Origin: Solibacillus sp. FSL R7-0668
GTDB lineage: Bacteria; Bacillota; Bacilli; Bacillales_A; Planococcaceae
DNA: 64,000 bases
Assembly (NCBI RefSeq): GCF_038006205.1
Contig: NZ_JBBOUU010000001.1
Coordinates: 994,001 to 1,058,000 of the forward strand
Direction of reading: 5' to 3'
Below, in pieces: positions 1-64,000 of the stretch. Below the pieces are notes generated by a model. That model saw nothing but the letters and a program-made list of their open reading frames with translations, was not told where the DNA came from and ran no database searches. The position numbers and the translations under genes were made by a program. How positions within the stretch are numbered: the first letter of the stretch is position 1; each line of letters begins with the position of its first letter.

Positions 1-1
1 A

Positions 2-2233
2 GAGCTCGCTGTAAAAGAACAGCTTGATCGCTATGATGTATTACAAATTCAGCTAAAAACAGCGACAGCAGATCTAGATGAGAAGCAGGCGCTATTATAT
101 AAAGCCTATCAGCACCATCAACAGTTAAAAGCGCGTAAAGAAACATTAGCTGAGTTAGAGGCTGATTTTTCAGGCTTTTTCCATGGTGTAAAGGAAGTGT
201 TGCTTGCTCGTGATCGTGGCCAGCTACAGGGGATTGAAGGTGCCGTAGCAGAACTCATTCAAGTGGAGGCAAAATATTCACAAGCACTTGAAACGGCATT
301 AGGGGCAGCTTCCCAGCATATTGTGACAGCAAATGAACAACATGCACAAAAGGCAATTGGCTGGTTAAAGCAAAAGCGTGCGGGCCGTGCAACATTTTTA
401 CCGAAAACCGTTATGCGTTCACGTAAAATTCAGCCGCATCAATTGCAAGAGATTCAGTCACATCCTGCCTATATTGCATTGGCATACGAATTAGTAAGCT
501 ATGCACCTGAAAATACGAATATTATCGAAAACCTTTTAGGGAATGTCCTAGTAGCCGCAAATTTAGAGGGCGCGGGTCAAATTGCACGAATTTTAGGCTT
601 TAAGTATCGTATTGTGACGCTTGATGGTGATATCGTTAACGCGGGTGGTTCATTAACGGGTGGTGCCTTAAAGCAACAAAGTTCACTGTTTTCACGAAAA
701 GCTGAGCTCGATCAACTTGTGACGACATTAGCGGAGATGGAAGCGACAATTCAATCAGCGGAGCAAATTGTTTCAACAAAGAAGTCTGAAATAGCCGCGT
801 TACGTCATACGTTAGAAGAGATGAAGCTACAGGGAGAAACACTGCGTGAGCAAGAACAGATCCATCGTTCAAAGCTATTAGAGCTGGATATGACGGTGAA
901 GAGCTTACAAACAACGGTTTCGTTAACGCAGTCTGAACAATCAACCGTAACAACACGTAAAGAATCATTAGCTGAACAGCAGCAGCATTCGACAACCCGT
1001 CTAGCACAATTGCAAGAGGAATTACAGCAAGTGCAGCAAACAGTAGACGAGTTGACAAAGGCAAAAGAGCAGAGTGAAACACAAAAAGATGTGTTGCGCG
1101 AACAATTGGCACAGCTACGCTCAGAACAAGCTGTCGCACAGGAACAGTTAACACAAGTACAAGCAGCCATCGCAGGTATTGAGCTAAATTTAACGAAGGC
1201 AAAAGACCAAGCCCTAAAGATTTCCCAGGAAATAGAATGGATTGAATCAGAAGATGGTGTGAATGGCCCTTCTTCGGAAGAATTAGCGCAAACGATTGCA
1301 GATTGGACGCTGAAGAAAGAGGTATTAACGGAAACGATTTTAAAAAATCGTCAGTCCCGAGATTCCTTGCATGAACAAACGACAGAAATCGAAATTCAAC
1401 TACAAGAAGTACAACGGGTACATAAAAGCTATGTCGACGCAATTCGCGCATTAGAATTAAAACGTAGTCGTATTGAATTTGAAAAAACAAACTTGCAACA
1501 GCAATTACTCGAGCAGTATGAACTCGATATTATTACTGCACAAGATGAAGCGATTCAAATTGAAGAAGTCGAGCAAGTGCGTCGTAAAGTAAAACTATTA
1601 AAGCAATCGATCGAAGAACTAGGGCCGGTGAATGTGTCGGCAATCGAAGAATTTGATCGCGTACAGGAGCGCTATGCCTTTTTAAGTGAACAACGTGAAG
1701 ATTTAGTTGCTGCCAAAGATACATTGCATCTAGCCATTGGTGAAATGGATGAAGAAATGACCGAACGCTTTGGTGAAACGTTTAAGCAAATTCGCCAGCA
1801 GTTTGTTGTGTCATTCCGTGAATTATTTGGTGGTGGTACAGCCGATTTAGTACTGCTAGACCCAGATAATTTATTGGAAACGGGCATTGAAATTATTGCG
1901 CAACCACCAGGGAAAAAGCTACAAAGTTTAAGCCTTTTATCGGGGGGCGAACGTGCATTAACAGCAATTGCTTTATTGTTTGCGATTTTGAATACTCGCC
2001 CAGTACCGTTCTGTGTACTTGATGAAGTAGAGGCAGCGCTTGATGAATCAAATGTTGCGCGCTATAGTGATTATTTACGTAAATTTAGCAGTCAGACCCA
2101 ATTCATCGTCATTACACACCGTAAAGGGACGATGGAAGGAGCGGATGTTCTATATGGGATTACGATGCAAGAATCAGGCGTTTCGAAGCTTGTGTCAGTA
2201 AAACTAGAGGAACAACCCGATTTAGTAACGTAA
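2..2233 (+). CDS. smc: Chromosome partition protein SMC, C-terminal part (5' end outside window)
   Basis: SMC is the ATPase of the SMC-ScpAB condensin, which compacts and segregates origin regions. The frame is open from base 2, so the gene starts before the window; 743 residues remain of a family near 1190, so roughly the first 440 (Walker A head and first coiled-coil arm) lie upstream. Visible in order: end of coiled coil 1, a hinge (from about FSGFFHGVKEVLLARDRGQL), a long Gln/Glu-rich coiled coil, then the C-terminal ATPase lobe with signature LSGGERAL and Walker B FCVLDEVEAALD. ftsY follows after 14 nt, suggesting cotranscription as in B. subtilis. Confidence 0.97.
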   Translation, partial: ELAVKEQLDRYDVLQIQLKTATADLDEKQALLYKAYQHHQQLKARKETLAELEADFSGFFHGVKEVLLARDRGQLQGIEGAVAELIQVEAKYSQALETALGAASQHIVTANEQHAQKAIGWLKQKRAGRATFLPKTVMRSRKIQPHQLQEIQSHPAYIALAYELVSYAPENTNIIENLLGNVLVAANLEGAGQIARILGFKYRIVTLDGDIVNAGGSLTGGALKQQSSLFSRKAELDQLVTTLAEMEATIQSAEQIVSTKKSEIAALRHTLEEMKLQGETLREQEQIHRSKLLELDMTVKSLQTTVSLTQSEQSTVTTRKESLAEQQQHSTTRLAQLQEELQQVQQTVDELTKAKEQSETQKDVLREQLAQLRSEQAVAQEQLTQVQAAIAGIELNLTKAKDQALKISQEIEWIESEDGVNGPSSEELAQTIADWTLKKEVLTETILKNRQSRDSLHEQTTEIEIQLQEVQRVHKSYVDAIRALELKRSRIEFEKTNLQQQLLEQYELDIITAQDEAIQIEEVEQVRRKVKLLKQSIEELGPVNVSAIEEFDRVQERYAFLSEQREDLVAAKDTLHLAIGEMDEEMTERFGETFKQIRQQFVVSFRELFGGGTADLVLLDPDNLLETGIEIIAQPPGKKLQSLSLLSGGERALTAIALLFAILNTRPVPFCVLDEVEAALDESNVARYSDYLRKFSSQTQFIVITHRKGTMEGADVLYGITMQESGVSKLVSVKLEEQPDLVT

Positions 2234-2247
2234 GGGAGTGTCGAAAA

Positions 2248-3489
2248 ATGAGCTTTTTTAAGCGACTAAAGGAAAAGTTAGTAGGTAGCAACGAAGAACA
2301 AAAAGTAGAGCAACCGGAGCTTGGTGAGCAACCAGTAGCCGAATTGCCTCAGCCGGAAGTAAGTGAAGAAACCGTAGCCCCTGTTCAAGAAATGGAACAA
2401 GAGGCTGTTGAAGCAATTGAGGCGATAGTGCCGAAAGAAGAGCTAGAAGAAGTAGTTCCCCAAAGCGATGAATTAGCAGAAGAAATCGTGGAGGAGCAAG
2501 GAGAAGAAGAGCCAACGAAACCTTCTGCATGGTCGATTACGCAAAAGTTCAAAGCTGGTTTAGAAAAAACACGTAATTCGTTTACATCGAAGGTAAATGA
2601 CTTAGTAGCACGTTACCGTAAAGTAGATGAGGATTTCTTTGAGGAATTAGAAGAATTACTGCTACAAGCGGACGTAGGCTTTGAAACGGTTATGGATTTA
2701 ATGGATAAATTACGCTATGAAGTTCAGCGTCAAAACATTAAAGACACAAACGGCATTCAAGCCATCATCTCAGAAAAATTAGTCGAAATTTATGAGTCTG
2801 GTGAAGATAATTTAACGGACTTGAATATGCAGCAAGACGGTGATTTAACGGTTATTTTATTTGTCGGTGTTAACGGCGTTGGGAAAACGACAACAATTGG
2901 TAAATTAGCACATCGTTTAAAATCAGAAGGCAAATCTGTGATGCTTGCAGCGGGTGATACATTCCGTGCAGGTGCGATTGACCAATTACAAGTTTGGGGC
3001 GAACGTGTTGGCGTTGAAGTAATTGCACAATCAGAAGGCTCTGATCCAGCTGCGGTTATGTATGATGCCGTTCGCGCGGCGAAAAACCGTGGTGTTGACG
3101 TGTTAATCTGTGATACTGCAGGACGTTTACAAAACAAGGTGAACTTAATGAACGAGCTTGAAAAGGTACACCGTGTCATTTCACGAGAAATACCAAATGC
3201 ACCGCATGAAGTATTATTAGCTTTGGATGCGACAACAGGTCAAAATGCGCTTGTACAAGCGCAAATGTTCAAAGAGGCAACGAATGTTACAGGAATCGTC
3301 TTAACGAAGCTAGATGGTACGGCAAAAGGCGGGATCGTTTTAGCGATTCGCAATAAATTGCACATTCCAGTAAAATTTGTAGGACTTGGCGAAAAAATGG
3401 ATGACCTTCAACCGTTTGATGCAGAGCGTTATGTATACGGTTTATTTGCAGAAGGCTTAGAAAAAGAGCTTAATGAAATAGAGGATTAA
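2248..3489 (+). CDS. ftsY: Signal recognition particle receptor FtsY
   Basis: SRP receptor GTPase that docks ribosome-SRP complexes at the membrane by forming an NG-NG heterodimer with Ffh. The first ~95 residues are very acidic (many Glu, few aromatic), the typical A domain. After about residue 100 come the N domain and G domain, with G1 GVNGVGKTTTIGKLA, the DTAGR motif and TKLDGTAKGG. Length (413) is longer than the ~330 of B. subtilis because of the acidic extension. The ATG is preceded by AAGGGAG at good spacing. Ffh, its partner, lies just downstream. Confidence 0.97.
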   Translation: MSFFKRLKEKLVGSNEEQKVEQPELGEQPVAELPQPEVSEETVAPVQEMEQEAVEAIEAIVPKEELEEVVPQSDELAEEIVEEQGEEEPTKPSAWSITQKFKAGLEKTRNSFTSKVNDLVARYRKVDEDFFEELEELLLQADVGFETVMDLMDKLRYEVQRQNIKDTNGIQAIISEKLVEIYESGEDNLTDLNMQQDGDLTVILFVGVNGVGKTTTIGKLAHRLKSEGKSVMLAAGDTFRAGAIDQLQVWGERVGVEVIAQSEGSDPAAVMYDAVRAAKNRGVDVLICDTAGRLQNKVNLMNELEKVHRVISREIPNAPHEVLLALDATTGQNALVQAQMFKEATNVTGIVLTKLDGTAKGGIVLAIRNKLHIPVKFVGLGEKMDDLQPFDAERYVYGLFAEGLEKELNEIED

Positions 3490-3533
3490 CATGTTTCATT
3501 AGAGATTTAAATTCCTTACTGAATCAAGTTAAT

Positions 3534-3546
3534 GCCCCGGCGAATG
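3534..3546 (+). repeat. GC-rich dispersed 13-mer, copy 1
   Basis: GCCCCGGCGAATG in the ftsY 3' region just before its terminator. It matches 12/13 with GCCCCGGCGGATG at 15095, also an intergenic position next to a terminator. Such a GC-rich word is unexpected twice in AT-rich spacers. Function unknown. Confidence 0.35.
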
Positions 3547-3550
3547 GGAG

Positions 3551-3580
3551 GCGAGTGACGATTATGTTGCTCGCTTTTTT
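3551..3580 (+). terminator. Rho-independent terminator after ftsY
   Basis: Arms GCGAGTGAC and GTTGCTCGC form 9 bp (two G-U pairs) around a 6-nt loop, followed directly by six T. It closes the smc-ftsY transcript before the ylxM promoter. Confidence 0.85.
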
Positions 3581-3626
3581 CATCAAAAATTTTGTCACAA
3601 TCCAATCGAAAGACAAGGGAATTACC

Positions 3627-3655
3627 TTGACAGTAAGCGTTATCACGATTATGAT
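3627..3655 (+). promoter_or_regulatory. Sigma-A promoter of ylxM-ffh
   Basis: TTGACA (3627-3632), 17 nt spacer, TATGAT (3650-3655): a near-perfect vegetative promoter. It lies 32 bp before the ylxM start, giving a short leader, and directly after the ftsY terminator. Confidence 0.9.
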
Positions 3656-3687
3656 AAGATAGACAAAATATGATTGGAGAGATATAA

Positions 3688-4023
3688 ATGCTACTTGAAA
3701 AAACAACACGCATGAACTTTCTCTTCGACTTTTATCAAGCACTTTTAACAGACAAGCAGCGTAGTTATATGGAGCTCTATTATTTAGATGACCATTCACT
3801 TGGTGAAATTGCTGAAAGCTATAATATTTCCCGTCAAGCTGTTTATGATAATATTCGTCGTACTGAGGCGATGCTTGAAGAATATGAAGATAAATTAAAG
3901 CTATTTGAAAAATTTCAACAACGTCAAGCTATGTTAAAGCAACTGACAGAAGCGTTACAAGATGATGCTTCTACTTTAGAAACGCGTTTAGCACTAGTTG
4001 AACAATTGAAGGAATCGGATTAG
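3688..4023 (+). CDS. ylxM: UPF0122 helix-turn-helix protein YlxM
   Basis: Small (111 aa) protein of the YlxM/UPF0122 family, regularly encoded beside ffh and thought to modulate SRP assembly or activity. The N-terminal half resembles sigma-factor region 4: [20 protein letters not shown], then an HTH with [19 protein letters not shown] (about residues 35-55), followed by a charged helical tail. TTGGAGAG is the ribosome binding site (RBS). It is the first gene of the operon driven by the promoter at 3627; ffh follows after 12 nt. Confidence 0.92.
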
Positions 4024-4035
4024 GAGGCGAACGAG

Positions 4036-5394
4036 TTGGCTTTTGAAGGTTTAGCAGAGCGACTCCAAGGTACGATCCAAAAGATTAAAGGTAAAGGGAA
4101 AGTTTCGGAACAAGACGTAAAAGAAATGATGCGTGAAGTCCGATTTGCCTTAATCGAAGCGGACGTAAACTTAAAGGTAGTTAAGGAATTCGTTAAAAAG
4201 GTTAGTGAGCGTGCAGTCGGCGTTGACGTCATGAAGTCATTAACACCTGGTCAGCAAGTCATTAAAATTGTACAAGATGAATTAACTAACTTAATGGGCG
4301 GTGAACAAAGCCCCATTAAATTCAGCAACCGTCCACCGACAGTTATTATGATGGTCGGTTTGCAAGGTGCCGGTAAAACGACGACAACAGGAAAGCTTGC
4401 CAATGTTTTACGCAAAAAATATAATAAAAAGCCATTATTAGTTGCTGCTGACGTCTATCGCCCAGCTGCGGTACAACAGCTACAAACATTAGGAAAGCAG
4501 CTAAACTTACCGGTGTTTGCACTCGGTACAGATATTTCGCCAGTAGAAATTGCGCGCCAAGCGATTGAGCATGCGAAAGAAGAGCATCATGATGTTGTAT
4601 TAATCGATACAGCGGGTCGTTTGCATATTGATGAGCAATTAATGCAAGAATTAAAAGATATTCGTGCATTAAAAGAGCCTGACGAAGTATTTTTAGTTGT
4701 GGACTCTATGACGGGTCAAGATGCTGTCAACGTAGCACAAAGCTTTAATGAAGCAGTAGGGATTACGGGCGTTGTCTTAACAAAATTAGACGGTGATACA
4801 CGTGGTGGTGCGGCGCTTTCGATTCGTGCAGTAACCGAAAAGCCGATTAAATTCGTCGGTATGGGGGAAAAAATGGATGCGCTTGAGCCATTCCACCCTG
4901 AGCGTATGGCATCGCGTATTTTAGGTATGGGCGACGTATTATCGCTAATCGAAAAAGCACAAGCAAACGTCGATATGGAAAAAGCAAAAGAGCTTGAAGA
5001 GAAATTCATGACGCAAAGCTTCACATTCGACGACTTCATCGAGCAATTGCAAGCCGTGAAAAAAATGGGTCCATTAGAAGATTTATTGAAAATGATTCCA
5101 GGGGCCAACAAAATGAAGGGCTTAGACAATGTCAAAGTCGATGAAAAGCAGATGGGGCGCATTGAAGCGATTATTTATTCGATGACACCTGCTGAAAAAA
5201 CAACGCCAGAAATCATTTCTGCAAGCCGTAAAAAACGAATTGCAACGGGTTCTGGTACAACAATTCAAGAAGTAAATCGTTTATTAAAACAGTTTGAAGA
5301 AATGAAAAAAATGATGAAGCAAATGACTGGTATGGCGCAAGGAAAAGGCAAGAAAAAGATGAAATTGCCAGGCTTTGACCAGTTATTTAAATAA
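4036..5394 (+). CDS. ffh: Signal recognition particle GTPase Ffh (SRP54)
   Basis: Protein subunit of SRP; binds signal peptides and SRP RNA and pairs with FtsY. The start is TTG at 4036, chosen because AGGAGGCG sits 6 nt upstream and the product begins MAFEGLAERL as in the family. N domain ~1-90; G domain with GLQGAGKTTTTGKLA, DTAGR and TKLDGDTRGGAA; Met-rich M domain from ~300, ending with MKKMMKQMTGMAQGKGKKKM. Length 452 is typical. No terminator of any strength follows; a promoter-like element precedes rpsP. Confidence 0.97.
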   Translation: MAFEGLAERLQGTIQKIKGKGKVSEQDVKEMMREVRFALIEADVNLKVVKEFVKKVSERAVGVDVMKSLTPGQQVIKIVQDELTNLMGGEQSPIKFSNRPPTVIMMVGLQGAGKTTTTGKLANVLRKKYNKKPLLVAADVYRPAAVQQLQTLGKQLNLPVFALGTDISPVEIARQAIEHAKEEHHDVVLIDTAGRLHIDEQLMQELKDIRALKEPDEVFLVVDSMTGQDAVNVAQSFNEAVGITGVVLTKLDGDTRGGAALSIRAVTEKPIKFVGMGEKMDALEPFHPERMASRILGMGDVLSLIEKAQANVDMEKAKELEEKFMTQSFTFDDFIEQLQAVKKMGPLEDLLKMIPGANKMKGLDNVKVDEKQMGRIEAIIYSMTPAEKTTPEIISASRKKRIATGSGTTIQEVNRLLKQFEEMKKMMKQMTGMAQGKGKKKMKLPGFDQLFK

Positions 5395-5420
5395 AAAATA
5401 GAGGTGTTAAGAAAAAACAC

Positions 5421-5449
5421 TTTACAAACAACCAAGACATTGCTAATAT
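5421..5449 (+). promoter_or_regulatory. Candidate promoter of rpsP
   Basis: TTTACA (5421-5426), 17 nt, TAATAT (5444-5449), with a perfect TATAAT overlapping at 5447 (20 nt spacing). It lies 39 bp before rpsP. The -10 is ambiguous, so this is a candidate only. Confidence 0.5.
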
Positions 5450-5487
5450 AATATCTTGTGTGAAACTTATTCGGAGGTGCTATTAAA

Positions 5488-5760
5488 ATGGCAGTTAAAA
5501 TTCGCTTAAAACGTATGGGAGCTAAAAAATCTCCTTTCTATCGTATCGTAGTTGCAGACGCTCGTTCACCACGTGACGGTCGTCAAATCGAAACAGTAGG
5601 TACTTACAACCCACTTACAGTTCCAGCTACAGTAGAAATCAATGAAGAGTTAGCTCTTAAATGGTTAACTGATGGTGCAAAACCATCTGACACTGTACGT
5701 AACCTGTTCTCAGAACAAGGGATCATGGAAAAATTCCATAACGCTAAATACAGCAAATAA
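5488..5760 (+). CDS. rpsP: 30S ribosomal protein S16
   Basis: Small-subunit protein required for 30S assembly. The 90-residue product begins [20 protein letters not shown] and contains the family pattern [28 protein letters not shown] precedes the ATG. khpA follows after 27 nt, the standard rpsP-KH protein pairing in Bacillota. Confidence 0.98.
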
Positions 5761-5787
5761 TTCAATGATGAATTCGGAGGTGGCTTT

Positions 5788-6021
5788 ATGCAGCAGCTGA
5801 TTGAAGCAATTGTGAAACCATTAGTCGATTATCCTGAAGACGTACGTATTGAGACGGACGAAACTTCAAATCGAGTTGTTTATAAGCTTTTTGTTCATCC
5901 AGAGGATCGAGGGAAAGTCATAGGCAAGCAAGGACGTGTTGCGAAGGCAATTCGTACGATTGTGTACTCAGCAGCGGGCGGCCACCAGAAGAAAAAGACA
6001 TACGTCGATATATTGGATTAG
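5788..6021 (+). CDS. khpA: KH-domain RNA-binding protein KhpA (YlqC)
   Basis: Small (77 aa) single-KH protein; KhpA-type proteins act with KhpB/Jag in RNA binding linked to cell elongation and division in Gram-positives. The KH signature GKVIGKQGRVAKAIRTIV with GxxG loop GKQG is at ~45-62. The RBS CGGAGGTGG is strong. It is the last gene of the rpsP unit. B. subtilis has ylqD next, but here a terminator follows and no ylqD is present. Confidence 0.93.
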   Translation: MQQLIEAIVKPLVDYPEDVRIETDETSNRVVYKLFVHPEDRGKVIGKQGRVAKAIRTIVYSAAGGHQKKKTYVDILD

Positions 6022-6024
6022 TAA

Positions 6025-6060
6025 AAGGAGGGTGGCATTTTGCTAACCCTTCTTTTTTTA
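6025..6060 (+). terminator. Terminator after khpA
   Basis: Arms AAGGAGGGT (6025-6033) and ACCCTTCTT (6046-6054), 9 bp with one G-U pair, run into a T-rich tail. It separates rpsP-khpA from rimM. Confidence 0.8.
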
Positions 6061-6150
6061 TATTTGTTATGATGAAATAAGGAATGCTTGAATACTGTAT
6101 AAGTTGATTAGAATAAAGATCAACGGGATTTTAAAAGAGGTGGAAGAAAC

Positions 6151-6669
6151 ATGGAATGGTTTAACGTTGGACGTATTGTGAATACGCATGGAATTCGTGG
6201 AGAGCTACGTATTTTATCAACAACTGATTTTGAAGAAGAGCGCTTTGCGGTTGGTTCAAAATTAGCAGCATTTAAAAAAGATGATAAACGCCCAACTTGG
6301 GTAACGGTTGCCTCATCACGCCGTCATAAAAACTTTATTTTAGTGACGTTTGAAGGAATGCAAAACATCAATTTAGTAGAGCCTTTCAAAGAAGGGATGC
6401 TAAAAGTAACGATGGATCAATTAGCAGACGATGAACTAGACGAAAACGAATATTACCATTTCGAAATTAAAGATTGCGAAGTGTTTTCAGAAGAGGGCGA
6501 GCTAATCGGTGTCGTTACAGACATTTTAGAAACCGGTGCCAATGATGTATGGGAAGTAAAAGCAAAAGGTGGCAAAAAGCATTATATTCCGTACATTGAA
6601 GATATCGTGAAGGAAATTGATGTCGAAGAAAAGAAAATTGTCATTCATGTGATGGAAGGCTTACTATAA
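6151..6669 (+). CDS. rimM: 16S rRNA processing protein RimM
   Basis: 30S maturation factor that binds S19 and the 16S rRNA head. The N-terminal RimM beta-barrel begins [20 protein letters not shown]; the C-terminal PRC barrel includes [17 protein letters not shown] and the typical [13 protein letters not shown] ending. At 172 aa it is full length. GAGGTGG is the RBS. The 130-bp upstream gap holds only a weak promoter-like pair (TTGAAT at 6088, TAGAAT at 6109, 15 nt apart). The stop overlaps the trmD start by one base (TAATG). Confidence 0.96.
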
Positions 6670-7397
6670 TGAAAATTCATGTATTAAGTTTATTTCCAGA
6701 TATGTTTACAGGCGTATTCGGTGCGTCCATTTTAAAAAAGGCCCAAGAAAAGGGCGCTGTTGAGTTAGCTGTAACCGATATTCGTGAATTTAGTGAAAAT
6801 AAGCATAGACAAGTGGATGACTATCCGTACGGTGGTGGCGCGGGTATGGTATTAAAGCCAGAGCCAATGTTTAATGCTGTAGAAGCGATTACAGAGGGGC
6901 GCAAACCACGTGTCATTCTCATGTGCCCACAAGGCGAACGCTTCACACAGAAAAAAGCCGAGGAGCTTGCACTGGAAGATGATTTAGTCTTTTTATGTGG
7001 GCATTATGAAGGCTATGATGAACGAATTCGTGAGCATCTCGTAACGGATGAAATTTCGATTGGCGACTTCGTATTAACGGGTGGGGAGCTCCCAGCGATG
7101 ACAGTCATTGATGCGGTTGTGCGTCTATTACCAGGTGTTCTAGGGCAGGCCGACTCACATATTCAAGATTCGTTTTCAACTGGCTTGCTCGAGCATCCAC
7201 ACTACACACGCCCTGCTGATTTTCGCGGGATGAAGGTGCCGGATGTGTTGTTATCTGGGAATCACGCAAAAATTGAAGAGTGGCGTGAAGAACAGTCCTT
7301 TTTACGTACATTACAACGTCGACCTGATCTTTTAGAGGCGTTAGAATTGACGGAAAAACAACAAAATATTCTCGAAAAAATAAAATCACAAATGTAA
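6669..7397 (+). CDS. trmD: tRNA (guanine-N1)-methyltransferase TrmD
   Basis: Makes m1G37 in tRNAs with G36, preventing +1 frameshifting; SAM dependent, trefoil-knot (SPOUT) fold. Characteristic blocks: [15 protein letters not shown] at the N terminus, [28 protein letters not shown], and the knot [20 protein letters not shown] (about 130-150). 242 aa is the normal size. Translationally coupled to rimM through TAATG. Confidence 0.97.
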
Positions 7398-7408
7398 AGC
7401 AAATCTAC

Positions 7409-7437
7409 TTGAAATGCCTTTTTTTTTATGTTAAGAT
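7409..7437 (+). promoter_or_regulatory. Sigma-A promoter of rplS with extended -10
   Basis: TTGAAA (7409-7414), 17 nt, TAAGAT (7432-7437), with TG at 7429-7430 giving a TGN extended -10. The spacer contains a run of nine T. Transcription would start just before the structured rplS leader. Confidence 0.8.
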
Positions 7438-7454
7438 TCAATCTGTGCTTAACA

Positions 7455-7499
7455 TGCACTGAATTACGGTGTTCCGCTGTGGCGTAAATTGCGCGTGCA
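7455..7499 (+). ncRNA. Structured rplS leader, candidate L19 autoregulatory element
   Basis: Outer arms TGCAC (7455-7459) and GTGCA (7495-7499) enclose inner arms TTACG (7464-7468) and CGTAA (7483-7487), capped by a GC-containing apical segment. It ends 27 nt before the rplS ATG, downstream of a good promoter. A ribosomal protein L19 leader is a known RNA family in Bacillota at this site. Position and fold fit, but I could not check the covariance model. Confidence 0.55.
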
Positions 7500-7526
7500 A
7501 GAGCATCTGTCTAAGGAGAGAAAACA

Positions 7527-7871
7527 ATGTCAAACATTATTACAGAGATCACAAAAGATCAATTACGTTCAGACTTACCATCATTCAAACCGGGTGATAC
7601 AGTTAAGGTGCACGTTAAAATCGTTGAGGGTACTCGTGAGCGTATCCAATTATTCGAAGGTGTAGTTATTAAACGTCGTGGTGGCGGAATTAGCGAAACT
7701 TTCACAGTACGTAAAATTTCTTACGGCGTTGGTGTAGAGCGTACTTTCCCAGTACACACACCAAAAATCGCTCAATTAGAAGTAGTTCGTAAAGGTAAAG
7801 TACGTCGTGCTAAACTTTACTACCTACGTAACCTACGTGGTAAAGCTGCTCGTATTAAAGAAATTCGATAA
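7527..7871 (+). CDS. rplS: 50S ribosomal protein L19
   Basis: Large-subunit protein at the 30S-50S interface. The 114-aa product has the family blocks [40 protein letters not shown] and the basic C terminus [15 protein letters not shown]. The RBS is AAGGAGAG. It is monocistronic: own promoter and leader upstream, strong terminator downstream. Confidence 0.98.
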
Positions 7872-7881
7872 GAACTTTTTA

Positions 7882-7917
7882 GAAGGGGGCTTGTACTTAC
7901 AAGCTCCTTTCTTTCTT
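7882..7917 (+). terminator. Terminator after rplS
   Basis: A 13-bp stem (7882-7894 with 7899-7911, two G-U pairs) with a 4-nt loop is followed by a T-rich tail. Confidence 0.88.
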
Positions 7918-7951
7918 TAACTTGAATCATCAGCAAATGTAGATTATATTT

Positions 7952-7980
7952 TTGCTTGAAATACATATTTCGTATACAAT
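7952..7980 (+). promoter_or_regulatory. Promoter of lepB
   Basis: TTGCTT (7952-7957), 17 nt, TACAAT (7975-7980). It lies 29 bp before the GTG start at 8009, and argues against initiation at the in-frame TTG at 7952, which would be inside the -35. Confidence 0.65.
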
Positions 7981-8008
7981 GAATGGTATAAGCAAGGGGG
8001 ATCGCTAC

Positions 8009-8572
8009 GTGGAAAAAACTGAAAAAGAAAAAAATGAGCTTTGGGAATGGACGAAAGCTCTACTAATTGCGTTTGCAATTGCAGCATTCATTCGATATTT
8101 TTTATTTACACCGATTGTAGTTGATGGGGATTCAATGATGCCAACCCTTGAAAATGGAGATCGAATGATTGTCAACAAGTTTAGCTATAAAATTGGAGAG
8201 CCAGAGCGCTTTGATATCGTAGTGTTCCATGCGCCAGAACAAAAAGATTATATCAAACGTGTAATCGGACTACCTGGTGATTATGTTGAATATAAAGATG
8301 ACCAGCTATACATTAATGGTGAAGCAATCGACGAGCCATACTTAGACGCATATAAGGCCCAAATTAGTGAAGGTAATTTAACAGGTGATTTCTCACTGAA
8401 GGATATTGATCCATCGCTTGATGTGATTCCAGAAGGCCATGTATTTGTCATGGGGGATAACCGTCGTTTTAGTAAGGATAGCCGTCATATTGGAATTGTT
8501 GACCAAAAAGAAATTATCGGAAATACAAGCATTATCTTTTGGCCACTTAATGAAATTGAAATTGTAAAATAA
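8009..8572 (+). CDS. lepB: Type I signal peptidase
   Basis: Membrane serine protease (S26) that removes Sec/Tat signal peptides. The GTG at 8009 is chosen because AAGGGGG lies 8 nt upstream; the longer reading frame from 7952 overlaps the promoter. One N-terminal membrane segment (about 17-37), then the catalytic region: Ser42 in VDGDSMMPT and Lys83 in DYIKRVIGLPGD, with the conserved GDNRRFSKDSR box near 155. 187 aa matches Bacillus SipS-type enzymes. Placement between rplS and rbgA differs from B. subtilis 168. Confidence 0.94.
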   Translation: MEKTEKEKNELWEWTKALLIAFAIAAFIRYFLFTPIVVDGDSMMPTLENGDRMIVNKFSYKIGEPERFDIVVFHAPEQKDYIKRVIGLPGDYVEYKDDQLYINGEAIDEPYLDAYKAQISEGNLTGDFSLKDIDPSLDVIPEGHVFVMGDNRRFSKDSRHIGIVDQKEIIGNTSIIFWPLNEIEIVK

Positions 8573-8599
8573 ATATATAAACAAATGGAAATACATCAA

Positions 8600-8632
8600 A
8601 ATGAGGGGGCACAATAGCTCCTCATTTTTTTA
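8600..8632 (+). terminator. Terminator after lepB
   Basis: Arms AATGAGG (8600-8606) and CCTCATT (8620-8626) with partial inner pairing, then a seven-T run. Confidence 0.83.
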
Positions 8633-8660
8633 TTGTTAGACGAAGAGGAGGAAAATTATT

Positions 8661-9614
8661 ATGACCATTCAATGGTTTCCGGGGCATATGGCGAAAGCGC
8701 GTCGTCAAGTATCTGAAAGCTTAAAGCTAGTGGATATCGTCTTTGAGCTAGTAGACGCACGCTTACCATTATCTTCACGTAACCCGATGATCGATGAAGT
8801 CATTCATCAAAAACCACGCTTACTGATTTTAAATAAACAAGATATGGCAGACGAAACGGAAACACGTCGCTGGATTCAATATTTCGCGGATAAAGGCTTT
8901 AAGGCTGTAGCTATTAACTCACTTGAGGGAAAAGGCTTACAGGCGGTAATAAAGGCTGCTCAGGAGATTTTAGCGGACAAATGGGAGCGTATGAAGGCGA
9001 AAGGCATGAAGCCACGTGCAATTCGAGCCATGATTGTTGGAATTCCAAACGTAGGAAAATCGACATTGATTAACCGTTTAGCAAAGAAAAATTTAGCGAA
9101 AACAGGAAATACACCAGGTGTTACAAAGGCACAGCAATGGATTAAAGTAGCGAAGGACATTGAGCTATTAGACACACCAGGTATTTTATGGCCGAAATTT
9201 GAAGACCAAGAAGTAGGCTATAAATTAGCGCTTACTGGTGCAATTAAGGATACGCTTACGAATATGGAAGATTTAGCAGTGTACGGCTTGAATTTTTTAG
9301 CCTTACATTATCCAGAGCGCATGGAAGAACGTTATCAAATGACAGCGATCAGTGAAGAATTAGTAGAAACATTTGATCATATCGGCAAATTACGCCGTGT
9401 ATTTGCTCAAGGTGGCGAAATTGATTATGATCAAGTAGCACTACTCATCGTACGTGATCTACGTGACCAAAACCTGGGGAAACTAACATTTGACTTTGTA
9501 GATGAGCAAATCGAAAAAGAGCAATTAGCGGAAGCAATCGAAAAAGAAAATGAAGAACGCCGCAAAAAAACAGCAGAAATTCGTCGTCATAGCCGTTTAC
9601 AAAATAAAGAATAA
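8661..9614 (+). CDS. rbgA: Ribosome biogenesis GTPase RbgA (YlqF)
   Basis: Circularly permuted GTPase needed for late 50S assembly. Motif order shows the permutation: G4 LNKQDMAD (~55) precedes G1 [15 protein letters not shown] (~128) and G3 DTPGILWPK (~170). The N terminus [15 protein letters not shown] is the family hallmark, and the C-terminal ~80 residues are helical and charged, as in the ANTAR-like RNA-binding domain. 317 aa is longer than B. subtilis (~282) by a Lys/Glu/Arg-rich tail. The RBS is GAGGAGG. No room for a promoter after the lepB terminator, so readthrough is likely. Confidence 0.95.
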
Positions 9615-9621
9615 TGAAACG

Positions 9622-9660
9622 AAAACCTTTTTCATTTATATGAGAAAGGTTTTTTCTTTT
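9622..9660 (+). terminator. Terminator after rbgA
   Basis: AAAACCTTT (9622-9630) pairs with AAAGGTTTT (9645-9653), with inner TCAT/ATGA pairing and a T-rich tail. AT-rich but well formed. A TATAAT lies at 9660, but no convincing -35 accompanies it. Confidence 0.75.
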
Positions 9661-9713
9661 ATAATGAAGAAAAATGTCGATATAACAGGTAATGAAAGAT
9701 TTGAGGGTTGAAG

Positions 9714-10487
9714 ATGAAAACAATAAAAGAAATTATACAAGCACTAAAGGAAGCAACAAAAGTAGAGCCGTGGATGACCGAAATCGAACAAGATGAGCGT
9801 GCAGGCGTTGTAAAGGCATGGGCACAATTTCACAAGCGTTTAGAAAAACAAGAGGCGTTGAAACAGGCACATCAGGCTAAGCTTGATTTTGATGCAAGCT
9901 ATTTACCACATAAAAATGCGTATATTGCTGGAACAGATGAAGCAGGCAGAGGACCATTAGCGGGACCGGTTGTAACAGCGGCTGTTATACTACCAAATAA
10001 TTGCATGGAATTATTGGGCGTAAACGATTCAAAGCAACTATCGAAGGAGAAGCGCAATGACTTTGCAAAACGTATTAAACAGCATGCCCTCTATTATGCC
10101 GTGCATTTTCAAAGTGCTGAAGAAATTGACCGCTTAAATATTTATGAGGCGACACGTCAATCCATGCTACAAAGTGTTGAAGCGTTAGAGGTCACACCGA
10201 GCTTCATTTTAGCGGATGCAATGACACTCCGTACAACGATTCCGCAAGCATCGATTATTAAAGGGGATGCGCAAAGCCTAGCGATTGCCGCTGCATCGAT
10301 TTTAGCGAAAACAGCGCGTGATGACTATATGGAAGCGCTTGATCAGGAATTTCCGCAATATGGCTTTGCGCAGCATGCTGGCTATGGAACGAAACAGCAT
10401 TTAGAGGCATTAGCAACATATGGCCCGACGATCCATCATCGTAAAACATTTGAACCAATTAAAACTATGATACAACAAAGGGAGTGA
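9714..10487 (+). CDS. rnhB: Ribonuclease HII
   Basis: Cleaves RNA in RNA-DNA hybrids and misincorporated ribonucleotides. The ATG at 9714 is preferred over an in-frame TTG at 9708, which touches the GAGGG SD. N-terminal ~70 residues form the substrate-binding extension of Bacillus RNase HII; the catalytic domain starts at YIAGTDEAGRGPLAGPV, with the Asp/Glu pair in DEAGRG and further acidic sites in VNDSKQLSKEKR and ILADAM. ASILAKTARD is the typical late motif. 257 aa is normal. ylqG follows after 5 nt. Confidence 0.95.
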   Translation: MKTIKEIIQALKEATKVEPWMTEIEQDERAGVVKAWAQFHKRLEKQEALKQAHQAKLDFDASYLPHKNAYIAGTDEAGRGPLAGPVVTAAVILPNNCMELLGVNDSKQLSKEKRNDFAKRIKQHALYYAVHFQSAEEIDRLNIYEATRQSMLQSVEALEVTPSFILADAMTLRTTIPQASIIKGDAQSLAIAAASILAKTARDDYMEALDQEFPQYGFAQHAGYGTKQHLEALATYGPTIHHRKTFEPIKTMIQQRE

Positions 10488-10492
10488 CTAGG

Positions 10493-12397
10493 ATGAATTC
10501 TACAGCCTTTAATCCAATACAAGTAAATGCTCAGCAAATAAGCGCCAATCAACCGCTATCATTGCGTCAAGACCAAGTATTCCATGGCACGATTAAGCAG
10601 CTCTACCCAGACCAAATGGCTGAAGTGCAAGTGGGAAATCAAAAGCTTATGGCCAAGCTTGAAGTCCCATTAAAAGTAGGCGATGCACACTTTTTTCAAG
10701 TGACTGCTACCAACCCACAAACAGAGCTAAAGGTAGTTACTGGACCGATGTCGCAAGCGATGTCACCTGCACAGCAAATGAATCAATTATTAGAAACGAT
10801 GAATTTACCAAAGTCTTCAGAAATGCAGCAAGTGTTGTCGCATTTTATGAAAGCACAGCTACCCATTTCAAAGGAGCAATTGCTGGCTGCTGAGAGCTGG
10901 ATGAAAAATTTGCCTGAAGGTGTAGATAAAAATAACGCCTTGCAAGCATTACAGCGCATGGTCGAATTAAAAATGCCATTTAATAGCACCGTGTTTCAGG
11001 CGTTAACACAAGGGACAAAAACAGATGGAATGTCAGCAAATTTAGCGAATTTAGCCCAGTTATTAGCCAATCAAACAGGCGGTAATGAGGCGTTGAAAAG
11101 TAGCTTGCTTCAGCAAATAAATGACCTAGCAAAGCCGCTAAACAATGAAACAGGCGGTGTTTTATTAGCACGTGCAGCCCAAACATTACTGGATCAATCT
11201 GCGCCAACGACAGCGAAATTACAAGCATTAGCCGCGTTAAAAGAGGCGGGTATCTTACCAAAACAAGCAACCTTGCAAAATTGGCAAAATATGAATCAGA
11301 CTGCATCCACTCAAAATGCATCAACGGCCGTCTTACCGACACAGGCAGGGCCAATGCGTCAGCAAATTGCCAGTACAGCGCCAGAGCAATTAAAACCGAT
11401 GCTGGACCAAGTAAAGGCGTGGGTGAATAATGAATCCTTATTAACTCAAAGTCAAAAGCAACAACTACAGCAGTTAATTTCTCGTTTTGAGAAAATTCCA
11501 CCGTCAAAGCAAGCGTTGGAAGTGTTTGCTAAACAGTTGCAGGAGCAGCTCACAAAAGCGTTTAGTGATAATTCAGCAACGCGTTTATTTACACAAAATG
11601 AACAGGGAATGTCGGCAAAAGATCAGTTAATGAGTTTAATTAAGCCAGATTCGAATGTCCCGTTAAACGATGCTTTACTACGGAATTTAGTGAAAGTCAC
11701 ACAGGATAGCCCACAGCCACAGATGCAAAGCGCACTGACACAGGCAGAGGCACAAGTGCAATCAGCAGCAGATAGTAAGGCGATGGAACAAGCGATCAAA
11801 ACTGTATTAAAAGGGCTAGGTGTGAGCTATGAGGCAACGTTAGCTAGTAAAGCAGGGGATGTGCAAGCGGTCGCACAGCAGATGAAGCCCCAGTTATTAG
11901 CGCTCATTCAAGATATGCAAACCCCTACAGCATTGCGTGATGCAGCTGAAACAGTTATGGCTCGATTGAATGGTATGCAGCTATCTTCGGGGGAAAATGG
12001 TCATCAGCATCAGCTGGTCATGCAAGTACCGTTAGAATTTTTCGGCAAAAAGATGGACGCAACCTTGCAGTGGAATGGTAGGATGAAGGATAATGGCAAA
12101 ATTGATGCCAATTTTGCTCGTGTTATGTTTTATTTAAATATGGAATCCTTACAGCAAACCGTCATTGACATGCAAGTACAAAATCGTGTCGTCATTATTA
12201 ATGTTTATAATGATCTCCCAAATCTAGATACGCTTGCGATGTCCTTAAAAGGGGCATTGAAGAGCGGTTTGGCAGAGAAAGAATATACATTATCAGGAGT
12301 ATTTATCAAACCGTTTGGTGAGCAGCATACGAAAACTGTCACCAAAAATTCAAATCAACCAGATGAGCAGCAAAGCGGGGTGGATATTCGCGTATGA
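10493..12397 (+). CDS. ylqG: FliK-like hook-length-control-domain protein YlqG
   Basis: A 634-aa Gln- and Leu-rich protein in the B. subtilis ylqG position. The N terminus and centre (about 1-470) are low complexity, Gln/Ala/Lys rich. The last ~130 residues resemble the FliK C-terminal domain: LVMQVPLEFFGKKMDATLQW, a repeat of small amphipathic strands, and VVIINVYNDLPNLDTLAMSL. The start is ATG 10493 after AAAGGGAG, not the GTG at 10484 inside the SD. It overlaps ylqH by 4 nt (ATGA). Cellular role unproven; pairing with an FlhB-like gene suggests an export-gate interaction (inference). Confidence 0.78.
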   Translation: MNSTAFNPIQVNAQQISANQPLSLRQDQVFHGTIKQLYPDQMAEVQVGNQKLMAKLEVPLKVGDAHFFQVTATNPQTELKVVTGPMSQAMSPAQQMNQLLETMNLPKSSEMQQVLSHFMKAQLPISKEQLLAAESWMKNLPEGVDKNNALQALQRMVELKMPFNSTVFQALTQGTKTDGMSANLANLAQLLANQTGGNEALKSSLLQQINDLAKPLNNETGGVLLARAAQTLLDQSAPTTAKLQALAALKEAGILPKQATLQNWQNMNQTASTQNASTAVLPTQAGPMRQQIASTAPEQLKPMLDQVKAWVNNESLLTQSQKQQLQQLISRFEKIPPSKQALEVFAKQLQEQLTKAFSDNSATRLFTQNEQGMSAKDQLMSLIKPDSNVPLNDALLRNLVKVTQDSPQPQMQSALTQAEAQVQSAADSKAMEQAIKTVLKGLGVSYEATLASKAGDVQAVAQQMKPQLLALIQDMQTPTALRDAAETVMARLNGMQLSSGENGHQHQLVMQVPLEFFGKKMDATLQWNGRMKDNGKIDANFARVMFYLNMESLQQTVIDMQVQNRVVIINVYNDLPNLDTLAMSLKGALKSGLAEKEYTLSGVFIKPFGEQHTKTVTKNSNQPDEQQSGVDIRV

Positions 12398-12705
12398 GCA
12401 ACAAAAAATATGTACGTAAAGAAGCCATTGCGTTATCCTATGATCCGCAAAAAAATAATGGCCCTACCGTTGTTGCGAAGGGAAAGGGTAAAATTGCGGA
12501 AAATATTTTAGAACAGGCAACACTTCATGATGTGCCGGTATATGAAGACCCAAACCTCGTAGAATTATTGGGACAGCTTGATTTAAATACATCTATTCCG
12601 GAAGAATTATACCAAGCAGTAGCGGAAGTATTTGCCTTTATCTATCATTTAGATGAAAAACATAAATTAACATCAAACAAGCAAAACGGTAGACTATTAA
12701 AGTAG
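12394..12705 (+). CDS. ylqH: FlhB C-terminal-domain homolog YlqH
   Basis: A 103-aa soluble protein that matches only the cytoplasmic end of FlhB. Aligned by eye with the FlhB of this window (from ~41450) it shares AIALSYD, VVAKGKGKIAENI, a HDVPVYED-type segment, and IPEELYQAVAEVFAFIY. The NPTH autocleavage motif of FlhB is absent (NNGPT at the equivalent site) and there is no membrane domain. Coupled to ylqG by ATGA overlap. The stop codon lies inside the terminator stem. Confidence 0.85.
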   Translation: MSNKKYVRKEAIALSYDPQKNNGPTVVAKGKGKIAENILEQATLHDVPVYEDPNLVELLGQLDLNTSIPEELYQAVAEVFAFIYHLDEKHKLTSNKQNGRLLK

Positions 12706-12719
12706 TTTGCCGTTTTTTT
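12684..12719 (+). terminator. Terminator overlapping the end of ylqH
   Basis: AAACGG/CCGTTT outer and AGACTA/TAGTTT inner arms (12 bp with one mismatch pair between) are followed by seven T. The ylqH TAG (12703-12705) is part of the 3' inner arm, so ribosomes finishing ylqH cover the stem. Confidence 0.88.
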
Positions 12720-12866
12720 AATTAAAAAGCATTATTTCAGCATACGGCGGTAAAATAAAGGTGTATAATGAACTTATGTTCAATATACTTTTTTGTTTAT
12801 TAGTAAAATTGTTTAAAGAGAATTTTCCGACATAAATAAAAGTAAAAAATGCAACTATGACAAATA

Positions 12867-12895
12867 TAGACATTATCAGAATTATTGTATAAAAT
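12867..12895 (+). promoter_or_regulatory. Promoter of sucCD
   Basis: TAGACA (12867-12872), 17 nt, TAAAAT (12890-12895); 49 bp before the sucC ATG. Upstream bases 12720-12866 are very AT rich. A weak CodY-like site (10/15) at 12821 is not strong enough to call. Confidence 0.65.
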
Positions 12896-12944
12896 AGATT
12901 ATGTTAGTAGAATAATGTCCAAATGTCCGATGGGAGGATGTATC

Positions 12945-14126
12945 ATGAATATCCATGAGTATCAAGGAAAAGAGATATTAAGAAAATACGGTGTCGCGGT
13001 TCCAAAGGGGAGCGTAGCGTTTTCACCAGACGAAGCTGTTAAAGTAGCAAAAGAGTTAGGCGCGAATGTAACGGTTGTCAAAGCACAAATTCACGCAGGT
13101 GGCCGAGGAAAAGCTGGCGGTGTAAAAATCGCGAAAAACTTAGAGGAAGTACGCTCATATGCAAAAGAATTACTAGGAAAAATTTTAGTAACGCACCAAA
13201 CAGGTCCTGAAGGTAAAGAGGTAAAGCGTCTTTATATAGAGGAAGGCTCGGATATTAAAAAAGAGTATTATTTAAGTTTAGTACTTGATCGCGCCACTTC
13301 TCGAGTAGTTATGATGGGCTCAGAAGAAGGTGGAATGGATATTGAAGAAGTAGCAGAGTCAAATCCTGAAAAAATCTTCAAAGAAGTGATTGACCCAGTA
13401 ACAGGATTGAATGCCTTCCAAGCGCGTCGCATGGCATTTAACATGAATATTCCTTCAAAATTAGTGAACAAAGCCGTTTCGCTAATGCTTGGAATTTACA
13501 AAGCGTTTATTGACAAAGATGCATCCACTGTAGAAATCAACCCATTAGTTGTAACGGGTGATGATCAAGTTGTTGCATTAGATGCAAAATTTAACTTCGA
13601 TTCAAATGCATTGTATCGTCAAAAGGATATCGTTGAATTACGTGACTTCGATGAGGAAGATCCAAAAGAAATCGAAGCTTCAAAATATGACTTAAGCTAT
13701 ATTTCACTAGATGGTAATATTGGCTGTATGGTTAATGGAGCAGGTCTTGCGATGGCAACAATGGATACCATTAGCTATTATGGCGGCTCACCGGCTAACT
13801 TCCTTGACGTTGGGGGCGGTGCTACAGCTGAAAAAGTAACAGAAGCATTTAAAATTATTTTATCAGACAAAAATGTTAAAGGGATTTTTGTTAACATTTT
13901 CGGTGGAATTATGAAATGTGACGTCATCGCAGAAGGTGTAATTACGGCTGCGAAAGAGGTCGGTTTAGCAGTGCCTTTAGTCGTTCGTTTAGAGGGAACA
14001 AACGTTGACTTAGGCAAAAAATTATTAAATGAATCAGGTTTAAATATTGTTGCTGCAGATTCAATGGCTGACGGTGCACAAAAAATTGTAAAATTAGTCG
14101 AAGCTGAAGGCGGGGTTATGGCATGA
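12945..14126 (+). CDS. sucC: Succinyl-CoA synthetase beta subunit
   Basis: With SucD converts succinyl-CoA + ADP/GDP + Pi to succinate + NTP in the TCA cycle. The true start is ATG 12945 after GGGAGG, giving [23 protein letters not shown]-grasp domain with [13 protein letters not shown]-terminal CoA-ligase domain with [15 protein letters not shown] and [10 protein letters not shown]. 393 aa is slightly longer than B. subtilis. It overlaps sucD by 4 nt (ATGA). Confidence 0.97.
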
Positions 14127-15025
14127 GCGTGTTCATTAACAAAGAGACAAAAGTAATCGTACAAGGGATTACAGGGGAAACAGCCCTATTCCATACAAAA
14201 CAAATGCTTGAATACGGAACAAAAATCGTTGCAGGGGTAACGCCAGGTAAGGGTGGACTTGAAATTGAAGGTGTTCCTGTATTCAATACAGTAGAAGAAG
14301 CAGTAAAAGCAACAGGTGCCAATGTATCCGTTATTTATGTACCAGCACCGTTTGCAGCGGATGCGATTGTCGAAGCGGTAGATGCAGGCTTAGATATGAC
14401 AATCTGTATTACAGAGCATATTCCAGTACTGGATATGGTAAAAGTAAAGCGCTATATGGAAGGCAAGAAAACGCGTTTAGTAGGACCAAACTGCCCAGGT
14501 GTGATTACGGCTGATGAATGTAAAATTGGTATTATGCCAGGCTATATTCATACAAAAGGTCATGTAGGGGTTGTATCACGCTCTGGTACATTAACTTATG
14601 AAGCGGTTCACCAACTGTCACAAGCGGGAATTGGTCAAACAACAGCAGTAGGTATCGGAGGGGACCCTGTAAACGGTACAAACTTCATCGATTGCTTAAA
14701 AGCATTCAATGAAGACCCTGAAACGTATGCCGTTGTTATGATTGGTGAAATCGGTGGTACAGCAGAGGAAGAAGCTGCTGAGTGGATTCAAGCAAATATG
14801 ACAAAACCGGTAGTAGGCTTCATTGGTGGTCAAACAGCGCCACCAGGTAAGCGCATGGGTCACGCAGGTGCGATTATTTCAGGTGGTAAAGGGACAGCAG
14901 CTGAAAAAATCAAAGCAATGAATGCAGCTGGTATTGAAGTTGCGCCAACACCTTCTGTTATTGGTGAAACTTTAATTAAAGTGATTAAAGAAAAAGGTCT
15001 ATACGAAGTTTGTAAGACGCATTAA
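14123..15025 (+). CDS. sucD: Succinyl-CoA synthetase alpha subunit
   Basis: Carries the CoA-binding Rossmann fold and the phosphorylated His. Visible: [28 protein letters not shown], the CoA/NPGT region [20 protein letters not shown], and the active-site His in [20 protein letters not shown]. 300 aa, normal size. Translationally coupled to sucC. A perfect terminator follows 5 nt after the stop. Confidence 0.98.
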
Positions 15026-15030
15026 AATAA

Positions 15031-15063
15031 AAGATGTAGCGAACGCCTCGCTACATCTTTTTC
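15031..15063 (+). terminator. Terminator after sucD
   Basis: Perfect 12-bp stem AAGATGTAGCGA (15031-15042) / TCGCTACATCTT (15048-15059), 5-nt loop and T-rich tail. Confidence 0.92.
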
Positions 15064-15094
15064 TATGAAGATATCAACGTCGTGTTGGTCCAAA

Positions 15095-15107
15095 GCCCCG
15101 GCGGATG
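15095..15107 (+). repeat. GC-rich dispersed 13-mer, copy 2
   Basis: GCCCCGGCGGATG in the sucD-dprA spacer; 12/13 identical to 3534-3546. The rest of the 137-bp spacer shows no convincing promoter. Confidence 0.35.
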
Positions 15108-15200
15108 TCACAGATTATTGTCGAATTTTGCTTACAAAACTTCCTCATTGAACAGAGCGGTCATTTAAATTTCTTCTATTTAAAATAAGGAGTGTTTAAT

Positions 15201-16094
15201 ATGACAAATTCTATGGACGAAAAATTATTAAGGCTTCATTATATTCACCCTCTACCTTGGCATAAAATCCAGCATTTATTGACACTTATTCCTGATTTAG
15301 ATGAGCTATGCAATGTATCACCGACTATTTTAGCGCTGCATTTAAATATTAAACAATCCACTGCGGTCTCTATCATTGAACTTTACAATAAAATGCAGGC
15401 GACATCTCTGCAGCCCTATTACGAAAAACATCAAATTAATGCGATACCCTATACAAGTGCATGCTATCCGCAGCGCTTAAAGGAACTGTTTGATCCGCCT
15501 GCCGTAATTTATGCAAAAGGGAATATTTCGCTATTACAAGAGCCGCGGATGATGGCGGTCATTGGGGCAAGAATTGCAACGAGCTATAGTGAAAATGCGT
15601 TAAAATTGCTAATACCACCCCTAATACAACAAGAATTTGTTATTGTCAGTGGACTTGCAAAAGGAGCAGATCGACTAGCACATGAGGCTGCAATACGATA
15701 TGGTGGCAAGACAATTGCTGTACTAGGGCATGGCTTATTTCATAGTTATCCAAAAGAAAATGATGAATTACATCGCTATATGACGGAGCATCAGCTAGTG
15801 ATGACTGAATATCCACCATATGTAGGTGTACAAAAGTGGCATTTTCCTGCACGTAACCGTATAATAAGCGGTTTAAGTGAAGCGTTACTGGTGACAGAAG
15901 CAAAATTAAAAAGCGGTACTTTAATTACGACAGAGCTTGCCCTCGAACAAGGGAAGGATGTCTTTGTAGTGCCAGGGAATATTTTTAGTGAGTTATCCCA
16001 AGGAACGAATAAATTGATCAAAGAAGGCGCCATTCCTGTATGGGATGGGCATCAAATGTTAGCTGAATTGCAAATGTTTTCAAGTTTTCGTTGA
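15201..16094 (+). CDS. dprA: DNA-processing protein DprA (Smf)
   Basis: Loads RecA on incoming single-stranded DNA during natural transformation. ATG 15201 is chosen (AAGGAGTG upstream); an in-frame start at 15192 lies in the SD. Short N-terminal helical domain to ~90, then the Rossmann-like fold with AVIGARIATSYS, VSGLAKGADRLAHEAAI, AVLGHGL, NRIISGLSEALLVTEA, and SGTLITTELALEQGKDVFVV. 297 aa matches B. subtilis. Presence of dprA is compatible with competence but not proof, as it is near universal. Confidence 0.95.
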   Translation: MTNSMDEKLLRLHYIHPLPWHKIQHLLTLIPDLDELCNVSPTILALHLNIKQSTAVSIIELYNKMQATSLQPYYEKHQINAIPYTSACYPQRLKELFDPPAVIYAKGNISLLQEPRMMAVIGARIATSYSENALKLLIPPLIQQEFVIVSGLAKGADRLAHEAAIRYGGKTIAVLGHGLFHSYPKENDELHRYMTEHQLVMTEYPPYVGVQKWHFPARNRIISGLSEALLVTEAKLKSGTLITTELALEQGKDVFVVPGNIFSELSQGTNKLIKEGAIPVWDGHQMLAELQMFSSFR

Positions 16095-16101
16095 AAAAAA
16101 G

Positions 16102-16130
16102 TTGCATTCTCCGCCAATCTGTTATACATT
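16102..16130 (+). promoter_or_regulatory. Candidate promoter of topA
   Basis: TTGCAT (16102-16107), 17 nt, TACATT (16125-16130), 89 bp before topA. GTTGCA (16101) and TGCAAC (16132) form a 6-bp inverted repeat around the whole element. A consensus TTGACA at 16159 has no matching -10. Confidence 0.4.
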
Positions 16131-16219
16131 TTGCAACAGGAAAAGCTTTAAAAAAACATTGACAAATTCATTTATCGTGAATTGAAGAAAATAACATACC
16201 TCTATAAGGAGGAAAACAG

Positions 16220-18304
16220 ATGGCAGATTATTTAGTAATTGTGGAATCACCTGCGAAGGCGAAAACAATTGAACGCTATTTAGGAAAAAAATATAAAGTA
16301 AAAGCATCAATCGGACATGTGCGTGATTTACCACGTAGTCAAATGGGGATTGATACAGAAAATAACTATGAACCAAAATATATTACGATTCGTGGAAAAG
16401 GGCCGGTCTTACAAGAATTAAAGACTGCAGCCAAAAAAGTCAAAAAGATTTATCTCGCGGCTGACCCCGATCGTGAAGGAGAAGCGATTGCTTGGCATTT
16501 GGCAAACGCTTTAAACGTTGATATTCACTCAGATTGTCGCGTTGTATTTAACGAGATTACAAAGGAAGCGATTTTAGAAAGCTTTAAGACTCCACGTCCG
16601 ATTAATATGGATTTAGTGGATGCACAGCAAGCGCGCCGTATTTTAGACCGCTTAGTAGGCTATAATATTAGCCCGATTCTTTGGAAAAAAGTAAAAAAAG
16701 GTTTATCAGCTGGTCGTGTGCAATCGGTCTCACTGCGATTAATTATTGATCGTGAAAATGAGATTAAAAGCTTTGAACCAGAAGAATACTGGTCAATTGA
16801 CGCATCGTTTGAAAAGGGCAAAAAAGAGTTTGAAGCCTTTTATTATGGTGATGGCAAAGAAAAAGTGAAGTTAACGAATGAAGAACAAGTAACGGCCGTA
16901 TTGAAAAACGTGAAAGGTTCGGATTTTGAAGTGATGAATGTCGTGAAAAAAGAACGTAAACGCAATGCGGCTCCTGCTTTTACAACATCTTCACTACAAC
17001 AAGAAGCAGCGCGTAAATTAAACTTCCGTGCTAAAAAGACGATGATGCTTGCGCAACAACTGTATGAAGGGATCGAGCTAAGCAAAAAAGAAGGCGCGGT
17101 TGGGTTGATTACGTATATGCGTACAGACTCAACACGTATTTCAGATACAGCAAAAACTGAGGCAATTTCATTTATTGAAGGAAAGTATGGTAAAGACTTC
17201 ATCGCACAAGAGCAAAAGCAAGTGAAGGCGAAAGCAAATGCACAAGATGCCCACGAAGCAATCCGTCCAACGAGTGCTATGCGTACACCAGAAGAGTTGA
17301 AGGCAATCCTTAGCCGAGATCAATTACGCTTATATCGTTTAATATGGGAACGCTTTATTGCGAGTCAAATGGCACCAGCAATATTAGATACTGTAACGGT
17401 AGACCTACAAAATAATGATGTCCTGTTCCGTGCGAATGGATCACAAGTGAAATTTGCAGGGTTTATGAAGCTTTATATCGAGGGTACTGACGATCAAACA
17501 GAAGAAACAAATAAGCTATTACCAGAAATGGCGATTGGCGATAAAGTGAAGTCGCTTGAAATCGAACCAAAACAACATTTCACGCAGCCACCACCACGCT
17601 ATTCAGAAGCGCGTTTAGTGAAAACGCTGGAAGAGCTAGGTATAGGTCGACCTTCTACGTATGCACCAACGCTTGATACCATTCAAAAGCGTGGTTATGT
17701 ACAGCTAGATGCGAAACGCTTTGTACCAACAGAGCTTGGTGAAATTGTCCACCAAGCAACATTAGAATTTTTCCCAGAGATTATCAACATCGAATTCACC
17801 GCACAAATGGAACATAATTTAGATGAAATCGAAGAAGGCATTACACAATGGGTGGATGTTATTGACGCATTTTATCAAGATTTTGAGCCCCGTGTGAAGT
17901 ATGCGGATGAAGCGATGGAAAAAATCGAAATTAAAGATGAACCAGCAGGTGAAGACTGTGAAAAATGTGGCGAGCCAATGGTATTTAAGCTTGGGCGCTA
18001 TGGCAAGTTTATGGCGTGTTCAGGCTTCCCAGATTGCCGCAATACAAAAGCAATCGTCAAGCCTATTGGGGTACAATGTCCAACATGTAAGGAAGGCGAA
18101 ATCGTAGAGCGTAAGTCAAAAACAAAACGTATTTTCTACGGTTGTAACCGCTATCCTGAATGTGACTTCGTATCATGGGATAAACCAATTAGTAGACCAT
18201 GTCCGAAATGTAGTGCATTATTAGTAGAGAAAAAATTGAAAAAAGGTGTTCAAATTCAATGTACAAACAGTGAATGTGACTATGAGGAAACACCATCACA
18301 ATAA
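16220..18304 (+). CDS. topA: DNA topoisomerase I
   Basis: Type IA topoisomerase that relaxes negative supercoils. TOPRIM domain at the N terminus ([32 protein letters not shown]), catalytic Tyr in [15 protein letters not shown] (~300), then [12 protein letters not shown]. The C terminus has three Cys4 zinc modules: CEKCGEP...CSGFPDC, CPTCKEG...CNRYPEC, CPKCSAL...CTNSEC. 694 aa is standard for Bacillus. The RBS is AAGGAGG. trmFO follows after 17 nt. Confidence 0.98.
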
Positions 18305-18321
18305 GATTTGAGGTAACAACA

Positions 18322-19635
18322 ATGACACAACCAGTAGTAAATGTAATTGGTGCAGGTCTTGCTGGATCTGAAGCCGCTTGGCAAATTGCAAAGCGCGGCG
18401 TGAATGTTCGCCTATATGAAATGCGTCCAGTAAAGCAAACGCCGGCGCACCATACTGATAAATTTGCAGAGCTTGTATGCTCGAACTCCTTACGTGCAAA
18501 CGGCCTAACAAATGCAGTTGGCGTAATTAAAGAAGAAATGCGTAAACTAGATTCTGTCATTATGGCAGCAGCAGATAATTGTTCTGTACCAGCTGGTGGT
18601 GCATTAGCGGTAGACCGTCACGAGTTTGCAGGCTATGTAACCGAACATGTGAAAAACCATCCGTTAATTGAAGTGATTAACGAAGAAGTTACTGAAATTC
18701 CAGAGGGGATTACAGTCATTGCAACAGGTCCATTAACGTCTGAAGCACTAGCGAAAAAAATTCAAGGTCTAACGGGCGAAGATTATTTATACTTCTATGA
18801 TGCAGCAGCACCGATTATCGAAAAAGATTCGATCGATATGGACAAAGTATATTTAAAATCACGCTATGACAAAGGTGAAGCGGCCTACTTAAACTGCCCA
18901 ATGAACAAGGAAGAGTTCGATGCATTCCGCCAAGCATTAATTGAAGCAGAATGTGCTCCATTAAAAGAGTTCGAGAAAGAGAAGTATTTTGAAGGCTGTA
19001 TGCCGATCGAGGTAATGGCAGCACGTGGCGAAAAGACGATGACATTCGGTCCGATGAAGCCTGTTGGATTAGAAGATCCGAAAACAGACAAACGTCCATA
19101 TGCCGTTGTTCAATTACGTCAGGATGATGCAGCTGGAACGCTTTACAACTTAGTAGGCTTCCAAACGCATTTAAAATGGCCAGAACAAAAACGCGTATTC
19201 TCGATGATTCCAGGTTTAGAAAACTTAGAAATCGTTCGCTATGGCGTTATGCACCGTAACACATTCATCAACTCACCGAAAGTGTTAGCGCAAACATATC
19301 AATTAAAAGCACGTCCGAACCTGTTCTTCGCTGGTCAAATGACAGGTGTAGAAGGTTATGTAGAATCAGCTGGAAGTGGTTTAATCGCTGGAATCAATGC
19401 AGCTCGCATGGCATTAGGCCAAGAGCTACTCTACTTCCCGCATGAAACAGCACTTGGTTCGATGGCGCGCTATATTACACATACAGATGCGAAAAACTTC
19501 CAGCCGATGAATGTCAACTTTGGTATTTTCCCAGAGCTTGGTGAACGAATCAAATCAAAGCCAGAGCGCGCGGAAAAACATGCTACAAGAGCATTGGAAT
19601 CAATTCAGAATTTTATTAATACTCAGGTAATTTAA
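18322..19635 (+). CDS. trmFO: Folate-dependent tRNA-U54 methyltransferase TrmFO (Gid)
   Basis: FAD/5,10-methylene-THF enzyme forming m5U54 (T) in tRNA. The N-terminal dinucleotide-binding loop is [19 protein letters not shown], followed by LYEMRP and [12 protein letters not shown], hallmark Gid blocks. C-terminal [20 protein letters not shown] and GINAAR complete the FAD fold. 437 aa, full length. Cotranscribed with topA by spacing, as in B. subtilis. Confidence 0.97.
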
Positions 19636-19640
19636 TTGCG

Positions 19641-19677
19641 AAAAGTCCTTAAAGACTGTTATACTTTAAGGGCTTTT
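19641..19677 (+). terminator. Terminator-like hairpin after trmFO
   Basis: A 14-bp stem AAAAGTCCTTAAAG / CTTTAAGGGCTTTT (one G-U pair), 9-nt loop. The T run is short (four), so termination may be partial. Confidence 0.75.
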
Positions 19678-19799
19678 ATGTTGTAGTCAATTATTTTTTT
19701 ACACTAATACTACTGAAAAGTTAGCAGTAAATCGTAAAAAAGGAATTAATTACGTGGTAAATGATGTTAAAAGTTGCTTTTTAAAACAATGAACCACTC

Positions 19800-19814
19800 A
19801 ATTTTCGGAAAGTT
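19800..19814 (+). promoter_or_regulatory. Candidate CodY-binding site
   Basis: AATTTTCGGAAAGTT matches the published CodY consensus AATTTTCWGAAAATT at 13 of 15 positions. It is centred ~40 bp upstream of the candidate -35 of the operon that ends in codY, so it may mediate autoregulation (inference). Confidence 0.6.
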
Positions 19815-19847
19815 ACAAGAAATCCGAATAAGTTAAGGAAAAACAGC

Positions 19848-19874
19848 TTGAAATCTTAGCTCGATAAGTATAGT
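19848..19874 (+). promoter_or_regulatory. Candidate promoter of xerC-hslVU-codY
   Basis: TTGAAA (19848-19853) and TATAGT (19869-19874), with a short 15-nt spacer. Both hexamers are good but the spacing is suboptimal, which may mean an activator or weak basal expression. Confidence 0.45.
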
Positions 19875-19895
19875 GTCAGTATGTGTGTTTTTAAA

Positions 19896-19918
19896 ATGTG
19901 ATTCGAATTAAATCACAT
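19896..19918 (+). repeat. 8-bp inverted repeat in the xerC leader
   Basis: ATGTGATT (19896-19903) and AATCACAT (19911-19918), perfect arms with a 7-nt spacer, ~22 bp after the candidate -10. It could be an operator or a leader hairpin; it is not a canonical terminator (no adjacent T run). Confidence 0.55.
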
Positions 19919-19956
19919 GAGTCAATTTTTCTTCTGTAATAAGGGGGGCATGTACA

Positions 19957-20853
19957 ATGAATATTCAAATGGAAGAAGCGCTCGAACAATTTATTCGCTA
20001 TGTACAATTGGAAAAAAACTTTTCGCAACATACTGTACGCGAATATCAGTCCGATCTTGAAAACTTCTTTACATTTTTACAATCAGAAGGCATTGCTGAC
20101 ATTGCAGAAGTTGATTATATTCATGCAAGACTTTATGTTACGAAACTTTATGATGAACAAAAAGCGAGAACTTCGATTTCTAGGAAAATTTCATCTATCC
20201 GTTCTTTTTTTCGCTTTTTAAATCGAGAACAGCATATCGATGATGCTCCGTTTCGTTCACTTTATCATCCGAAAAAGGAAGAACGATTACCGAGCTTTTT
20301 TTATGAGGAAGAATTAGCCCAGCTATTCGAGAAAAATCAAGGAGACGAGCCGAAGCAAATTCGTAATATCGCCCTTTTGGAGCTACTTTATGCAACGGGG
20401 ATGCGTGTTAGTGAATGCGTAGGTTTGGAGCTTTCCGATATTGATTTTCACTATAGCATTGTTCGTGTAATGGGAAAGGGGCGTAAAGAGCGTATTATTC
20501 CGTTTGGGCAATTTGCGCATGACGCACTGACACGTTATTTACACGTTCGCTCTACATTAATGAAAACGAATACGCACCAAAAAGTGTTTGTGAATTTGCG
20601 AGGTGGCGAACTTACTGCACGCGGTGTACGTTATATATTAAGCGAGATGATTGAACATGCGAGTATGCATACTAAAATTTATCCTCATATGTTACGACAT
20701 ACATTCGCAACTCATTTATTAAATAATGGGGCAGATATGCGTACCGTTCAAGAATTACTTGGGCATGCGAACTTATCTTCTACTCAAATTTATACTCATG
20801 TAACAAAGGAAGCTCTTCGAAAGACATATATGAATAGTCATCCAAGGGCATAA
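19957..20853 (+). CDS. xerC: Tyrosine recombinase XerC (CodV)
   Basis: Site-specific recombinase that resolves chromosome dimers at dif with XerD (RipX). N-terminal SAM-like DNA-binding domain (1-100), catalytic domain with Arg in ATGMRVSECVGLELSDID, the HxxR box HMLRHTFATHLL, LGHANLSSTQ and the nucleophile Tyr in IYTHVTKEALR. 298 aa. The start ATG has AAGGGGGG 8-9 nt upstream. First gene of the codV-clpQ-clpY-codY operon, as in B. subtilis; it is chromosomal, not a mobile-element integrase. Confidence 0.95.
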   Translation: MNIQMEEALEQFIRYVQLEKNFSQHTVREYQSDLENFFTFLQSEGIADIAEVDYIHARLYVTKLYDEQKARTSISRKISSIRSFFRFLNREQHIDDAPFRSLYHPKKEERLPSFFYEEELAQLFEKNQGDEPKQIRNIALLELLYATGMRVSECVGLELSDIDFHYSIVRVMGKGRKERIIPFGQFAHDALTRYLHVRSTLMKTNTHQKVFVNLRGGELTARGVRYILSEMIEHASMHTKIYPHMLRHTFATHLLNNGADMRTVQELLGHANLSSTQIYTHVTKEALRKTYMNSHPRA

Positions 20854-20870
20854 GTTAAGGAGGGAATCGG

Positions 20871-21413
20871 ATGGGACAAATTCATGCAACCACGATTTTT
20901 GCTATTCATCACAATGGTGAATGTGCGATGGCAGGCGATGGTCAAGTAACATTAGGTAATCAAGTTGTGATGAAGCATACGGCGAGAAAGGTCAGACGTC
21001 TGTTTAATGGCAAAGTACTTGCAGGCTTTGCTGGTTCTGTGGCAGATGCTTTTACCTTATTTGAAATGTTTGAAGCAAAATTAAATGAATATAATGGGAA
21101 CTTACAGCGCGCAGCTGTTGAGGTAGCAAAGCAATGGAGAGGCGATAAAATGCTACGCCAGTTAGAAGCGATGTTGTTAGTGATGGATAAAACAACATTA
21201 TTATTAGTTTCAGGAACAGGTGAAGTTATCGAGCCGGATGATGGAATTTTAGCGATTGGTTCTGGCGGCAATTATGCATTGTCAGCTGGACGTGCGTTAA
21301 AAATACATGCCGGAGATCATTTATCTGCTAAAGAAATTGCACAAGCAGCTTTAACAACAGCGGCGGATATTTGTGTGTTTACGAATCATAATATTATCTT
21401 GGAGGTATTATAA
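20871..21413 (+). CDS. hslV: ATP-dependent protease proteolytic subunit HslV (ClpQ)
   Basis: N-terminal-nucleophile peptidase forming a double hexamer gated by Hsl[21 protein letters not shown] has a short N-terminal extension before [18 protein letters not shown] and the Gly-rich [11 protein letters not shown] are family blocks. 180 aa. In B. subtilis ClpQ the exposed nucleophile is reported to be Ser2; here residue 2 is Gly, so Thr7 or processing is the likely solution. The RBS is AAGGAGGG; it overlaps hslU by one base. Confidence 0.96.
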
Positions 21414-22798
21414 TGACGACGAATTTAACACCAAGACAAATTACCGAGCATTTAAACCGTCATATTGTCGGACAAGAAACGGCGAAACGTGCTGTAGCCA
21501 TTGCGCTACGTAATCGCTATCGCCGCTCGTTATTAAGCGAAGAGCTAAAAGGTGAAGTCATTCCGAAAAATATTTTAATGATTGGACCGACAGGCGTTGG
21601 GAAAACTGAAATTGCGCGCCGTATTGCTAAGCTAACAAATGCACCATTCATTAAGGTAGAGGCGACAAAATTTACAGAAGTGGGCTATGTAGGGCGCGAT
21701 GTTGAATCGATGGTTCGTGATTTAGTGGAAGCGGCACGTCGACTTGTAAAAGAAGAAATGACTGTCGCAGTACAAGAACAGGCTGAGCATAATGCCAAGG
21801 AAGTGCTAGTAAAATTGCTAGTGCCTTCGAAAATCAAAGAAACGCTTACTCAAAATCCATTTGAAATGTTATTTGGGCAAAAGGGGCAGCAACAAGAACA
21901 AGTACAGCAAGATGAACCTGAAATTCGTACACGCCGAGCTCAAATTGCGCAAGACCTACAAGCTGGAAAGTTAGAAGAGCAATGGGTAACAATTGAAGTG
22001 ACAGAAAATGCACCATCGCTATTTGATGCAATGCCTGGTATGAATATGGACGGGGCAAATGGTATGCAAGACATGTTATCGAATTTGATGCCGAAAAAAA
22101 CAAAGAAACGAAAAGTACAAGTAAAAGATGCACGTCGTATTTTAACGCAAGAAGAGGCCAATAAGCTAATTGATACAGATGCCCTTTCAAGTGAAGCCAT
22201 CCATCGTGCAGAACAGACGGGGATTATTTTTATTGATGAAATCGATAAAATTGCAAGTAAAGGCTCCTCCTCTGCGGAAGTATCTCGTGAGGGTGTACAA
22301 CGTGATATTTTACCAATCGTTGAAGGCTCTACGGTAACGACAAAATATGGACCGGTGAGGACGGATTATATGTTATTCATCGCAGCGGGTGCTTTCCATA
22401 TGTCGAAGCCAAGTGATTTAATACCAGAATTGCAGGGGCGCTTTCCGATTCGTGTCGAATTAGAAAAATTAACGAAGGCGGATTTTGTTCGTATTTTACA
22501 AGAGCCCGACCAATCGTTAATTCTTCAATATAAAGCATTATTAGATACAGAAGGTGTAACGATCGACTTTACGGAAGGGGCTATTGAGCGCATTGCAGAA
22601 ATTGCCACAGAAGTAAACCAAGAAACAGATAACATTGGTGCACGTCGTTTACATACGATTTTAGAACGCCTTTTAGAAGAATTATCCTACGAGGCTTCAG
22701 AAATTGCACCAGCACATATCGAAATTACACCAAGCTATGTCGATCAAAAATTGTCGAATATCGTAAAAAACAAAGATTTGTCTCAATTTATCCTATAA
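21413..22798 (+). CDS. hslU: ATP-dependent protease ATPase subunit HslU (ClpY)
   Basis: AAA+ unfoldase that feeds HslV. Walker [18 protein letters not shown] (~60), [20 protein letters not shown] pore-loop region, inserted I domain (~130-245), Walker [13 protein letters not shown] and arginine-finger segment [12 protein letters not shown]. 461 aa, normal. It starts at TAATG overlapping the hslV stop. Confidence 0.97.
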
Positions 22799-22883
22799 TG
22801 TAAGTTGAAATAGTATCTTTAAATTGTAAAAACCTTTAGAATATTAAGTGAATTAATTAGTCCTGTGGGAGGAAATATAAAAA

Positions 22884-23663
22884 ATGAATTTATTAGCAAA
22901 GACGCGAAAAATCAATGCTATGTTACAAGCATCAGCTGGTAAGCCAGTTAACTTTAAAGAGATGGCACAAACGTTGGGAGATATTATCGAAAGTAATGTT
23001 TTCATCGTAAGTCGAAAAGGGAAATTATTAGGTATTTCAATTCATCAACAAATTGAAAATGATCGTATTAAAAAAATGTTTGAAGAACGCCAATTCCCAG
23101 AAGAATATACGCAAAACTTATTCAACATTACGGAAACTTCTTCAAACTTAGGTATTAACAACGAACATACAGCATTTCCTATTGAAAACAAAGACCTATT
23201 TGAAAAAGGGTTAACAACAATCGTGCCAATCATTGGTGGTGGTGATCGTTTAGGCACATTAATATTAGCTCGAATTAGCGATCAATTTGAAGATGATGAT
23301 TTAATTTTAGCTGAATATGGTGCAACGGTTGTAGGTATGGAGATTTTACGTGAAAAATCAGAAGAAATTGAAGAGGAAGCACGTTCAAAAGCTGTTGTAC
23401 AAATGGCGATTAACTCATTATCATACTCAGAATTAGAAGCAATTGAGCATATTTTTGAAGAGCTAGATGGTCATGAAGGCTTATTAGTAGCGTCTAAAAT
23501 TGCTGACCGCGTAGGGATTACTCGTTCAGTAATCGTAAACGCATTACGCAAATTGGAATCTGCGGGTGTTATTGAGTCTCGTTCATTAGGTATGAAAGGT
23601 ACTTATATTAAAGTATTAAATGATAAGTTCTTAACTGCCTTAGCTGAAATCAAAATGAAATAA
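22884..23663 (+). CDS. codY: GTP/branched-chain amino acid-sensing global regulator CodY
   Basis: Pleiotropic repressor/activator of nitrogen, amino acid and motility genes, active with GTP and Ile/Leu/Val. N-terminal GAF domain (1-155) with the family start [15 protein letters not shown]; linker helix; C-terminal winged HTH with [19 protein letters not shown] (about 205-225). 259 aa as in B. subtilis. It sits 85 nt after hslU and immediately before the fla/che operon, a known CodY target in B. subtilis. Confidence 0.98.
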
Positions 23664-23671
23664 TAAAAGGA

Positions 23672-23708
23672 AAGCGATAAAGCCATAGTGCTTTATCGCT
23701 TTTTTTTC
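23672..23708 (+). terminator. Terminator after codY
   Basis: Perfect stem AAGCGATAAAGC (23672-23683) / GCTTTATCGCTT (23690-23701), 6-nt loop, eight T. It insulates fla/che from the codY transcript. Confidence 0.93.
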
Positions 23709-24223
23709 TGGAAATAAGGATTCGCTGCATGGGAAATGGTAAAAATTCAATAAATGTATAAAATTTCTAAAAATATAATCAGAATGGTTTAATTTAGCGT
23801 GATCAAATAAATAATAGTTTAGGCGATTTCCTTTATTGAATATGGGACAAATGTTTTGTTACAAAATTATGAACATCACCCCTAGATTCCTATTTAATGC
23901 TATTATAAATTAAGGAAATGATTAGCATTAACCGTTTTATATGGGTATATTTAACAAGGTTAAGACCTTGTTATCAATCGTATTTATAGTAAAATTCTAT
24001 TATTTTATGGAATTCCCTTCTGAAATTTTAGGTAGAAAAGGATAAAATCATGGAGAACGATGTCACTATTTGTAAATTGTAGGTAGTGAGTTGTCGAAAA
24101 ATGGTTCGTTAAGACTATAAAAAAGTGCCAAAAGTCAATAGACACTCGAAAATAATATAATTACAATTAAAGTATTAGGTTTGTCGTGACTGAAGATTGG
24201 TAAAAGTGAATGAGGTGAAAAAT
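23709..24223 (+). other. Long fla/che upstream region
   Basis: About 515 bp without a credible gene, ~70% AT. Several isolated -10-like words (TATAAT 23774, TATAAA 23904 and 24116, TATAAT 24156) lack good -35 partners. A sigma-D-like element (TAAA 24043, 15 nt, GTCACTAT 24062; 5/8 to GCCGATAT) and a weak CodY-like site (24014, 10/15) are present. The clearest structure is the 9-bp hairpin at 23952. Length and content suggest several regulators act here. Confidence 0.6.
23952..23973 (+). repeat. Perfect 9-bp hairpin upstream of flgB
   Basis: TAACAAGGT, 4-nt loop TAAG, ACCTTGTTA. No T run follows, so it is more likely an operator or RNA structure than a terminator. Confidence 0.6.
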
Positions 24224-24616
24224 TTGAATTTATTTGGTGGTACGATTAGCAAATTAGAAAATGGACTTTCATATGCTACGCTAAAAAATAAAGCGATAAC
24301 ACAAAATATAGCGAATGTTGACACGCCGAACTACAAAACAAAAGAAGTAAGCTTTAAAGATGTTTTTAGTGATGCGAAAAAATCTTCTATTTCTGCCTAT
24401 CGCACGGATGCGAGACATTATGATTTTTCAATTGAAATAGGATCAAGTGGTGTGTATTCAAACGAAAATTTTCGAACAAGACCAAATGGCAATGCGGTAA
24501 ATATGGATGCAGAACAAGCGAAGTTAGCAGAAAATACAATTTACTATAATGCATTGATTGACCGGATTAGTAGTAAATTCTCAACATTAAATACGGTAGT
24601 AAAGGGAGGTAAATAA
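24224..24616 (+). CDS. flgB: Flagellar basal-body rod protein FlgB
   Basis: Proximal rod subunit, exported by the flagellar type III system. The TTG at 24224 is chosen: GAGGTGA is just upstream and the product begins MNLFGGTISKLENGL, matching FlgB; the in-frame extension to 24197 lacks an SD. The N-terminal rod motif is ITQNIANVDTPNYKTKEVSF; the C-terminal heptad-like helix ends with LIDRISSKFSTLNTVVKGG. 130 aa. First gene of the fla/che operon. Confidence 0.94.
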   Translation: MNLFGGTISKLENGLSYATLKNKAITQNIANVDTPNYKTKEVSFKDVFSDAKKSSISAYRTDARHYDFSIEIGSSGVYSNENFRTRPNGNAVNMDAEQAKLAENTIYYNALIDRISSKFSTLNTVVKGGK

Positions 24617-24618
24617 TT

Positions 24619-25083
24619 ATGTCGATTTTTCATAGTATGAATACAACTGCTTCGGCGTTAACTTCACAACGTCTAAGAATGGATGTAATATCTTCTAATA
24701 TTGCCAATGTTGATACAACACGAGCAAAGCAAGTAAATGGTGAGTGGGAACCATACCGCAAAAAGTCTATTACATTGAAAGAAAATGAAGGGCAATTCTC
24801 AAACTTTCTGAATATGGCAATGGGCAAAACAGTAAAAGCGGGTGTAGGAAACGGCGTGAAAGTAACTTCTATTAAAGAAGATACAGAAACACCGTTTAAA
24901 CTCGTTTTTGACCCAACACATCCAGATGCCAATGAAGAGGGTTATGTACAAATGTCGAATGTTGACTTATTAAAGGAAATGGTAGATTTAATTTCAGCTT
25001 CACGATCATATGAAGCCAATATTACAGCGTTTAATGCCAATAAAAGCATGCTAACAAAGGCACTTGAAATAGGGAAAGGATGA
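24619..25083 (+). CDS. flgC: Flagellar basal-body rod protein FlgC
   Basis: Proximal rod subunit. The N terminus has the rod/hook signature LRMDVISSNIANVDTTRA; the C terminus has YVQMSNVDLLKEMVDLISAS and RSYEANITAFNANKSM, which pair with the N-terminal helix in the assembled rod. 154 aa. It is 2 nt after flgB with GGGAGGT as SD. Confidence 0.97.
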   Translation: MSIFHSMNTTASALTSQRLRMDVISSNIANVDTTRAKQVNGEWEPYRKKSITLKENEGQFSNFLNMAMGKTVKAGVGNGVKVTSIKEDTETPFKLVFDPTHPDANEEGYVQMSNVDLLKEMVDLISASRSYEANITAFNANKSMLTKALEIGKG

Positions 25084-25090
25084 TAACTAA

Positions 25091-25399
25091 ATGGCGATAA
25101 ATCCAGTTTCATTCATGTCTCCTGCACAATCTGTGAATGAAGTAAACCAAGGTAATCAAGTTACATCTGCAAATGCACAACAACAGTTTGCAGACTCTTT
25201 AAAAGAAGCGATTGCTAGTGTAAATGAGCACCAAAAAACATCAGATATGATGACACAAAAATTAATAAGTGGTGGAGATGTTGATTTATTTGAAGTAATG
25301 GTTGCTGCTCAGAAGGCAAGTGTTACTTTAAACACAACAATTGAAATTCGTAATAAAGCTGTAGAAGCTTATCAAGAAATTATGCGTATGAGTGTATAA
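25091..25399 (+). CDS. fliE: Flagellar hook-basal body complex protein FliE
   Basis: Joins the MS ring to the rod. 102 aa; after a variable Asn/Gln-rich start the family core FADSLKEAIASVNEHQ, MTQKLISGGDVDLFEVMVAAQKASV and the ending EIRNKAVEAYQEIMRMSV are clear. 7 nt after flgC. Confidence 0.95.
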   Translation: MAINPVSFMSPAQSVNEVNQGNQVTSANAQQQFADSLKEAIASVNEHQKTSDMMTQKLISGGDVDLFEVMVAAQKASVTLNTTIEIRNKAVEAYQEIMRMSV

Positions 25400-25457
25400 T
25401 ATTTTTGTTTAACGAATAATTACTTGTTGGGCATTCACTATAACCGGAGGATTCATA

Positions 25458-27047
25458 ATGAATGAACGATTTACAAAAATTAAAAGCGACTCCACTAACT
25501 TTTGGCAGAGTCGAACGAAAAACCAAAAAGGTGCAATGATTGGCGTTGCTGCAGCAATTCTTGCACTTGCAGCAGCTATTACATATTTTTCAACGCGCAC
25601 TACAATGGTGCAACTTTTCCCGGAAATGTCTCAATCAGAGGTAGGGAGCATAACAGAAGTACTTACTGCTCAAGGGGTTAAGTACGAGGTAACAAATGGT
25701 GGAACAACAATCTTAGTTCCAGAAAAACAAGTGCAAGACTTACAAGTATCGCTTGCTTCTCAAGGGTATCCTGATTCAGGTGAAATCGATACGTCCTTCT
25801 TTACAGCCAATGCGGGATTTGGTATGACAGATAACGAATTTAACGTGATTAAAAAAGCGGCAATCGAAACGGATTTGGCAAACCTATTACGTAAATTCGA
25901 AGGGGTAAAGGATGCAAAACCGATTATCACCCTACCAAATGAAGGCGTATTTTTAAAGGATGAACAAGCTGAATCAACAGCGGCGATTGTTTTAACGACA
26001 AAGCCAGGACATAAATTTTCAGATGATCAAATTAAAGGGCTCTTTAATTTAGTTGCAATGAGTATTCCGAACCTATCAAAGGAGAATATTCAAATCTCGA
26101 ACCAATACGGTGATTACTATGATTTAGAATCTGCTGAAAATGGCGGGAATGGTATTAATACGGTAGAAGGTCAAATGGATGTTAAGAAAACAATCGAACG
26201 TGATCTTCAACGCCAAGTGCAACAAATGCTCGGCACATTAATTGGTCAAGACAAAGTAGTAGTAAATGTTTCGGCTGATATTGACTTTAAAAAGGAAAAT
26301 CGCGAAGAAAACTTGGTGAAGCCTGTAGATGAAGAAAACATGACCGGTATTGAAATTAGCGCACAGCGTATTACAGAGACGTATGCAGGTGGTACTCCAG
26401 CAGAAGGCTCTCCAGAAGCTGAAAACGCAACAGATAATTTCGTCGACTATGTAGAGGGTACAACGGGTAATGGCGATTATGAGCGTGTAGAAGAAACAAT
26501 CAACAATGATGTCAATCGCATTCGACGTGAAATTCAAGAAAGTCCATACAAAATTCGTAATTTAGGGATTCAAGTCATGGTTGAACCACCAGGCACAGTA
26601 GAAGAGTTTGATGCAGGGATTCGTACAGATATCGAACAAATTTTATCAACAATTGTGCGTACATCAATCGATCAAGATGCTGCTGGTGATTTAACAGATG
26701 AAGAGATTGCAAATCGCATCGTTGTATCGGCGCAGCAATTCCAAGGTAATGATGCAGCAAATGATGACGTTCAATCCGTAATTCCTTGGTGGGTATGGGT
26801 TATTGGCGGTATTTTACTAGTAGCGATTGTCTTATTAGTGCTATATGTATTACGTGCACGTAAACGTAAGCAAGAAGAAGCAGAATTAGAAATTATTGAA
26901 CAACAACAGCAATTAATTGACGTTGAAGATATTTCAGAAGAAAAAGAAACGGAAGCGACTGTACGCCGCAAGCAATTGGAAAAAATGGCGAAAGAAAAGC
27001 CAGAAGACTTTGCGAAGCTATTGCGTAGTTGGATTGCTGAAGAATAG
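25458..27047 (+). CDS. fliF: Flagellar MS-ring protein FliF
   Basis: Forms the membrane MS ring and the base for FliG. Two membrane segments, ~24-44 (MIGVAAAILALAAAITYFS) and ~442-463 (VWVIGGILLVAIVLLVLYVL), flank the periplasmic ring-building motifs (LASQGYPDSGEIDTSFF near 95; the D2-D3 region). The C-terminal cytoplasmic tail carries the FliG-binding segment MAKEKPEDFAKLLRSWIAEE. 529 aa. The RBS is GGAGG. Confidence 0.97.
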   Translation: MNERFTKIKSDSTNFWQSRTKNQKGAMIGVAAAILALAAAITYFSTRTTMVQLFPEMSQSEVGSITEVLTAQGVKYEVTNGGTTILVPEKQVQDLQVSLASQGYPDSGEIDTSFFTANAGFGMTDNEFNVIKKAAIETDLANLLRKFEGVKDAKPIITLPNEGVFLKDEQAESTAAIVLTTKPGHKFSDDQIKGLFNLVAMSIPNLSKENIQISNQYGDYYDLESAENGGNGINTVEGQMDVKKTIERDLQRQVQQMLGTLIGQDKVVVNVSADIDFKKENREENLVKPVDEENMTGIEISAQRITETYAGGTPAEGSPEAENATDNFVDYVEGTTGNGDYERVEETINNDVNRIRREIQESPYKIRNLGIQVMVEPPGTVEEFDAGIRTDIEQILSTIVRTSIDQDAAGDLTDEEIANRIVVSAQQFQGNDAANDDVQSVIPWWVWVIGGILLVAIVLLVLYVLRARKRKQEEAELEIIEQQQQLIDVEDISEEKETEATVRRKQLEKMAKEKPEDFAKLLRSWIAEE

Positions 27048-27062
27048 TAGGAGGTTCGGTTC

Positions 27063-28076
27063 TTGTCCAAGAAAGATAAAGATTTATCAGGAAAGCAAAA
27101 GGCTGCTTTACTGCTAATTTCTCTAGGGCCAGAAGTTTCGGCTTCTGTTTATAAGCATTTAAGTGAAGAAGAAATTGAACGTCTAACACTTGAAATTTCG
27201 AGTGTAAAGAAAGTGGAATCTTCGGTGAAAGAAGATATCATCGAAGAATTCCACCAAATTGCTTTAGCGCAAGACTATATCACGCAAGGTGGTATTGGGT
27301 ATGCGAAAACCGTGCTAGAAAAAGCATTAGGTGCCGAACAAGCGCAAGCAATTTTAAATCGTTTAACATCTTCTTTACAGGTGCGTCCATTTGATTTTGC
27401 ACGTAAAGCAGATCCAGCACAAATTTTCAACTTTATTCAAAACGAACATCCGCAAACGATTGCACTTATTCTATCTTATTTAGATCCAGGGCAAGCGGGG
27501 GTTATTCTTTCATCATTACCACAAGAAGTACAGGCGGATATCGCTAAACGTATCGCCATTATGGAATCAACATCACCAGAAGTTATTAGTGAAATTGAAT
27601 CTGTACTAGAACGAAAATTATCATCTACTGTTACGCAGGATTACACAGAAACAGGTGGCGTAGATGCAGTGGTGGAAGTATTAAACGGTGTAGATCGTCA
27701 AACAGAAAAAACGATTCTCGATGCACTCGAAATTCAAGATCCAGAGCTTGCAGAAGAAATCAAAAAACGTATGTTTGTATTCGAAGACATTGTTACACTG
27801 GACAATCGTTCAATTCAACGTGTTATTCGCGATTGCGAAAACGAAGACTTATTACTATCAATGAAGGTTTCTTCAGACGAAGTAAAAGATATTATTTTCC
27901 GCAATATGTCACAACGTATGGCTGAAACATTCCGTGAAGAAATGGAAATCATGGGGCCTGTTCGATTACGTGATGTTGAAGAAGCACAGTCTCGCATTGT
28001 AGCGGTTATCCGTCGATTAGAAGATGCGGGTGAAATCATTATCGCACGTGGTGGAGGAGATGACGTCATTGTCTAG
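27063..28076 (+). CDS. fliG: Flagellar motor switch protein FliG
   Basis: C-ring subunit touching the stator; sets rotation direction. TTG start at 27063 with GGAGGTTC upstream; the product MSKKDKDLSGKQKAALLLIS aligns with B. subtilis FliG. Middle domain EHPQTIALILSYLDP (EHPQ motif) and the C-terminal torque helix MFVFEDIVTLDNRSIQRVIR with charged residues are intact. 337 aa. Confidence 0.98.
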   Translation: MSKKDKDLSGKQKAALLLISLGPEVSASVYKHLSEEEIERLTLEISSVKKVESSVKEDIIEEFHQIALAQDYITQGGIGYAKTVLEKALGAEQAQAILNRLTSSLQVRPFDFARKADPAQIFNFIQNEHPQTIALILSYLDPGQAGVILSSLPQEVQADIAKRIAIMESTSPEVISEIESVLERKLSSTVTQDYTETGGVDAVVEVLNGVDRQTEKTILDALEIQDPELAEEIKKRMFVFEDIVTLDNRSIQRVIRDCENEDLLLSMKVSSDEVKDIIFRNMSQRMAETFREEMEIMGPVRLRDVEEAQSRIVAVIRRLEDAGEIIIARGGGDDVIV

Positions 28077-28866
28077 AATCATCCGTTCAACGAATGCACA
28101 ACCAACTGAAGAGACATCTATTGTTGAAATTAAGCTTCATAGTTTCTTTGAGCCAATCCATTATGCAGAACCGGCAGAAGAGCTTGTAGACGATACTCCG
28201 CAGTTGACGTTAGAGGAGATTCAACAAGAGCACCAAATGATGTTGCAGCAGGCTAATGATGAAATTGAACAGCAAAAGCAACAATTTGAACAATTTCGTA
28301 ATGAGCAATTGGAAGTATTAGAGGCATTAAAGCAAACATGGGAAGAGGAAAAAATCATACTTCAACAAGAAGCCTATGATGGAGGATTTGCCCAAGGATA
28401 TGAAGACGGTGTACAGAAAGCAAATGCAAATATGCAACAGGATATCCAAGCTGCAAATGACACGATGCTGAATGCACAAAAAAATGCAGCTGCCTATATT
28501 GAAGCACAAGAATCTGTATTATTGGAACTGGCACTAACATCAGCGGAGCGTATATTAAATACGAAATTAGAGCGAGACGATGAAGCCTTTGTTGCCATCA
28601 TAGAACGTGCATTAAAAGAAGCACGAGAGATGAAGGAAATAAAAGTTTATGTTTCGCCAAAATACCACAAAATTCTAACGGCACATCAAGCAGAATTAGC
28701 TGAAATATTCCCGCCAAATGTGCAGTTTTTAATCTTTGTTAACGAGGATTTACAAGCAACGGAAAGCTATATCGAAACGAATCATGGACGAATTGTTGTA
28801 TCCGTAGACGAGCAATTACAGGAGCTACGAAGACAATTATATGAATTAATTGAAAGTAAGGAATGA
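28069..28866 (+). CDS. fliH: Flagellar assembly protein FliH
   Basis: Negative regulator/stator of the FliI ATPase. TTG 28069 is preferred: GGAGGAG ends 9 nt before it, whereas the ATG at 28060 abuts the SD. It therefore overlaps fliG by 8 nt. The N-terminal half is a Gln/Glu-rich coiled coil (~45-130) with a GGFAQGYEDG glycine motif; the C-terminal half resembles the V-ATPase E subunit (LALTSAERILNTKLERDDEA). 265 aa. Start call is moderately certain. Confidence 0.93.
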   Translation: MSRIIRSTNAQPTEETSIVEIKLHSFFEPIHYAEPAEELVDDTPQLTLEEIQQEHQMMLQQANDEIEQQKQQFEQFRNEQLEVLEALKQTWEEEKIILQQEAYDGGFAQGYEDGVQKANANMQQDIQAANDTMLNAQKNAAAYIEAQESVLLELALTSAERILNTKLERDDEAFVAIIERALKEAREMKEIKVYVSPKYHKILTAHQAELAEIFPPNVQFLIFVNEDLQATESYIETNHGRIVVSVDEQLQELRRQLYELIESKE

Positions 28867-28871
28867 TACGG

Positions 28872-30197
28872 ATGAAAACGGCTCAATTAATTGAACAAAT
28901 TCCTAATCTTAATACATTTAAAAAGTATGGAAGAGTGACGAGAGTTGTCGGTTTGATGATTGAGTCTCAAGGTCCGGAAAGTTCAATCGGTGATGTTTGT
29001 AAAATTCAGGTTCAAACATCGAAAAATGGTCCGCAAGTTATTTTAGCAGAGGTAGTTGGATTTAAGGATGAGATTGTCATTCTTATGCCTTATTCCTCGT
29101 TAAAGGAAATTTCCATCGGTTGCCTTGTAGAAGGTACAGGAGTCCCGCTAGAAGTTAAGGTTGGTCCAGAATTAATTGGAAAAGTGTTAGATGCTTTAGG
29201 TAACCCTTTTGATGGACAATCTTTACCGAAAGGCTTAACGACTGTTCAAACGGAAAAAGAACCGCCAAACCCGTTACATCGCCCTCCAATTGACGAACAA
29301 TTGGAAGTAGGTGTAAAGGCGATTGATGGAATGCTAACAGTAGGAAGCGGTCAGCGTGTCGGGATATTCGCCGGTTCGGGTGTCGGGAAAAGTACATTAC
29401 TTGGAATGATTGCACGAAATACAAAGGCGGATATCAATGTCATTGCACTCGTTGGGGAACGTGGTCGTGAAGTTCGGGAATTTATCGAACGCGACTTAGG
29501 ACCAGAAGGGCTTAGTCGTTCCATCGTCGTAGCAGCGACAAGTGACCAGCCGGCATTGATGCGTATCAAGGCGGCATTCACAGCAACTGCTATTGCCGAG
29601 TATTTCAGAGATCATGGCAAAAACGTCATGCTCATGATGGACTCCGTAACACGTGTTGCTATGGCACAGCGTGAGGTAGGATTGGCAGTTGGGGAACCAC
29701 CAGCAACGCGAGGATATACCCCATCTGTATTTGCAATATTACCTTCATTGTTAGAGCGCTCAGGTACAAATATCCATGGCACAATTACCGCGTTTTATAC
29801 GGTATTAGTTGACGGGGATGATATGAACGAACCGATTGCCGATGCAGTGCGAGGGATATTGGATGGGCATATCGTATTAGATCGAAATCTTGCAAATAAA
29901 GGACAGTATCCAGCGATCAATGTGTTAAAAAGTGTAAGTCGTTTAATGAATCATATCGCTGAACCAGAGCATATAAAGGCAGCAAGTCGTTTACGAGAGC
30001 TGTATTATACGTACTCAAAATCCGAAGACCTAATTAATATCGGTGCTTACAAACGAGGCACTTCAAAGGATATTGATGAAGCGATTCACTATGAACCACT
30101 GATTACCTCGTTTTTAAAGCAAGGATTTAAAGATAAAGTTTCCATTGAACAAACCGTTCAAGAAATCATAACATTATCAAATGGTGGTGCGAAGTAA
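28872..30197 (+). CDS. fliI: Flagellum-specific export ATPase FliI
   Basis: Hexameric ATPase related to F1-beta that energises flagellar export. ATG 28872 (SD AAGGA 9 nt upstream) yields MKTAQLIEQIPNLNTF like B. subtilis; the ATG at 28863 overlaps the SD. Walker A FAGSGVGKSTLLGMIAR, catalytic Glu in VALVGERGREVREF, Walker B VMLMMDSVTRVAMAQREVGL. 441 aa. Confidence 0.97.
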   Translation: MKTAQLIEQIPNLNTFKKYGRVTRVVGLMIESQGPESSIGDVCKIQVQTSKNGPQVILAEVVGFKDEIVILMPYSSLKEISIGCLVEGTGVPLEVKVGPELIGKVLDALGNPFDGQSLPKGLTTVQTEKEPPNPLHRPPIDEQLEVGVKAIDGMLTVGSGQRVGIFAGSGVGKSTLLGMIARNTKADINVIALVGERGREVREFIERDLGPEGLSRSIVVAATSDQPALMRIKAAFTATAIAEYFRDHGKNVMLMMDSVTRVAMAQREVGLAVGEPPATRGYTPSVFAILPSLLERSGTNIHGTITAFYTVLVDGDDMNEPIADAVRGILDGHIVLDRNLANKGQYPAINVLKSVSRLMNHIAEPEHIKAASRLRELYYTYSKSEDLINIGAYKRGTSKDIDEAIHYEPLITSFLKQGFKDKVSIEQTVQEIITLSNGGAK

Positions 30198-30646
30198 TGA
30201 ACAAATACACGTATCGCTTTGAAAAAATTTTAGTCGTCAAGGAACAAGAAAAAACAGAAACAGAGCTCGCTTTTAAAGAATCCATTAAAGTATTTGAGGA
30301 AATTGCGACAAAACTATACGACTTATTGAAGAAAAAAGAAGATTTAATTACCTACCAACAAGAGCGATTAATGGTTGGTTCTTCAATAGACGAAATAAAT
30401 CATTATTCGAGATTTATCGACAGCATGGAAAAGACAATTGAAGATGTGCAACAAAAAGTAGTACAAGCCCGTGCGAAAATGAATTGGCACGAGCAAAAGT
30501 TATTAGAAAAAAACTTGGAAGTACGCAAATACGAAAAAATGCGCGAAAATGACTTCGAACAATTTAAAGAAGATCAATTACGTATAGAAGCAACCCTTTT
30601 GGACGAGCTTTCGACAATTGCGTATTACAAAAGGGAAATCAGGTGA
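30197..30646 (+). CDS. fliJ: Flagellar export chaperone FliJ
   Basis: Coiled-coil central stalk of the FliHIJ export complex, equivalent to F1-gamma. 149 aa, almost all helical and charged, starting MNKYTYRFEKILVVKEQEKT; the family is recognised by size, coiled coil and position. It overlaps the fliI stop by one base (TAATG). Confidence 0.93.
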   Translation: MNKYTYRFEKILVVKEQEKTETELAFKESIKVFEEIATKLYDLLKKKEDLITYQQERLMVGSSIDEINHYSRFIDSMEKTIEDVQQKVVQARAKMNWHEQKLLEKNLEVRKYEKMRENDFEQFKEDQLRIEATLLDELSTIAYYKREIR

Positions 30647-30650
30647 TTTC

Positions 30651-31277
30651 ATGGCCAAAAAAACAAAACAACAAATCGAACTTCAAATGGAAGAAACGAA
30701 AGTGGAGATGGAAGGAAAATCTCCTGGTTTTTTCAAAAAGTTTTTTTATCTATTTTTAATTCCGCTTATGTTCATTATTGCGATTTGTTTAATTTTAGCA
30801 ACAGTAACAGAATATAACGTATTCAAAATGGCGGATGAAGCCATTGAAAAAATTCCATTCATCGGCTCAAAAGATGAGGAACCGGCAGTTGCGGAAAACA
30901 CCTCGTTAAATGAAGAAAAAGTAGTATCATTACAGGCTGAAATTCAAGAAAAAGAATTGCAGATTACCAATCTACAATCGCAAATTGATGCATCAGCAGC
31001 TGAAAAAGAGGACTTATTAGCGGAACAAGAACGATTATTGTTTGAAATCGAAAAATTAGAACGTAATCAGGAAGAAGCACAGAAAGAATTTAATGAAATA
31101 TTGTCGACATTTGAAAAAATGTCTGCGAAAACAGCGGCTCCTATATTAGTGCAAATGAGTGATACCGAAAGCTTGCGCATTATGTCGAGCATGAAGCCAG
31201 ATACACTTTCGGCAATCTTTACAAAAATGTCTCCACAGGATGCGGCTCGTTATACAGAGCTATTATCTCAAGAATAA
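30651..31277 (+). CDS. ylxF: YlxF/MotE-like flagellar operon membrane protein
   Basis: 208 aa; ATG 30651 follows AGGTGA, which contains the fliJ stop. Cytoplasmic N-tail, one membrane helix (~32-52, FYLFLIPLMFIIAICLILAT), extracytoplasmic coiled coil (~85-150, EIQEKELQITNLQSQIDA) and a C-terminal block resembling the MgtE N-terminal fold: TAAPILVQMSDTESLRIMSS, then LSAIFTKMSPQDAARYTELL. The same architecture in other bacteria (MotE) supports the stator; a motor role here is inference from fold and location. Confidence 0.82.
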   Translation: MAKKTKQQIELQMEETKVEMEGKSPGFFKKFFYLFLIPLMFIIAICLILATVTEYNVFKMADEAIEKIPFIGSKDEEPAVAENTSLNEEKVVSLQAEIQEKELQITNLQSQIDASAAEKEDLLAEQERLLFEIEKLERNQEEAQKEFNEILSTFEKMSAKTAAPILVQMSDTESLRIMSSMKPDTLSAIFTKMSPQDAARYTELLSQE

Positions 31278-31302
31278 TCCAACTTGAAAGGAGGTGGAAA
31301 GA

Positions 31303-32571
31303 ATGAATATCGCAATGTTACAAGCAATGTCTGCAAAAAACGTACAGCAGCCTAAACCAAAAAGTGCTATCGAAAGCGGCGCAACAGATTCTGATGCATT
31401 TGGTAGTGTATTTAAATCCATCATGTCGACGAATCAAACGTCTGAAACAACTTCTTCAACAACAACAGAAGCAACCCCGATTTTGGAAGAGGTAGCAGAG
31501 ACGTTAGGAACAGATTCTTTAAAGGATTTATTAGCACAGTTAGGGATTGAAATGGATGAAGCCGAGTTATTCGCATTGATCGGTGAAGAGCAAATGCCTG
31601 TTGCAATCGATGAAATGCTTACGTTAGAAAATTTAACAGATATTTTAGGATTAACCGAAGAGCAGCTTACGCAAATAATGCAGCAGCTTTTAGGGGAAGA
31701 AACCCCATTTGAAATGACCGATATTTGGTCAATTATTGAGCAAGCACCAGCTATTTTAAGTGAAATTATGGCAGCAGTTCAAGGTACGCAACAATCGAAT
31801 GTCGTGCCAAATGACATGCAAAAAGTAGTTCAATTATTAAAGCTAGCAGAATTAATCGGTGCCAAAGTTGATACGGTATACCAGCAAGAAATCCAGCTTT
31901 CAAGCTTAAAAGATGCGCTACTTGCATTAGCTAATCAAGCACAGCAATCGCTACAGACGCAAGCGCAACAAGCACCTAAGCAAACATTTGAGCAAATAGT
32001 TCAGCAAGTAACGCAGCAACAATCAACTCAGACAACGCAGCAAGCGACGGTAAAAACTGAAACAGAGCAACCAACAGTAGGCTTACAGCAGCAAGTAACA
32101 CAAACCAAAACGGTGACAATTACACTACCAGCTGAAAAGCCAGCACAGTCGGAAGCGCTTGTTAAAGAAATTCAAAACTTAATGAACCGTAGTCAAATTT
32201 CTGGGCAGCAAGGAAATATGAAATTATTCCTGAAACTATTCCCAGAAAATCTAGGGCAAATACGTATTGAATTAGTTCAAAAAGATGGTGTATTAACAGC
32301 ACGTCTATTAGCAACAACGCCATTAGGAAAAGAGCTATTAGAAAATAATATTAACCAATTAAAAGCAGGATTTGTTTCTCAAAACATTCAAATGGACCGC
32401 ATCGATATTGCGCAATCTTTACAAGATGCTGACCGCAATACACGTGATCAAAGTTTCTTTAATAACTTCTTCGGTCGTCAAAAAGAAGAAGATAAAGAGC
32501 AAGACAATGAGAATGAAGAAGAATCCATTTCCTTTAAAGATTTATTAAGTCAAAATGAGGAGGTAGAGTAG
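31303..32571 (+). CDS. fliK: Flagellar hook-length control protein FliK
   Basis: Secreted molecular ruler that switches export specificity at FlhB. ATG 31303 has AAAGGAGGTGG upstream. N-terminal/central 280 residues are Gln/Thr-rich and low complexity; the conserved C-terminal domain has MKLFLKLFPENLGQIRIELV and LTARLLATTPLGKELLENNI. 422 aa. A second FliK-like protein, YlqG, is encoded at 10493. Confidence 0.93.
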   Translation: MNIAMLQAMSAKNVQQPKPKSAIESGATDSDAFGSVFKSIMSTNQTSETTSSTTTEATPILEEVAETLGTDSLKDLLAQLGIEMDEAELFALIGEEQMPVAIDEMLTLENLTDILGLTEEQLTQIMQQLLGEETPFEMTDIWSIIEQAPAILSEIMAAVQGTQQSNVVPNDMQKVVQLLKLAELIGAKVDTVYQQEIQLSSLKDALLALANQAQQSLQTQAQQAPKQTFEQIVQQVTQQQSTQTTQQATVKTETEQPTVGLQQQVTQTKTVTITLPAEKPAQSEALVKEIQNLMNRSQISGQQGNMKLFLKLFPENLGQIRIELVQKDGVLTARLLATTPLGKELLENNINQLKAGFVSQNIQMDRIDIAQSLQDADRNTRDQSFFNNFFGRQKEEDKEQDNENEEESISFKDLLSQNEEVE

Positions 32572-33303
32572 ATGACAGGCATTACAAATGATTATTATAT
32601 CCCAACAAATGATCCGAACTTCAAAGTAACAGACAAAAAAGATAACGGTGCTCTTGGGAAAGATGCGTTTTTAAAAATTTTAATTACGCAACTTCAAAAT
32701 CAGGATCCAACAAGCCCGATGGATGATAAGGAATTCATTGCACAAATGGCGCAATTCTCATCTTTAGAGCAAATGCAGAATATGACCAAGGCGATGGAAG
32801 ATTTATTAGCGTCACAGCAACAATCACAAATGATGAGTTATTCAACGTTTATTGGGAAAGAAGTAAAATGGCATGAAATAACGGAAGAATTGGACAGTGA
32901 AGATAAGCCTGTTATTAACGAAGGAACGGGCGTCATTAAAGAATTAAAATTTGTTGATGGCAATGTCGTATTCATCTTAACTGATGGAAAAGAAATTTCA
33001 CCTGGTAATATTTCATCTATTTTAGGCGGGGGAACATCTGAAACAGCACCTCCTACACCAACGAATCCAATCGTGCAGGCGAGTGAATTATTAGGGAAGG
33101 CTGTACAATATACGTCAGCAACAACAGGAAAATTGCTAAATGCGGTCATTGAATCCATCGTTCATAAAAAGAGTGGAGACATCGAGTATATTTTAAATGA
33201 TGGGTCTCGTCTAACAAAGGATCAATTTACAGTAGTTGAAGATTCTAAGGAAGAAGCAGCTGAGGATAAAAGTTCTTCTGAATCGGAAACTGTAACTAAA
33301 TAA
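32572..33303 (+). CDS. flgD: Flagellar hook assembly scaffold FlgD
   Basis: Capping scaffold for hook polymerisation. N-terminal hallmark [20 protein letters not shown] then [20 protein letters not shown]. The family core is ~140 aa in B. subtilis; here 243 aa, with a second, similar beta-rich module (about 165-225: [33 protein letters not shown]) after a Pro/Thr linker, and an acidic Ser-rich tail. It starts directly after the fliK stop. Confidence 0.94.
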
Positions 33304-33315
33304 GAGGTGATCGAG

Positions 33316-33690
33316 ATGAATCGCGTTCGTATTCAACAAATACCGTATCATCCACCTATCCAACCGACTGTTAAGCAACAGATTAATGCAACGACGAAGC
33401 AATCGTTTATTGAGCATTTAAAGCAAGCAGCGGAGCAACAATTAAAAATTAGTAAGCATGCTACAGAGCGTTTGAATGAACGGAATATTGCCATTTCAGA
33501 AGATGAATGGCAGCAAATTACTGATAGAGTATTTGAGGCAAAAGAAAAAGGTGTAAATCAACCGTTAGTTATTTTAGAGCAAGCGGCACTTGTTGTTAGC
33601 GCAAAAAATGCAACAGTTATTACGGCATTAGATCGAATTGAAGCAAGAGAGCAATTGTTCACAAATATTGACGGTACGATTATTTTATAG
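33316..33690 (+). CDS. TIGR02530-type flagellar operon protein
   Basis: 124 aa, ATG 33316 after AAGAGGTGA. Recognised by the family pattern in the second half: ISKHATERLNERNIAISEDE, VFEAKEKGVNQPLVILEQAA, NATVITALDR and the ending NIDGTIIL. The family is found between flgD and flgE in many flagellated Bacillota but not in the B. subtilis 168 operon. Soluble, no membrane segment. Function not established. Confidence 0.85.
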   Translation: MNRVRIQQIPYHPPIQPTVKQQINATTKQSFIEHLKQAAEQQLKISKHATERLNERNIAISEDEWQQITDRVFEAKEKGVNQPLVILEQAALVVSAKNATVITALDRIEAREQLFTNIDGTIIL

Positions 33691-33797
33691 GCAGGACCTT
33701 CAGAAGTAAGGATGCCTAATGCTGTGGACTGATTGAAGCAGCAACGAAAAATGACAAACCAATATCAAATTGAAAATTGAAGGGAGAACGACATTTT

Positions 33798-34811
33798 ATG
33801 TTACGTTCAATGTATTCAGGGATTTCAGGTATGAAAAATTTCCAAACAAAATTGGATGTTATCGGTAATAATATTGCCAATGTTAATACGTATGGTTTCA
33901 AGAAAGAGCGTACAGTTTTTAAAGATTTAATTTCACAAACACAATCAGGGGCATCTGGTCCTTCCGCTACTCGTGGTGGTGTCAACGCTATTCAAGTAGG
34001 CTTAGGTTCACAATTGGCAGCAATCGATACAATTCATACTTCTGGTTCAATGCAATCTACTGGTCGTACACTTGATTTGGGGATTTCTGGAGAGGGGTTC
34101 TTTATGGTAGCAGATTCAATTGAGGCTCCAGATGAGACAGGTGTTATCCAAAATCCAGAGTTTGGTCCTATATCTTATACACGTGCAGGAAATTTTTATA
34201 TGGATAAAAATGGATATTTGGTTAATGGAGATGGTAAATACTTAGTAGGTTATGCCAATAGTGAAATTGGTACTTATGATGCGTTAGACCCTGAAAACCC
34301 AATCCCATCAAATTTTGATGATGAAAAAGCACTAGTAGATGCAGGGGAATCATTAATTGATCCAACTACAGGCGGATTAATTGACGGCACAGCAGCAGGA
34401 GCAGGAGGAGGTACAGGTACAGGTACACCAACACCTGGTCCGATTCGTGTTCCGGTAACTGCACAATCAATGAGTATATCTAAAGATGGTACAATTTCGT
34501 TTGTAGATTCTGCAGGTAAATTACAATATGCAGGGACACTAGTATTAGCTAAATTTGCAAATGCTAGTGGTTTGGAAAAAACAGGTTCTAACTATTTCCT
34601 ACCTACACAAAACTCTGGTGATGCATATGTACAATTAGGTACTCAAGACGGTATTGGCTCAGTAAACTCAGGCTTTGTCGAAATGTCCAACGTTGACCTT
34701 TCTGAAGAGTTCACAGAGATGATCGTTGCGCAGCGTGGTTTCCAAGCAAACTCACGTATTATCACAACATCAGATGAGATATTACAAGAGCTTGTAAACT
34801 TAAAACGATAA
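33798..34811 (+). CDS. flgE: Flagellar hook protein FlgE
   Basis: Hook subunit. ATG 33798 (AAGGGAG upstream) gives MLRSMYSGISGMKNFQTKLD, the same start as B. subtilis FlgE. N-terminal signature LDVIGNNIANVNTYGFKKER, C-terminal FVEMSNVDLSEEFTEMIVAQ and ITTSDEILQELVNLKR. 337 aa against ~264 in B. subtilis: the excess is an insertion at ~155-213 ending in a Gly/Thr-rich run, followed by PIRVPVTAQSMSISKDG. A 107-bp gap precedes it, with no promoter I can defend. Confidence 0.95.
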   Translation: MLRSMYSGISGMKNFQTKLDVIGNNIANVNTYGFKKERTVFKDLISQTQSGASGPSATRGGVNAIQVGLGSQLAAIDTIHTSGSMQSTGRTLDLGISGEGFFMVADSIEAPDETGVIQNPEFGPISYTRAGNFYMDKNGYLVNGDGKYLVGYANSEIGTYDALDPENPIPSNFDDEKALVDAGESLIDPTTGGLIDGTAAGAGGGTGTGTPTPGPIRVPVTAQSMSISKDGTISFVDSAGKLQYAGTLVLAKFANASGLEKTGSNYFLPTQNSGDAYVQLGTQDGIGSVNSGFVEMSNVDLSEEFTEMIVAQRGFQANSRIITTSDEILQELVNLKR

Positions 34812-34840
34812 TCTTTTAATATCATATTAAATTCATTGTA

Positions 34841-34888
34841 AAGGGGGGTCGGGCCGGCTCTCGTGGAAGGTCCGGCCCTATTTCAATG
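34841..34888 (+). promoter_or_regulatory. Hairpin-bridged Shine-Dalgarno of swrD
   Basis: AAGGGGGG (34841-34848) is 38 nt from the swrD ATG, too far to work linearly. Between them lies a 7-bp all-GC stem GGGCCGG (34851-34857) / CCGGCCC (34872-34878). Folding it leaves 2 + 7 nt between SD and ATG, an ideal distance. The loop also contains GGAAGG. A weak terminator is the alternative, but only TATTTC follows the stem. Confidence 0.55.
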
Positions 34889-35110
34889 ATAGAAGTAACA
34901 AAGCTAAATGGTAAGGCATTTACTTTAAACGCTCTATACATAGAAACAGTCGAAGCTTTTCCTGATACAACGATTACGCTAACGACTGGGCGTAAATTCA
35001 TTGTTTTAGAAACTGAGAAACAGGTGCGACAAAAGGTGAAAGCCTTTTATCAACATATACAAATTTTATCAAACCCGCATCTAAGAGGTGAAGAAGATGA
35101 AGAACAATAA
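34886..35110 (+). CDS. swrD: FlbD-family protein SwrD (YlzI)
   Basis: 74-aa FlbD-family protein; in B. subtilis SwrD raises flagellar motor power and is needed for swarming. The family core [20 protein letters not shown] is at the N terminus, followed by [14 protein letters not shown]. No SD in the normal window; see the hairpin at 34851. It overlaps fliL by 14 nt. Confidence 0.9.
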
Positions 35111-35522
35111 ATTATTAACAATTATGCTCATTATGCTAGTGACGATTACGTTAATCGGTGTTATCGTGGTAGTGTTATTAACACAGCTCGATAAAGGAGA
35201 AGCCAAAGGACCAACGATTGATGAACTTGTTGAATCTAAGGTAGACATCCCAGAAATCACAACAAATTTAGCGGATGGAAGCTTTGTGCGACTTACATTA
35301 ACACTTCAAGCATCCGATAAAGAAGCTGGTGAAGAGTTATTAAAACGTGAGTACCAAGTAAAAGATATCCTAATCCAAGAGCTCTCTGAAATGGAAGAGG
35401 AAGGATTAAAAGGAAAACAGGGTAAAGTTGCATTCCAAAATACGATTAAATCTCAAATCAATGAGCTAATGCAATCCGGTGAAGTAACACAGGTATACTT
35501 TACTTCTTATGTACTTCAATAA
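35097..35522 (+). CDS. fliL: Flagellar basal body-associated protein FliL
   Basis: Single-pass membrane protein that surrounds and supports stators. ATG 35097 after AAGAGGTGAAG; membrane helix ~9-32 ([20 protein letters not shown]); extracytoplasmic domain with [20 protein letters not shown] and the C-terminal [12 protein letters not shown]. 141 aa. Confidence 0.95.
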
Positions 35523-35567
35523 CTGAGTCAATTACAATTGGAATCATCATGAAATGGAGGTGGGCAA

Positions 35568-36563
35568 ATGGCAGGAGATATAATGTCACAGTCTGAGATT
35601 GATGCGCTTTTATCGGCCATCTCAACTGGCGAAATGTCAGCATCAGACATGAAGAAGGACGAAGAAACCCGAAAAGTAAAAGTGTATGACTTTAAACGTG
35701 CGCTTCGTTTTTCGAAAGACCAAATCCGAAGTTTGACCCGAATACACGAAAACTTTGCTCGCCTGTTAACAACATTCTTCTCGGCACAGCTAAGAAGCTA
35801 TGTTCAAATTACAGTAGCATCAGTTGACCAAATTCCTTTTGAGGAGTTTGTTCGTTCCATTCCGAATATGACATTAATTAACGTATTCGAAGTACCGCCA
35901 CTCGATGGTAATATTTTAATGGAAATCAACCCGAATATCGCCTACTCCATGCTAGACCGAATAATGGGGGGGACTGGTGCAAGCCATAGCAATGTCGATA
36001 ATTTAACTGAAATTGAAACGAAAATTATGACGAATTTATTCGAGCGTTCTTTCGACAATTTACGAGAAGCTTGGGAAAATATTGCAGAAATTGATCCGAT
36101 GCTTGTAGAATTAGAGGTAAATCCCCAATTCTTACAAATGATATCGCCGAATGAAACTGTAGTTGTGATATCATTAAACACGATTATTGGTGAAACAACA
36201 GGGATGATTAATATTTGTATTCCTCATGTTGTCCTTGAGCCAATCGTGCCTAACTTATCTGTTCGTTACTGGATGCAGACCAATACAAAAGAGATGTCTC
36301 CAGAACAAACGAAAATGCTTGAAACACGCGTAAAGCAAGCAAAATTACCAGTTATTGCAGAATTAGGAACAACGGATATTACGATTGAAGATTTCTTAAT
36401 GATGGCAACAGGTGATGTCATTCAATTAGAGCAAAAAATTGAAAATCCATTAACATTAAAAGTGGGGAACTTACCAAAGTTCACCGTACAGCCAGGTAAA
36501 TTAAATAAAAAAATGGCTGTTCAAATTATCGACCCTTTGAAAGGAGGAGACGAAGATGAGTGA
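35568..36563 (+). CDS. fliM: Flagellar motor switch protein FliM
   Basis: C-ring subunit that receives CheY-P. N-terminal CheY-binding helix MSQSEIDALLSAI; middle CheC-like domain RALRFSKDQIRSLTRIHENF; C-terminal SpoA domain (TDITIEDFLMMATGDVIQLE). 331 aa. The RBS is GGAGGTGGG. The first ATG gives MAGDIMSQ, analogous to MSGEVLSQ in B. subtilis. Confidence 0.97.
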   Translation: MAGDIMSQSEIDALLSAISTGEMSASDMKKDEETRKVKVYDFKRALRFSKDQIRSLTRIHENFARLLTTFFSAQLRSYVQITVASVDQIPFEEFVRSIPNMTLINVFEVPPLDGNILMEINPNIAYSMLDRIMGGTGASHSNVDNLTEIETKIMTNLFERSFDNLREAWENIAEIDPMLVELEVNPQFLQMISPNETVVVISLNTIIGETTGMINICIPHVVLEPIVPNLSVRYWMQTNTKEMSPEQTKMLETRVKQAKLPVIAELGTTDITIEDFLMMATGDVIQLEQKIENPLTLKVGNLPKFTVQPGKLNKKMAVQIIDPLKGGDEDE

Positions 36564-37800
36564 TGAAATGCTCTCCCAAGAAGAAATTGAGGCGCTATTA
36601 AGGGGCGAGACATTAGAGGATGTTCCTGCTGCGAGCCAAAGTTTAGAAACAGAAGAAATTAAAGTTGAAGATCATTTAAGTCCAATTGAAATTGATGCAT
36701 TAGGTGAGGTTGGAAATATATCTTTCGGTAGTTCAGCTACTGCACTTTCGTCTTTATTAGGGCAAAAAGTTGATATTACAACACCAAGTATTTCAATGAT
36801 TAATCGCAATCGTTTAGAACAAGAATTCCCGCATCCATATGTGGCCATTCAAGTGGAATATACAATTGGTTTATCGGGTATGAATTTACTCGTAATTAAG
36901 CAATCTGATGCGGCAATTATTGCGGATTTAATGCTAGGTGGAGATGGCTTAAATCCGAAGCCAGAATTAAGTGAAATTCAGTTAAGTGCCGTACAAGAAG
37001 CCATGAATCAAATGATGGGTTCTGCTGCAACATCGATGTCAACAATGTTTAATCAAAAGGTAGATATTTCGCCACCTTCAATCGATTTAATGAATTTTTC
37101 GCAAAATGAAGGTACGGATAATATTCCACCTGATGATTTATTGGTGAAAATTTCATTCCGATTACGAATTGGTGATTTGATTGATTCAAATTTAATGCAA
37201 TTACTACCTTTAAACTTTAGTAAAAAAGTAGTAAAGTCATTAATGGGAGAGACGGATGAGCCAGCAGCTACTTTAGCACCAGCGCAACCGACACCAACTG
37301 TCCAACAACCTGCACCTCAGCCAGTGCAAGAGCCTGTCCAACAGCCTGTTCAGCAACCAACACAGCAGCCGGTTTATCAACAACCAATGTATGAGCAACC
37401 GATGTATCAGCAGCCAATGTATGAGCAACCGATGTATCAGCAGCCAATACCGCAGCAACCGGTGTATCAAGTACCACCTGCTAACGTCCAACAAGCTCAA
37501 TTTGCTAGTTTTGATTCAGCGAATATTTCGCAAGGTGAAGCGCGTAATTTGAATATGTTACTAGATATTCCATTACAAGTAACAGTAGAGTTGGGTCGCA
37601 CGAAACGCTCTGTAAAAGAAATATTAGAGCTGTCAAGTGGTTCAATCATTGAGTTAGATAAGCTTGCAGGGGAGCCTGTTGATATTTTAGTGAACAGTCG
37701 TTTAATTGCGAAGGGCGAAGTCGTAGTAATTGATGAGAACTTTGGTGTTCGAATCACAGATATTTTAAGTCAAGCTGATCGCTTGAACAATTTAAGATAG
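36556..37800 (+). CDS. fliY: Flagellar motor switch phosphatase FliY (FliN/Y)
   Basis: C-ring component that also dephosphorylates CheY-P. N-terminal CheY-binding motif MLSQEEIEALL; CheC-type domain with two phosphatase motifs (EVGN at ~55, EAMN at ~155); a Pro/Gln/Tyr/Met-rich linker (~240-310); C-terminal SpoA/FliN domain (LLDIPLQVTVELGRTKRSVK). 414 aa, longer than B. subtilis (~378) because of the linker, which contains a perfect 30-bp tandem duplication. It overlaps fliM by 8 nt. Confidence 0.96.
   Translation: MSDEMLSQEEIEALLRGETLEDVPAASQSLETEEIKVEDHLSPIEIDALGEVGNISFGSSATALSSLLGQKVDITTPSISMINRNRLEQEFPHPYVAIQVEYTIGLSGMNLLVIKQSDAAIIADLMLGGDGLNPKPELSEIQLSAVQEAMNQMMGSAATSMSTMFNQKVDISPPSIDLMNFSQNEGTDNIPPDDLLVKISFRLRIGDLIDSNLMQLLPLNFSKKVVKSLMGETDEPAATLAPAQPTPTVQQPAPQPVQEPVQQPVQQPTQQPVYQQPMYEQPMYQQPMYEQPMYQQPIPQQPVYQVPPANVQQAQFASFDSANISQGEARNLNMLLDIPLQVTVELGRTKRSVKEILELSSGSIIELDKLAGEPVDILVNSRLIAKGEVVVIDENFGVRITDILSQADRLNNLR
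37384..37443 (+). repeat. 30-bp tandem duplication in the fliY linker
   Basis: Two perfect, adjacent 30-bp units encoding Pro-Met-Tyr-Glu-Gln / Pro-Met-Tyr-Gln-Gln pentads, in frame, with degenerate copies on both sides. A likely slippage-prone, length-variable tract. Confidence 0.85.
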
Positions 37801-37824
37801 TTTTCTAATTGGAGGAATCAGAGT

Positions 37825-38187
37825 ATGTCTAAAAAGATTTTAATTGTTGACGATGCTGCTTTTATGCGCATGATGATTAAGGATATTTTAACGAAAAATG
37901 GTTATGAAGTAGTTGGGGAAGCAGCAGATGGTTTACAAGCTGTAGAAAAATATAATGAATTACGCCCTGATTTAGTAACAATGGACATTACGATGCCTGA
38001 AATGGATGGTATTGCTGCATTAAAAGCAATTAAAGGAACAGACCCGAGCGCGGTTGTCATTATGTGTTCGGCGATGGGGCAACAAGCGATGGTTATCGAT
38101 GCAATTCAAGCCGGCGCAAAAGACTTCATTGTAAAACCATTCCAAGCAGATCGTGTAATCGAAGCAATTCAAAAAGCTTTAGGTTGA
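37825..38187 (+). CDS. cheY: Chemotaxis response regulator CheY
   Basis: Single-domain receiver; CheY-P binds FliM. All active-site residues are present: D9/D10, phosphoacceptor D54 (LVTMDITMPEMDG), S82 in VIMCSAMGQ (Ser in place of Thr, as in B. subtilis), K104 in FIVKPF. 120 aa. The RBS is TTGGAGG. Confidence 0.98.
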   Translation: MSKKILIVDDAAFMRMMIKDILTKNGYEVVGEAADGLQAVEKYNELRPDLVTMDITMPEMDGIAALKAIKGTDPSAVVIMCSAMGQQAMVIDAIQAGAKDFIVKPFQADRVIEAIQKALG

Positions 38188-38191
38188 TTTT

Positions 38192-38875
38192 ATGCAAGCA
38201 AAAAAATCATTTCGAATTTGGCTCCTTGCTGGAATAGTATGGTTAACTATGCCGTTCATACCAATTTCAAATGGCACTTTTGCGATGGTAAGTAACGTAT
38301 ACGACGATTGTAATGAAAACCCTGAATTATGCTCAGATGAAAATAGTTCAGCTGACAACAAGACAGATGCCGAAACAGAATCTACTGAGTCGGCATCTGT
38401 TAGTGTAGGGGTAGGGGAATACATAAAAATCGTATTAGCTCTTGTGTTTGTCATTGGGCTATTATTAGTAATTCTTAAATTTTTAAATAAACGTAACTTA
38501 GCGTATCAACAAAATACCATGATCAAAAATATTGGTGGTTTATCAGTAGGACAGCAAAAATCGGTACAGTTATTACATATCGGGAATCGAATTTATGTAG
38601 TCGGTGTAGGGGAAAATATTCAATTGATCAAGGAAATTGAATCTGCGGATGAAGTAGAGCAATTACTGGATCAAATGAATCAAAATCAAAAAATGGTGAC
38701 AACAACACCATATATTGCGGAATTATTTAAGAAGTTTTCAAAAAAGGATCAACCAAAGGATATTTCGAATAGCCCAAAATTTAATGACATGTTTAGTGAA
38801 AAGTTAGATGAAATTAAGCAACAGCGAAGTGATGATTTAGAGCGTTGGAAAGAACAGGAGCGTGATAAACGATGA
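38192..38875 (+). CDS. fliO: Flagellar biosynthetic protein FliO (FliZ)
   Basis: Helps assemble the FliPQR gate. Signal-peptide-like N terminus (~1-31), a short acidic Ser/Thr/Glu-rich external segment with two Cys (CNENPELC), one membrane helix (~77-98, YIKIVLALVFVIGLLLVILK), then the FliO domain with GGLSVGQQKSVQLLHIGNRI. 227 aa. It starts 4 nt after cheY and overlaps fliP by 4 nt. Confidence 0.93.
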   Translation: MQAKKSFRIWLLAGIVWLTMPFIPISNGTFAMVSNVYDDCNENPELCSDENSSADNKTDAETESTESASVSVGVGEYIKIVLALVFVIGLLLVILKFLNKRNLAYQQNTMIKNIGGLSVGQQKSVQLLHIGNRIYVVGVGENIQLIKEIESADEVEQLLDQMNQNQKMVTTTPYIAELFKKFSKKDQPKDISNSPKFNDMFSEKLDEIKQQRSDDLERWKEQERDKR

Positions 38876-39537
38876 ACGATCTTCTGTCAGTTTTTTCAGA
38901 GAGTGACCCGAGCAATGTTTCCACATCGGTTACGCTGTTATTCCTACTAACAGTCCTCTCATTAGCGCCAAGTATTTTAATTTTAATGACGTCGTTTGCA
39001 CGTATTGTAATTGTCCTTTCCTTTACGCGTACGGCACTCGCGACAAACCAAATGCCTCCAAACCAAGTGATTATTGGTTTAGCATTATTTTTAACATTCT
39101 TTATTATGGCCCCAACTTTCTCAGAGGTGAATGAGCAAGCACTTCAGCCGTTATTCGATGAAGAAATCGGATTGGAAGAGGCTTATGAGCGCGCGACGGT
39201 CCCTTTTAAAGAATTTATGGCACAACATACAAGGCAAAAGGACTTAGAGCTATTTTTAGCCTATAACGAAGCAGAATATCCCGAAACAATTGAGGACATT
39301 TCGCTGACTTATCTTGTACCTGCCTTTGCTTTAAGTGAAATTAAAACAGCATTTCAAATGGGCTTTATGATATTCATTCCATTTTTAGTTATTGATATGG
39401 TCGTTGCAAGTACGCTGATGTCAATGGGGATGATGATGCTGCCTCCAGTAATGATTTCACTACCATTTAAAATTTTATTATTTGTACTTGTTGATGGTTG
39501 GTATTTAGTAATGAAATCTTTACTTCAAAGTTTTTAG
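38872..39537 (+). CDS. fliP: Flagellar export gate protein FliP
   Basis: Core of the type III gate (FliP5Q4R1). Family blocks: ILMTSFARIVIVLSFTRTAL, NQMPPNQVIIGLALFLTFF, the external loop, then FQMGFMIFIPFLVIDMVVAS and SMGMMMLPPVMISLPFKILL. 221 aa, four membrane segments. ATGA overlap with fliO. Confidence 0.97.
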   Translation: MNDLLSVFSESDPSNVSTSVTLLFLLTVLSLAPSILILMTSFARIVIVLSFTRTALATNQMPPNQVIIGLALFLTFFIMAPTFSEVNEQALQPLFDEEIGLEEAYERATVPFKEFMAQHTRQKDLELFLAYNEAEYPETIEDISLTYLVPAFALSEIKTAFQMGFMIFIPFLVIDMVVASTLMSMGMMMLPPVMISLPFKILLFVLVDGWYLVMKSLLQSF

Positions 39538-39550
39538 GGGATGATACAAA

Positions 39551-39820
39551 ATGACACAGGAAATGGTCATTGCAATTGCAGAAAACGCGGTGTTTACCGT
39601 ATTAATCGTATCGGGGCCATTGTTATTAGTTGCGTTAATAACGGGTTTAGCGGTAAGTATTTTTCAGGCAACCACTTCGATTCAAGAGCAAACATTAGCA
39701 TTCGTACCGAAAATTGTTGCTGTATTAGTAGCACTCGTTTTTTTTGGACCGTTTATCATTTCGAGAATGACAGATTATTTTTATGGCATTTTAAATAATT
39801 TAGTGCGATTTATTGGGTGA
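39551..39820 (+). CDS. fliQ: Flagellar export gate protein FliQ
   Basis: 89 aa, two membrane helices (~17-40, ~50-75), typical FliQ sequence ALITGLAVSIFQATTSIQEQ and TLAFVPKIVAVLVALVFFGP. The frame beginning at ATG 39541 overlaps it in another phase and is not the gene. Confidence 0.96.
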   Translation: MTQEMVIAIAENAVFTVLIVSGPLLLVALITGLAVSIFQATTSIQEQTLAFVPKIVAVLVALVFFGPFIISRMTDYFYGILNNLVRFIG

Positions 39821-39824
39821 ATCG

Positions 39825-40610
39825 ATGACAGAGTTACTTGACGTATTGCCTAATATCTCGATTTTATTATTAATTGTGGTTCGAGTTTCTGCTTTTTTTG
39901 TATCAGTCCCTTTACTTTCCTACCGAACAATTCCGCCACAAGTTCGAATTGTTCTAGCGGTTGCCTTAGCATGGATGATGTATTATACATTCGACGTAGA
40001 GCCATTTGAAATTAATGGAGAATACATATTGCTCATTTTAAAAGAAGCGTTGATTGGATTGATGCTGGGCTTAGTTGCCACGATGGTTATGTCGGCCATA
40101 CAGATTGCTGGTGGCTTCATTGACTTCCAAATGGGGTTTGCAATGGCAAATATTATTGATCCACAGACGGGTGCACAAGCGCCTTTAATGGGGCAATTTT
40201 TAAATTTCCTTGCACTTTTATTGCTGCTCGCCATAAATGGTCATCATCTTATTTTGGACGGTATTTATTATAGTTATCAATTTATGCCCATTGATCAAAT
40301 TTTCCCAACGTTTGGGGAAGAAGATACCGTGCTCTTTGTTATAAAAATGTTTGTAGCCGTTTTTGCCATAGCATTTCAAATGTCAGCTCCAATAGTTGCA
40401 ACACTGTTTTTAGTAACGTTAGCGCTAGGGATTACCGGGAAAACGGTTCCTCAAATGAACATTTTCGTTATTGGTTTCCCGATTAAAATCGCAGTTGGCT
40501 TTCTTGTCTTAATCGTCACGATGGGTGTATTAGTTGGAGTTATGAAGGAACTAATTGAATATATGATTATTACTTTACGTGATTTAATGGTTATTTTAGG
40601 TGGTGAATAG
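39825..40610 (+). CDS. fliR: Flagellar export gate protein FliR
   Basis: Gate subunit completing the FliPQR helix. ATG 39825 follows GGGTGA (which contains the fliQ stop). Strongly hydrophobic, about six membrane segments; family motifs RVSAFFVSVPLLSYRTIPPQ, GFIDFQMGFAMANIIDPQTG and KTVPQMNIFVIGFPIKI. 261 aa. Confidence 0.95.
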   Translation: MTELLDVLPNISILLLIVVRVSAFFVSVPLLSYRTIPPQVRIVLAVALAWMMYYTFDVEPFEINGEYILLILKEALIGLMLGLVATMVMSAIQIAGGFIDFQMGFAMANIIDPQTGAQAPLMGQFLNFLALLLLLAINGHHLILDGIYYSYQFMPIDQIFPTFGEEDTVLFVIKMFVAVFAIAFQMSAPIVATLFLVTLALGITGKTVPQMNIFVIGFPIKIAVGFLVLIVTMGVLVGVMKELIEYMIITLRDLMVILGGE

Positions 40611-40611
40611 C

Positions 40612-41706
40612 GTGGAGATGAAGCTATTAGTATTGTTAGATCTTCAGTTTTTTGCAGGTGAAAAAACGGAGAAAGCAACACCGAAAAAGCGACAAGATGC
40701 ACGTAAAAAAGGACAGGTTCTAAAAAGTCAAGATGTAACCGCAGGCGTGTTATTGTTAATTACCTTTTTCTTTTTGCTATTTTTTGCGCCATTTATGTTT
40801 GACGGGGTAAAGGGCTTTTTATTGCAGGCGCTGAACCGCAATCTTTTAATCGAAACATTAAACGAAGATACCGTCATGTATATGTATGTGGAGTCCTTAA
40901 AGGAAATGGCAATTATTACTTTACCAATCATGCTTGTTGCGATGATTGCAGGTATTGGAGCTAACTTTTTTCAGTTCGGCTTATTATTTACAACAGAGAC
41001 ATTGAAATTTGATTTAAAAAAGATGGATCCGATTAAAGGGATAAAAAAAATCATTTCCGTTCGTGCAATTGTCAATTTAGTGAAGTCCTTATTAAAGGTT
41101 ACATTAATTGGCGCCGTTACAACGATTGTGATTATCGTCTATTTAGAGGATGTTCTTTCTTTAGCCTTACATAGTCCAGGGCAAATTTTAGCAACGGTCG
41201 CGTATTTATCAGCTATTATGGGCATCGCGGCTTCACTTATGTTAGTCGTCATTGCGCTTTTTGACTATTTATATGAACGCTTTGAATATGAAAAGCAATT
41301 AAAAATGTCGAAGCAAGATATTAAAGATGAGTACAAAAACGCAGAAGGGGATCCGCTCATTAAATCAAAAATTAAGCAGCGTCAGCGTGAAATGGCGATG
41401 CGCCGGATGATGCAAGAAATTCCTTCAGCGGATGTAGTCATTACAAACCCGACGCACTATGCGATTGCATTAAAGTATGATGAAGATGAAATGGATGCAC
41501 CACGAGTAGTTGCAAAAGGTACGGATTTTGTAGCCCAAAAAATAAAGATGATTGCCAAAGAACATGATGTCATTATGGTAGAAAATCGACCATTGGCACG
41601 TGCTATGTACGATCAAGTAGAAATAGGACAAGCTGTACCCGAGGAATTTTTCAAAGCGGTGGCAGAGGTTCTTGCTTACGTATATCGTATTAAGCGCAAA
41701 ATTTAA
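40612..41706 (+). CDS. flhB: Flagellar export switch protein FlhB
   Basis: Export-gate protein whose autocleavage changes substrate class. Start: GTG 40612 with AGGTGG ~8 nt upstream; the ATG at 40618 is an alternative 2 codons in. N-terminal LDLQFFAGEKTEKATPKKRQ, four membrane segments, then the cytoplasmic domain with NPTH (VVITNPTHYAIALKYD) and AVAEVLAYVYRIKRK. 364 aa. Confidence 0.96.
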   Translation: MEMKLLVLLDLQFFAGEKTEKATPKKRQDARKKGQVLKSQDVTAGVLLLITFFFLLFFAPFMFDGVKGFLLQALNRNLLIETLNEDTVMYMYVESLKEMAIITLPIMLVAMIAGIGANFFQFGLLFTTETLKFDLKKMDPIKGIKKIISVRAIVNLVKSLLKVTLIGAVTTIVIIVYLEDVLSLALHSPGQILATVAYLSAIMGIAASLMLVVIALFDYLYERFEYEKQLKMSKQDIKDEYKNAEGDPLIKSKIKQRQREMAMRRMMQEIPSADVVITNPTHYAIALKYDEDEMDAPRVVAKGTDFVAQKIKMIAKEHDVIMVENRPLARAMYDQVEIGQAVPEEFFKAVAEVLAYVYRIKRKI

Positions 41707-41730
41707 CGTAGAAATTCAGGAGGGACAACA

Positions 41731-43764
41731 ATGCAAATACGCGACATGGGGGTTTTAGCTGCAGTTATTATGGTTGTAGCAATGCTCATCATCCCTCTCC
41801 CACATTGGTTATTAAGTTTTTTAATTATTGTTAATATTACACTTGCATTATTAGTGTTATTAACAGCAATGAATATGAAAGAAGCGTTAGACTTCTCGAT
41901 TTTCCCAACAGTTATTCTATTATTAACGCTGTTCCGTTTAGCGTTATCCGTTTCGACTACGCGTGCCATCTTAGCAGAAGGGGATGCAGGTAAAGTAGTT
42001 GAAACGTTTGGTAATTTCGTAACGGGCGGAAATATATTAGTCGGTCTCGTAATCTTCCTACTACTTGTTATTATTCAGTTTATCGTTATTACAAAGGGTT
42101 CGGAGCGTGTTGCTGAGGTAGCTGCACGTTTCACATTAGATGCGATGCCTGGTAAACAAATGAGTATTGATGCTGATTTAAATGCCGGTATCATTTCGGA
42201 AAAGGAAGCACGTGAACGCCGTGAAAAAGTATCTGGTGAAGCAGACTTTTATGGAGCGATGGACGGGGCAACCAAATTCGTTAAAGGGGATGCCATTGCA
42301 TCGATTATCATGGTAGGAATTAACTTACTATTCGGTATGATTATTGGGATGATGCAAATGGAGTTAAGCTTTGGCGAAGCGGCTTCTAAATATTCGATGT
42401 TAACAGTCGGTGATGGTCTCGTATCACAAATTCCAGCACTTTTAATTTCGACTGCTACGGGTATCGTCGTAACGCGTGCGGCCTCAAAAGGGAATTTGGG
42501 CGCAGACATTACCGAGCAGCTATTTGCACAATCTAAACTATTATATGTAGCCGGTGCCACGATTTTCTTATTAGGTTTATTTACACCAATTCCAGATTGG
42601 ATTACCATTCCAATTGCGCTTGCATTAGCGGTTGGTGCGTACTTAATGGATAATAAAAAAGTCGAAACACCAGAAGAAATTATGGAAATCGAAGAAGAAG
42701 TGGCAAGCGATACGATGAAAAGTCCAGAGAATGTTATTAATTTATTAAATGTTGATCCAATTGAATTTGAATTTGGCTATGGGCTAATTCCATTAGTAGA
42801 TGCAGCACAGGGCGGGGACTTACTGGACCGAGTTGTTATGATTCGACGTCAGTTAGCGCTAGAGCTAGGGATTGTCATTCCAATCGTGCGTATTCGAGAT
42901 AATATTCAGCTACAACCAAATGAATACCGCATCAAAATAAAAGGAAATGAAATGGCGCGTGGCGAACTATTACTAGATCATTACTTAGCTATGAGCCCTG
43001 GTGATGATGATTCGATTGACGGTATTGATACAATTGAACCTTCATTTGGTCTTCCTGCGAAATGGATTACAGAGGAAGTCAAAGAGGATGCCGAAATGTA
43101 TGGTTATACCGTTGTTGACCCTCCAAGTGTTGTCTCAACACACTTAACAGAAATTATCCGTGCTAATGCACATGAGCTATTAGGTCGTCAAGAAACGAAG
43201 CAATTAATCGATCACTTACGCGAAACGCATGCGATTTTGGTGGACGATTTAATTCCAACACCGCTTTCAATTGGGGAAGTGCAAAAGGTATTGGCTAAAT
43301 TATTGCGTGAAAATGTATCTGTCCGTAATTTACCGATTATTTTCGAAACGTTGGCGGATTATGCAAAATTAACAAGCGATACCGATATTTTAACGGAGTA
43401 TGTGCGTCAGTCTTTAGCGCGTCAAATTACATCACAATATGTTGCTGGTCAACCGGCCTTAAAGGTTATTACGGTTTCAGCAAAAGTCGAAAAGTTAATT
43501 GCTGATAGCATTCAGCAAACGGATCACGGGAATTATTTAGCGATGGACCCTCAAGAATCGCAGTTTGTACTAGAGGGTATTGCAAAAGAGGTAGAGCGCA
43601 TTTCGTATATGGAGCAATCACCGATCATTCTGTGCTCACCAGGTGTGCGTATGTACTTAAGACAATTAACCGAGCGTTATTTCCCTCAAGTTCCGATACT
43701 ATCGTATAATGAGCTTGATGCAGCAGTTGAAATTCAAAGTGTAGGGGTGGTGAATGTTGAATGA
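41731..43764 (+). CDS. flhA: Flagellar export protein FlhA
   Basis: Nonameric gate that couples proton flow to export. Eight N-terminal membrane helices, the FHIPEP-type conserved loop DFSIFPTVILLLTLFRLALS and RFTLDAMPGKQMSIDADLNA, DMVI-like cytoplasmic domain with GYGLIPLVDAAQGGDLLDRV and PTPLSIGEVQKVLAKLLREN. 677 aa, family-typical. Confidence 0.98.
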   Translation: MQIRDMGVLAAVIMVVAMLIIPLPHWLLSFLIIVNITLALLVLLTAMNMKEALDFSIFPTVILLLTLFRLALSVSTTRAILAEGDAGKVVETFGNFVTGGNILVGLVIFLLLVIIQFIVITKGSERVAEVAARFTLDAMPGKQMSIDADLNAGIISEKEARERREKVSGEADFYGAMDGATKFVKGDAIASIIMVGINLLFGMIIGMMQMELSFGEAASKYSMLTVGDGLVSQIPALLISTATGIVVTRAASKGNLGADITEQLFAQSKLLYVAGATIFLLGLFTPIPDWITIPIALALAVGAYLMDNKKVETPEEIMEIEEEVASDTMKSPENVINLLNVDPIEFEFGYGLIPLVDAAQGGDLLDRVVMIRRQLALELGIVIPIVRIRDNIQLQPNEYRIKIKGNEMARGELLLDHYLAMSPGDDDSIDGIDTIEPSFGLPAKWITEEVKEDAEMYGYTVVDPPSVVSTHLTEIIRANAHELLGRQETKQLIDHLRETHAILVDDLIPTPLSIGEVQKVLAKLLRENVSVRNLPIIFETLADYAKLTSDTDILTEYVRQSLARQITSQYVAGQPALKVITVSAKVEKLIADSIQQTDHGNYLAMDPQESQFVLEGIAKEVERISYMEQSPIILCSPGVRMYLRQLTERYFPQVPILSYNELDAAVEIQSVGVVNVE

Positions 43765-44960
43765 AGATGAAGAAATATAATGCGCCCTCTATAGCGGAGG
43801 CGATGAAGCAAATTCGTGCAGAATTAGGTGACGATGCCGTTATTTTAAATTCGAAGGTTGTGGTCACGAAAAAGTTTTTAGGTTTAGTGAAAAACAAAAG
43901 CTATGAAGTAGTAGCGGGCTATGACCGTGACGAAAAAAAGCCGATGATGCCATCTTTACCAGACATCCCATCTTTTAAAACAAATGATAAAGAAGAAATT
44001 TATATACCAAGTCAGCCAATGATTCAACCTGAGAAGCCTGCTTTAGCGAAGGCTCCTCAGGTCAACTCATCTTTACCAGATAATTTGGCGAAAGAAATTG
44101 CGGATTTAAAAGCTATCATGCAATCTATGCAGCGCATGTCGACACAATCTCAATATCCAGATGAACTCTTACCATTTGTCGATTTTTTAAAACAGCAGGA
44201 ACTTGGCGAGGAGCTTATCACAGCAATTAGTGATGAGCTTTTTATGCATTATAAAACGAATGACAATGCTATTACATGGGATGAAATGCAAACCATTGCC
44301 AAAGACTTTTTACGTAAAGAGCTCTATGCATTGCCGATTAGCGGATTGTCCTACGAAAAGAAGTACATTAATGTTTTAGGTCCTACAGGTGTGGGAAAAA
44401 CGACGACCATTGCGAAAATGGCGGCACGCTCTGTATTAGAGAAGAAAAAGAAAATCGGCTTCATTACAACCGATACCTATCGGATTGCGGCAATTGAACA
44501 ACTAAAGACCTATGCAGCATTATTACAGGCACCTGTGGAGGTTGTTTATAATGCCGAGGATTATGCCGAGGCGATTAAAAAGCTAGCCCATTTAGATTTA
44601 ATTTTTATCGACACGGCTGGGCGGAATTATCGTGAAGCAAAATATGTGAATGATTTAAAAGCGTTAATTAATTTTAATGAACAAGCAGAATCCTATTTAG
44701 TATTAGCTATCACAGCTAAGCAAAAAGACTTAGAGTCCATTATTGAACAATTTAAGAACTTAAAAATTGAGAAATTTATCTTTACAAAGCTAGATGAAAC
44801 AAATTCTATTGGCACTATGTTTAATTTAATGATTAAATATAATAAAGGACTCGCTTACTATACGAATGGTCAAGAAGTACCAGAGGATATCGAACAGCCA
44901 AGTAGTGATAGTCTATTAGAGCTTTTTTTCAAGGAGCGTTTAGATGAAAGATCAAGCTGA
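43761..44960 (+). CDS. flhF: SRP-type GTPase FlhF
   Basis: Determines flagellar placement; third SRP-GTPase of the window after FtsY and Ffh. B domain ~1-115, N domain, G domain with [45 protein letters not shown] and TKLDETNSIG. 399 aa. It starts at the ATGA overlapping the flhA stop and ends 17 nt inside flhG. Confidence 0.96.
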   Translation: MKMKKYNAPSIAEAMKQIRAELGDDAVILNSKVVVTKKFLGLVKNKSYEVVAGYDRDEKKPMMPSLPDIPSFKTNDKEEIYIPSQPMIQPEKPALAKAPQVNSSLPDNLAKEIADLKAIMQSMQRMSTQSQYPDELLPFVDFLKQQELGEELITAISDELFMHYKTNDNAITWDEMQTIAKDFLRKELYALPISGLSYEKKYINVLGPTGVGKTTTIAKMAARSVLEKKKKIGFITTDTYRIAAIEQLKTYAALLQAPVEVVYNAEDYAEAIKKLAHLDLIFIDTAGRNYREAKYVNDLKALINFNEQAESYLVLAITAKQKDLESIIEQFKNLKIEKFIFTKLDETNSIGTMFNLMIKYNKGLAYYTNGQEVPEDIEQPSSDSLLELFFKERLDERSS

Positions 44961-45822
44961 AAAACTTCGACAAAAAATGCTTGGAAACGATGTAGGGACA
45001 GGTAGATCCATTGCCATCATTAGTGGAAAAGGTGGAGTCGGTAAAAGTAACTTTACAACGAACTTTGCCATGTTGTTGGCTAAATCAGGTAAAAAAGTAG
45101 TAATATTAGATATGGATATCGGAATGGGAAATGTACATATTTTAGTTGGAAAATCTGCGAAGTATAGTTTGAAAGATTACTTAGATGGAAATCTAGCTTT
45201 AGAGGATGTTATGTTTACGACTTCTGAAGGCATGAATTATATTTCAGGTGGCTCAGGCATGTCTTCATTAATGGATTGGTCACCAGAAGTATTCGGCCGA
45301 TTACTTACAGCACTTGAAACACTTCAAAGAGATTATGACTTTGTGTTGTTTGACATGGGTGCTGGTATAGTGGATTGGTCATTAGATCTATTGACATCCC
45401 TTGACGAAATGATTGTGATTTCAACAGCAGAGCCAACATCGATTATGGATGCCTATTCCATGATGAAATTCATCCATCTAAAAGATGATTCCAAAACGTT
45501 TTATCTATTATGCAATCGGGCATTTACGATTGAAGAAGGCCAAGATACGACAAGACGTTTAAAGATGGTAATGGAGCGTTTTTTAGAAAAAGAGGTTGTT
45601 ATATTAGGATCATTACCTGAAGATCCGGTAGTCCGCCAAGCAGTTCGTCAGCAATCATTGTTTACAACATTGTATCCTGATGCACCTATTTCACGAACGA
45701 TGCAAAAAATTGTTCAACAATTTTTACATCATCAAGTTGAAATGGAAGAAGTGCATGCTGCTGAACAATCGAATAAATTTTTAACCAAATTAAAGAGCAT
45801 CTTTTCGAAAGGTCGTGAGTAA
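44944..45822 (+). CDS. flhG: MinD-like ATPase FlhG (YlxH)
   Basis: Controls flagellar number and pattern by stimulating FlhF. N-terminal DQAEKLRQKMLG is the FlhF-activating helix. Deviant Walker A IISGKGGVGKSNFTTNFAML, Walker B VVILDMDIGMGNVHIL, DMGAG. The C-terminal amphipathic membrane-targeting segment ends KFLTKLKSIFSKGRE. 292 aa. Confidence 0.96.
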   Translation: MKDQAEKLRQKMLGNDVGTGRSIAIISGKGGVGKSNFTTNFAMLLAKSGKKVVILDMDIGMGNVHILVGKSAKYSLKDYLDGNLALEDVMFTTSEGMNYISGGSGMSSLMDWSPEVFGRLLTALETLQRDYDFVLFDMGAGIVDWSLDLLTSLDEMIVISTAEPTSIMDAYSMMKFIHLKDDSKTFYLLCNRAFTIEEGQDTTRRLKMVMERFLEKEVVILGSLPEDPVVRQAVRQQSLFTTLYPDAPISRTMQKIVQQFLHHQVEMEEVHAAEQSNKFLTKLKSIFSKGRE

Positions 45823-46968
45823 ATGGACAATGCAAAGAAAAGCAAGTTATTAGTAGTTGATGATTCGGCATTTATGCGGAAGTTAATTAGTGATTTTTTT
45901 ACTGACCATTTACAAATTGAAGTTGTGGGGTCTGCGCGCAATGGGAAAGACGCAATTAAAAAAATTCAACAGCTTAATCCAGATGTGGTGACAATGGATG
46001 TTGAAATGCCGGAGATGAATGGTTTAGAAGCACTGAAGGAAATTATGATCAAATGTCCTGTACCAGTTGTCATGCTTTCGAGTACAACGCAGCAAGGTAC
46101 AGAAAATACCTTAACAGCTATGGAATATGGGGCGGTAGATTTTGTAGCAAAACCAAGTGGCACAATCTCATTAGATTTACACAAAATTCAAGATGAGCTC
46201 GTACATAAAGCTGTCGAGGCTGCGAGCGTACCAATAGCAAAGCTGAAAAAGCCAATGTCTATTTCAACATCGATAACGTCAAATAAGCAAAAAACACCAG
46301 CAAAAACAGCAACGCCTACGTCAACAATCGTATCCCCAAAGCCGGCGCCCATTTTTAAGAAGCCTACGGATAAAGTTGATTGGAATAAGCATGCTAAAAA
46401 AATTATTTTAATCGGTACATCAACGGGTGGACCGCGTGCTTTACAAGAGGTAATTACCAAAATTCCTGCTGATGTGGATGCGCCAATTCTGATTGTCCAG
46501 CATATGCCAGCAGGGTTTACGAAATCACTGGCAACAAGATTAGATCAATTAAGTCAAATTCATGTAAAAGAGGCCGAACAGGGCGATATATTACAAAAGG
46601 GAACAGCTTATATTGCACCAGGTGGTTACCACTTGAAATTGCGTAAAGTCGGTTCAACTTTTGCAATTGCGCTCGATCAAGTTGAGCCACCTCGTTCGGG
46701 TCACCGTCCTTCTGTTGATGTGATGTTTGAGGATGTTAGTCAATACTCAGAATTCGATAAAGTAGCCGTAATTATGACAGGTATGGGCTATGATGGATCA
46801 AAAGGTCTTGTTGCATTAAAGAAAACAGGAAATGTAATAGCAATTGCAGAGTCAGCAGATACATGCATTGTATATGGAATGCCAAAAGCTGCCGTGGAAA
46901 CGCAGCTCGTTGATGAAGTGGCAGATGTTGATGATATTGCACAATCAATTATGAAATATATGCCTTAA
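45823..46968 (+). CDS. cheB: Chemotaxis protein methylesterase CheB
   Basis: Demethylates/deamidates chemoreceptors for adaptation. Receiver domain with phosphoacceptor ~D59 (DVVTMDVEMPEMNG) and KPSG, a Lys/Pro/Thr-rich linker (~140-185), and the methylesterase domain with catalytic Ser in IGTSTGGPRALQ, His in VQHMPAGFTKSLA and Asp in MTGMGYDGSKGL. 381 aa. It starts immediately after flhG. Confidence 0.97.
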   Translation: MDNAKKSKLLVVDDSAFMRKLISDFFTDHLQIEVVGSARNGKDAIKKIQQLNPDVVTMDVEMPEMNGLEALKEIMIKCPVPVVMLSSTTQQGTENTLTAMEYGAVDFVAKPSGTISLDLHKIQDELVHKAVEAASVPIAKLKKPMSISTSITSNKQKTPAKTATPTSTIVSPKPAPIFKKPTDKVDWNKHAKKIILIGTSTGGPRALQEVITKIPADVDAPILIVQHMPAGFTKSLATRLDQLSQIHVKEAEQGDILQKGTAYIAPGGYHLKLRKVGSTFAIALDQVEPPRSGHRPSVDVMFEDVSQYSEFDKVAVIMTGMGYDGSKGLVALKKTGNVIAIAESADTCIVYGMPKAAVETQLVDEVADVDDIAQSIMKYMP

Positions 46969-46985
46969 TAAGGGGTGCCTTTTAT

Positions 46986-49049
46986 ATGGAAGTAAATCAA
47001 TATTTAGAAATGTTTATTGAAGAAAGTAAAGAGCATTTACAAGCTTGTAGCGAACACTTATTAGAATTAGAAAAAAACCCAGAGAATTTAACGATTGTTG
47101 GTGAGATTTTCCGTTCTGCGCATACGTTAAAAGGGATGTCAGCTACAATGGGCTTTGAGGATCTCGCTGATTTAACACATAAAATGGAAAATGTGTTAGA
47201 TGCTATCCGTAATGAAAAAATTAAAGTATCGCCAGAAATTTTAGACGTTGTTTTTGAATCAGTAGATCATTTAGAGGAAATGGTGTATGACATTGCGGAT
47301 GGTGGCGATGGAAAACGCAATGTTCAAGAAACGGTAGAAAAATTAAAAAGTATCGAATCCGGTGAACCCGTTGCAGCGAAAGCACCAGCTGCCCCTGTAG
47401 CTGAAGCTCCAGTGGTATTAAACCCAGATTTAAAATTGACGTATGATGATTTTGAAAAAACGGTCATTTTACAATCTTCTGAGCAAGATTTTAACGCTTA
47501 TGAAATTACAGTAACATTACGTGATGATTGCTTATTAAAAGCGGCTCGCGTATTTATGGTATTTGAAATTTTAGAGAAAAATGGGGATGTCATTAAGTCC
47601 TCACCAACAGTGGAACGATTAGAAGAAGAGCAGTTTGATAATGAATTTTATGTGGCGTTTATTTCAAAGGAGTCCGCTGAAGACTTACAAAAAATGCTGA
47701 TGAAAGTATCAGAAGTAGACCGTGTTGATGTTAATGAAATTAATCAGGACGTATTTACAAGCTCTGTAGCCCCTTTAGAAGTTCAAGAAGAAGTAGCTGC
47801 AACTGTACAGGCTGCAACGGCAGAAGTCGCAGCAACACAAACACCAGCAGCACCTAAAGCAACTGCAAATAACAATAAATCTTCTAGCGGTCATGCTACA
47901 AGTAAAACCATTCGTGTTAATATCGAGCGTCTTGATATTTTAATGAATCTATTCGAAGAGCTTGCAATTGACCGTGGTCGATTATTATCAATTGCTACGG
48001 ATGTGAATCATGGAGAGTTAAACGAAACCGTAGAGCGCATGAGCCGTACAATGGGCGACTTACAAAATATTGTCTTAACGATGCGAATGGTTCCGGTAGA
48101 GACTGTATTTAACCGATTCCCAAAAATGGTGCGTCAATTATCACGTGATCTAAATAAAAGAATTGCGCTTAATATTGTTGGTGCAGAAACAGAGCTTGAC
48201 CGAACTGTTATCGATGAAATCGGTGACCCACTCGTTCACTTAATTCGTAACTCGGTTGACCATGGGATTGAACCCCCAGAAGTTCGTCGTGCAAAAGGGA
48301 AGCCAGAAGAAGGTACAGTAGAGCTTCGTGCCTACCATAGTGGTAACTATGTCTTCATCGAAATTGAAGACGATGGCGCAGGAATTGACCGCGATCGCGT
48401 ATTGCAAAAGGCGATTTCAAAAGGTGTTGTTACGCATGAGCAATCGCTATCCATGACGGATAAGCAAATTAACGAACTAATTTTAGCATCTGGCTTCTCT
48501 ACAGCAGAAGTGATTTCAGACGTATCTGGTCGTGGTGTTGGTTTAGACGTTGTAAAAACAACGATTGAATCTTTAGGCGGCAGCATTTCAATCGAGTCAA
48601 CGCAGGATGTAGGTTCTGTATTCTCGATTCAATTACCATTAACATTGTCGATTATTTCAGTAATGTTAGTTGAAATTGAACGCGAAATTTATGCGATTCC
48701 ATTATCATCTATTATCGAAACATCTATTATCCGTAACTCAGACATTTTAAATGCCCACAATCAAAAGGTGATTGATTTCCGTGGCAAAGTGGTGCCATTA
48801 GTATTCCTTGAAGAAATCTTTGAAGTACCACGTCAAGAGCAAAATGACGATGGATTCCATTCGGTTGTAATCGTTCGTAAAGGCGATAAATTAGCTGGCT
48901 TAGTTGTGGATTCATTTATCGGTCAGCAAGAAATTGTATTAAAATCATTAGGAAACTACTTAACAAATATTTTTGCAATTTCAGGTGCTACCATTTTAGG
49001 TAACGGTAAAGTAGCGTTAATCGTAGACTGTAACGCACTTATGAAGTAA
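46986..49049 (+). CDS. cheA: Chemotaxis histidine kinase CheA
   Basis: Receptor-coupled kinase for CheY and CheB. P1 HPt domain with His46 (FRSAHTLKGMSATMGF), P2 region (~155-260), P3 dimerisation helices (INIERLDILMN-type hairpin), P4 ATP-binding domain with N box HLIRNSVDHGIEPPE, G1 IEDDGAGIDRD and G2 SGRGVGLDVVK, and P5 CheW-like domain. 687 aa. Confidence 0.98.
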   Translation: MEVNQYLEMFIEESKEHLQACSEHLLELEKNPENLTIVGEIFRSAHTLKGMSATMGFEDLADLTHKMENVLDAIRNEKIKVSPEILDVVFESVDHLEEMVYDIADGGDGKRNVQETVEKLKSIESGEPVAAKAPAAPVAEAPVVLNPDLKLTYDDFEKTVILQSSEQDFNAYEITVTLRDDCLLKAARVFMVFEILEKNGDVIKSSPTVERLEEEQFDNEFYVAFISKESAEDLQKMLMKVSEVDRVDVNEINQDVFTSSVAPLEVQEEVAATVQAATAEVAATQTPAAPKATANNNKSSSGHATSKTIRVNIERLDILMNLFEELAIDRGRLLSIATDVNHGELNETVERMSRTMGDLQNIVLTMRMVPVETVFNRFPKMVRQLSRDLNKRIALNIVGAETELDRTVIDEIGDPLVHLIRNSVDHGIEPPEVRRAKGKPEEGTVELRAYHSGNYVFIEIEDDGAGIDRDRVLQKAISKGVVTHEQSLSMTDKQINELILASGFSTAEVISDVSGRGVGLDVVKTTIESLGGSISIESTQDVGSVFSIQLPLTLSIISVMLVEIEREIYAIPLSSIIETSIIRNSDILNAHNQKVIDFRGKVVPLVFLEEIFEVPRQEQNDDGFHSVVIVRKGDKLAGLVVDSFIGQQEIVLKSLGNYLTNIFAISGATILGNGKVALIVDCNALMK

Positions 49050-49070
49050 AAAGGATAAGAGGTGTGAAAA

Positions 49071-49517
49071 ATGACAAATGCAATCGAGCAAAAAAATGTG
49101 AAAGTCATTGTGTTTCAATTAGCAGATAAAGAATATGCCATTCCCGTTTCACATGTAAAAGGAATTGAAAAATTAATGCATATTACACGTGTGCCAAAAA
49201 CGGCACGCTATGTAAAAGGTGTTATTAATTTGCGTGGGGTTGTAACGCCTGTCATTGATTTGCGTGAACGCTTTGATTTACCGATTTCAGGAAATGAAGA
49301 AACAACACGTATTATTATCATTACGTTAGAAACGATGGAAGTTGGCTTTGTTGTTGACTCGGCGAATGATGTTTTAGATATCGATACGGCATCAATTGAA
49401 CAGCAGCCTGAGGTTGTAGGATCTTTAGAAGAGGAATTTATCGCAGGGGTAGCAAAATTAGATAACCGCTTATTAATTTTACTTCACTTAGATAAAGTAT
49501 TAAATCCACTAGATTAA
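49071..49517 (+). CDS. cheW: Chemotaxis coupling protein CheW
   Basis: Links receptors to CheA. SH3-like domain: FQLADKEYAIPVSHVKGIEK, ITRVPKTARYVKGVINLRGV, VTPVIDLRERF. 148 aa. The RBS is AAGAGGTG. A perfect hairpin follows 9 nt after the stop. Confidence 0.97.
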   Translation: MTNAIEQKNVKVIVFQLADKEYAIPVSHVKGIEKLMHITRVPKTARYVKGVINLRGVVTPVIDLRERFDLPISGNEETTRIIIITLETMEVGFVVDSANDVLDIDTASIEQQPEVVGSLEEEFIAGVAKLDNRLLILLHLDKVLNPLD

Positions 49518-49526
49518 CGACTAATT

Positions 49527-49555
49527 TTCTAGGCAAGTGTTTTGCTTGCCTAGAA
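49527..49555 (+). terminator. Intra-operon hairpin between cheW and cheC
   Basis: Perfect 11-bp stem TTCTAGGCAAG / CTTGCCTAGAA, 7-nt loop, no T run afterwards. It could be a partial terminator, an RNA-processing site or a 3'-end stabiliser for the upstream mRNA. Confidence 0.6.
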
Positions 49556-49577
49556 TCTATTAAAGTAGGGGTTAGAA

Positions 49578-50216
49578 ATGAACTTCAATGAAAAAATCAC
49601 CTCGCTTCATTTAGATGTATTAAAGGAAATAGGAAATATTGGTGCTGCCCATGCGGCGACGGCCTTATCAGATTTATTGCAAAAGAAAATCGATATGCGC
49701 GTACCAAATGTGAGAATGGTTTCTTTTAATGAGATGATGGAATTAGCAGGTGGGTCAGAGAATGTGGTTGTGGGGATTTATCTTCGTATTGAGGGCGATG
49801 TAGCAGGAAGCATGTTTTTCGTGTTACCAGTGGGGCAAGCAAATCGCTTTATTCGCCGCTTAATTCATGATGAATCATTTGATTTTAATATACCACCATA
49901 TTCTGAATTAGGTTTATCGGCGATGCAGGAAATGGGGAATATTTTATCAGGCTCTTATTTATCGGCATTGTCTGATTTTACAGGGTTAAAGATTTATCCG
50001 ACGGTGCCTGGCTTAAGTATTGATATGTTCGGCGCTATTATTAGTATTGGTTTAATTGAATTATCGCAAGTAAGTGATACTGTAATTGTTATTAATACAT
50101 CCATTTATGAAGAAGTTATATCTGACGATGAAGCGGTTAAAGGGCATTTTTTCTTATTGCCTGAACCAGAATCTTTTGAATCGATCTTTAAAGCCTTAGG
50201 GGTGCCCACTACATGA
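49578..50216 (+). CDS. cheC: CheY-P phosphatase CheC
   Basis: Adaptation protein; its phosphatase activity is stimulated by CheD. Two E-x-x-N phosphatase motifs: LKEIGNIGAAHAATAL (~15) and MQEMGNILSGSYLSAL (~115). 212 aa. Paralogous to the middle domains of FliM and FliY. It overlaps cheD by 4 nt. Confidence 0.96.
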   Translation: MNFNEKITSLHLDVLKEIGNIGAAHAATALSDLLQKKIDMRVPNVRMVSFNEMMELAGGSENVVVGIYLRIEGDVAGSMFFVLPVGQANRFIRRLIHDESFDFNIPPYSELGLSAMQEMGNILSGSYLSALSDFTGLKIYPTVPGLSIDMFGAIISIGLIELSQVSDTVIVINTSIYEEVISDDEAVKGHFFLLPEPESFESIFKALGVPTT

Positions 50217-50716
50217 TTTTATCGAATATAAGCGATGTAATTAAAGTAGGTATAGCACAAATGGATGTAGTAAAAGTTCCTAAAACGATTCGTACGTCAG
50301 GCTTAGGGTCCTGTGTAGGGGTCGTGATTTATGATGAATCAAAGAAAATTGCCGGCATGGTCCATGTCATGTTACCTGATTCAAGTTTAGGTCGAACAGA
50401 AACTATTAATGTCGCAAAATTTGCAGATACAGGGGTCAATGCAATAGTAGAAATGCTAAAGCGTGAAGGCGCTCAAAGCTTTAAATTAAAGGCGAAAATT
50501 GCTGGCGGGGCTCAAATGTTTCAATTTACTTCGGATAAGGATTCGATGCGTATTGGACCTCGAAATGTAGAAGCTGTAAAGGCACAATTGAAAAAGTTAA
50601 ATATTCCAATCGTTTCAGAAGATACGGGTGGGAATAGTGGTCGTACAATAGAGTTTAACCCTGAGACTAGTAAATTAAATGTACGAACAGTTAATCAAGG
50701 AGTGAGGGACATTTGA
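50213..50716 (+). CDS. cheD: Chemoreceptor glutamine deamidase CheD
   Basis: Deamidates receptor Gln residues and binds CheC. Catalytic Cys34 (GLGSCVGVVIYD) and His51 (GMVHVMLP) are present; KAKIAGGAQMFQ and GGNSGRTIEFNPETS are family blocks. 167 aa. In B. subtilis sigD follows directly; here another gene and a terminator intervene. Confidence 0.95.
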   Translation: MILSNISDVIKVGIAQMDVVKVPKTIRTSGLGSCVGVVIYDESKKIAGMVHVMLPDSSLGRTETINVAKFADTGVNAIVEMLKREGAQSFKLKAKIAGGAQMFQFTSDKDSMRIGPRNVEAVKAQLKKLNIPIVSEDTGGNSGRTIEFNPETSKLNVRTVNQGVRDI

Positions 50717-51087
50717 TGTTTGGATCGCTTTTTTATAATTTCTGGGCTGCTTTATTTTCGTTCGCTGCTTATTTCATTTGGGCAATCCGTGATCCATTTG
50801 CGATGCCGTGGCCAACAATCGGTATTGCGACCGTTGCGGCAATCCTTGGGTTTGTGATCATGTTTGCTGTTCGTTACTTTATCGCCTATATTTTTTATAC
50901 ACCAGAAGCTTTGGTACATAATGAAACGGAATCAACAAATGAAGATGCTTCTGTTGAAGAGGAACGAAATCAACAGTTTATTCCTCAAAATAATCGGACA
51001 ACAGCAGAGTTTGAAGATGAAAATACAGAAGAGGTGGCCCAAGTTGTTCGTACAATGCTACATGGGGAAGAAGCTGTTTCCCGTTAA
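50716..51087 (+). CDS. Unrecognised small membrane protein at the end of fla/che
   Basis: I do not recognise the family. ATG 50716 overlaps the cheD stop by one base (TGATG) and has AAGGAGTGAGGG upstream, so it is translated with the operon. 123 aa: two membrane helices (~7-24 and ~34-60, joined by RDPFAMPWP), then an acidic, probably cytoplasmic tail (~61-123) ending EEVAQVVRTMLHGEEAVSR. No signal peptide or Cys. Its location hints at a motility/chemotaxis accessory role (inference only). Confidence 0.8.
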   Translation: MFGSLFYNFWAALFSFAAYFIWAIRDPFAMPWPTIGIATVAAILGFVIMFAVRYFIAYIFYTPEALVHNETESTNEDASVEEERNQQFIPQNNRTTAEFEDENTEEVAQVVRTMLHGEEAVSR

Positions 51088-51158
51088 GCAAGTTGTTTGG
51101 ACATATAAACAATTCTATTTGAAATAAAGGGCATTTTGAATAAAAGGGACATTAAACA

Positions 51159-51199
51159 GAGCTTGTTTGGAAATCATTTTCCGGGCAAGCTCTTTTCTT
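51159..51199 (+). terminator. Terminator of the main fla/che transcript, before sigD
   Basis: Outer arms GAGCTTG (51159-51165) / CAAGCTC (51186-51192) and inner GGAAA / TTTCC, with a 3x3 internal loop, then TTTTCTT. Confidence 0.78.
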
Positions 51200-51250
51200 A
51201 TGAAATTATTGTGTCTCATTCTTCCGTCACATGTTTATTTGTAGGCTTTT

Positions 51251-51259
51251 TGGTATAAT
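51251..51259 (+). promoter_or_regulatory. Extended -10 promoter of sigD
   Basis: TGGTATAAT is a perfect TGN-TATAAT extended -10. The -35 position (51231-51236, ATGTTT) is poor, which extended -10 promoters tolerate. It lies 44 bp before the sigD GTG and 52 bp after the terminator stem. Confidence 0.75.
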
Positions 51260-51302
51260 GATAAATAATTATGCTTACATTTCATGAGAGAGGTGGATAC
51301 GA

Positions 51303-52073
51303 GTGACTGAACAAGGACATGCAGAAGAGCAATCACTATGGATTCGCTGGACAAAGGACAAAGATCCAGAAGCAGGCGACTTACTAATAACAAAATATAA
51401 GCCACTCGTTTCGTATCATGTGCAACGGATTGCTGTTGGAGTACCCAAAAATGTTTCGCGAGATGATTTAACAAGTCTCGGTATGATGGGCTTATTTGAT
51501 GCGTTAAATAAATTTGATATAAATCGTGATTTGAAATTTGATACGTATGCATCATTCCGGGTTCGAGGTGCTATTATTGATGGGCTTCGTAAAGAGGACT
51601 GGCTGCCACGATCTGCACGTGAAAAAGCGAAAAAGCTAGATGCACAAATTGAGCAGCTTGAGCAAAAGCTGATGCGTCATGCAACACCTGAGGAGCTGGC
51701 GAATCATATGAATTTGTCGGTGGAGGAAATTTATCAAACGGTGCATGAACATTTTTTCTCCAATGTGCTATCGATTAATGAACAGCTAGATCAAGAAGAA
51801 AGCGAAGGGAAATCGTTCGTCATTCGAGATGATCACACGAAAACACCAGAACAGCATATGGTACATACAGAGTTATTAGGTGATTTAGCAGAGCAAATCC
51901 AAAAATTAAATGAAAAAGAGCAGCTCGTGATTAGCTTGTTTTACACGGAAGAAATGACGTTAACAGAAATCGGTGAAATGTTAGAGCTATCGACTTCGCG
52001 CATTTCCCAAATCCATTCGAAAGCATTGTTTAAGTTACGTAAATTATTGTCTTCGGAAATGATTAATACGTAG
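51303..52073 (+). CDS. sigD: Motility RNA polymerase sigma factor SigD (FliA/sigma-28)
   Basis: Directs late flagellar, chemotaxis and autolysin genes. GTG start at 51303 with GAGAGGTGG upstream. Region 2 with DLTSLGMMGLFDALNKFDIN and TYASFRVRGAIIDGLRKEDW; region 3; region 4 HTH LTEIGEMLELSTSRISQIHS. 256 aa. In B. subtilis its late position in the 27-kb operon limits its expression; a local promoter here would change that logic. Confidence 0.97.
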   Translation: MTEQGHAEEQSLWIRWTKDKDPEAGDLLITKYKPLVSYHVQRIAVGVPKNVSRDDLTSLGMMGLFDALNKFDINRDLKFDTYASFRVRGAIIDGLRKEDWLPRSAREKAKKLDAQIEQLEQKLMRHATPEELANHMNLSVEEIYQTVHEHFFSNVLSINEQLDQEESEGKSFVIRDDHTKTPEQHMVHTELLGDLAEQIQKLNEKEQLVISLFYTEEMTLTEIGEMLELSTSRISQIHSKALFKLRKLLSSEMINT

Positions 52074-52085
52074 GAGGGATTTACG

Positions 52086-52388
52086 ATGAGCTTAAAGGGC
52101 GTTGAGCTACAGATTGCCATTCCTAAAACATTTGATGCAGGAAAAATGGCTGATCAGCAACAGCAAAATAACATTCTTCAACAAATGCATGCTAATGATG
52201 CGCTAAAAAAAGAAATCGAACGCAAGCAATTCTCCGTCAATGAAACAGACAAAATGGATGTCGTGGACGGAGAAGATGGCGAAAACGAACAAGGGCAGTC
52301 ACCTGACCAACAAAAGAAAAAAAAGCAACAGCTACAACAAAAAGCACAGCATCCGTTTAAGGGGAATCTTTTTGATTTTAGCGGCTAG
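52086..52388 (+). CDS. Uncharacterised small protein between sigD and swrB
   Basis: 100 aa; GGAGGG precedes the ATG, 12 nt after sigD. The only distinctive part is the N-terminal block LKGVELQIAIPKTFDAGKMA; the rest is Gln/Lys/Asp-rich and probably disordered, ending HPFKGNLFDFSG. No membrane segment. I recall similar genes beside sigD in other flagellated Bacillota, but no function. swrB follows 8 nt later. Confidence 0.78.
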   Translation: MSLKGVELQIAIPKTFDAGKMADQQQQNNILQQMHANDALKKEIERKQFSVNETDKMDVVDGEDGENEQGQSPDQQKKKKQQLQQKAQHPFKGNLFDFSG

Positions 52389-52396
52389 GAGAACGC

Positions 52397-53014
52397 ATGA
52401 TAACCGCATTAATAATAACATTATTTGTCATTCAATTAATCACAATTTTTGTTATTGTACTGTTATTTAGTAAAATATCAAAATTTAAAGAATTAGAGAT
52501 ACGGCAAAATCAATTAGTAGAAGAGATGGACAATGCGATTGGTGTGTATTTAATGGAAATGAAAGAGGAAAATGATCGTCTCATTCAGGAATTAAAAACA
52601 GCGGAAGTTCGTATACCAAAACAAGTACCAGTCACATCTCAAGTGGAAACTTCACGAGCAAATGCTGTAGATGCCAAAAAAGTGTTTGCAGAGTTAGCTG
52701 AAAATAAAGTAAAAGAAGAGCCGATACTAACAGCCGTTTCAAAAGAGCGTCCAGAATTGGAACCTCGTCCATTCGTCCCCGTACAAAAGGCCGCTCATGC
52801 CTATAGCAAGCAAAAAGGACAAATAGATGATGCCCAAGAACTCGCGCAAATAGAGGCAGAGCTTTTTACAAAAAAGCCAATAGTGAAGGAAGAACTTCCA
52901 TTCGAACAGCAAGTGATTGCGCATTATAAAGCAGGCAAATCAATAGAAGAAATTGCGAAAATGATGCAGCGCGGTAAAACTGAGATTGAGCTTTTAATAA
53001 AGTTTCACGCGTAA
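52397..53014 (+). CDS. swrB: SwrB-like (YlxL/DUF6115) membrane protein
   Basis: 205 aa; N-terminal membrane anchor (~2-25), a coiled coil (~30-70), a variable Glu/Pro/Lys segment, and a C-terminal HTH-like block GKSIEEIAKMMQRGKTEIEL. Gene position (after sigD, before rpsB) and architecture match B. subtilis SwrB, which activates the flagellar export apparatus/basal-body assembly. Sequence identity to SwrB outside the ends looks low, so the name rests on synteny and layout. Confidence 0.72.
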   Translation: MITALIITLFVIQLITIFVIVLLFSKISKFKELEIRQNQLVEEMDNAIGVYLMEMKEENDRLIQELKTAEVRIPKQVPVTSQVETSRANAVDAKKVFAELAENKVKEEPILTAVSKERPELEPRPFVPVQKAAHAYSKQKGQIDDAQELAQIEAELFTKKPIVKEELPFEQQVIAHYKAGKSIEEIAKMMQRGKTEIELLIKFHA

Positions 53015-53019
53015 AGTAG

Positions 53020-53048
53020 TTGCACTTGAAAGTTAGATATGATATATT
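53020..53048 (+). promoter_or_regulatory. Promoter of rpsB with extended -10
   Basis: TTGCAC (53020-53025), 17 nt, TATATT (53043-53048), with TG at 53040-53041 (TGA-TATATT extended -10). It gives a leader of ~120 nt. Confidence 0.72.
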
Positions 53049-53074
53049 TACAAACGGTGTTAAACCAATTCACA

Positions 53075-53138
53075 CGTATTCTGATGTAGTAAGTGGTGCT
53101 CGTGATTCACGGGTAGCTTGTTGCAGATGAAGAGTACG
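53075..53138 (+). ncRNA. Structured rpsB leader, candidate S2 autoregulatory RNA
   Basis: CGTATTCT (53075-53082) pairs with AGAGTACG (53131-53138) over 8 bp (one G-U), closing a domain that contains a local hairpin GCTCGTG / CACG-GGT-AGC (53098-53117). It lies between a promoter and rpsB. S2 leaders are known in several bacteria; the family assignment here is untested. Confidence 0.5.
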
Positions 53139-53174
53139 GAGGAAAAAAACCAAACATACTAGGAGGAAACACTC

Positions 53175-53897
53175 ATGTCAGTAATTTCAATGAAACAATT
53201 ACTTGAAGCTGGTGTACATTTCGGTCACCAAACTCGCCGTTGGAACCCAAAAATGAAGAAATATATCTTCGTTGAACGTAACGGTATCTACATTATCGAT
53301 TTACAAAAAACGGTTAAAAAATTAGAAGAAGCTTACGATTTCATGCGTCAAGTTGGTCAAGACGGTGGTAAAGTTTTATTCGTTGGTACGAAAAAACAAG
53401 CACAAGAAGCGATCAAAGAAGAAGCAGAACGTTCAGGTAACTACTATATCAACCAACGTTGGTTAGGTGGTACATTAACTAACTTCGGTACAATTCAAAA
53501 ACGTGTTCAACGTATGAAAAATATCGAAAAAATGGAAGAAGACGGCACTTTCGACGTACTTCCTAAAAAAGAAGTTATCCAACTTAAAAAAGAGCACGAG
53601 CGCTTAGTTAAATTCTTAGGCGGTATCCGTGATATGAAAGGGATTCCGGACGTAATGTTCGTAGTAGACCCTCGTAAAGAGCGTATCGCAGTTGCAGAAG
53701 CAATCAAATTAAACATCCCTCTAGTTGGTATCGTAGACACTAACTGTGATCCAGATGAAATCGATTACGTAATCCCTGCAAACGACGATGCTATCCGCGC
53801 TGTTAAATTATTAACTGCAAAAATGGCTGACGCTTTATTAGAAGCAAAACAAGGTGAAGAAGAAGCTCCTGTAGCTGAAGAAGCTGCAGCAGAATAA
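53175..53897 (+). CDS. rpsB: 30S ribosomal protein S2
   Basis: Small-subunit protein. [59 protein letters not shown] and the acidic C-terminal tail ([13 protein letters not shown]) are diagnostic. 240 aa. The RBS is AGGAGG; a second SD-like GGAGG lies further upstream at the base of the leader structure. Codon use is strongly biased, as expected for high expression. Confidence 0.98.
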
Positions 53898-53910
53898 TTT
53901 ACTGCTAGAT

Positions 53911-53948
53911 AAGGTGATAAGTGGATCAAACCCTTATCACCTTTTTTT
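53911..53948 (+). terminator. Terminator after rpsB
   Basis: Perfect 11-bp stem AAGGTGATAAG (53911-53921) / CTTATCACCTT (53933-53943), then a seven-T run. Confidence 0.93.
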
Positions 53949-53978
53949 GAGAAAACTTATGTGAAATCACATGAATCG

Positions 53979-54007
53979 TTGAAAATTCATGATTTTTCGC
54001 TTAAAGT
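53979..54007 (+). promoter_or_regulatory. Promoter of tsf
   Basis: TTGAAA (53979-53984), 17 nt, TAAAGT (54002-54007). The -35 sits in the loop of an inverted repeat CATGAAT (53970-53976) / ATTCATG (53985-53991). A smaller palindrome ATGTGA-AA-TCACAT (53959-53972) lies just upstream. Confidence 0.6.
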
Positions 54008-54060
54008 ATGAAATGAATAGAAAATAAAATTTTTCAATAGATCCTAGGAGGAAACTCAAT

Positions 54061-54948
54061 ATGGCAAACATTACTGCACAATTAGTAAAAGAATTACGTG
54101 AAAAAACGGGCGCAGGTATGATGGACTGTAAAAAAGCATTAGTTCAAACTGACGGTGACATCGATGCTGCAATCGATTTCTTACGTGAAAAAGGTTTAGC
54201 TGCTGCTGGTAAAAAAGCAGACCGTATCGCTGCTGAAGGTACAACTTTCATTTTAGAACAAGGTAACGAAGCAATTCTTATCGAAGTAAACGCTGAAACG
54301 GACTTCGTAGCGAAAAACGAACAGTTCCAAACATTAGTTTCTTCTTTAGCAGAGCAATTATTAACTGCTAAACCAGAATCAGTTGAAGCTGCTTTAGAAT
54401 TAGAAAAAGACGGCGTGAAAATCGTTGACCAAATTTCTACAGCTACAGCTACAATCGGCGAAAAAATCTCTTTACGTCGTTTCGAAATTAAAACAAAAAC
54501 TGATGCAGATGCATTTGGTGCTTACTTACACATGGGCGGTCGTATCGGTGTATTAGTAGTTCTTGAAGGTTCTACTGACGCTGCTGCTGCAAAAGACGTT
54601 GCAATGCACATCGCTGCAATCAACCCAACTTACGTATCTCGTGACGAAGTTTCTGCTGAAGAAGTTGAACATGAGCGTAAAGTATTAACGGAACAAGCGT
54701 TAAACGAAGGTAAACCAGAAAACATCGTAGCGAAAATGGTAGAAGGCCGTCTTGGTAAATACTTTGAAGACGTTTGCTTATTAGACCAAACTTTCGTTAA
54801 AAACTCAGATCAAAAAGTACGTGACTTCGTAAAATCTACTGGCGGTAACGTAACTGCATTCTCTCGTTATGCTGTAGGTGAAGGTATCGAAAAACGTGAA
54901 GATAACTTCGCGGAAGAAGTAATGAGCCAAGTAAAAGGTAATAACTAA
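54061..54948 (+). CDS. tsf: Elongation factor Ts
   Basis: Guanine-nucleotide exchange factor for EF-Tu. UBA-like N terminus [20 protein letters not shown], the exchange motif [10 protein letters not shown], and the core subdomains with [14 protein letters not shown]. 295 aa. The RBS is AGGAGG. Separated from rpsB by a terminator and own promoter. Confidence 0.98.
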
Positions 54949-54989
54949 TTTTAATATCACTTAAATTCCTTTTAATTTAAGTAAACAAG

Positions 54990-55021
54990 TAGGGAGCACC
55001 ATTTGCGTGTTCCCTATTTTT
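54990..55021 (+). terminator. Terminator after tsf
   Basis: TAGGGAGCAC (54990-54999) / GTGTTCCCTA (55007-55016), 10 bp with one G-U, followed by TTTTT. Confidence 0.88.
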
Positions 55022-55192
55022 ACAAAAAATTGTCATTAATAGATAAAAATAAGATCATCAATTGAAGTTAATATACCGTTGTTTGAAATGAAAGCATTCG
55101 CTGTCGTCGAGAATAACATTTATTATGTCAATTAGTGAAATACTATACATATGAAAGTATGGTTTAGTATTTCCTTTTAAATAAATGAATAA

Positions 55193-55929
<737 letters not shown>

Positions 55930-55930
<1 letters not shown>

Positions 55931-56487
55931 TGGCTAAGCAAGTATTAGATCAAGCACAAGAAAAAATGACAAAATCGATTGCTGCTTTCTCACGTGAGTT
56001 AGCATCAATTCGTGCGGGCGTAGCGAACGCTTCATTATTAGACCGTATTTCTGTAGAATATTACGGTGCACCAACACCAGTTAACCAAATGGCGGGTGTA
56101 TCAGTACCGGAAGCACGTCTATTAGTAATCCAACCATATGATAAATCAATTTTAGGTGAAATTGAAAAAGCGATTATGCGTTCGGATATCGGTATTACAC
56201 CGACAAACGACGGAAACGTAATCCGTTTAGCGATCCCTGCTTTAACAGAAGAACGTCGTAAAGATCTTGTGAAACAAGTGAAGAAGGAATCAGAAGAAGC
56301 AAAAGTTGCTGTACGTAACGTGCGTCGTGATGCAAACGATGATCTGAAAAAATTAGAGAAAAATGGTGAAATCACAGAAGACGAATTACGTGGCTTCGGT
56401 GAAGATATCCAAAAATTAACGGATAATGCCATTGTGAAAATTGAAGAGTTAGTAAAAGAAAAAGAAAAAGAAATTTTAACAGTTTAA
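55930..56487 (+). CDS. frr: Ribosome recycling factor
   Basis: Splits post-termination ribosomes with EF-G. Family pattern [40 protein letters not shown], and the long helical hairpin [20 protein letters not shown]. 185 aa. It starts at TAATG with the pyrH stop; AGGAGAG is the SD. Confidence 0.97.
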
Positions 56488-56564
56488 TCTTTATGATTTC
56501 ATTTCGCGCTATTGAAAAGTAGCACGAAAAATTTTTAAAGAAATGATGAACTTTAAATGGATTG

Positions 56565-56595
56565 AAAACGTCCTGCTAGTTAGGACGTTTTTTTA
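56565..56595 (+). terminator. Terminator after frr
   Basis: Perfect 10-bp stem AAAACGTCCT (56565-56574) / AGGACGTTTT (56582-56591), continuing into a T run. Confidence 0.92.
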
Positions 56596-56683
56596 CTAAT
56601 TTTTCGTACTAATATTAAATACAGTTGAATAGAAAAAGATTATAAAGAAAATTGAGTAAACGATTAAGTTCATGAATCTTTGA

Positions 56684-56712
56684 AGGACATGCAGTTGCTT
56701 TTTTGATATGAT
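56684..56712 (+). promoter_or_regulatory. Promoter of uppS-cdsA
   Basis: AGGACA (56684-56689), 17 nt, TATGAT (56707-56712), with TG at 56704-56705 making TGA-TATGAT an extended -10. 50 bp before the uppS ATG. Confidence 0.68.
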
Positions 56713-56762
56713 AAAAGGGATGTATATGTGTAGTTCGATTTGTGCAGTTGGGGGAATTAACT

Positions 56763-57557
56763 ATGTTTAAAAAACTTTTTGGGAAAAATTCGAATACAGG
56801 GCAGCCATCTAATGATGAAAGTATGGACTTAGTTAAGGGCGAAGAAGTTCCTACCCATATTGCAATAATCATGGACGGAAATGGTCGCTGGGCGAAAAAA
56901 CGAGCACTACCTCGTGTTGCTGGACACCATGAAGGCATGCAGACCATACGGAAAATTACGCGTTCTGCTTGTGATTTAGGGATTAAGGTGTTAACGCTCT
57001 ATGCATTTTCAACAGAAAACTGGAAGCGCCCTAAATCAGAAGTAGAATTTTTAATGCGCCTACCTGAACAATTTTTAAATTCATTTTTACCAGAGCTAAT
57101 GGAGCGTAATATTCGAGTTGAAATGATCGGTGTTATGGATACATTGCCAGATTATACGCAACGTGCGCTAACAAATGCGATGGAAGCAACAAAGAACAAT
57201 ACAGGGCTTGTATTGAATTTCGCTATGAATTACGGGGGACGAGCAGAAATTGTCATGGCAATGCAGAGATTAATGAAAGATGTAGAAGCGGGTACACTAA
57301 CAATTGATGAACTATCAGAACAGCATATTTCACAGCATATTATGACAGCTCATTTACCAGAACCAGATTTATTGATTCGAACGAGTGGTGAAGTGAGAAT
57401 TAGTAACTTTATGCTATGGCAGCTTGCGTATACGGAGTTTTGGTTTACGGATACACATTGGCCTGATTTCGATGAGGCCTGTTTGAAAGAAGCAATTTTA
57501 GTGTATCAAAACCGTAATCGTCGTTATGGTGGGCTGAAAGGAGAAGGAACAAATTGA
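56763..57557 (+). CDS. uppS: Undecaprenyl diphosphate synthase (UppS)
   Basis: cis-Prenyltransferase making the C55 carrier for peptidoglycan and teichoic acids. ATG 56763 is preferred: TTGGGGGAA lies 8 nt upstream; the frame extends to 56742 without an SD. Catalytic Asp in AIIMDGNGRWAKKR; TLYAFSTENWKRP; LLIRTSGEVRISNFMLWQLA; GGLKGEG tail. 264 aa, with a ~25-residue charged N-terminal extension. Confidence 0.96.
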   Translation: MFKKLFGKNSNTGQPSNDESMDLVKGEEVPTHIAIIMDGNGRWAKKRALPRVAGHHEGMQTIRKITRSACDLGIKVLTLYAFSTENWKRPKSEVEFLMRLPEQFLNSFLPELMERNIRVEMIGVMDTLPDYTQRALTNAMEATKNNTGLVLNFAMNYGGRAEIVMAMQRLMKDVEAGTLTIDELSEQHISQHIMTAHLPEPDLLIRTSGEVRISNFMLWQLAYTEFWFTDTHWPDFDEACLKEAILVYQNRNRRYGGLKGEGTN

Positions 57558-58348
57558 AGCAACGCATTATTACAGGCGTAATAGCAGCGGCATTATTCAT
57601 CCCATTTGTTGTATATGGTGGTGCTCCGTTTGCAGTATTAATTAGCATCTTAGCAGTCATTGGATTTTATGAATTGTTAAAGATGCGAGGAATTTCAATT
57701 TTTTCTGTACCAGGAATAATAGGAGTAGTAGCATTAGTCATGCTTGTCATTCCGAATGACTGGTCAAGTGAAGTAGTGAAATTCTTCAATTATGAGTCAA
57801 ATTTGATGATTATTTATGCGATTTCAACGCTATTATTAATTTATATTGTCCTTGTAAAAAATAAAATAACATTTGATGAAATAGGCTTTATTTTATTGGG
57901 CGCATTCTATGTAGGACTGGGCTTCCATTACTTTATTGAAACACGCTTTGATGGTTTAGATTATGTTATTTTCATTTTATTAGTTGTATGGACGACAGAT
58001 TCGGGTGCTTATTTTGTAGGGCGTAAGTTGGGGAAAAATAAACTTTGGCCAGAAATTTCACCTAAGAAAACAATTGAAGGCTCTGTTGGAGGCATTGTGA
58101 TTGCTGTAATTTTTGCAGTGATGATGCAATGGATTTATCCATTTGCTTCAAGCTGGACACAATTAATTGTCGTAACGATTGTTGCTTCCATCATTGGTCA
58201 AATGGGTGACTTAGTAGAATCAGCCATTAAGCGTCATTATGGTGTAAAGGATTCAGGCACTATTTTACCTGGTCACGGCGGGATTTTAGACCGTTTTGAT
58301 AGTTTATTGTTTGCAGTACCTTTACTTCATTTTGTTCATTTCGTTTGA
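57554..58348 (+). CDS. cdsA: Phosphatidate cytidylyltransferase CdsA
   Basis: Makes CDP-diacylglycerol for phospholipid synthesis. TTG start overlapping the uppS stop (TTGA), with AAGGAGAAGG upstream. About eight membrane segments; CDS signature KDSGTILPGHGGILDRFDS near the C terminus. 264 aa. The stop codon lies within the dxr -35. Confidence 0.95.
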   Translation: MKQRIITGVIAAALFIPFVVYGGAPFAVLISILAVIGFYELLKMRGISIFSVPGIIGVVALVMLVIPNDWSSEVVKFFNYESNLMIIYAISTLLLIYIVLVKNKITFDEIGFILLGAFYVGLGFHYFIETRFDGLDYVIFILLVVWTTDSGAYFVGRKLGKNKLWPEISPKKTIEGSVGGIVIAVIFAVMMQWIYPFASSWTQLIVVTIVASIIGQMGDLVESAIKRHYGVKDSGTILPGHGGILDRFDSLLFAVPLLHFVHFV

Positions 58349-58374
58349 TGTGAGATTAGACAAACATTTATAAT
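58345..58374 (+). promoter_or_regulatory. Promoter of dxr overlapping the cdsA stop
   Basis: TTGATG (58345-58350), 18 nt, TATAAT (58369-58374). 51 bp before the dxr GTG. Confidence 0.65.
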
Positions 58375-58424
58375 GCAAGCGACTTAGATTTGCTTATAAG
58401 GATTTTAGAGGGGAAGTATTTATT

Positions 58425-59570
58425 GTGAAAAAAATTAGTTTATTAGGTGCGACCGGTTCGATTGGTTGGCAGACATTTGATATATTATTAGCGCAGCCAC
58501 AAGAATTCAAGCTTGTGGCCTTTTCTGCCGGACAAAATATAGAAAAGTCTCGGGAGATTATCGAAAAGCTACAGCCAGAGCTTGTATCTATGCAAACGGA
58601 AGAAGCGGCATTCTCTTTACAACAAGATTATCCGCATATTTCCTTTACATATGGTGAAAAAGGCTTGGTGGAAGTGGCAACCCATCCGGATTCTACGGTG
58701 CTTGTCAATGCGGTATTAGGCAGTGTAGGGTTAGAATCAACACTAGCAGCGATTCGCATGGGCAAAACGATTGCTATTGCCAATAAAGAAACATTGGTAA
58801 CAGCAGGGCATTTAGTAATGGCTGAGGCCAAAAAATACAACGCAACGATTTTACCGGTGGATAGTGAGCATTCGGCAATTTTTCAATCGATGAACGGTGA
58901 AAATAAAAAGCGCATTGAACGACTAATTTTAACGGCATCGGGTGGTTCATTCCGCGATAAAACGCGTGCAGAGCTGGAAGGTGTAACCGTAAAGGATGCT
59001 TTAAATCACCCGAACTGGTCGATGGGTGCTAAAATCACAATTGATTCCGCAACGATGATGAATAAAGGGCTAGAAGTAATTGAAGCGCATGTATTATTTG
59101 ATATGCCGTATGACAAAGTTGATGTCGTATTACACCGTGAGAGCATAATTCACTCAATGGTCGAATATGAAGATACAAGTGTCATTGCCCAGCTTGGTAC
59201 GCCAGATATGCGTGTGCCCATTCAATATGCGCTTAGCTATCCAGATCGTTTGCCATTAAAAAATGGGCAACGTTTAAATTTAGCGCAAATTGGTCAGCTG
59301 CATTTTAAAGAGGTTGATTTTGACCGTTTCCGTGCGTTAAAGCTTGCCTATGATGCTGGAAGAATGGGCGGTACGATTTTAACGGCAATGAATGCAGCAA
59401 ATGAGGCGGCTGTTGCACTATTTTTACAAGAGAAAATTACATTTTTACAAATTGAAGAATGTATTGAGCGTGTGATGAATAGTCATAACAATATCATCAT
59501 GCCAGATTTGCAAACGATTTTACATGTAGATAGTGAGACGAGAAAAACCGTTGCAAGCATGGTAAAATAG
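58425..59570 (+). CDS. dxr: 1-deoxy-D-xylulose 5-phosphate reductoisomerase
   Basis: Second step of the MEP isoprenoid pathway, feeding UppS. GTG start with AGAGGGGAAG upstream. NADPH-binding [16 protein letters not shown], metal/substrate motifs [21 protein letters not shown] and [20 protein letters not shown]. 381 aa. rasP follows after 57 nt that contain a small GCTATG/CATAGC inverted repeat. Confidence 0.97.
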
Positions 59571-59627
59571 TAAAGATGAAAGGTAGCTATGTGAACGAGG
59601 CATAGCGCCATTTGAAGGTGGGGTATT

Positions 59628-60887
59628 ATGGAAACAGTTATTGCCTTTATTTTAATCTTTGGCTCGCTTGTATTTTTCCATGAGCTAGGTCACTTTATTT
59701 TTGCGAAACGCGCGGGTATTATGGTGCGTGAATTTGCAATCGGGATGGGACCGAAAATCTTTGGTATGACGAAGGGTGAAACCATTTATACACTACGTCT
59801 ATTACCAATCGGTGGATATGTACGCATGGCCGGTGAAGATACGGATACGGTCGAATTACAGCCGGGCTATCGCGTAGCCTTAGTAACAAACGAAGAGAAT
59901 GTTGTTGAAAAAATTGTATTAAATCAAAAAGCACAATATCAAAATGTCGTGTTTTTAGAAGTTGAAAAAGCAGATTTAGAGCGTGAACTTTGGATTGAAG
60001 GCTATGATGAAGAAGACAAGCTTGTGCGTTTTAATGTGTCGCGTACAGCGATGATTGTCGAAAACGGTATAGAGCAAATGATTGCACCTTATGATCGCCA
60101 ATTTAACTCCAAATCAGTTGGTGCGCGTGCGATGGCGATTTTTGCAGGTCCGTTATTTAACTTTATTTTAGCGTTCTTTATTTTCTTAGTAATTGGGTTA
60201 ATTCAAGGCGTGCCTGTGGATGAACCGATTATCGGAAGTGTACTTGACGATAAACCTGCTAGTGTAGCGGGATTACAAGACGGTGATCTCGTAACGAAGG
60301 TTAATGGTGTCGCGATTTCGACTTGGGGGGAGCTTTCAGAGCAAATCCAAACGAATCCCGAGAAAGCTATTACGTTAGATGTGAAGCATGAGGATGGTAC
60401 TTCTGCAACGCTAGAAGTGACTCCAACTGAAGCAGAGCAACCAGACGGCACAAAATATGGTCAAATCGGCATTATGCGTTCGATGGACAACAATCCGTTA
60501 AAGGCGGTCGTCTACGGAGCAGAAGAAACGTATAATATGACCATTTTAATTGGACAAATGTTAGGCAAGCTTGTTACAGGTCAATTTTCAATTGATGATT
60601 TATCAGGTCCGGTAGGCATTTATAAAGCTACTGAAACCGTTGTAACATTCGGGCTATACAATGTACTTTATTGGGCAGCGATGCTAAGTGTCAACTTAGG
60701 GATTATGAATTTACTACCATTACCAGCACTTGATGGTGGGCGTTTATTATTCTTCGCATTTGAGGCGGTGCGCGGCAAACCGATGGATCGTCAAAAAGAG
60801 GGAATGGTTCACTTTGTCGGTATCGTGCTGCTAATGATCTTAATGGTCGTTGTGACATGGAATGATATTCAACGATTTTTCTTCTAA
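59628..60887 (+). CDS. rasP: Site-2 protease RasP (RseP)
   Basis: Intramembrane zinc metalloprotease that cleaves anti-sigma RsiW, FtsL and signal-peptide remnants in B. subtilis. HExxH motif in LVFFHELGHFIFAKR at the first membrane helix (~15-30), an extended PDZ domain (~190-290, PASVAGLQDGDLVTKVNGVA), and the second zinc ligand in LLPLPALDGGRLLF. Four membrane segments, 419 aa. The RBS is AAGGTGGGG. Confidence 0.96.
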   Translation: METVIAFILIFGSLVFFHELGHFIFAKRAGIMVREFAIGMGPKIFGMTKGETIYTLRLLPIGGYVRMAGEDTDTVELQPGYRVALVTNEENVVEKIVLNQKAQYQNVVFLEVEKADLERELWIEGYDEEDKLVRFNVSRTAMIVENGIEQMIAPYDRQFNSKSVGARAMAIFAGPLFNFILAFFIFLVIGLIQGVPVDEPIIGSVLDDKPASVAGLQDGDLVTKVNGVAISTWGELSEQIQTNPEKAITLDVKHEDGTSATLEVTPTEAEQPDGTKYGQIGIMRSMDNNPLKAVVYGAEETYNMTILIGQMLGKLVTGQFSIDDLSGPVGIYKATETVVTFGLYNVLYWAAMLSVNLGIMNLLPLPALDGGRLLFFAFEAVRGKPMDRQKEGMVHFVGIVLLMILMVVVTWNDIQRFFF

Positions 60888-60908
60888 TGTAAATAGACTT
60901 TAAAATGA

Positions 60909-60950
60909 CAGCTTTGAGCGTTTTGTATGAATAATACTAGCGTTCAAAGC
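60909..60950 (+). terminator. Probable terminator after rasP
   Basis: AGCTTTGAGCG (60909-60919) / CGTTCAAAGCT (60940-60950), 11 bp with one G-U. The 20-nt loop holds a further GTAT/ATAC pair. The tail AAATTTGTTT is only moderately T rich. Confidence 0.65.
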
Positions 60951-60983
60951 TAAATTTGTTTAGTATAGAAACAGTAGAAAAGT

Positions 60984-61041
60984 TTCGATTTGGTAAAATA
61001 AAATCGAATGTATGTAAAGAGGACAGCATTTGTCCTATAAT
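60984..61041 (+). promoter_or_regulatory. proS control region with two inverted repeats and a TATAAT
   Basis: First repeat: TTCGATTT (60984-60991) / AAATCGAA (61001-61008), perfect. Second: AGGACA (61020-61025) / TGTCCT (61031-61036), 5-nt spacer, ending on the first T of a perfect TATAAT (61036-61041). No good -35 lies 17 nt upstream. Operator-like placement; the regulator is unknown. No T-box sequence is visible. Confidence 0.45.
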
Positions 61042-61051
61042 GATGAAGTGA

Positions 61052-62782
<1,731 letters not shown>

Positions 62783-62794
62783 CCATAATCACTA

Positions 62795-62839
62795 GAAAGA
62801 GGGGGAAAGTACAGGATTTATGTACTTTCCTTTCTTTTT
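62795..62839 (+). terminator. Terminator after proS
   Basis: Perfect 10-bp core GGAAAGTACA (62804-62813) / TGTACTTTCC (62821-62830), extended by AGAAA/TTTCT, then a T-rich tail. Confidence 0.85.
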
Positions 62840-62863
62840 CGATAAATAGAAAGGGTGAAACAA

Positions 62864-64000
62864 TTGTCAAAACAGGAAGGAAGACAAAAATTCCTACTCT
62901 TATTACAACAGCTTGAATTGACTGATGATGTCTATATGTCCTTTTTTGAAAATGGCGCACTCGAACGTGTTACCGTCCATAAAAAGAAGCGCGTATGGCA
63001 TTTTAAAATTCAAATCGAAAATATATTACCGTTTCAAGTATACCAACTGTTGCGGTTGCGCATGGCAGAGAAATTTTCTCATATCGCGAGTGTAACTTTA
63101 ACGATTGAATCGCAAAATCCAGTCGTCAATGAGCAGCATATTTTAGAATATTGGCAGTCGGCAATTGAACAGCTTGGTGAAATGTCGCCATTACTTCGTG
63201 AAAATTTAATGAAGCAAACACCACAATGGACGGGGAACAAGCTTGTTGTCACAACAATGGTAGAGCATGAATTTTCAATTTTAAAAGCAAAATACACCGA
63301 AAAAATTGCCGATAGCTATAAATCATTCGGTTTCCCACATATTCCATTAGACTTTAAGCTTGTAGAGGAATCGGAGGAATTCATTGCGCAGCAAGAAGCG
63401 TTTTATGAGCAGCGCAGGGAGGAAGAAGAGCGCTTATCAAAACAGGCGATGGCAGACTTTGCAGCGCGTGAAAAAGAAAAAGCAGCCAACCCGGGAGCAG
63501 TTGCACAAACAGATGCCGTATTCCAACTCGGATCACTCATCAAAAATCCAGAGATTACAGAGATTCGTACCATTTTAGAAGAAGAGCGCTCGATTGTTAT
63601 TGAAGGCTTTATTTTCGCAGCGGAAGTGAAGGAGCTTCGAAGTGGGCGTTCTATTTTAGAATTTAAAATGTCGGATTACACGGATTCGTTAGCAGTCAAA
63701 ATGTTCTCCAATAGCGATGAAGATGTTGTGAAGATGAATCAAATTAGTAAAGGTATGTGGGTGCGGGCGCGCGGCTCGATTCAAATGGATACTTTTGCGC
63801 GTGATTTAGTGATGATGGTGCGTGATATTAATGAAGTCAAGCATGAGCCACGTAAAGACTTAGCACCTGAAGGCGAAAAACGGGTGGAACTCCATTTACA
63901 CTCCCCAATGAGTCAGATGGATGCGATGACTCCCGTAGATAAATTGGTGGCACAAGCTGCGAAGTGGGGACATCCTGCAATCGCAATTACGGATCATGCC
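62864..64000 (+). CDS. polC: DNA polymerase III alpha subunit PolC, N-terminal part (3' end outside window)
   Basis: Gram-positive replicative polymerase with built-in 3'-5' exonuclease. TTG start at 62864 (AAAGGGTG upstream) and an open frame to the window end, 379 codons of ~1440. Visible: N-terminal tau-binding-type domain (FFENGALERVTVHKKKRVWH), OB-fold region (GMWVRARGSIQMDTFARDLV at ~295-315) and the start of the PHP domain (EKRVELHLHSPMSQMDAMTP, ending AIAITDHA). Exonuclease and polymerase domains are beyond the window. Confidence 0.97.
   Translation, partial: MSKQEGRQKFLLLLQQLELTDDVYMSFFENGALERVTVHKKKRVWHFKIQIENILPFQVYQLLRLRMAEKFSHIASVTLTIESQNPVVNEQHILEYWQSAIEQLGEMSPLLRENLMKQTPQWTGNKLVVTTMVEHEFSILKAKYTEKIADSYKSFGFPHIPLDFKLVEESEEFIAQQEAFYEQRREEEERLSKQAMADFAAREKEKAANPGAVAQTDAVFQLGSLIKNPEITEIRTILEEERSIVIEGFIFAAEVKELRSGRSILEFKMSDYTDSLAVKMFSNSDEDVVKMNQISKGMWVRARGSIQMDTFARDLVMMVRDINEVKHEPRKDLAPEGEKRVELHLHSPMSQMDAMTPVDKLVAQAAKWGHPAIAITDHA

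Follow-up and report, generated by a model that had tools for sequence, protein, structure and literature searches.

In the 64,000-nucleotide stretch of the Solibacillus sp. FSL R7-0668 genome considered here (the window), a gene of the FlbD/SwrD family (PF06289, E 1.5e-25) lies between flgE and fliL. SwrD raises motor power, and thereby promotes swarming, in B. subtilis, a finding of Hall et al. cited in passages of PMC9195833 and PMC6878767. A search for solved structural relatives of the protein found none at E <= 1. The upstream hook gene passes the NCBIfam cut-offs for both the FlgG equivalog and the FlgEFG subfamily, and no FlgE equivalog is present among the best 25 of the 26 NCBIfam matches listed; automatic annotation may therefore call it FlgG.

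Read directly from 5′ to 3′, the leader of swrD comprises a strong Shine–Dalgarno (SD) sequence located 28 nt after the end of the flgE stop codon, the dinucleotide TC, a GC-rich hairpin, a short linker and the ATG (Table 1). The original prediction, made from the letters of the DNA, had placed the strong SD 38 nt from the swrD start codon: the SD is indeed there, and counting from its last G to the ATG gives 37 nt. It had also recognized between the two a stem of 7 bp, all GC, which is directly legible, and had computed that folding would leave 9 nt between SD and ATG, a value recovered as the sum of the flanking linkers (2 + 7). The far SD reads AAAGGGGGG in the window and AAAGGAGGG or AAGGGAGGG in most relatives; it scores -14.2 on a scale which, as well as its thresholds, was devised for this analysis. 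At the same locus, and again as anticipated, there is no near SD at -8.5 or better, the loop of the hairpin containing a weak near-SD match, GUGGAAGG (-8.2), that is not kept in relatives.

Table 1. Features of the swrD leader and its flanking genes (window coordinates)
Feature	Position	Strand	Basis
flgE, upstream gene	33801..34811	+	open frame; FlgEFG domains in Pfam (searched from 33804)
Strong distant Shine-Dalgarno AAAGGGGGG	34840..34848	+	sequence; relatives
Candidate outer arm TCATTG, complement of CAATGA 34884-34889 over start codon	34833..34838	+	some genera only, weak
Bridging stem, 5′ arm GGGCCGG	34851..34857	+	compensatory changes 6/7 pairs; RNAalifold consensus
Hairpin loop, 14 nt, length and sequence variable among relatives	34858..34871	+	comparison of relatives; larger in L083
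Bridging stem, 3′ arm CCGGCCC	34872..34878	+	compensatory changes; RNAalifold consensus
3′ linker TATTTCA	34879..34885	+	sequence; length 6-10 nt across 67 aligned relatives
swrD (FlbD family), 74 aa, proposed translation from bridged site (ATG at 34886)	34886..35110	+	PF06289

The hairpin stands out from its genomic background. The motif GGCCGG..CCGGCC has one match in the window against 0.01 expected, and the full GGGCCGG..CCGGCCC, allowing a loop of 3-25 nt, occurs at a single place in the 4.2-Mb genome, which rules out a repeat or a mobile element. The fold of the leader has a z-score of -3.88 over 119 nt and of -2.37 over 55 nt. No Rfam family matches the window at its gathering score, and the sole hit near the element is to a microRNA, below threshold and on the opposite strand. 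The organization of the swrD start can further be compared with that of 476 open reading frames of at least 60 aa, taken from the window and from 20 further 20-kb segments of its genome (464 kb in all). In 92 of them a near SD is lacking whichever start is considered, and six of these possess a far SD together with an intervening fold of -8 kcal/mol or better. One of the six is swrD, which alone among them joins a folded spacing of 9 to an SD (-14.2) and a hairpin (-17.6) that are both strong; the SD scores of the other five range from -9.5 to -10.8. The gene is the only strict split case among the 476. Within the window, a near SD scoring -8.5 or better precedes 56 of the 63 open reading frames of at least 100 aa, provided that each frame is credited with the best of its several possible starts. 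The only other control frame with a fairly strong hairpin (-14.6), at 6830-7282 of L366, has it after a far SD (-9.5) and ahead of a TTG start, where the terminator of the preceding gene or a wrong start is more likely.

The element is found upstream of swrD in all 16 Solibacillus genomes examined. We define a split locus as one where a far SD is present, a near SD is missing and a hairpin lies between SD and start. Under these rules, 119 loci of the Planococcaceae, a family with swrD matches in 235 of 261 genomes, comprise 110 split, four near and five neither. Among the named loci listed (36 of 80), those with the element belong to Lysinibacillus sphaericus, Kurthia, Sporosarcina, Psychrobacillus, Rummeliibacillus, Ureibacillus and Viridibacillus. 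One genus of the family, g2, gave no swrD match in any of its eight listed genomes (G016-G023), and a record titled Arthrobacter beigongshangensis (L170), with a Sporosarcina-like swrD region, is probably a mislabelled assembly.

The original prediction had proposed aligning the flgE-swrD spacer across the Planococcaceae in search of compensatory changes, and this comparison has come out in its favour. Our alignment of 67 sequences was limited per genus and excludes the near-SD loci, L083, all loci of genera g5 and g13 and five of the six of g12; the stems of the excluded loci do not align, and the counts that follow are valid for one stem type only. Pairing is retained in 98.3% of the stem cells, and six of the seven pairs are changed on both sides. 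Cells changed on both sides number 17, as against 1.7 in shuffles, and none of 500 shuffles reaches this figure. In the same alignment, registers slid by 1-3 columns are 22-68% paired, and the RNAalifold consensus is exactly the bridging stem. The clearest compensation is that of Kurthia, where GGAGTTAG/CTAACTCC, GGGGTTAG/CTAACCCC and GGACTAAG/CTTAGTCC replace GGGCCGG/CCGGCCC. On the other hand, no mutual compensation in length is seen between the 5′ and 3′ linkers, which counts against the bridging reading. A covariance model of the element (R1), run against 61 genomes of the family, matched 45 of them at E <= 0.1, with 42 matches below 1e-3, one in each genome; 41 of these adjoin the swrD coordinates, the 42nd (G143) having no listed coordinate. 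The 16 genomes devoid of a match belong to g2 (no swrD match), g4, g12 and g13, with one from g16, and the model therefore misses split loci with unrelated stems.

Folding the window sequence by itself with RNAfold gives as the minimum another register, where the G-run and the start codon are paired. This SD-burying fold is predicted to be a real energetic competitor in Solibacillus, and one might imagine a regulated switch, whereby the leader would alternate between the bridging fold and a fold hiding both SD and start codon, thereby making the production of SwrD responsive to temperature, to a protein or to ribosome traffic. An outer helix over the start codon, TCATTG/CAATGA, could contribute: it is present, always with both halves, in 29 of the 132 split loci of the class-wide survey presented below, from six genera (counted alone, the CAATGA half is found in 62 of the 132). 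In addition, a swrD/FlbD homologue is reported to be about sixfold more abundant in swarming Paenibacillus polymyxa, a figure which comes without a mechanism in the pertinent passage of PMC6878767. Yet the SD-burying register, while 86.1% paired, displays covariation that does not rise above that of shuffles, and it was rejected as the conserved fold; the outer helix, for its part, is missing in the majority of genera and, where present, may reflect common ancestry. Since it is the comparison of relatives, through covariation and RNAalifold, that decides, the bridging stem is preferred over the register chosen by RNAfold, and the folding-dependent switch evoked in the original prediction seems unlikely to us.

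How far the bridging arrangement extends can be judged at the level of the class. Of 200 genomes sampled from the Bacilli, 144 contain a swrD of the PF06289 type, and the B. subtilis genome also contains a PF06289 match. The class loci (L226-L306, 81 in number) came from the 144 matching genomes, plus family members, 60 being chosen for spread over genera. Altogether 198 loci from 30 families, of which 119 come from the Planococcaceae and which are not independent events, were sorted into 132 split, 52 near and 14 neither. The split loci span 34 genera and 12 families: in the 11 families other than Planococcaceae all 22 sampled loci are split, and the other 18 families contribute 48 near loci and nine that are neither. 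Two of the 14 loci in the last category, L083 and L088, are split when inspected by eye, and three (L222, L225 and L223) have weaker near SDs. All four loci of family f16 (L244, L249, L253 and L270) also fall there, the swrD ATG overlapping the flgE stop codon (TGATG) and no SD being found.

At the split loci the linear distance from SD to ATG averages 37.1 nt (sd 3.5). Once the hairpin is folded, the mean over 121 distinct spacers becomes 9.2 nt (sd 2.4), with 94 of them at 8-11 nt; near-SD loci have a mean spacing of 7.0 nt (sd 2.2). With one locus taken per genus, the spacer hairpin exceeds its dinucleotide shuffles in stability (z < -2) in 30 genera out of 34. Between families the stem sequences are unrelated, and the layout is the same.

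Natural variants provide what amounts to a set of deletions and an insertion. In genus g13, perhaps Planococcus, locus L217 reads SD-CTTAG-hairpin-AATCGAT-ATG, with the SD at 39 nt. In L213 and L214, with near-identical flanks, the hairpin is absent and the sequence becomes SD-CTTAG-CAAATCGAT-ATG, the SD standing at 14 nt; the hairpin is likewise absent from L313 and L316, where the SD is at 13 nt. Among 22 further g13 loci, sorted with a near-SD threshold of -7.5 (-8.5 for the set of 198), 11 are split and 11 near; a far SD never occurs there without a hairpin, nor does a hairpin-bridged far SD coexist with a near SD. Relatives that keep the distant SD in the absence of the stem, the very case singled out by the original prediction, number none in these 22 loci and none in the 198, where a far SD accompanied by neither near SD nor hairpin does not occur. 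The opposite change is seen in Psychrobacillus psychrodurans (L083, L143): there the loop is enlarged and the stem kept, with a linear distance of 77 nt and a folded one of 9 nt.

Hairpins exist at near-SD loci too. In L258, L259, L262, L263, L277, L288, L294 and others a hairpin lies upstream of the near SD, its 5′ arm often being SD-like (GGGGAGGA). The hairpin between flgE and swrD may therefore predate the split site, and may serve, or once have served, another role. It could be imagined that it acts in transcription attenuation, in processing or in mRNA stability after flgE, its position between SD and start being incidental. In 41 of the 52 near-SD loci, the sequence preceding the near SD reaches a folding energy of -10 kcal/mol or better, by a rough count made without shuffle control on partly coding sequence, and a T-run accompanies some of the hairpins (in L259 and L262, for example). 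The stem of the window, by contrast, is followed by TATTTC and no T-run, so that it does not qualify as an intrinsic terminator (a GC stem plus a T-run), and the terminator scan does not list it; at split loci the eight nucleotides after the stem contain 3.45 T on average. The weak terminator considered at the outset is accordingly disfavoured. An incidental placing would moreover leave unexplained the absence of a near SD wherever the hairpin adjoins the start, the return of a near SD upon loss of the hairpin and the folded spacing, and we regard this family of roles as quite improbable.

Translational coupling would be yet another way to account for a distant SD, which would then serve a leader mini-ORF, or ribosomes finishing flgE, with re-initiation at swrD. 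It is true that no more than about 10 nt separate the flgE stop codon from the far SD at most g12 and g13 loci, as well as in several other families. Yet a start codon is located 4-12 nt past the far SD in just 11 of the 121 distinct spacers, on which ground a leader ORF was rejected, and the stop codon precedes the SD by 18-41 nt in Solibacillus and 35-70 nt in Lysinibacillus (10 values listed for each), while SD, stem and linkers are kept. Coupling of this kind is very improbable.

The strong far SD, the lack of a conserved near SD, the compensated stem, the canonical folded spacing, the loss of the hairpin in company with a near SD and the tolerated loop insertion together lead us to read the leader, as the original prediction did, as an SD bridged by RNA structure. 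Comparison of sequences makes it very probable that swrD is preceded by a split ribosome binding site similar to those of T4 genes 25 and 38. In such a setup the 30S subunit would pair with the strong SD 37 nt upstream of the ATG; the GC hairpin would stay folded, removing about 28 nt from the path; the ATG would thereby come to about 9 nt from the SD, and initiation of swrD would take place there. Ribosomes would thus initiate across a folded hairpin, and this bridged initiation would set the rate of SwrD synthesis. A point against this reading is the modelled cost of opening the SD core in the window, 9.0 kcal/mol, to be set against an SD pairing of -14.2 on our own score, as well as the predicted pairing of the start codon; over 22 hand-picked loci the predicted openness of the SD core ranges from 0.02 to 0.81, and is poor in several genera. 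We may further speculate, as a rather doubtful extension, that the bridge doubles as a gate, a hairpin closed or open under the influence of a factor, of temperature or of ribosome traffic setting translation, which would amount to a conserved control of motor power in Bacilli; the Solibacillus-Ureibacillus group would have supplemented it with the outer helix that covers the start codon.

The open-access literature searched yielded no mention of a split site at swrD. The natural deletions, the insertion and the compensatory changes suggest that an RNA-bridged ribosome binding site can persist for long in a chromosomal gene while the sequence of its stem is replaced. As a practical consequence, swrD would be misjudged, in the 12 families where the arrangement was observed, by predictors of starts or of expression that rely on the linear distance of the SD. 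The natural variants of the gene, which differ in stem type, loop size and spacing, constitute a ready set for testing how a hairpin is accommodated by the 30S subunit in the interval from SD to P site.

Where does this place swrD among the split sites already described? In E. coli thrS the hairpin is upstream of the SD, and in swrD it lies between SD and start codon. The split site of T4 gene 25 is reportedly the 'accommodated' ribosome binding site of Nivinskas (1999) and of Malys and Nivinskas (2009). For thrS, a passage of PMC3936740 states that the ribosome accommodates the long hairpin without unfolding it, which is akin to what we propose; unlike in swrD, the essential second part of the thrS site is, according to the same passage, a single-stranded upstream region. 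The resemblance with phage T4 is closer. In genes 25 and 38, according to the relevant section of PMC3014915, an over-long SD-AUG spacing is shortened by structure (27 to 11 nt in gene 25, 22 to 5 nt in gene 38), and mutations destabilizing the structure reduce initiation; gene 38 had been the precedent cited in the original prediction, rightly so. As in both genes, the structure of swrD lies between SD and AUG and would bring a long spacing to a working distance. Gene 38, however, is a phage gene and, in that section, a single case, and gene 25 is said there to be kept only among close T-even phages, whereas swrD is chromosomal and its site extends over 12 families; its spacing of 37 nt, or at most 77, would fall to about 9, against 27 to 11 for gene 25, with a stem sequence replaced between families. 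Those features of the T4 type that can be looked for in a sequence are all present at swrD: a far SD without a near SD, an RNA structure separating this SD from the start, and a distance of 9 nt upon folding, within the T4 working range of 5-11 nt.
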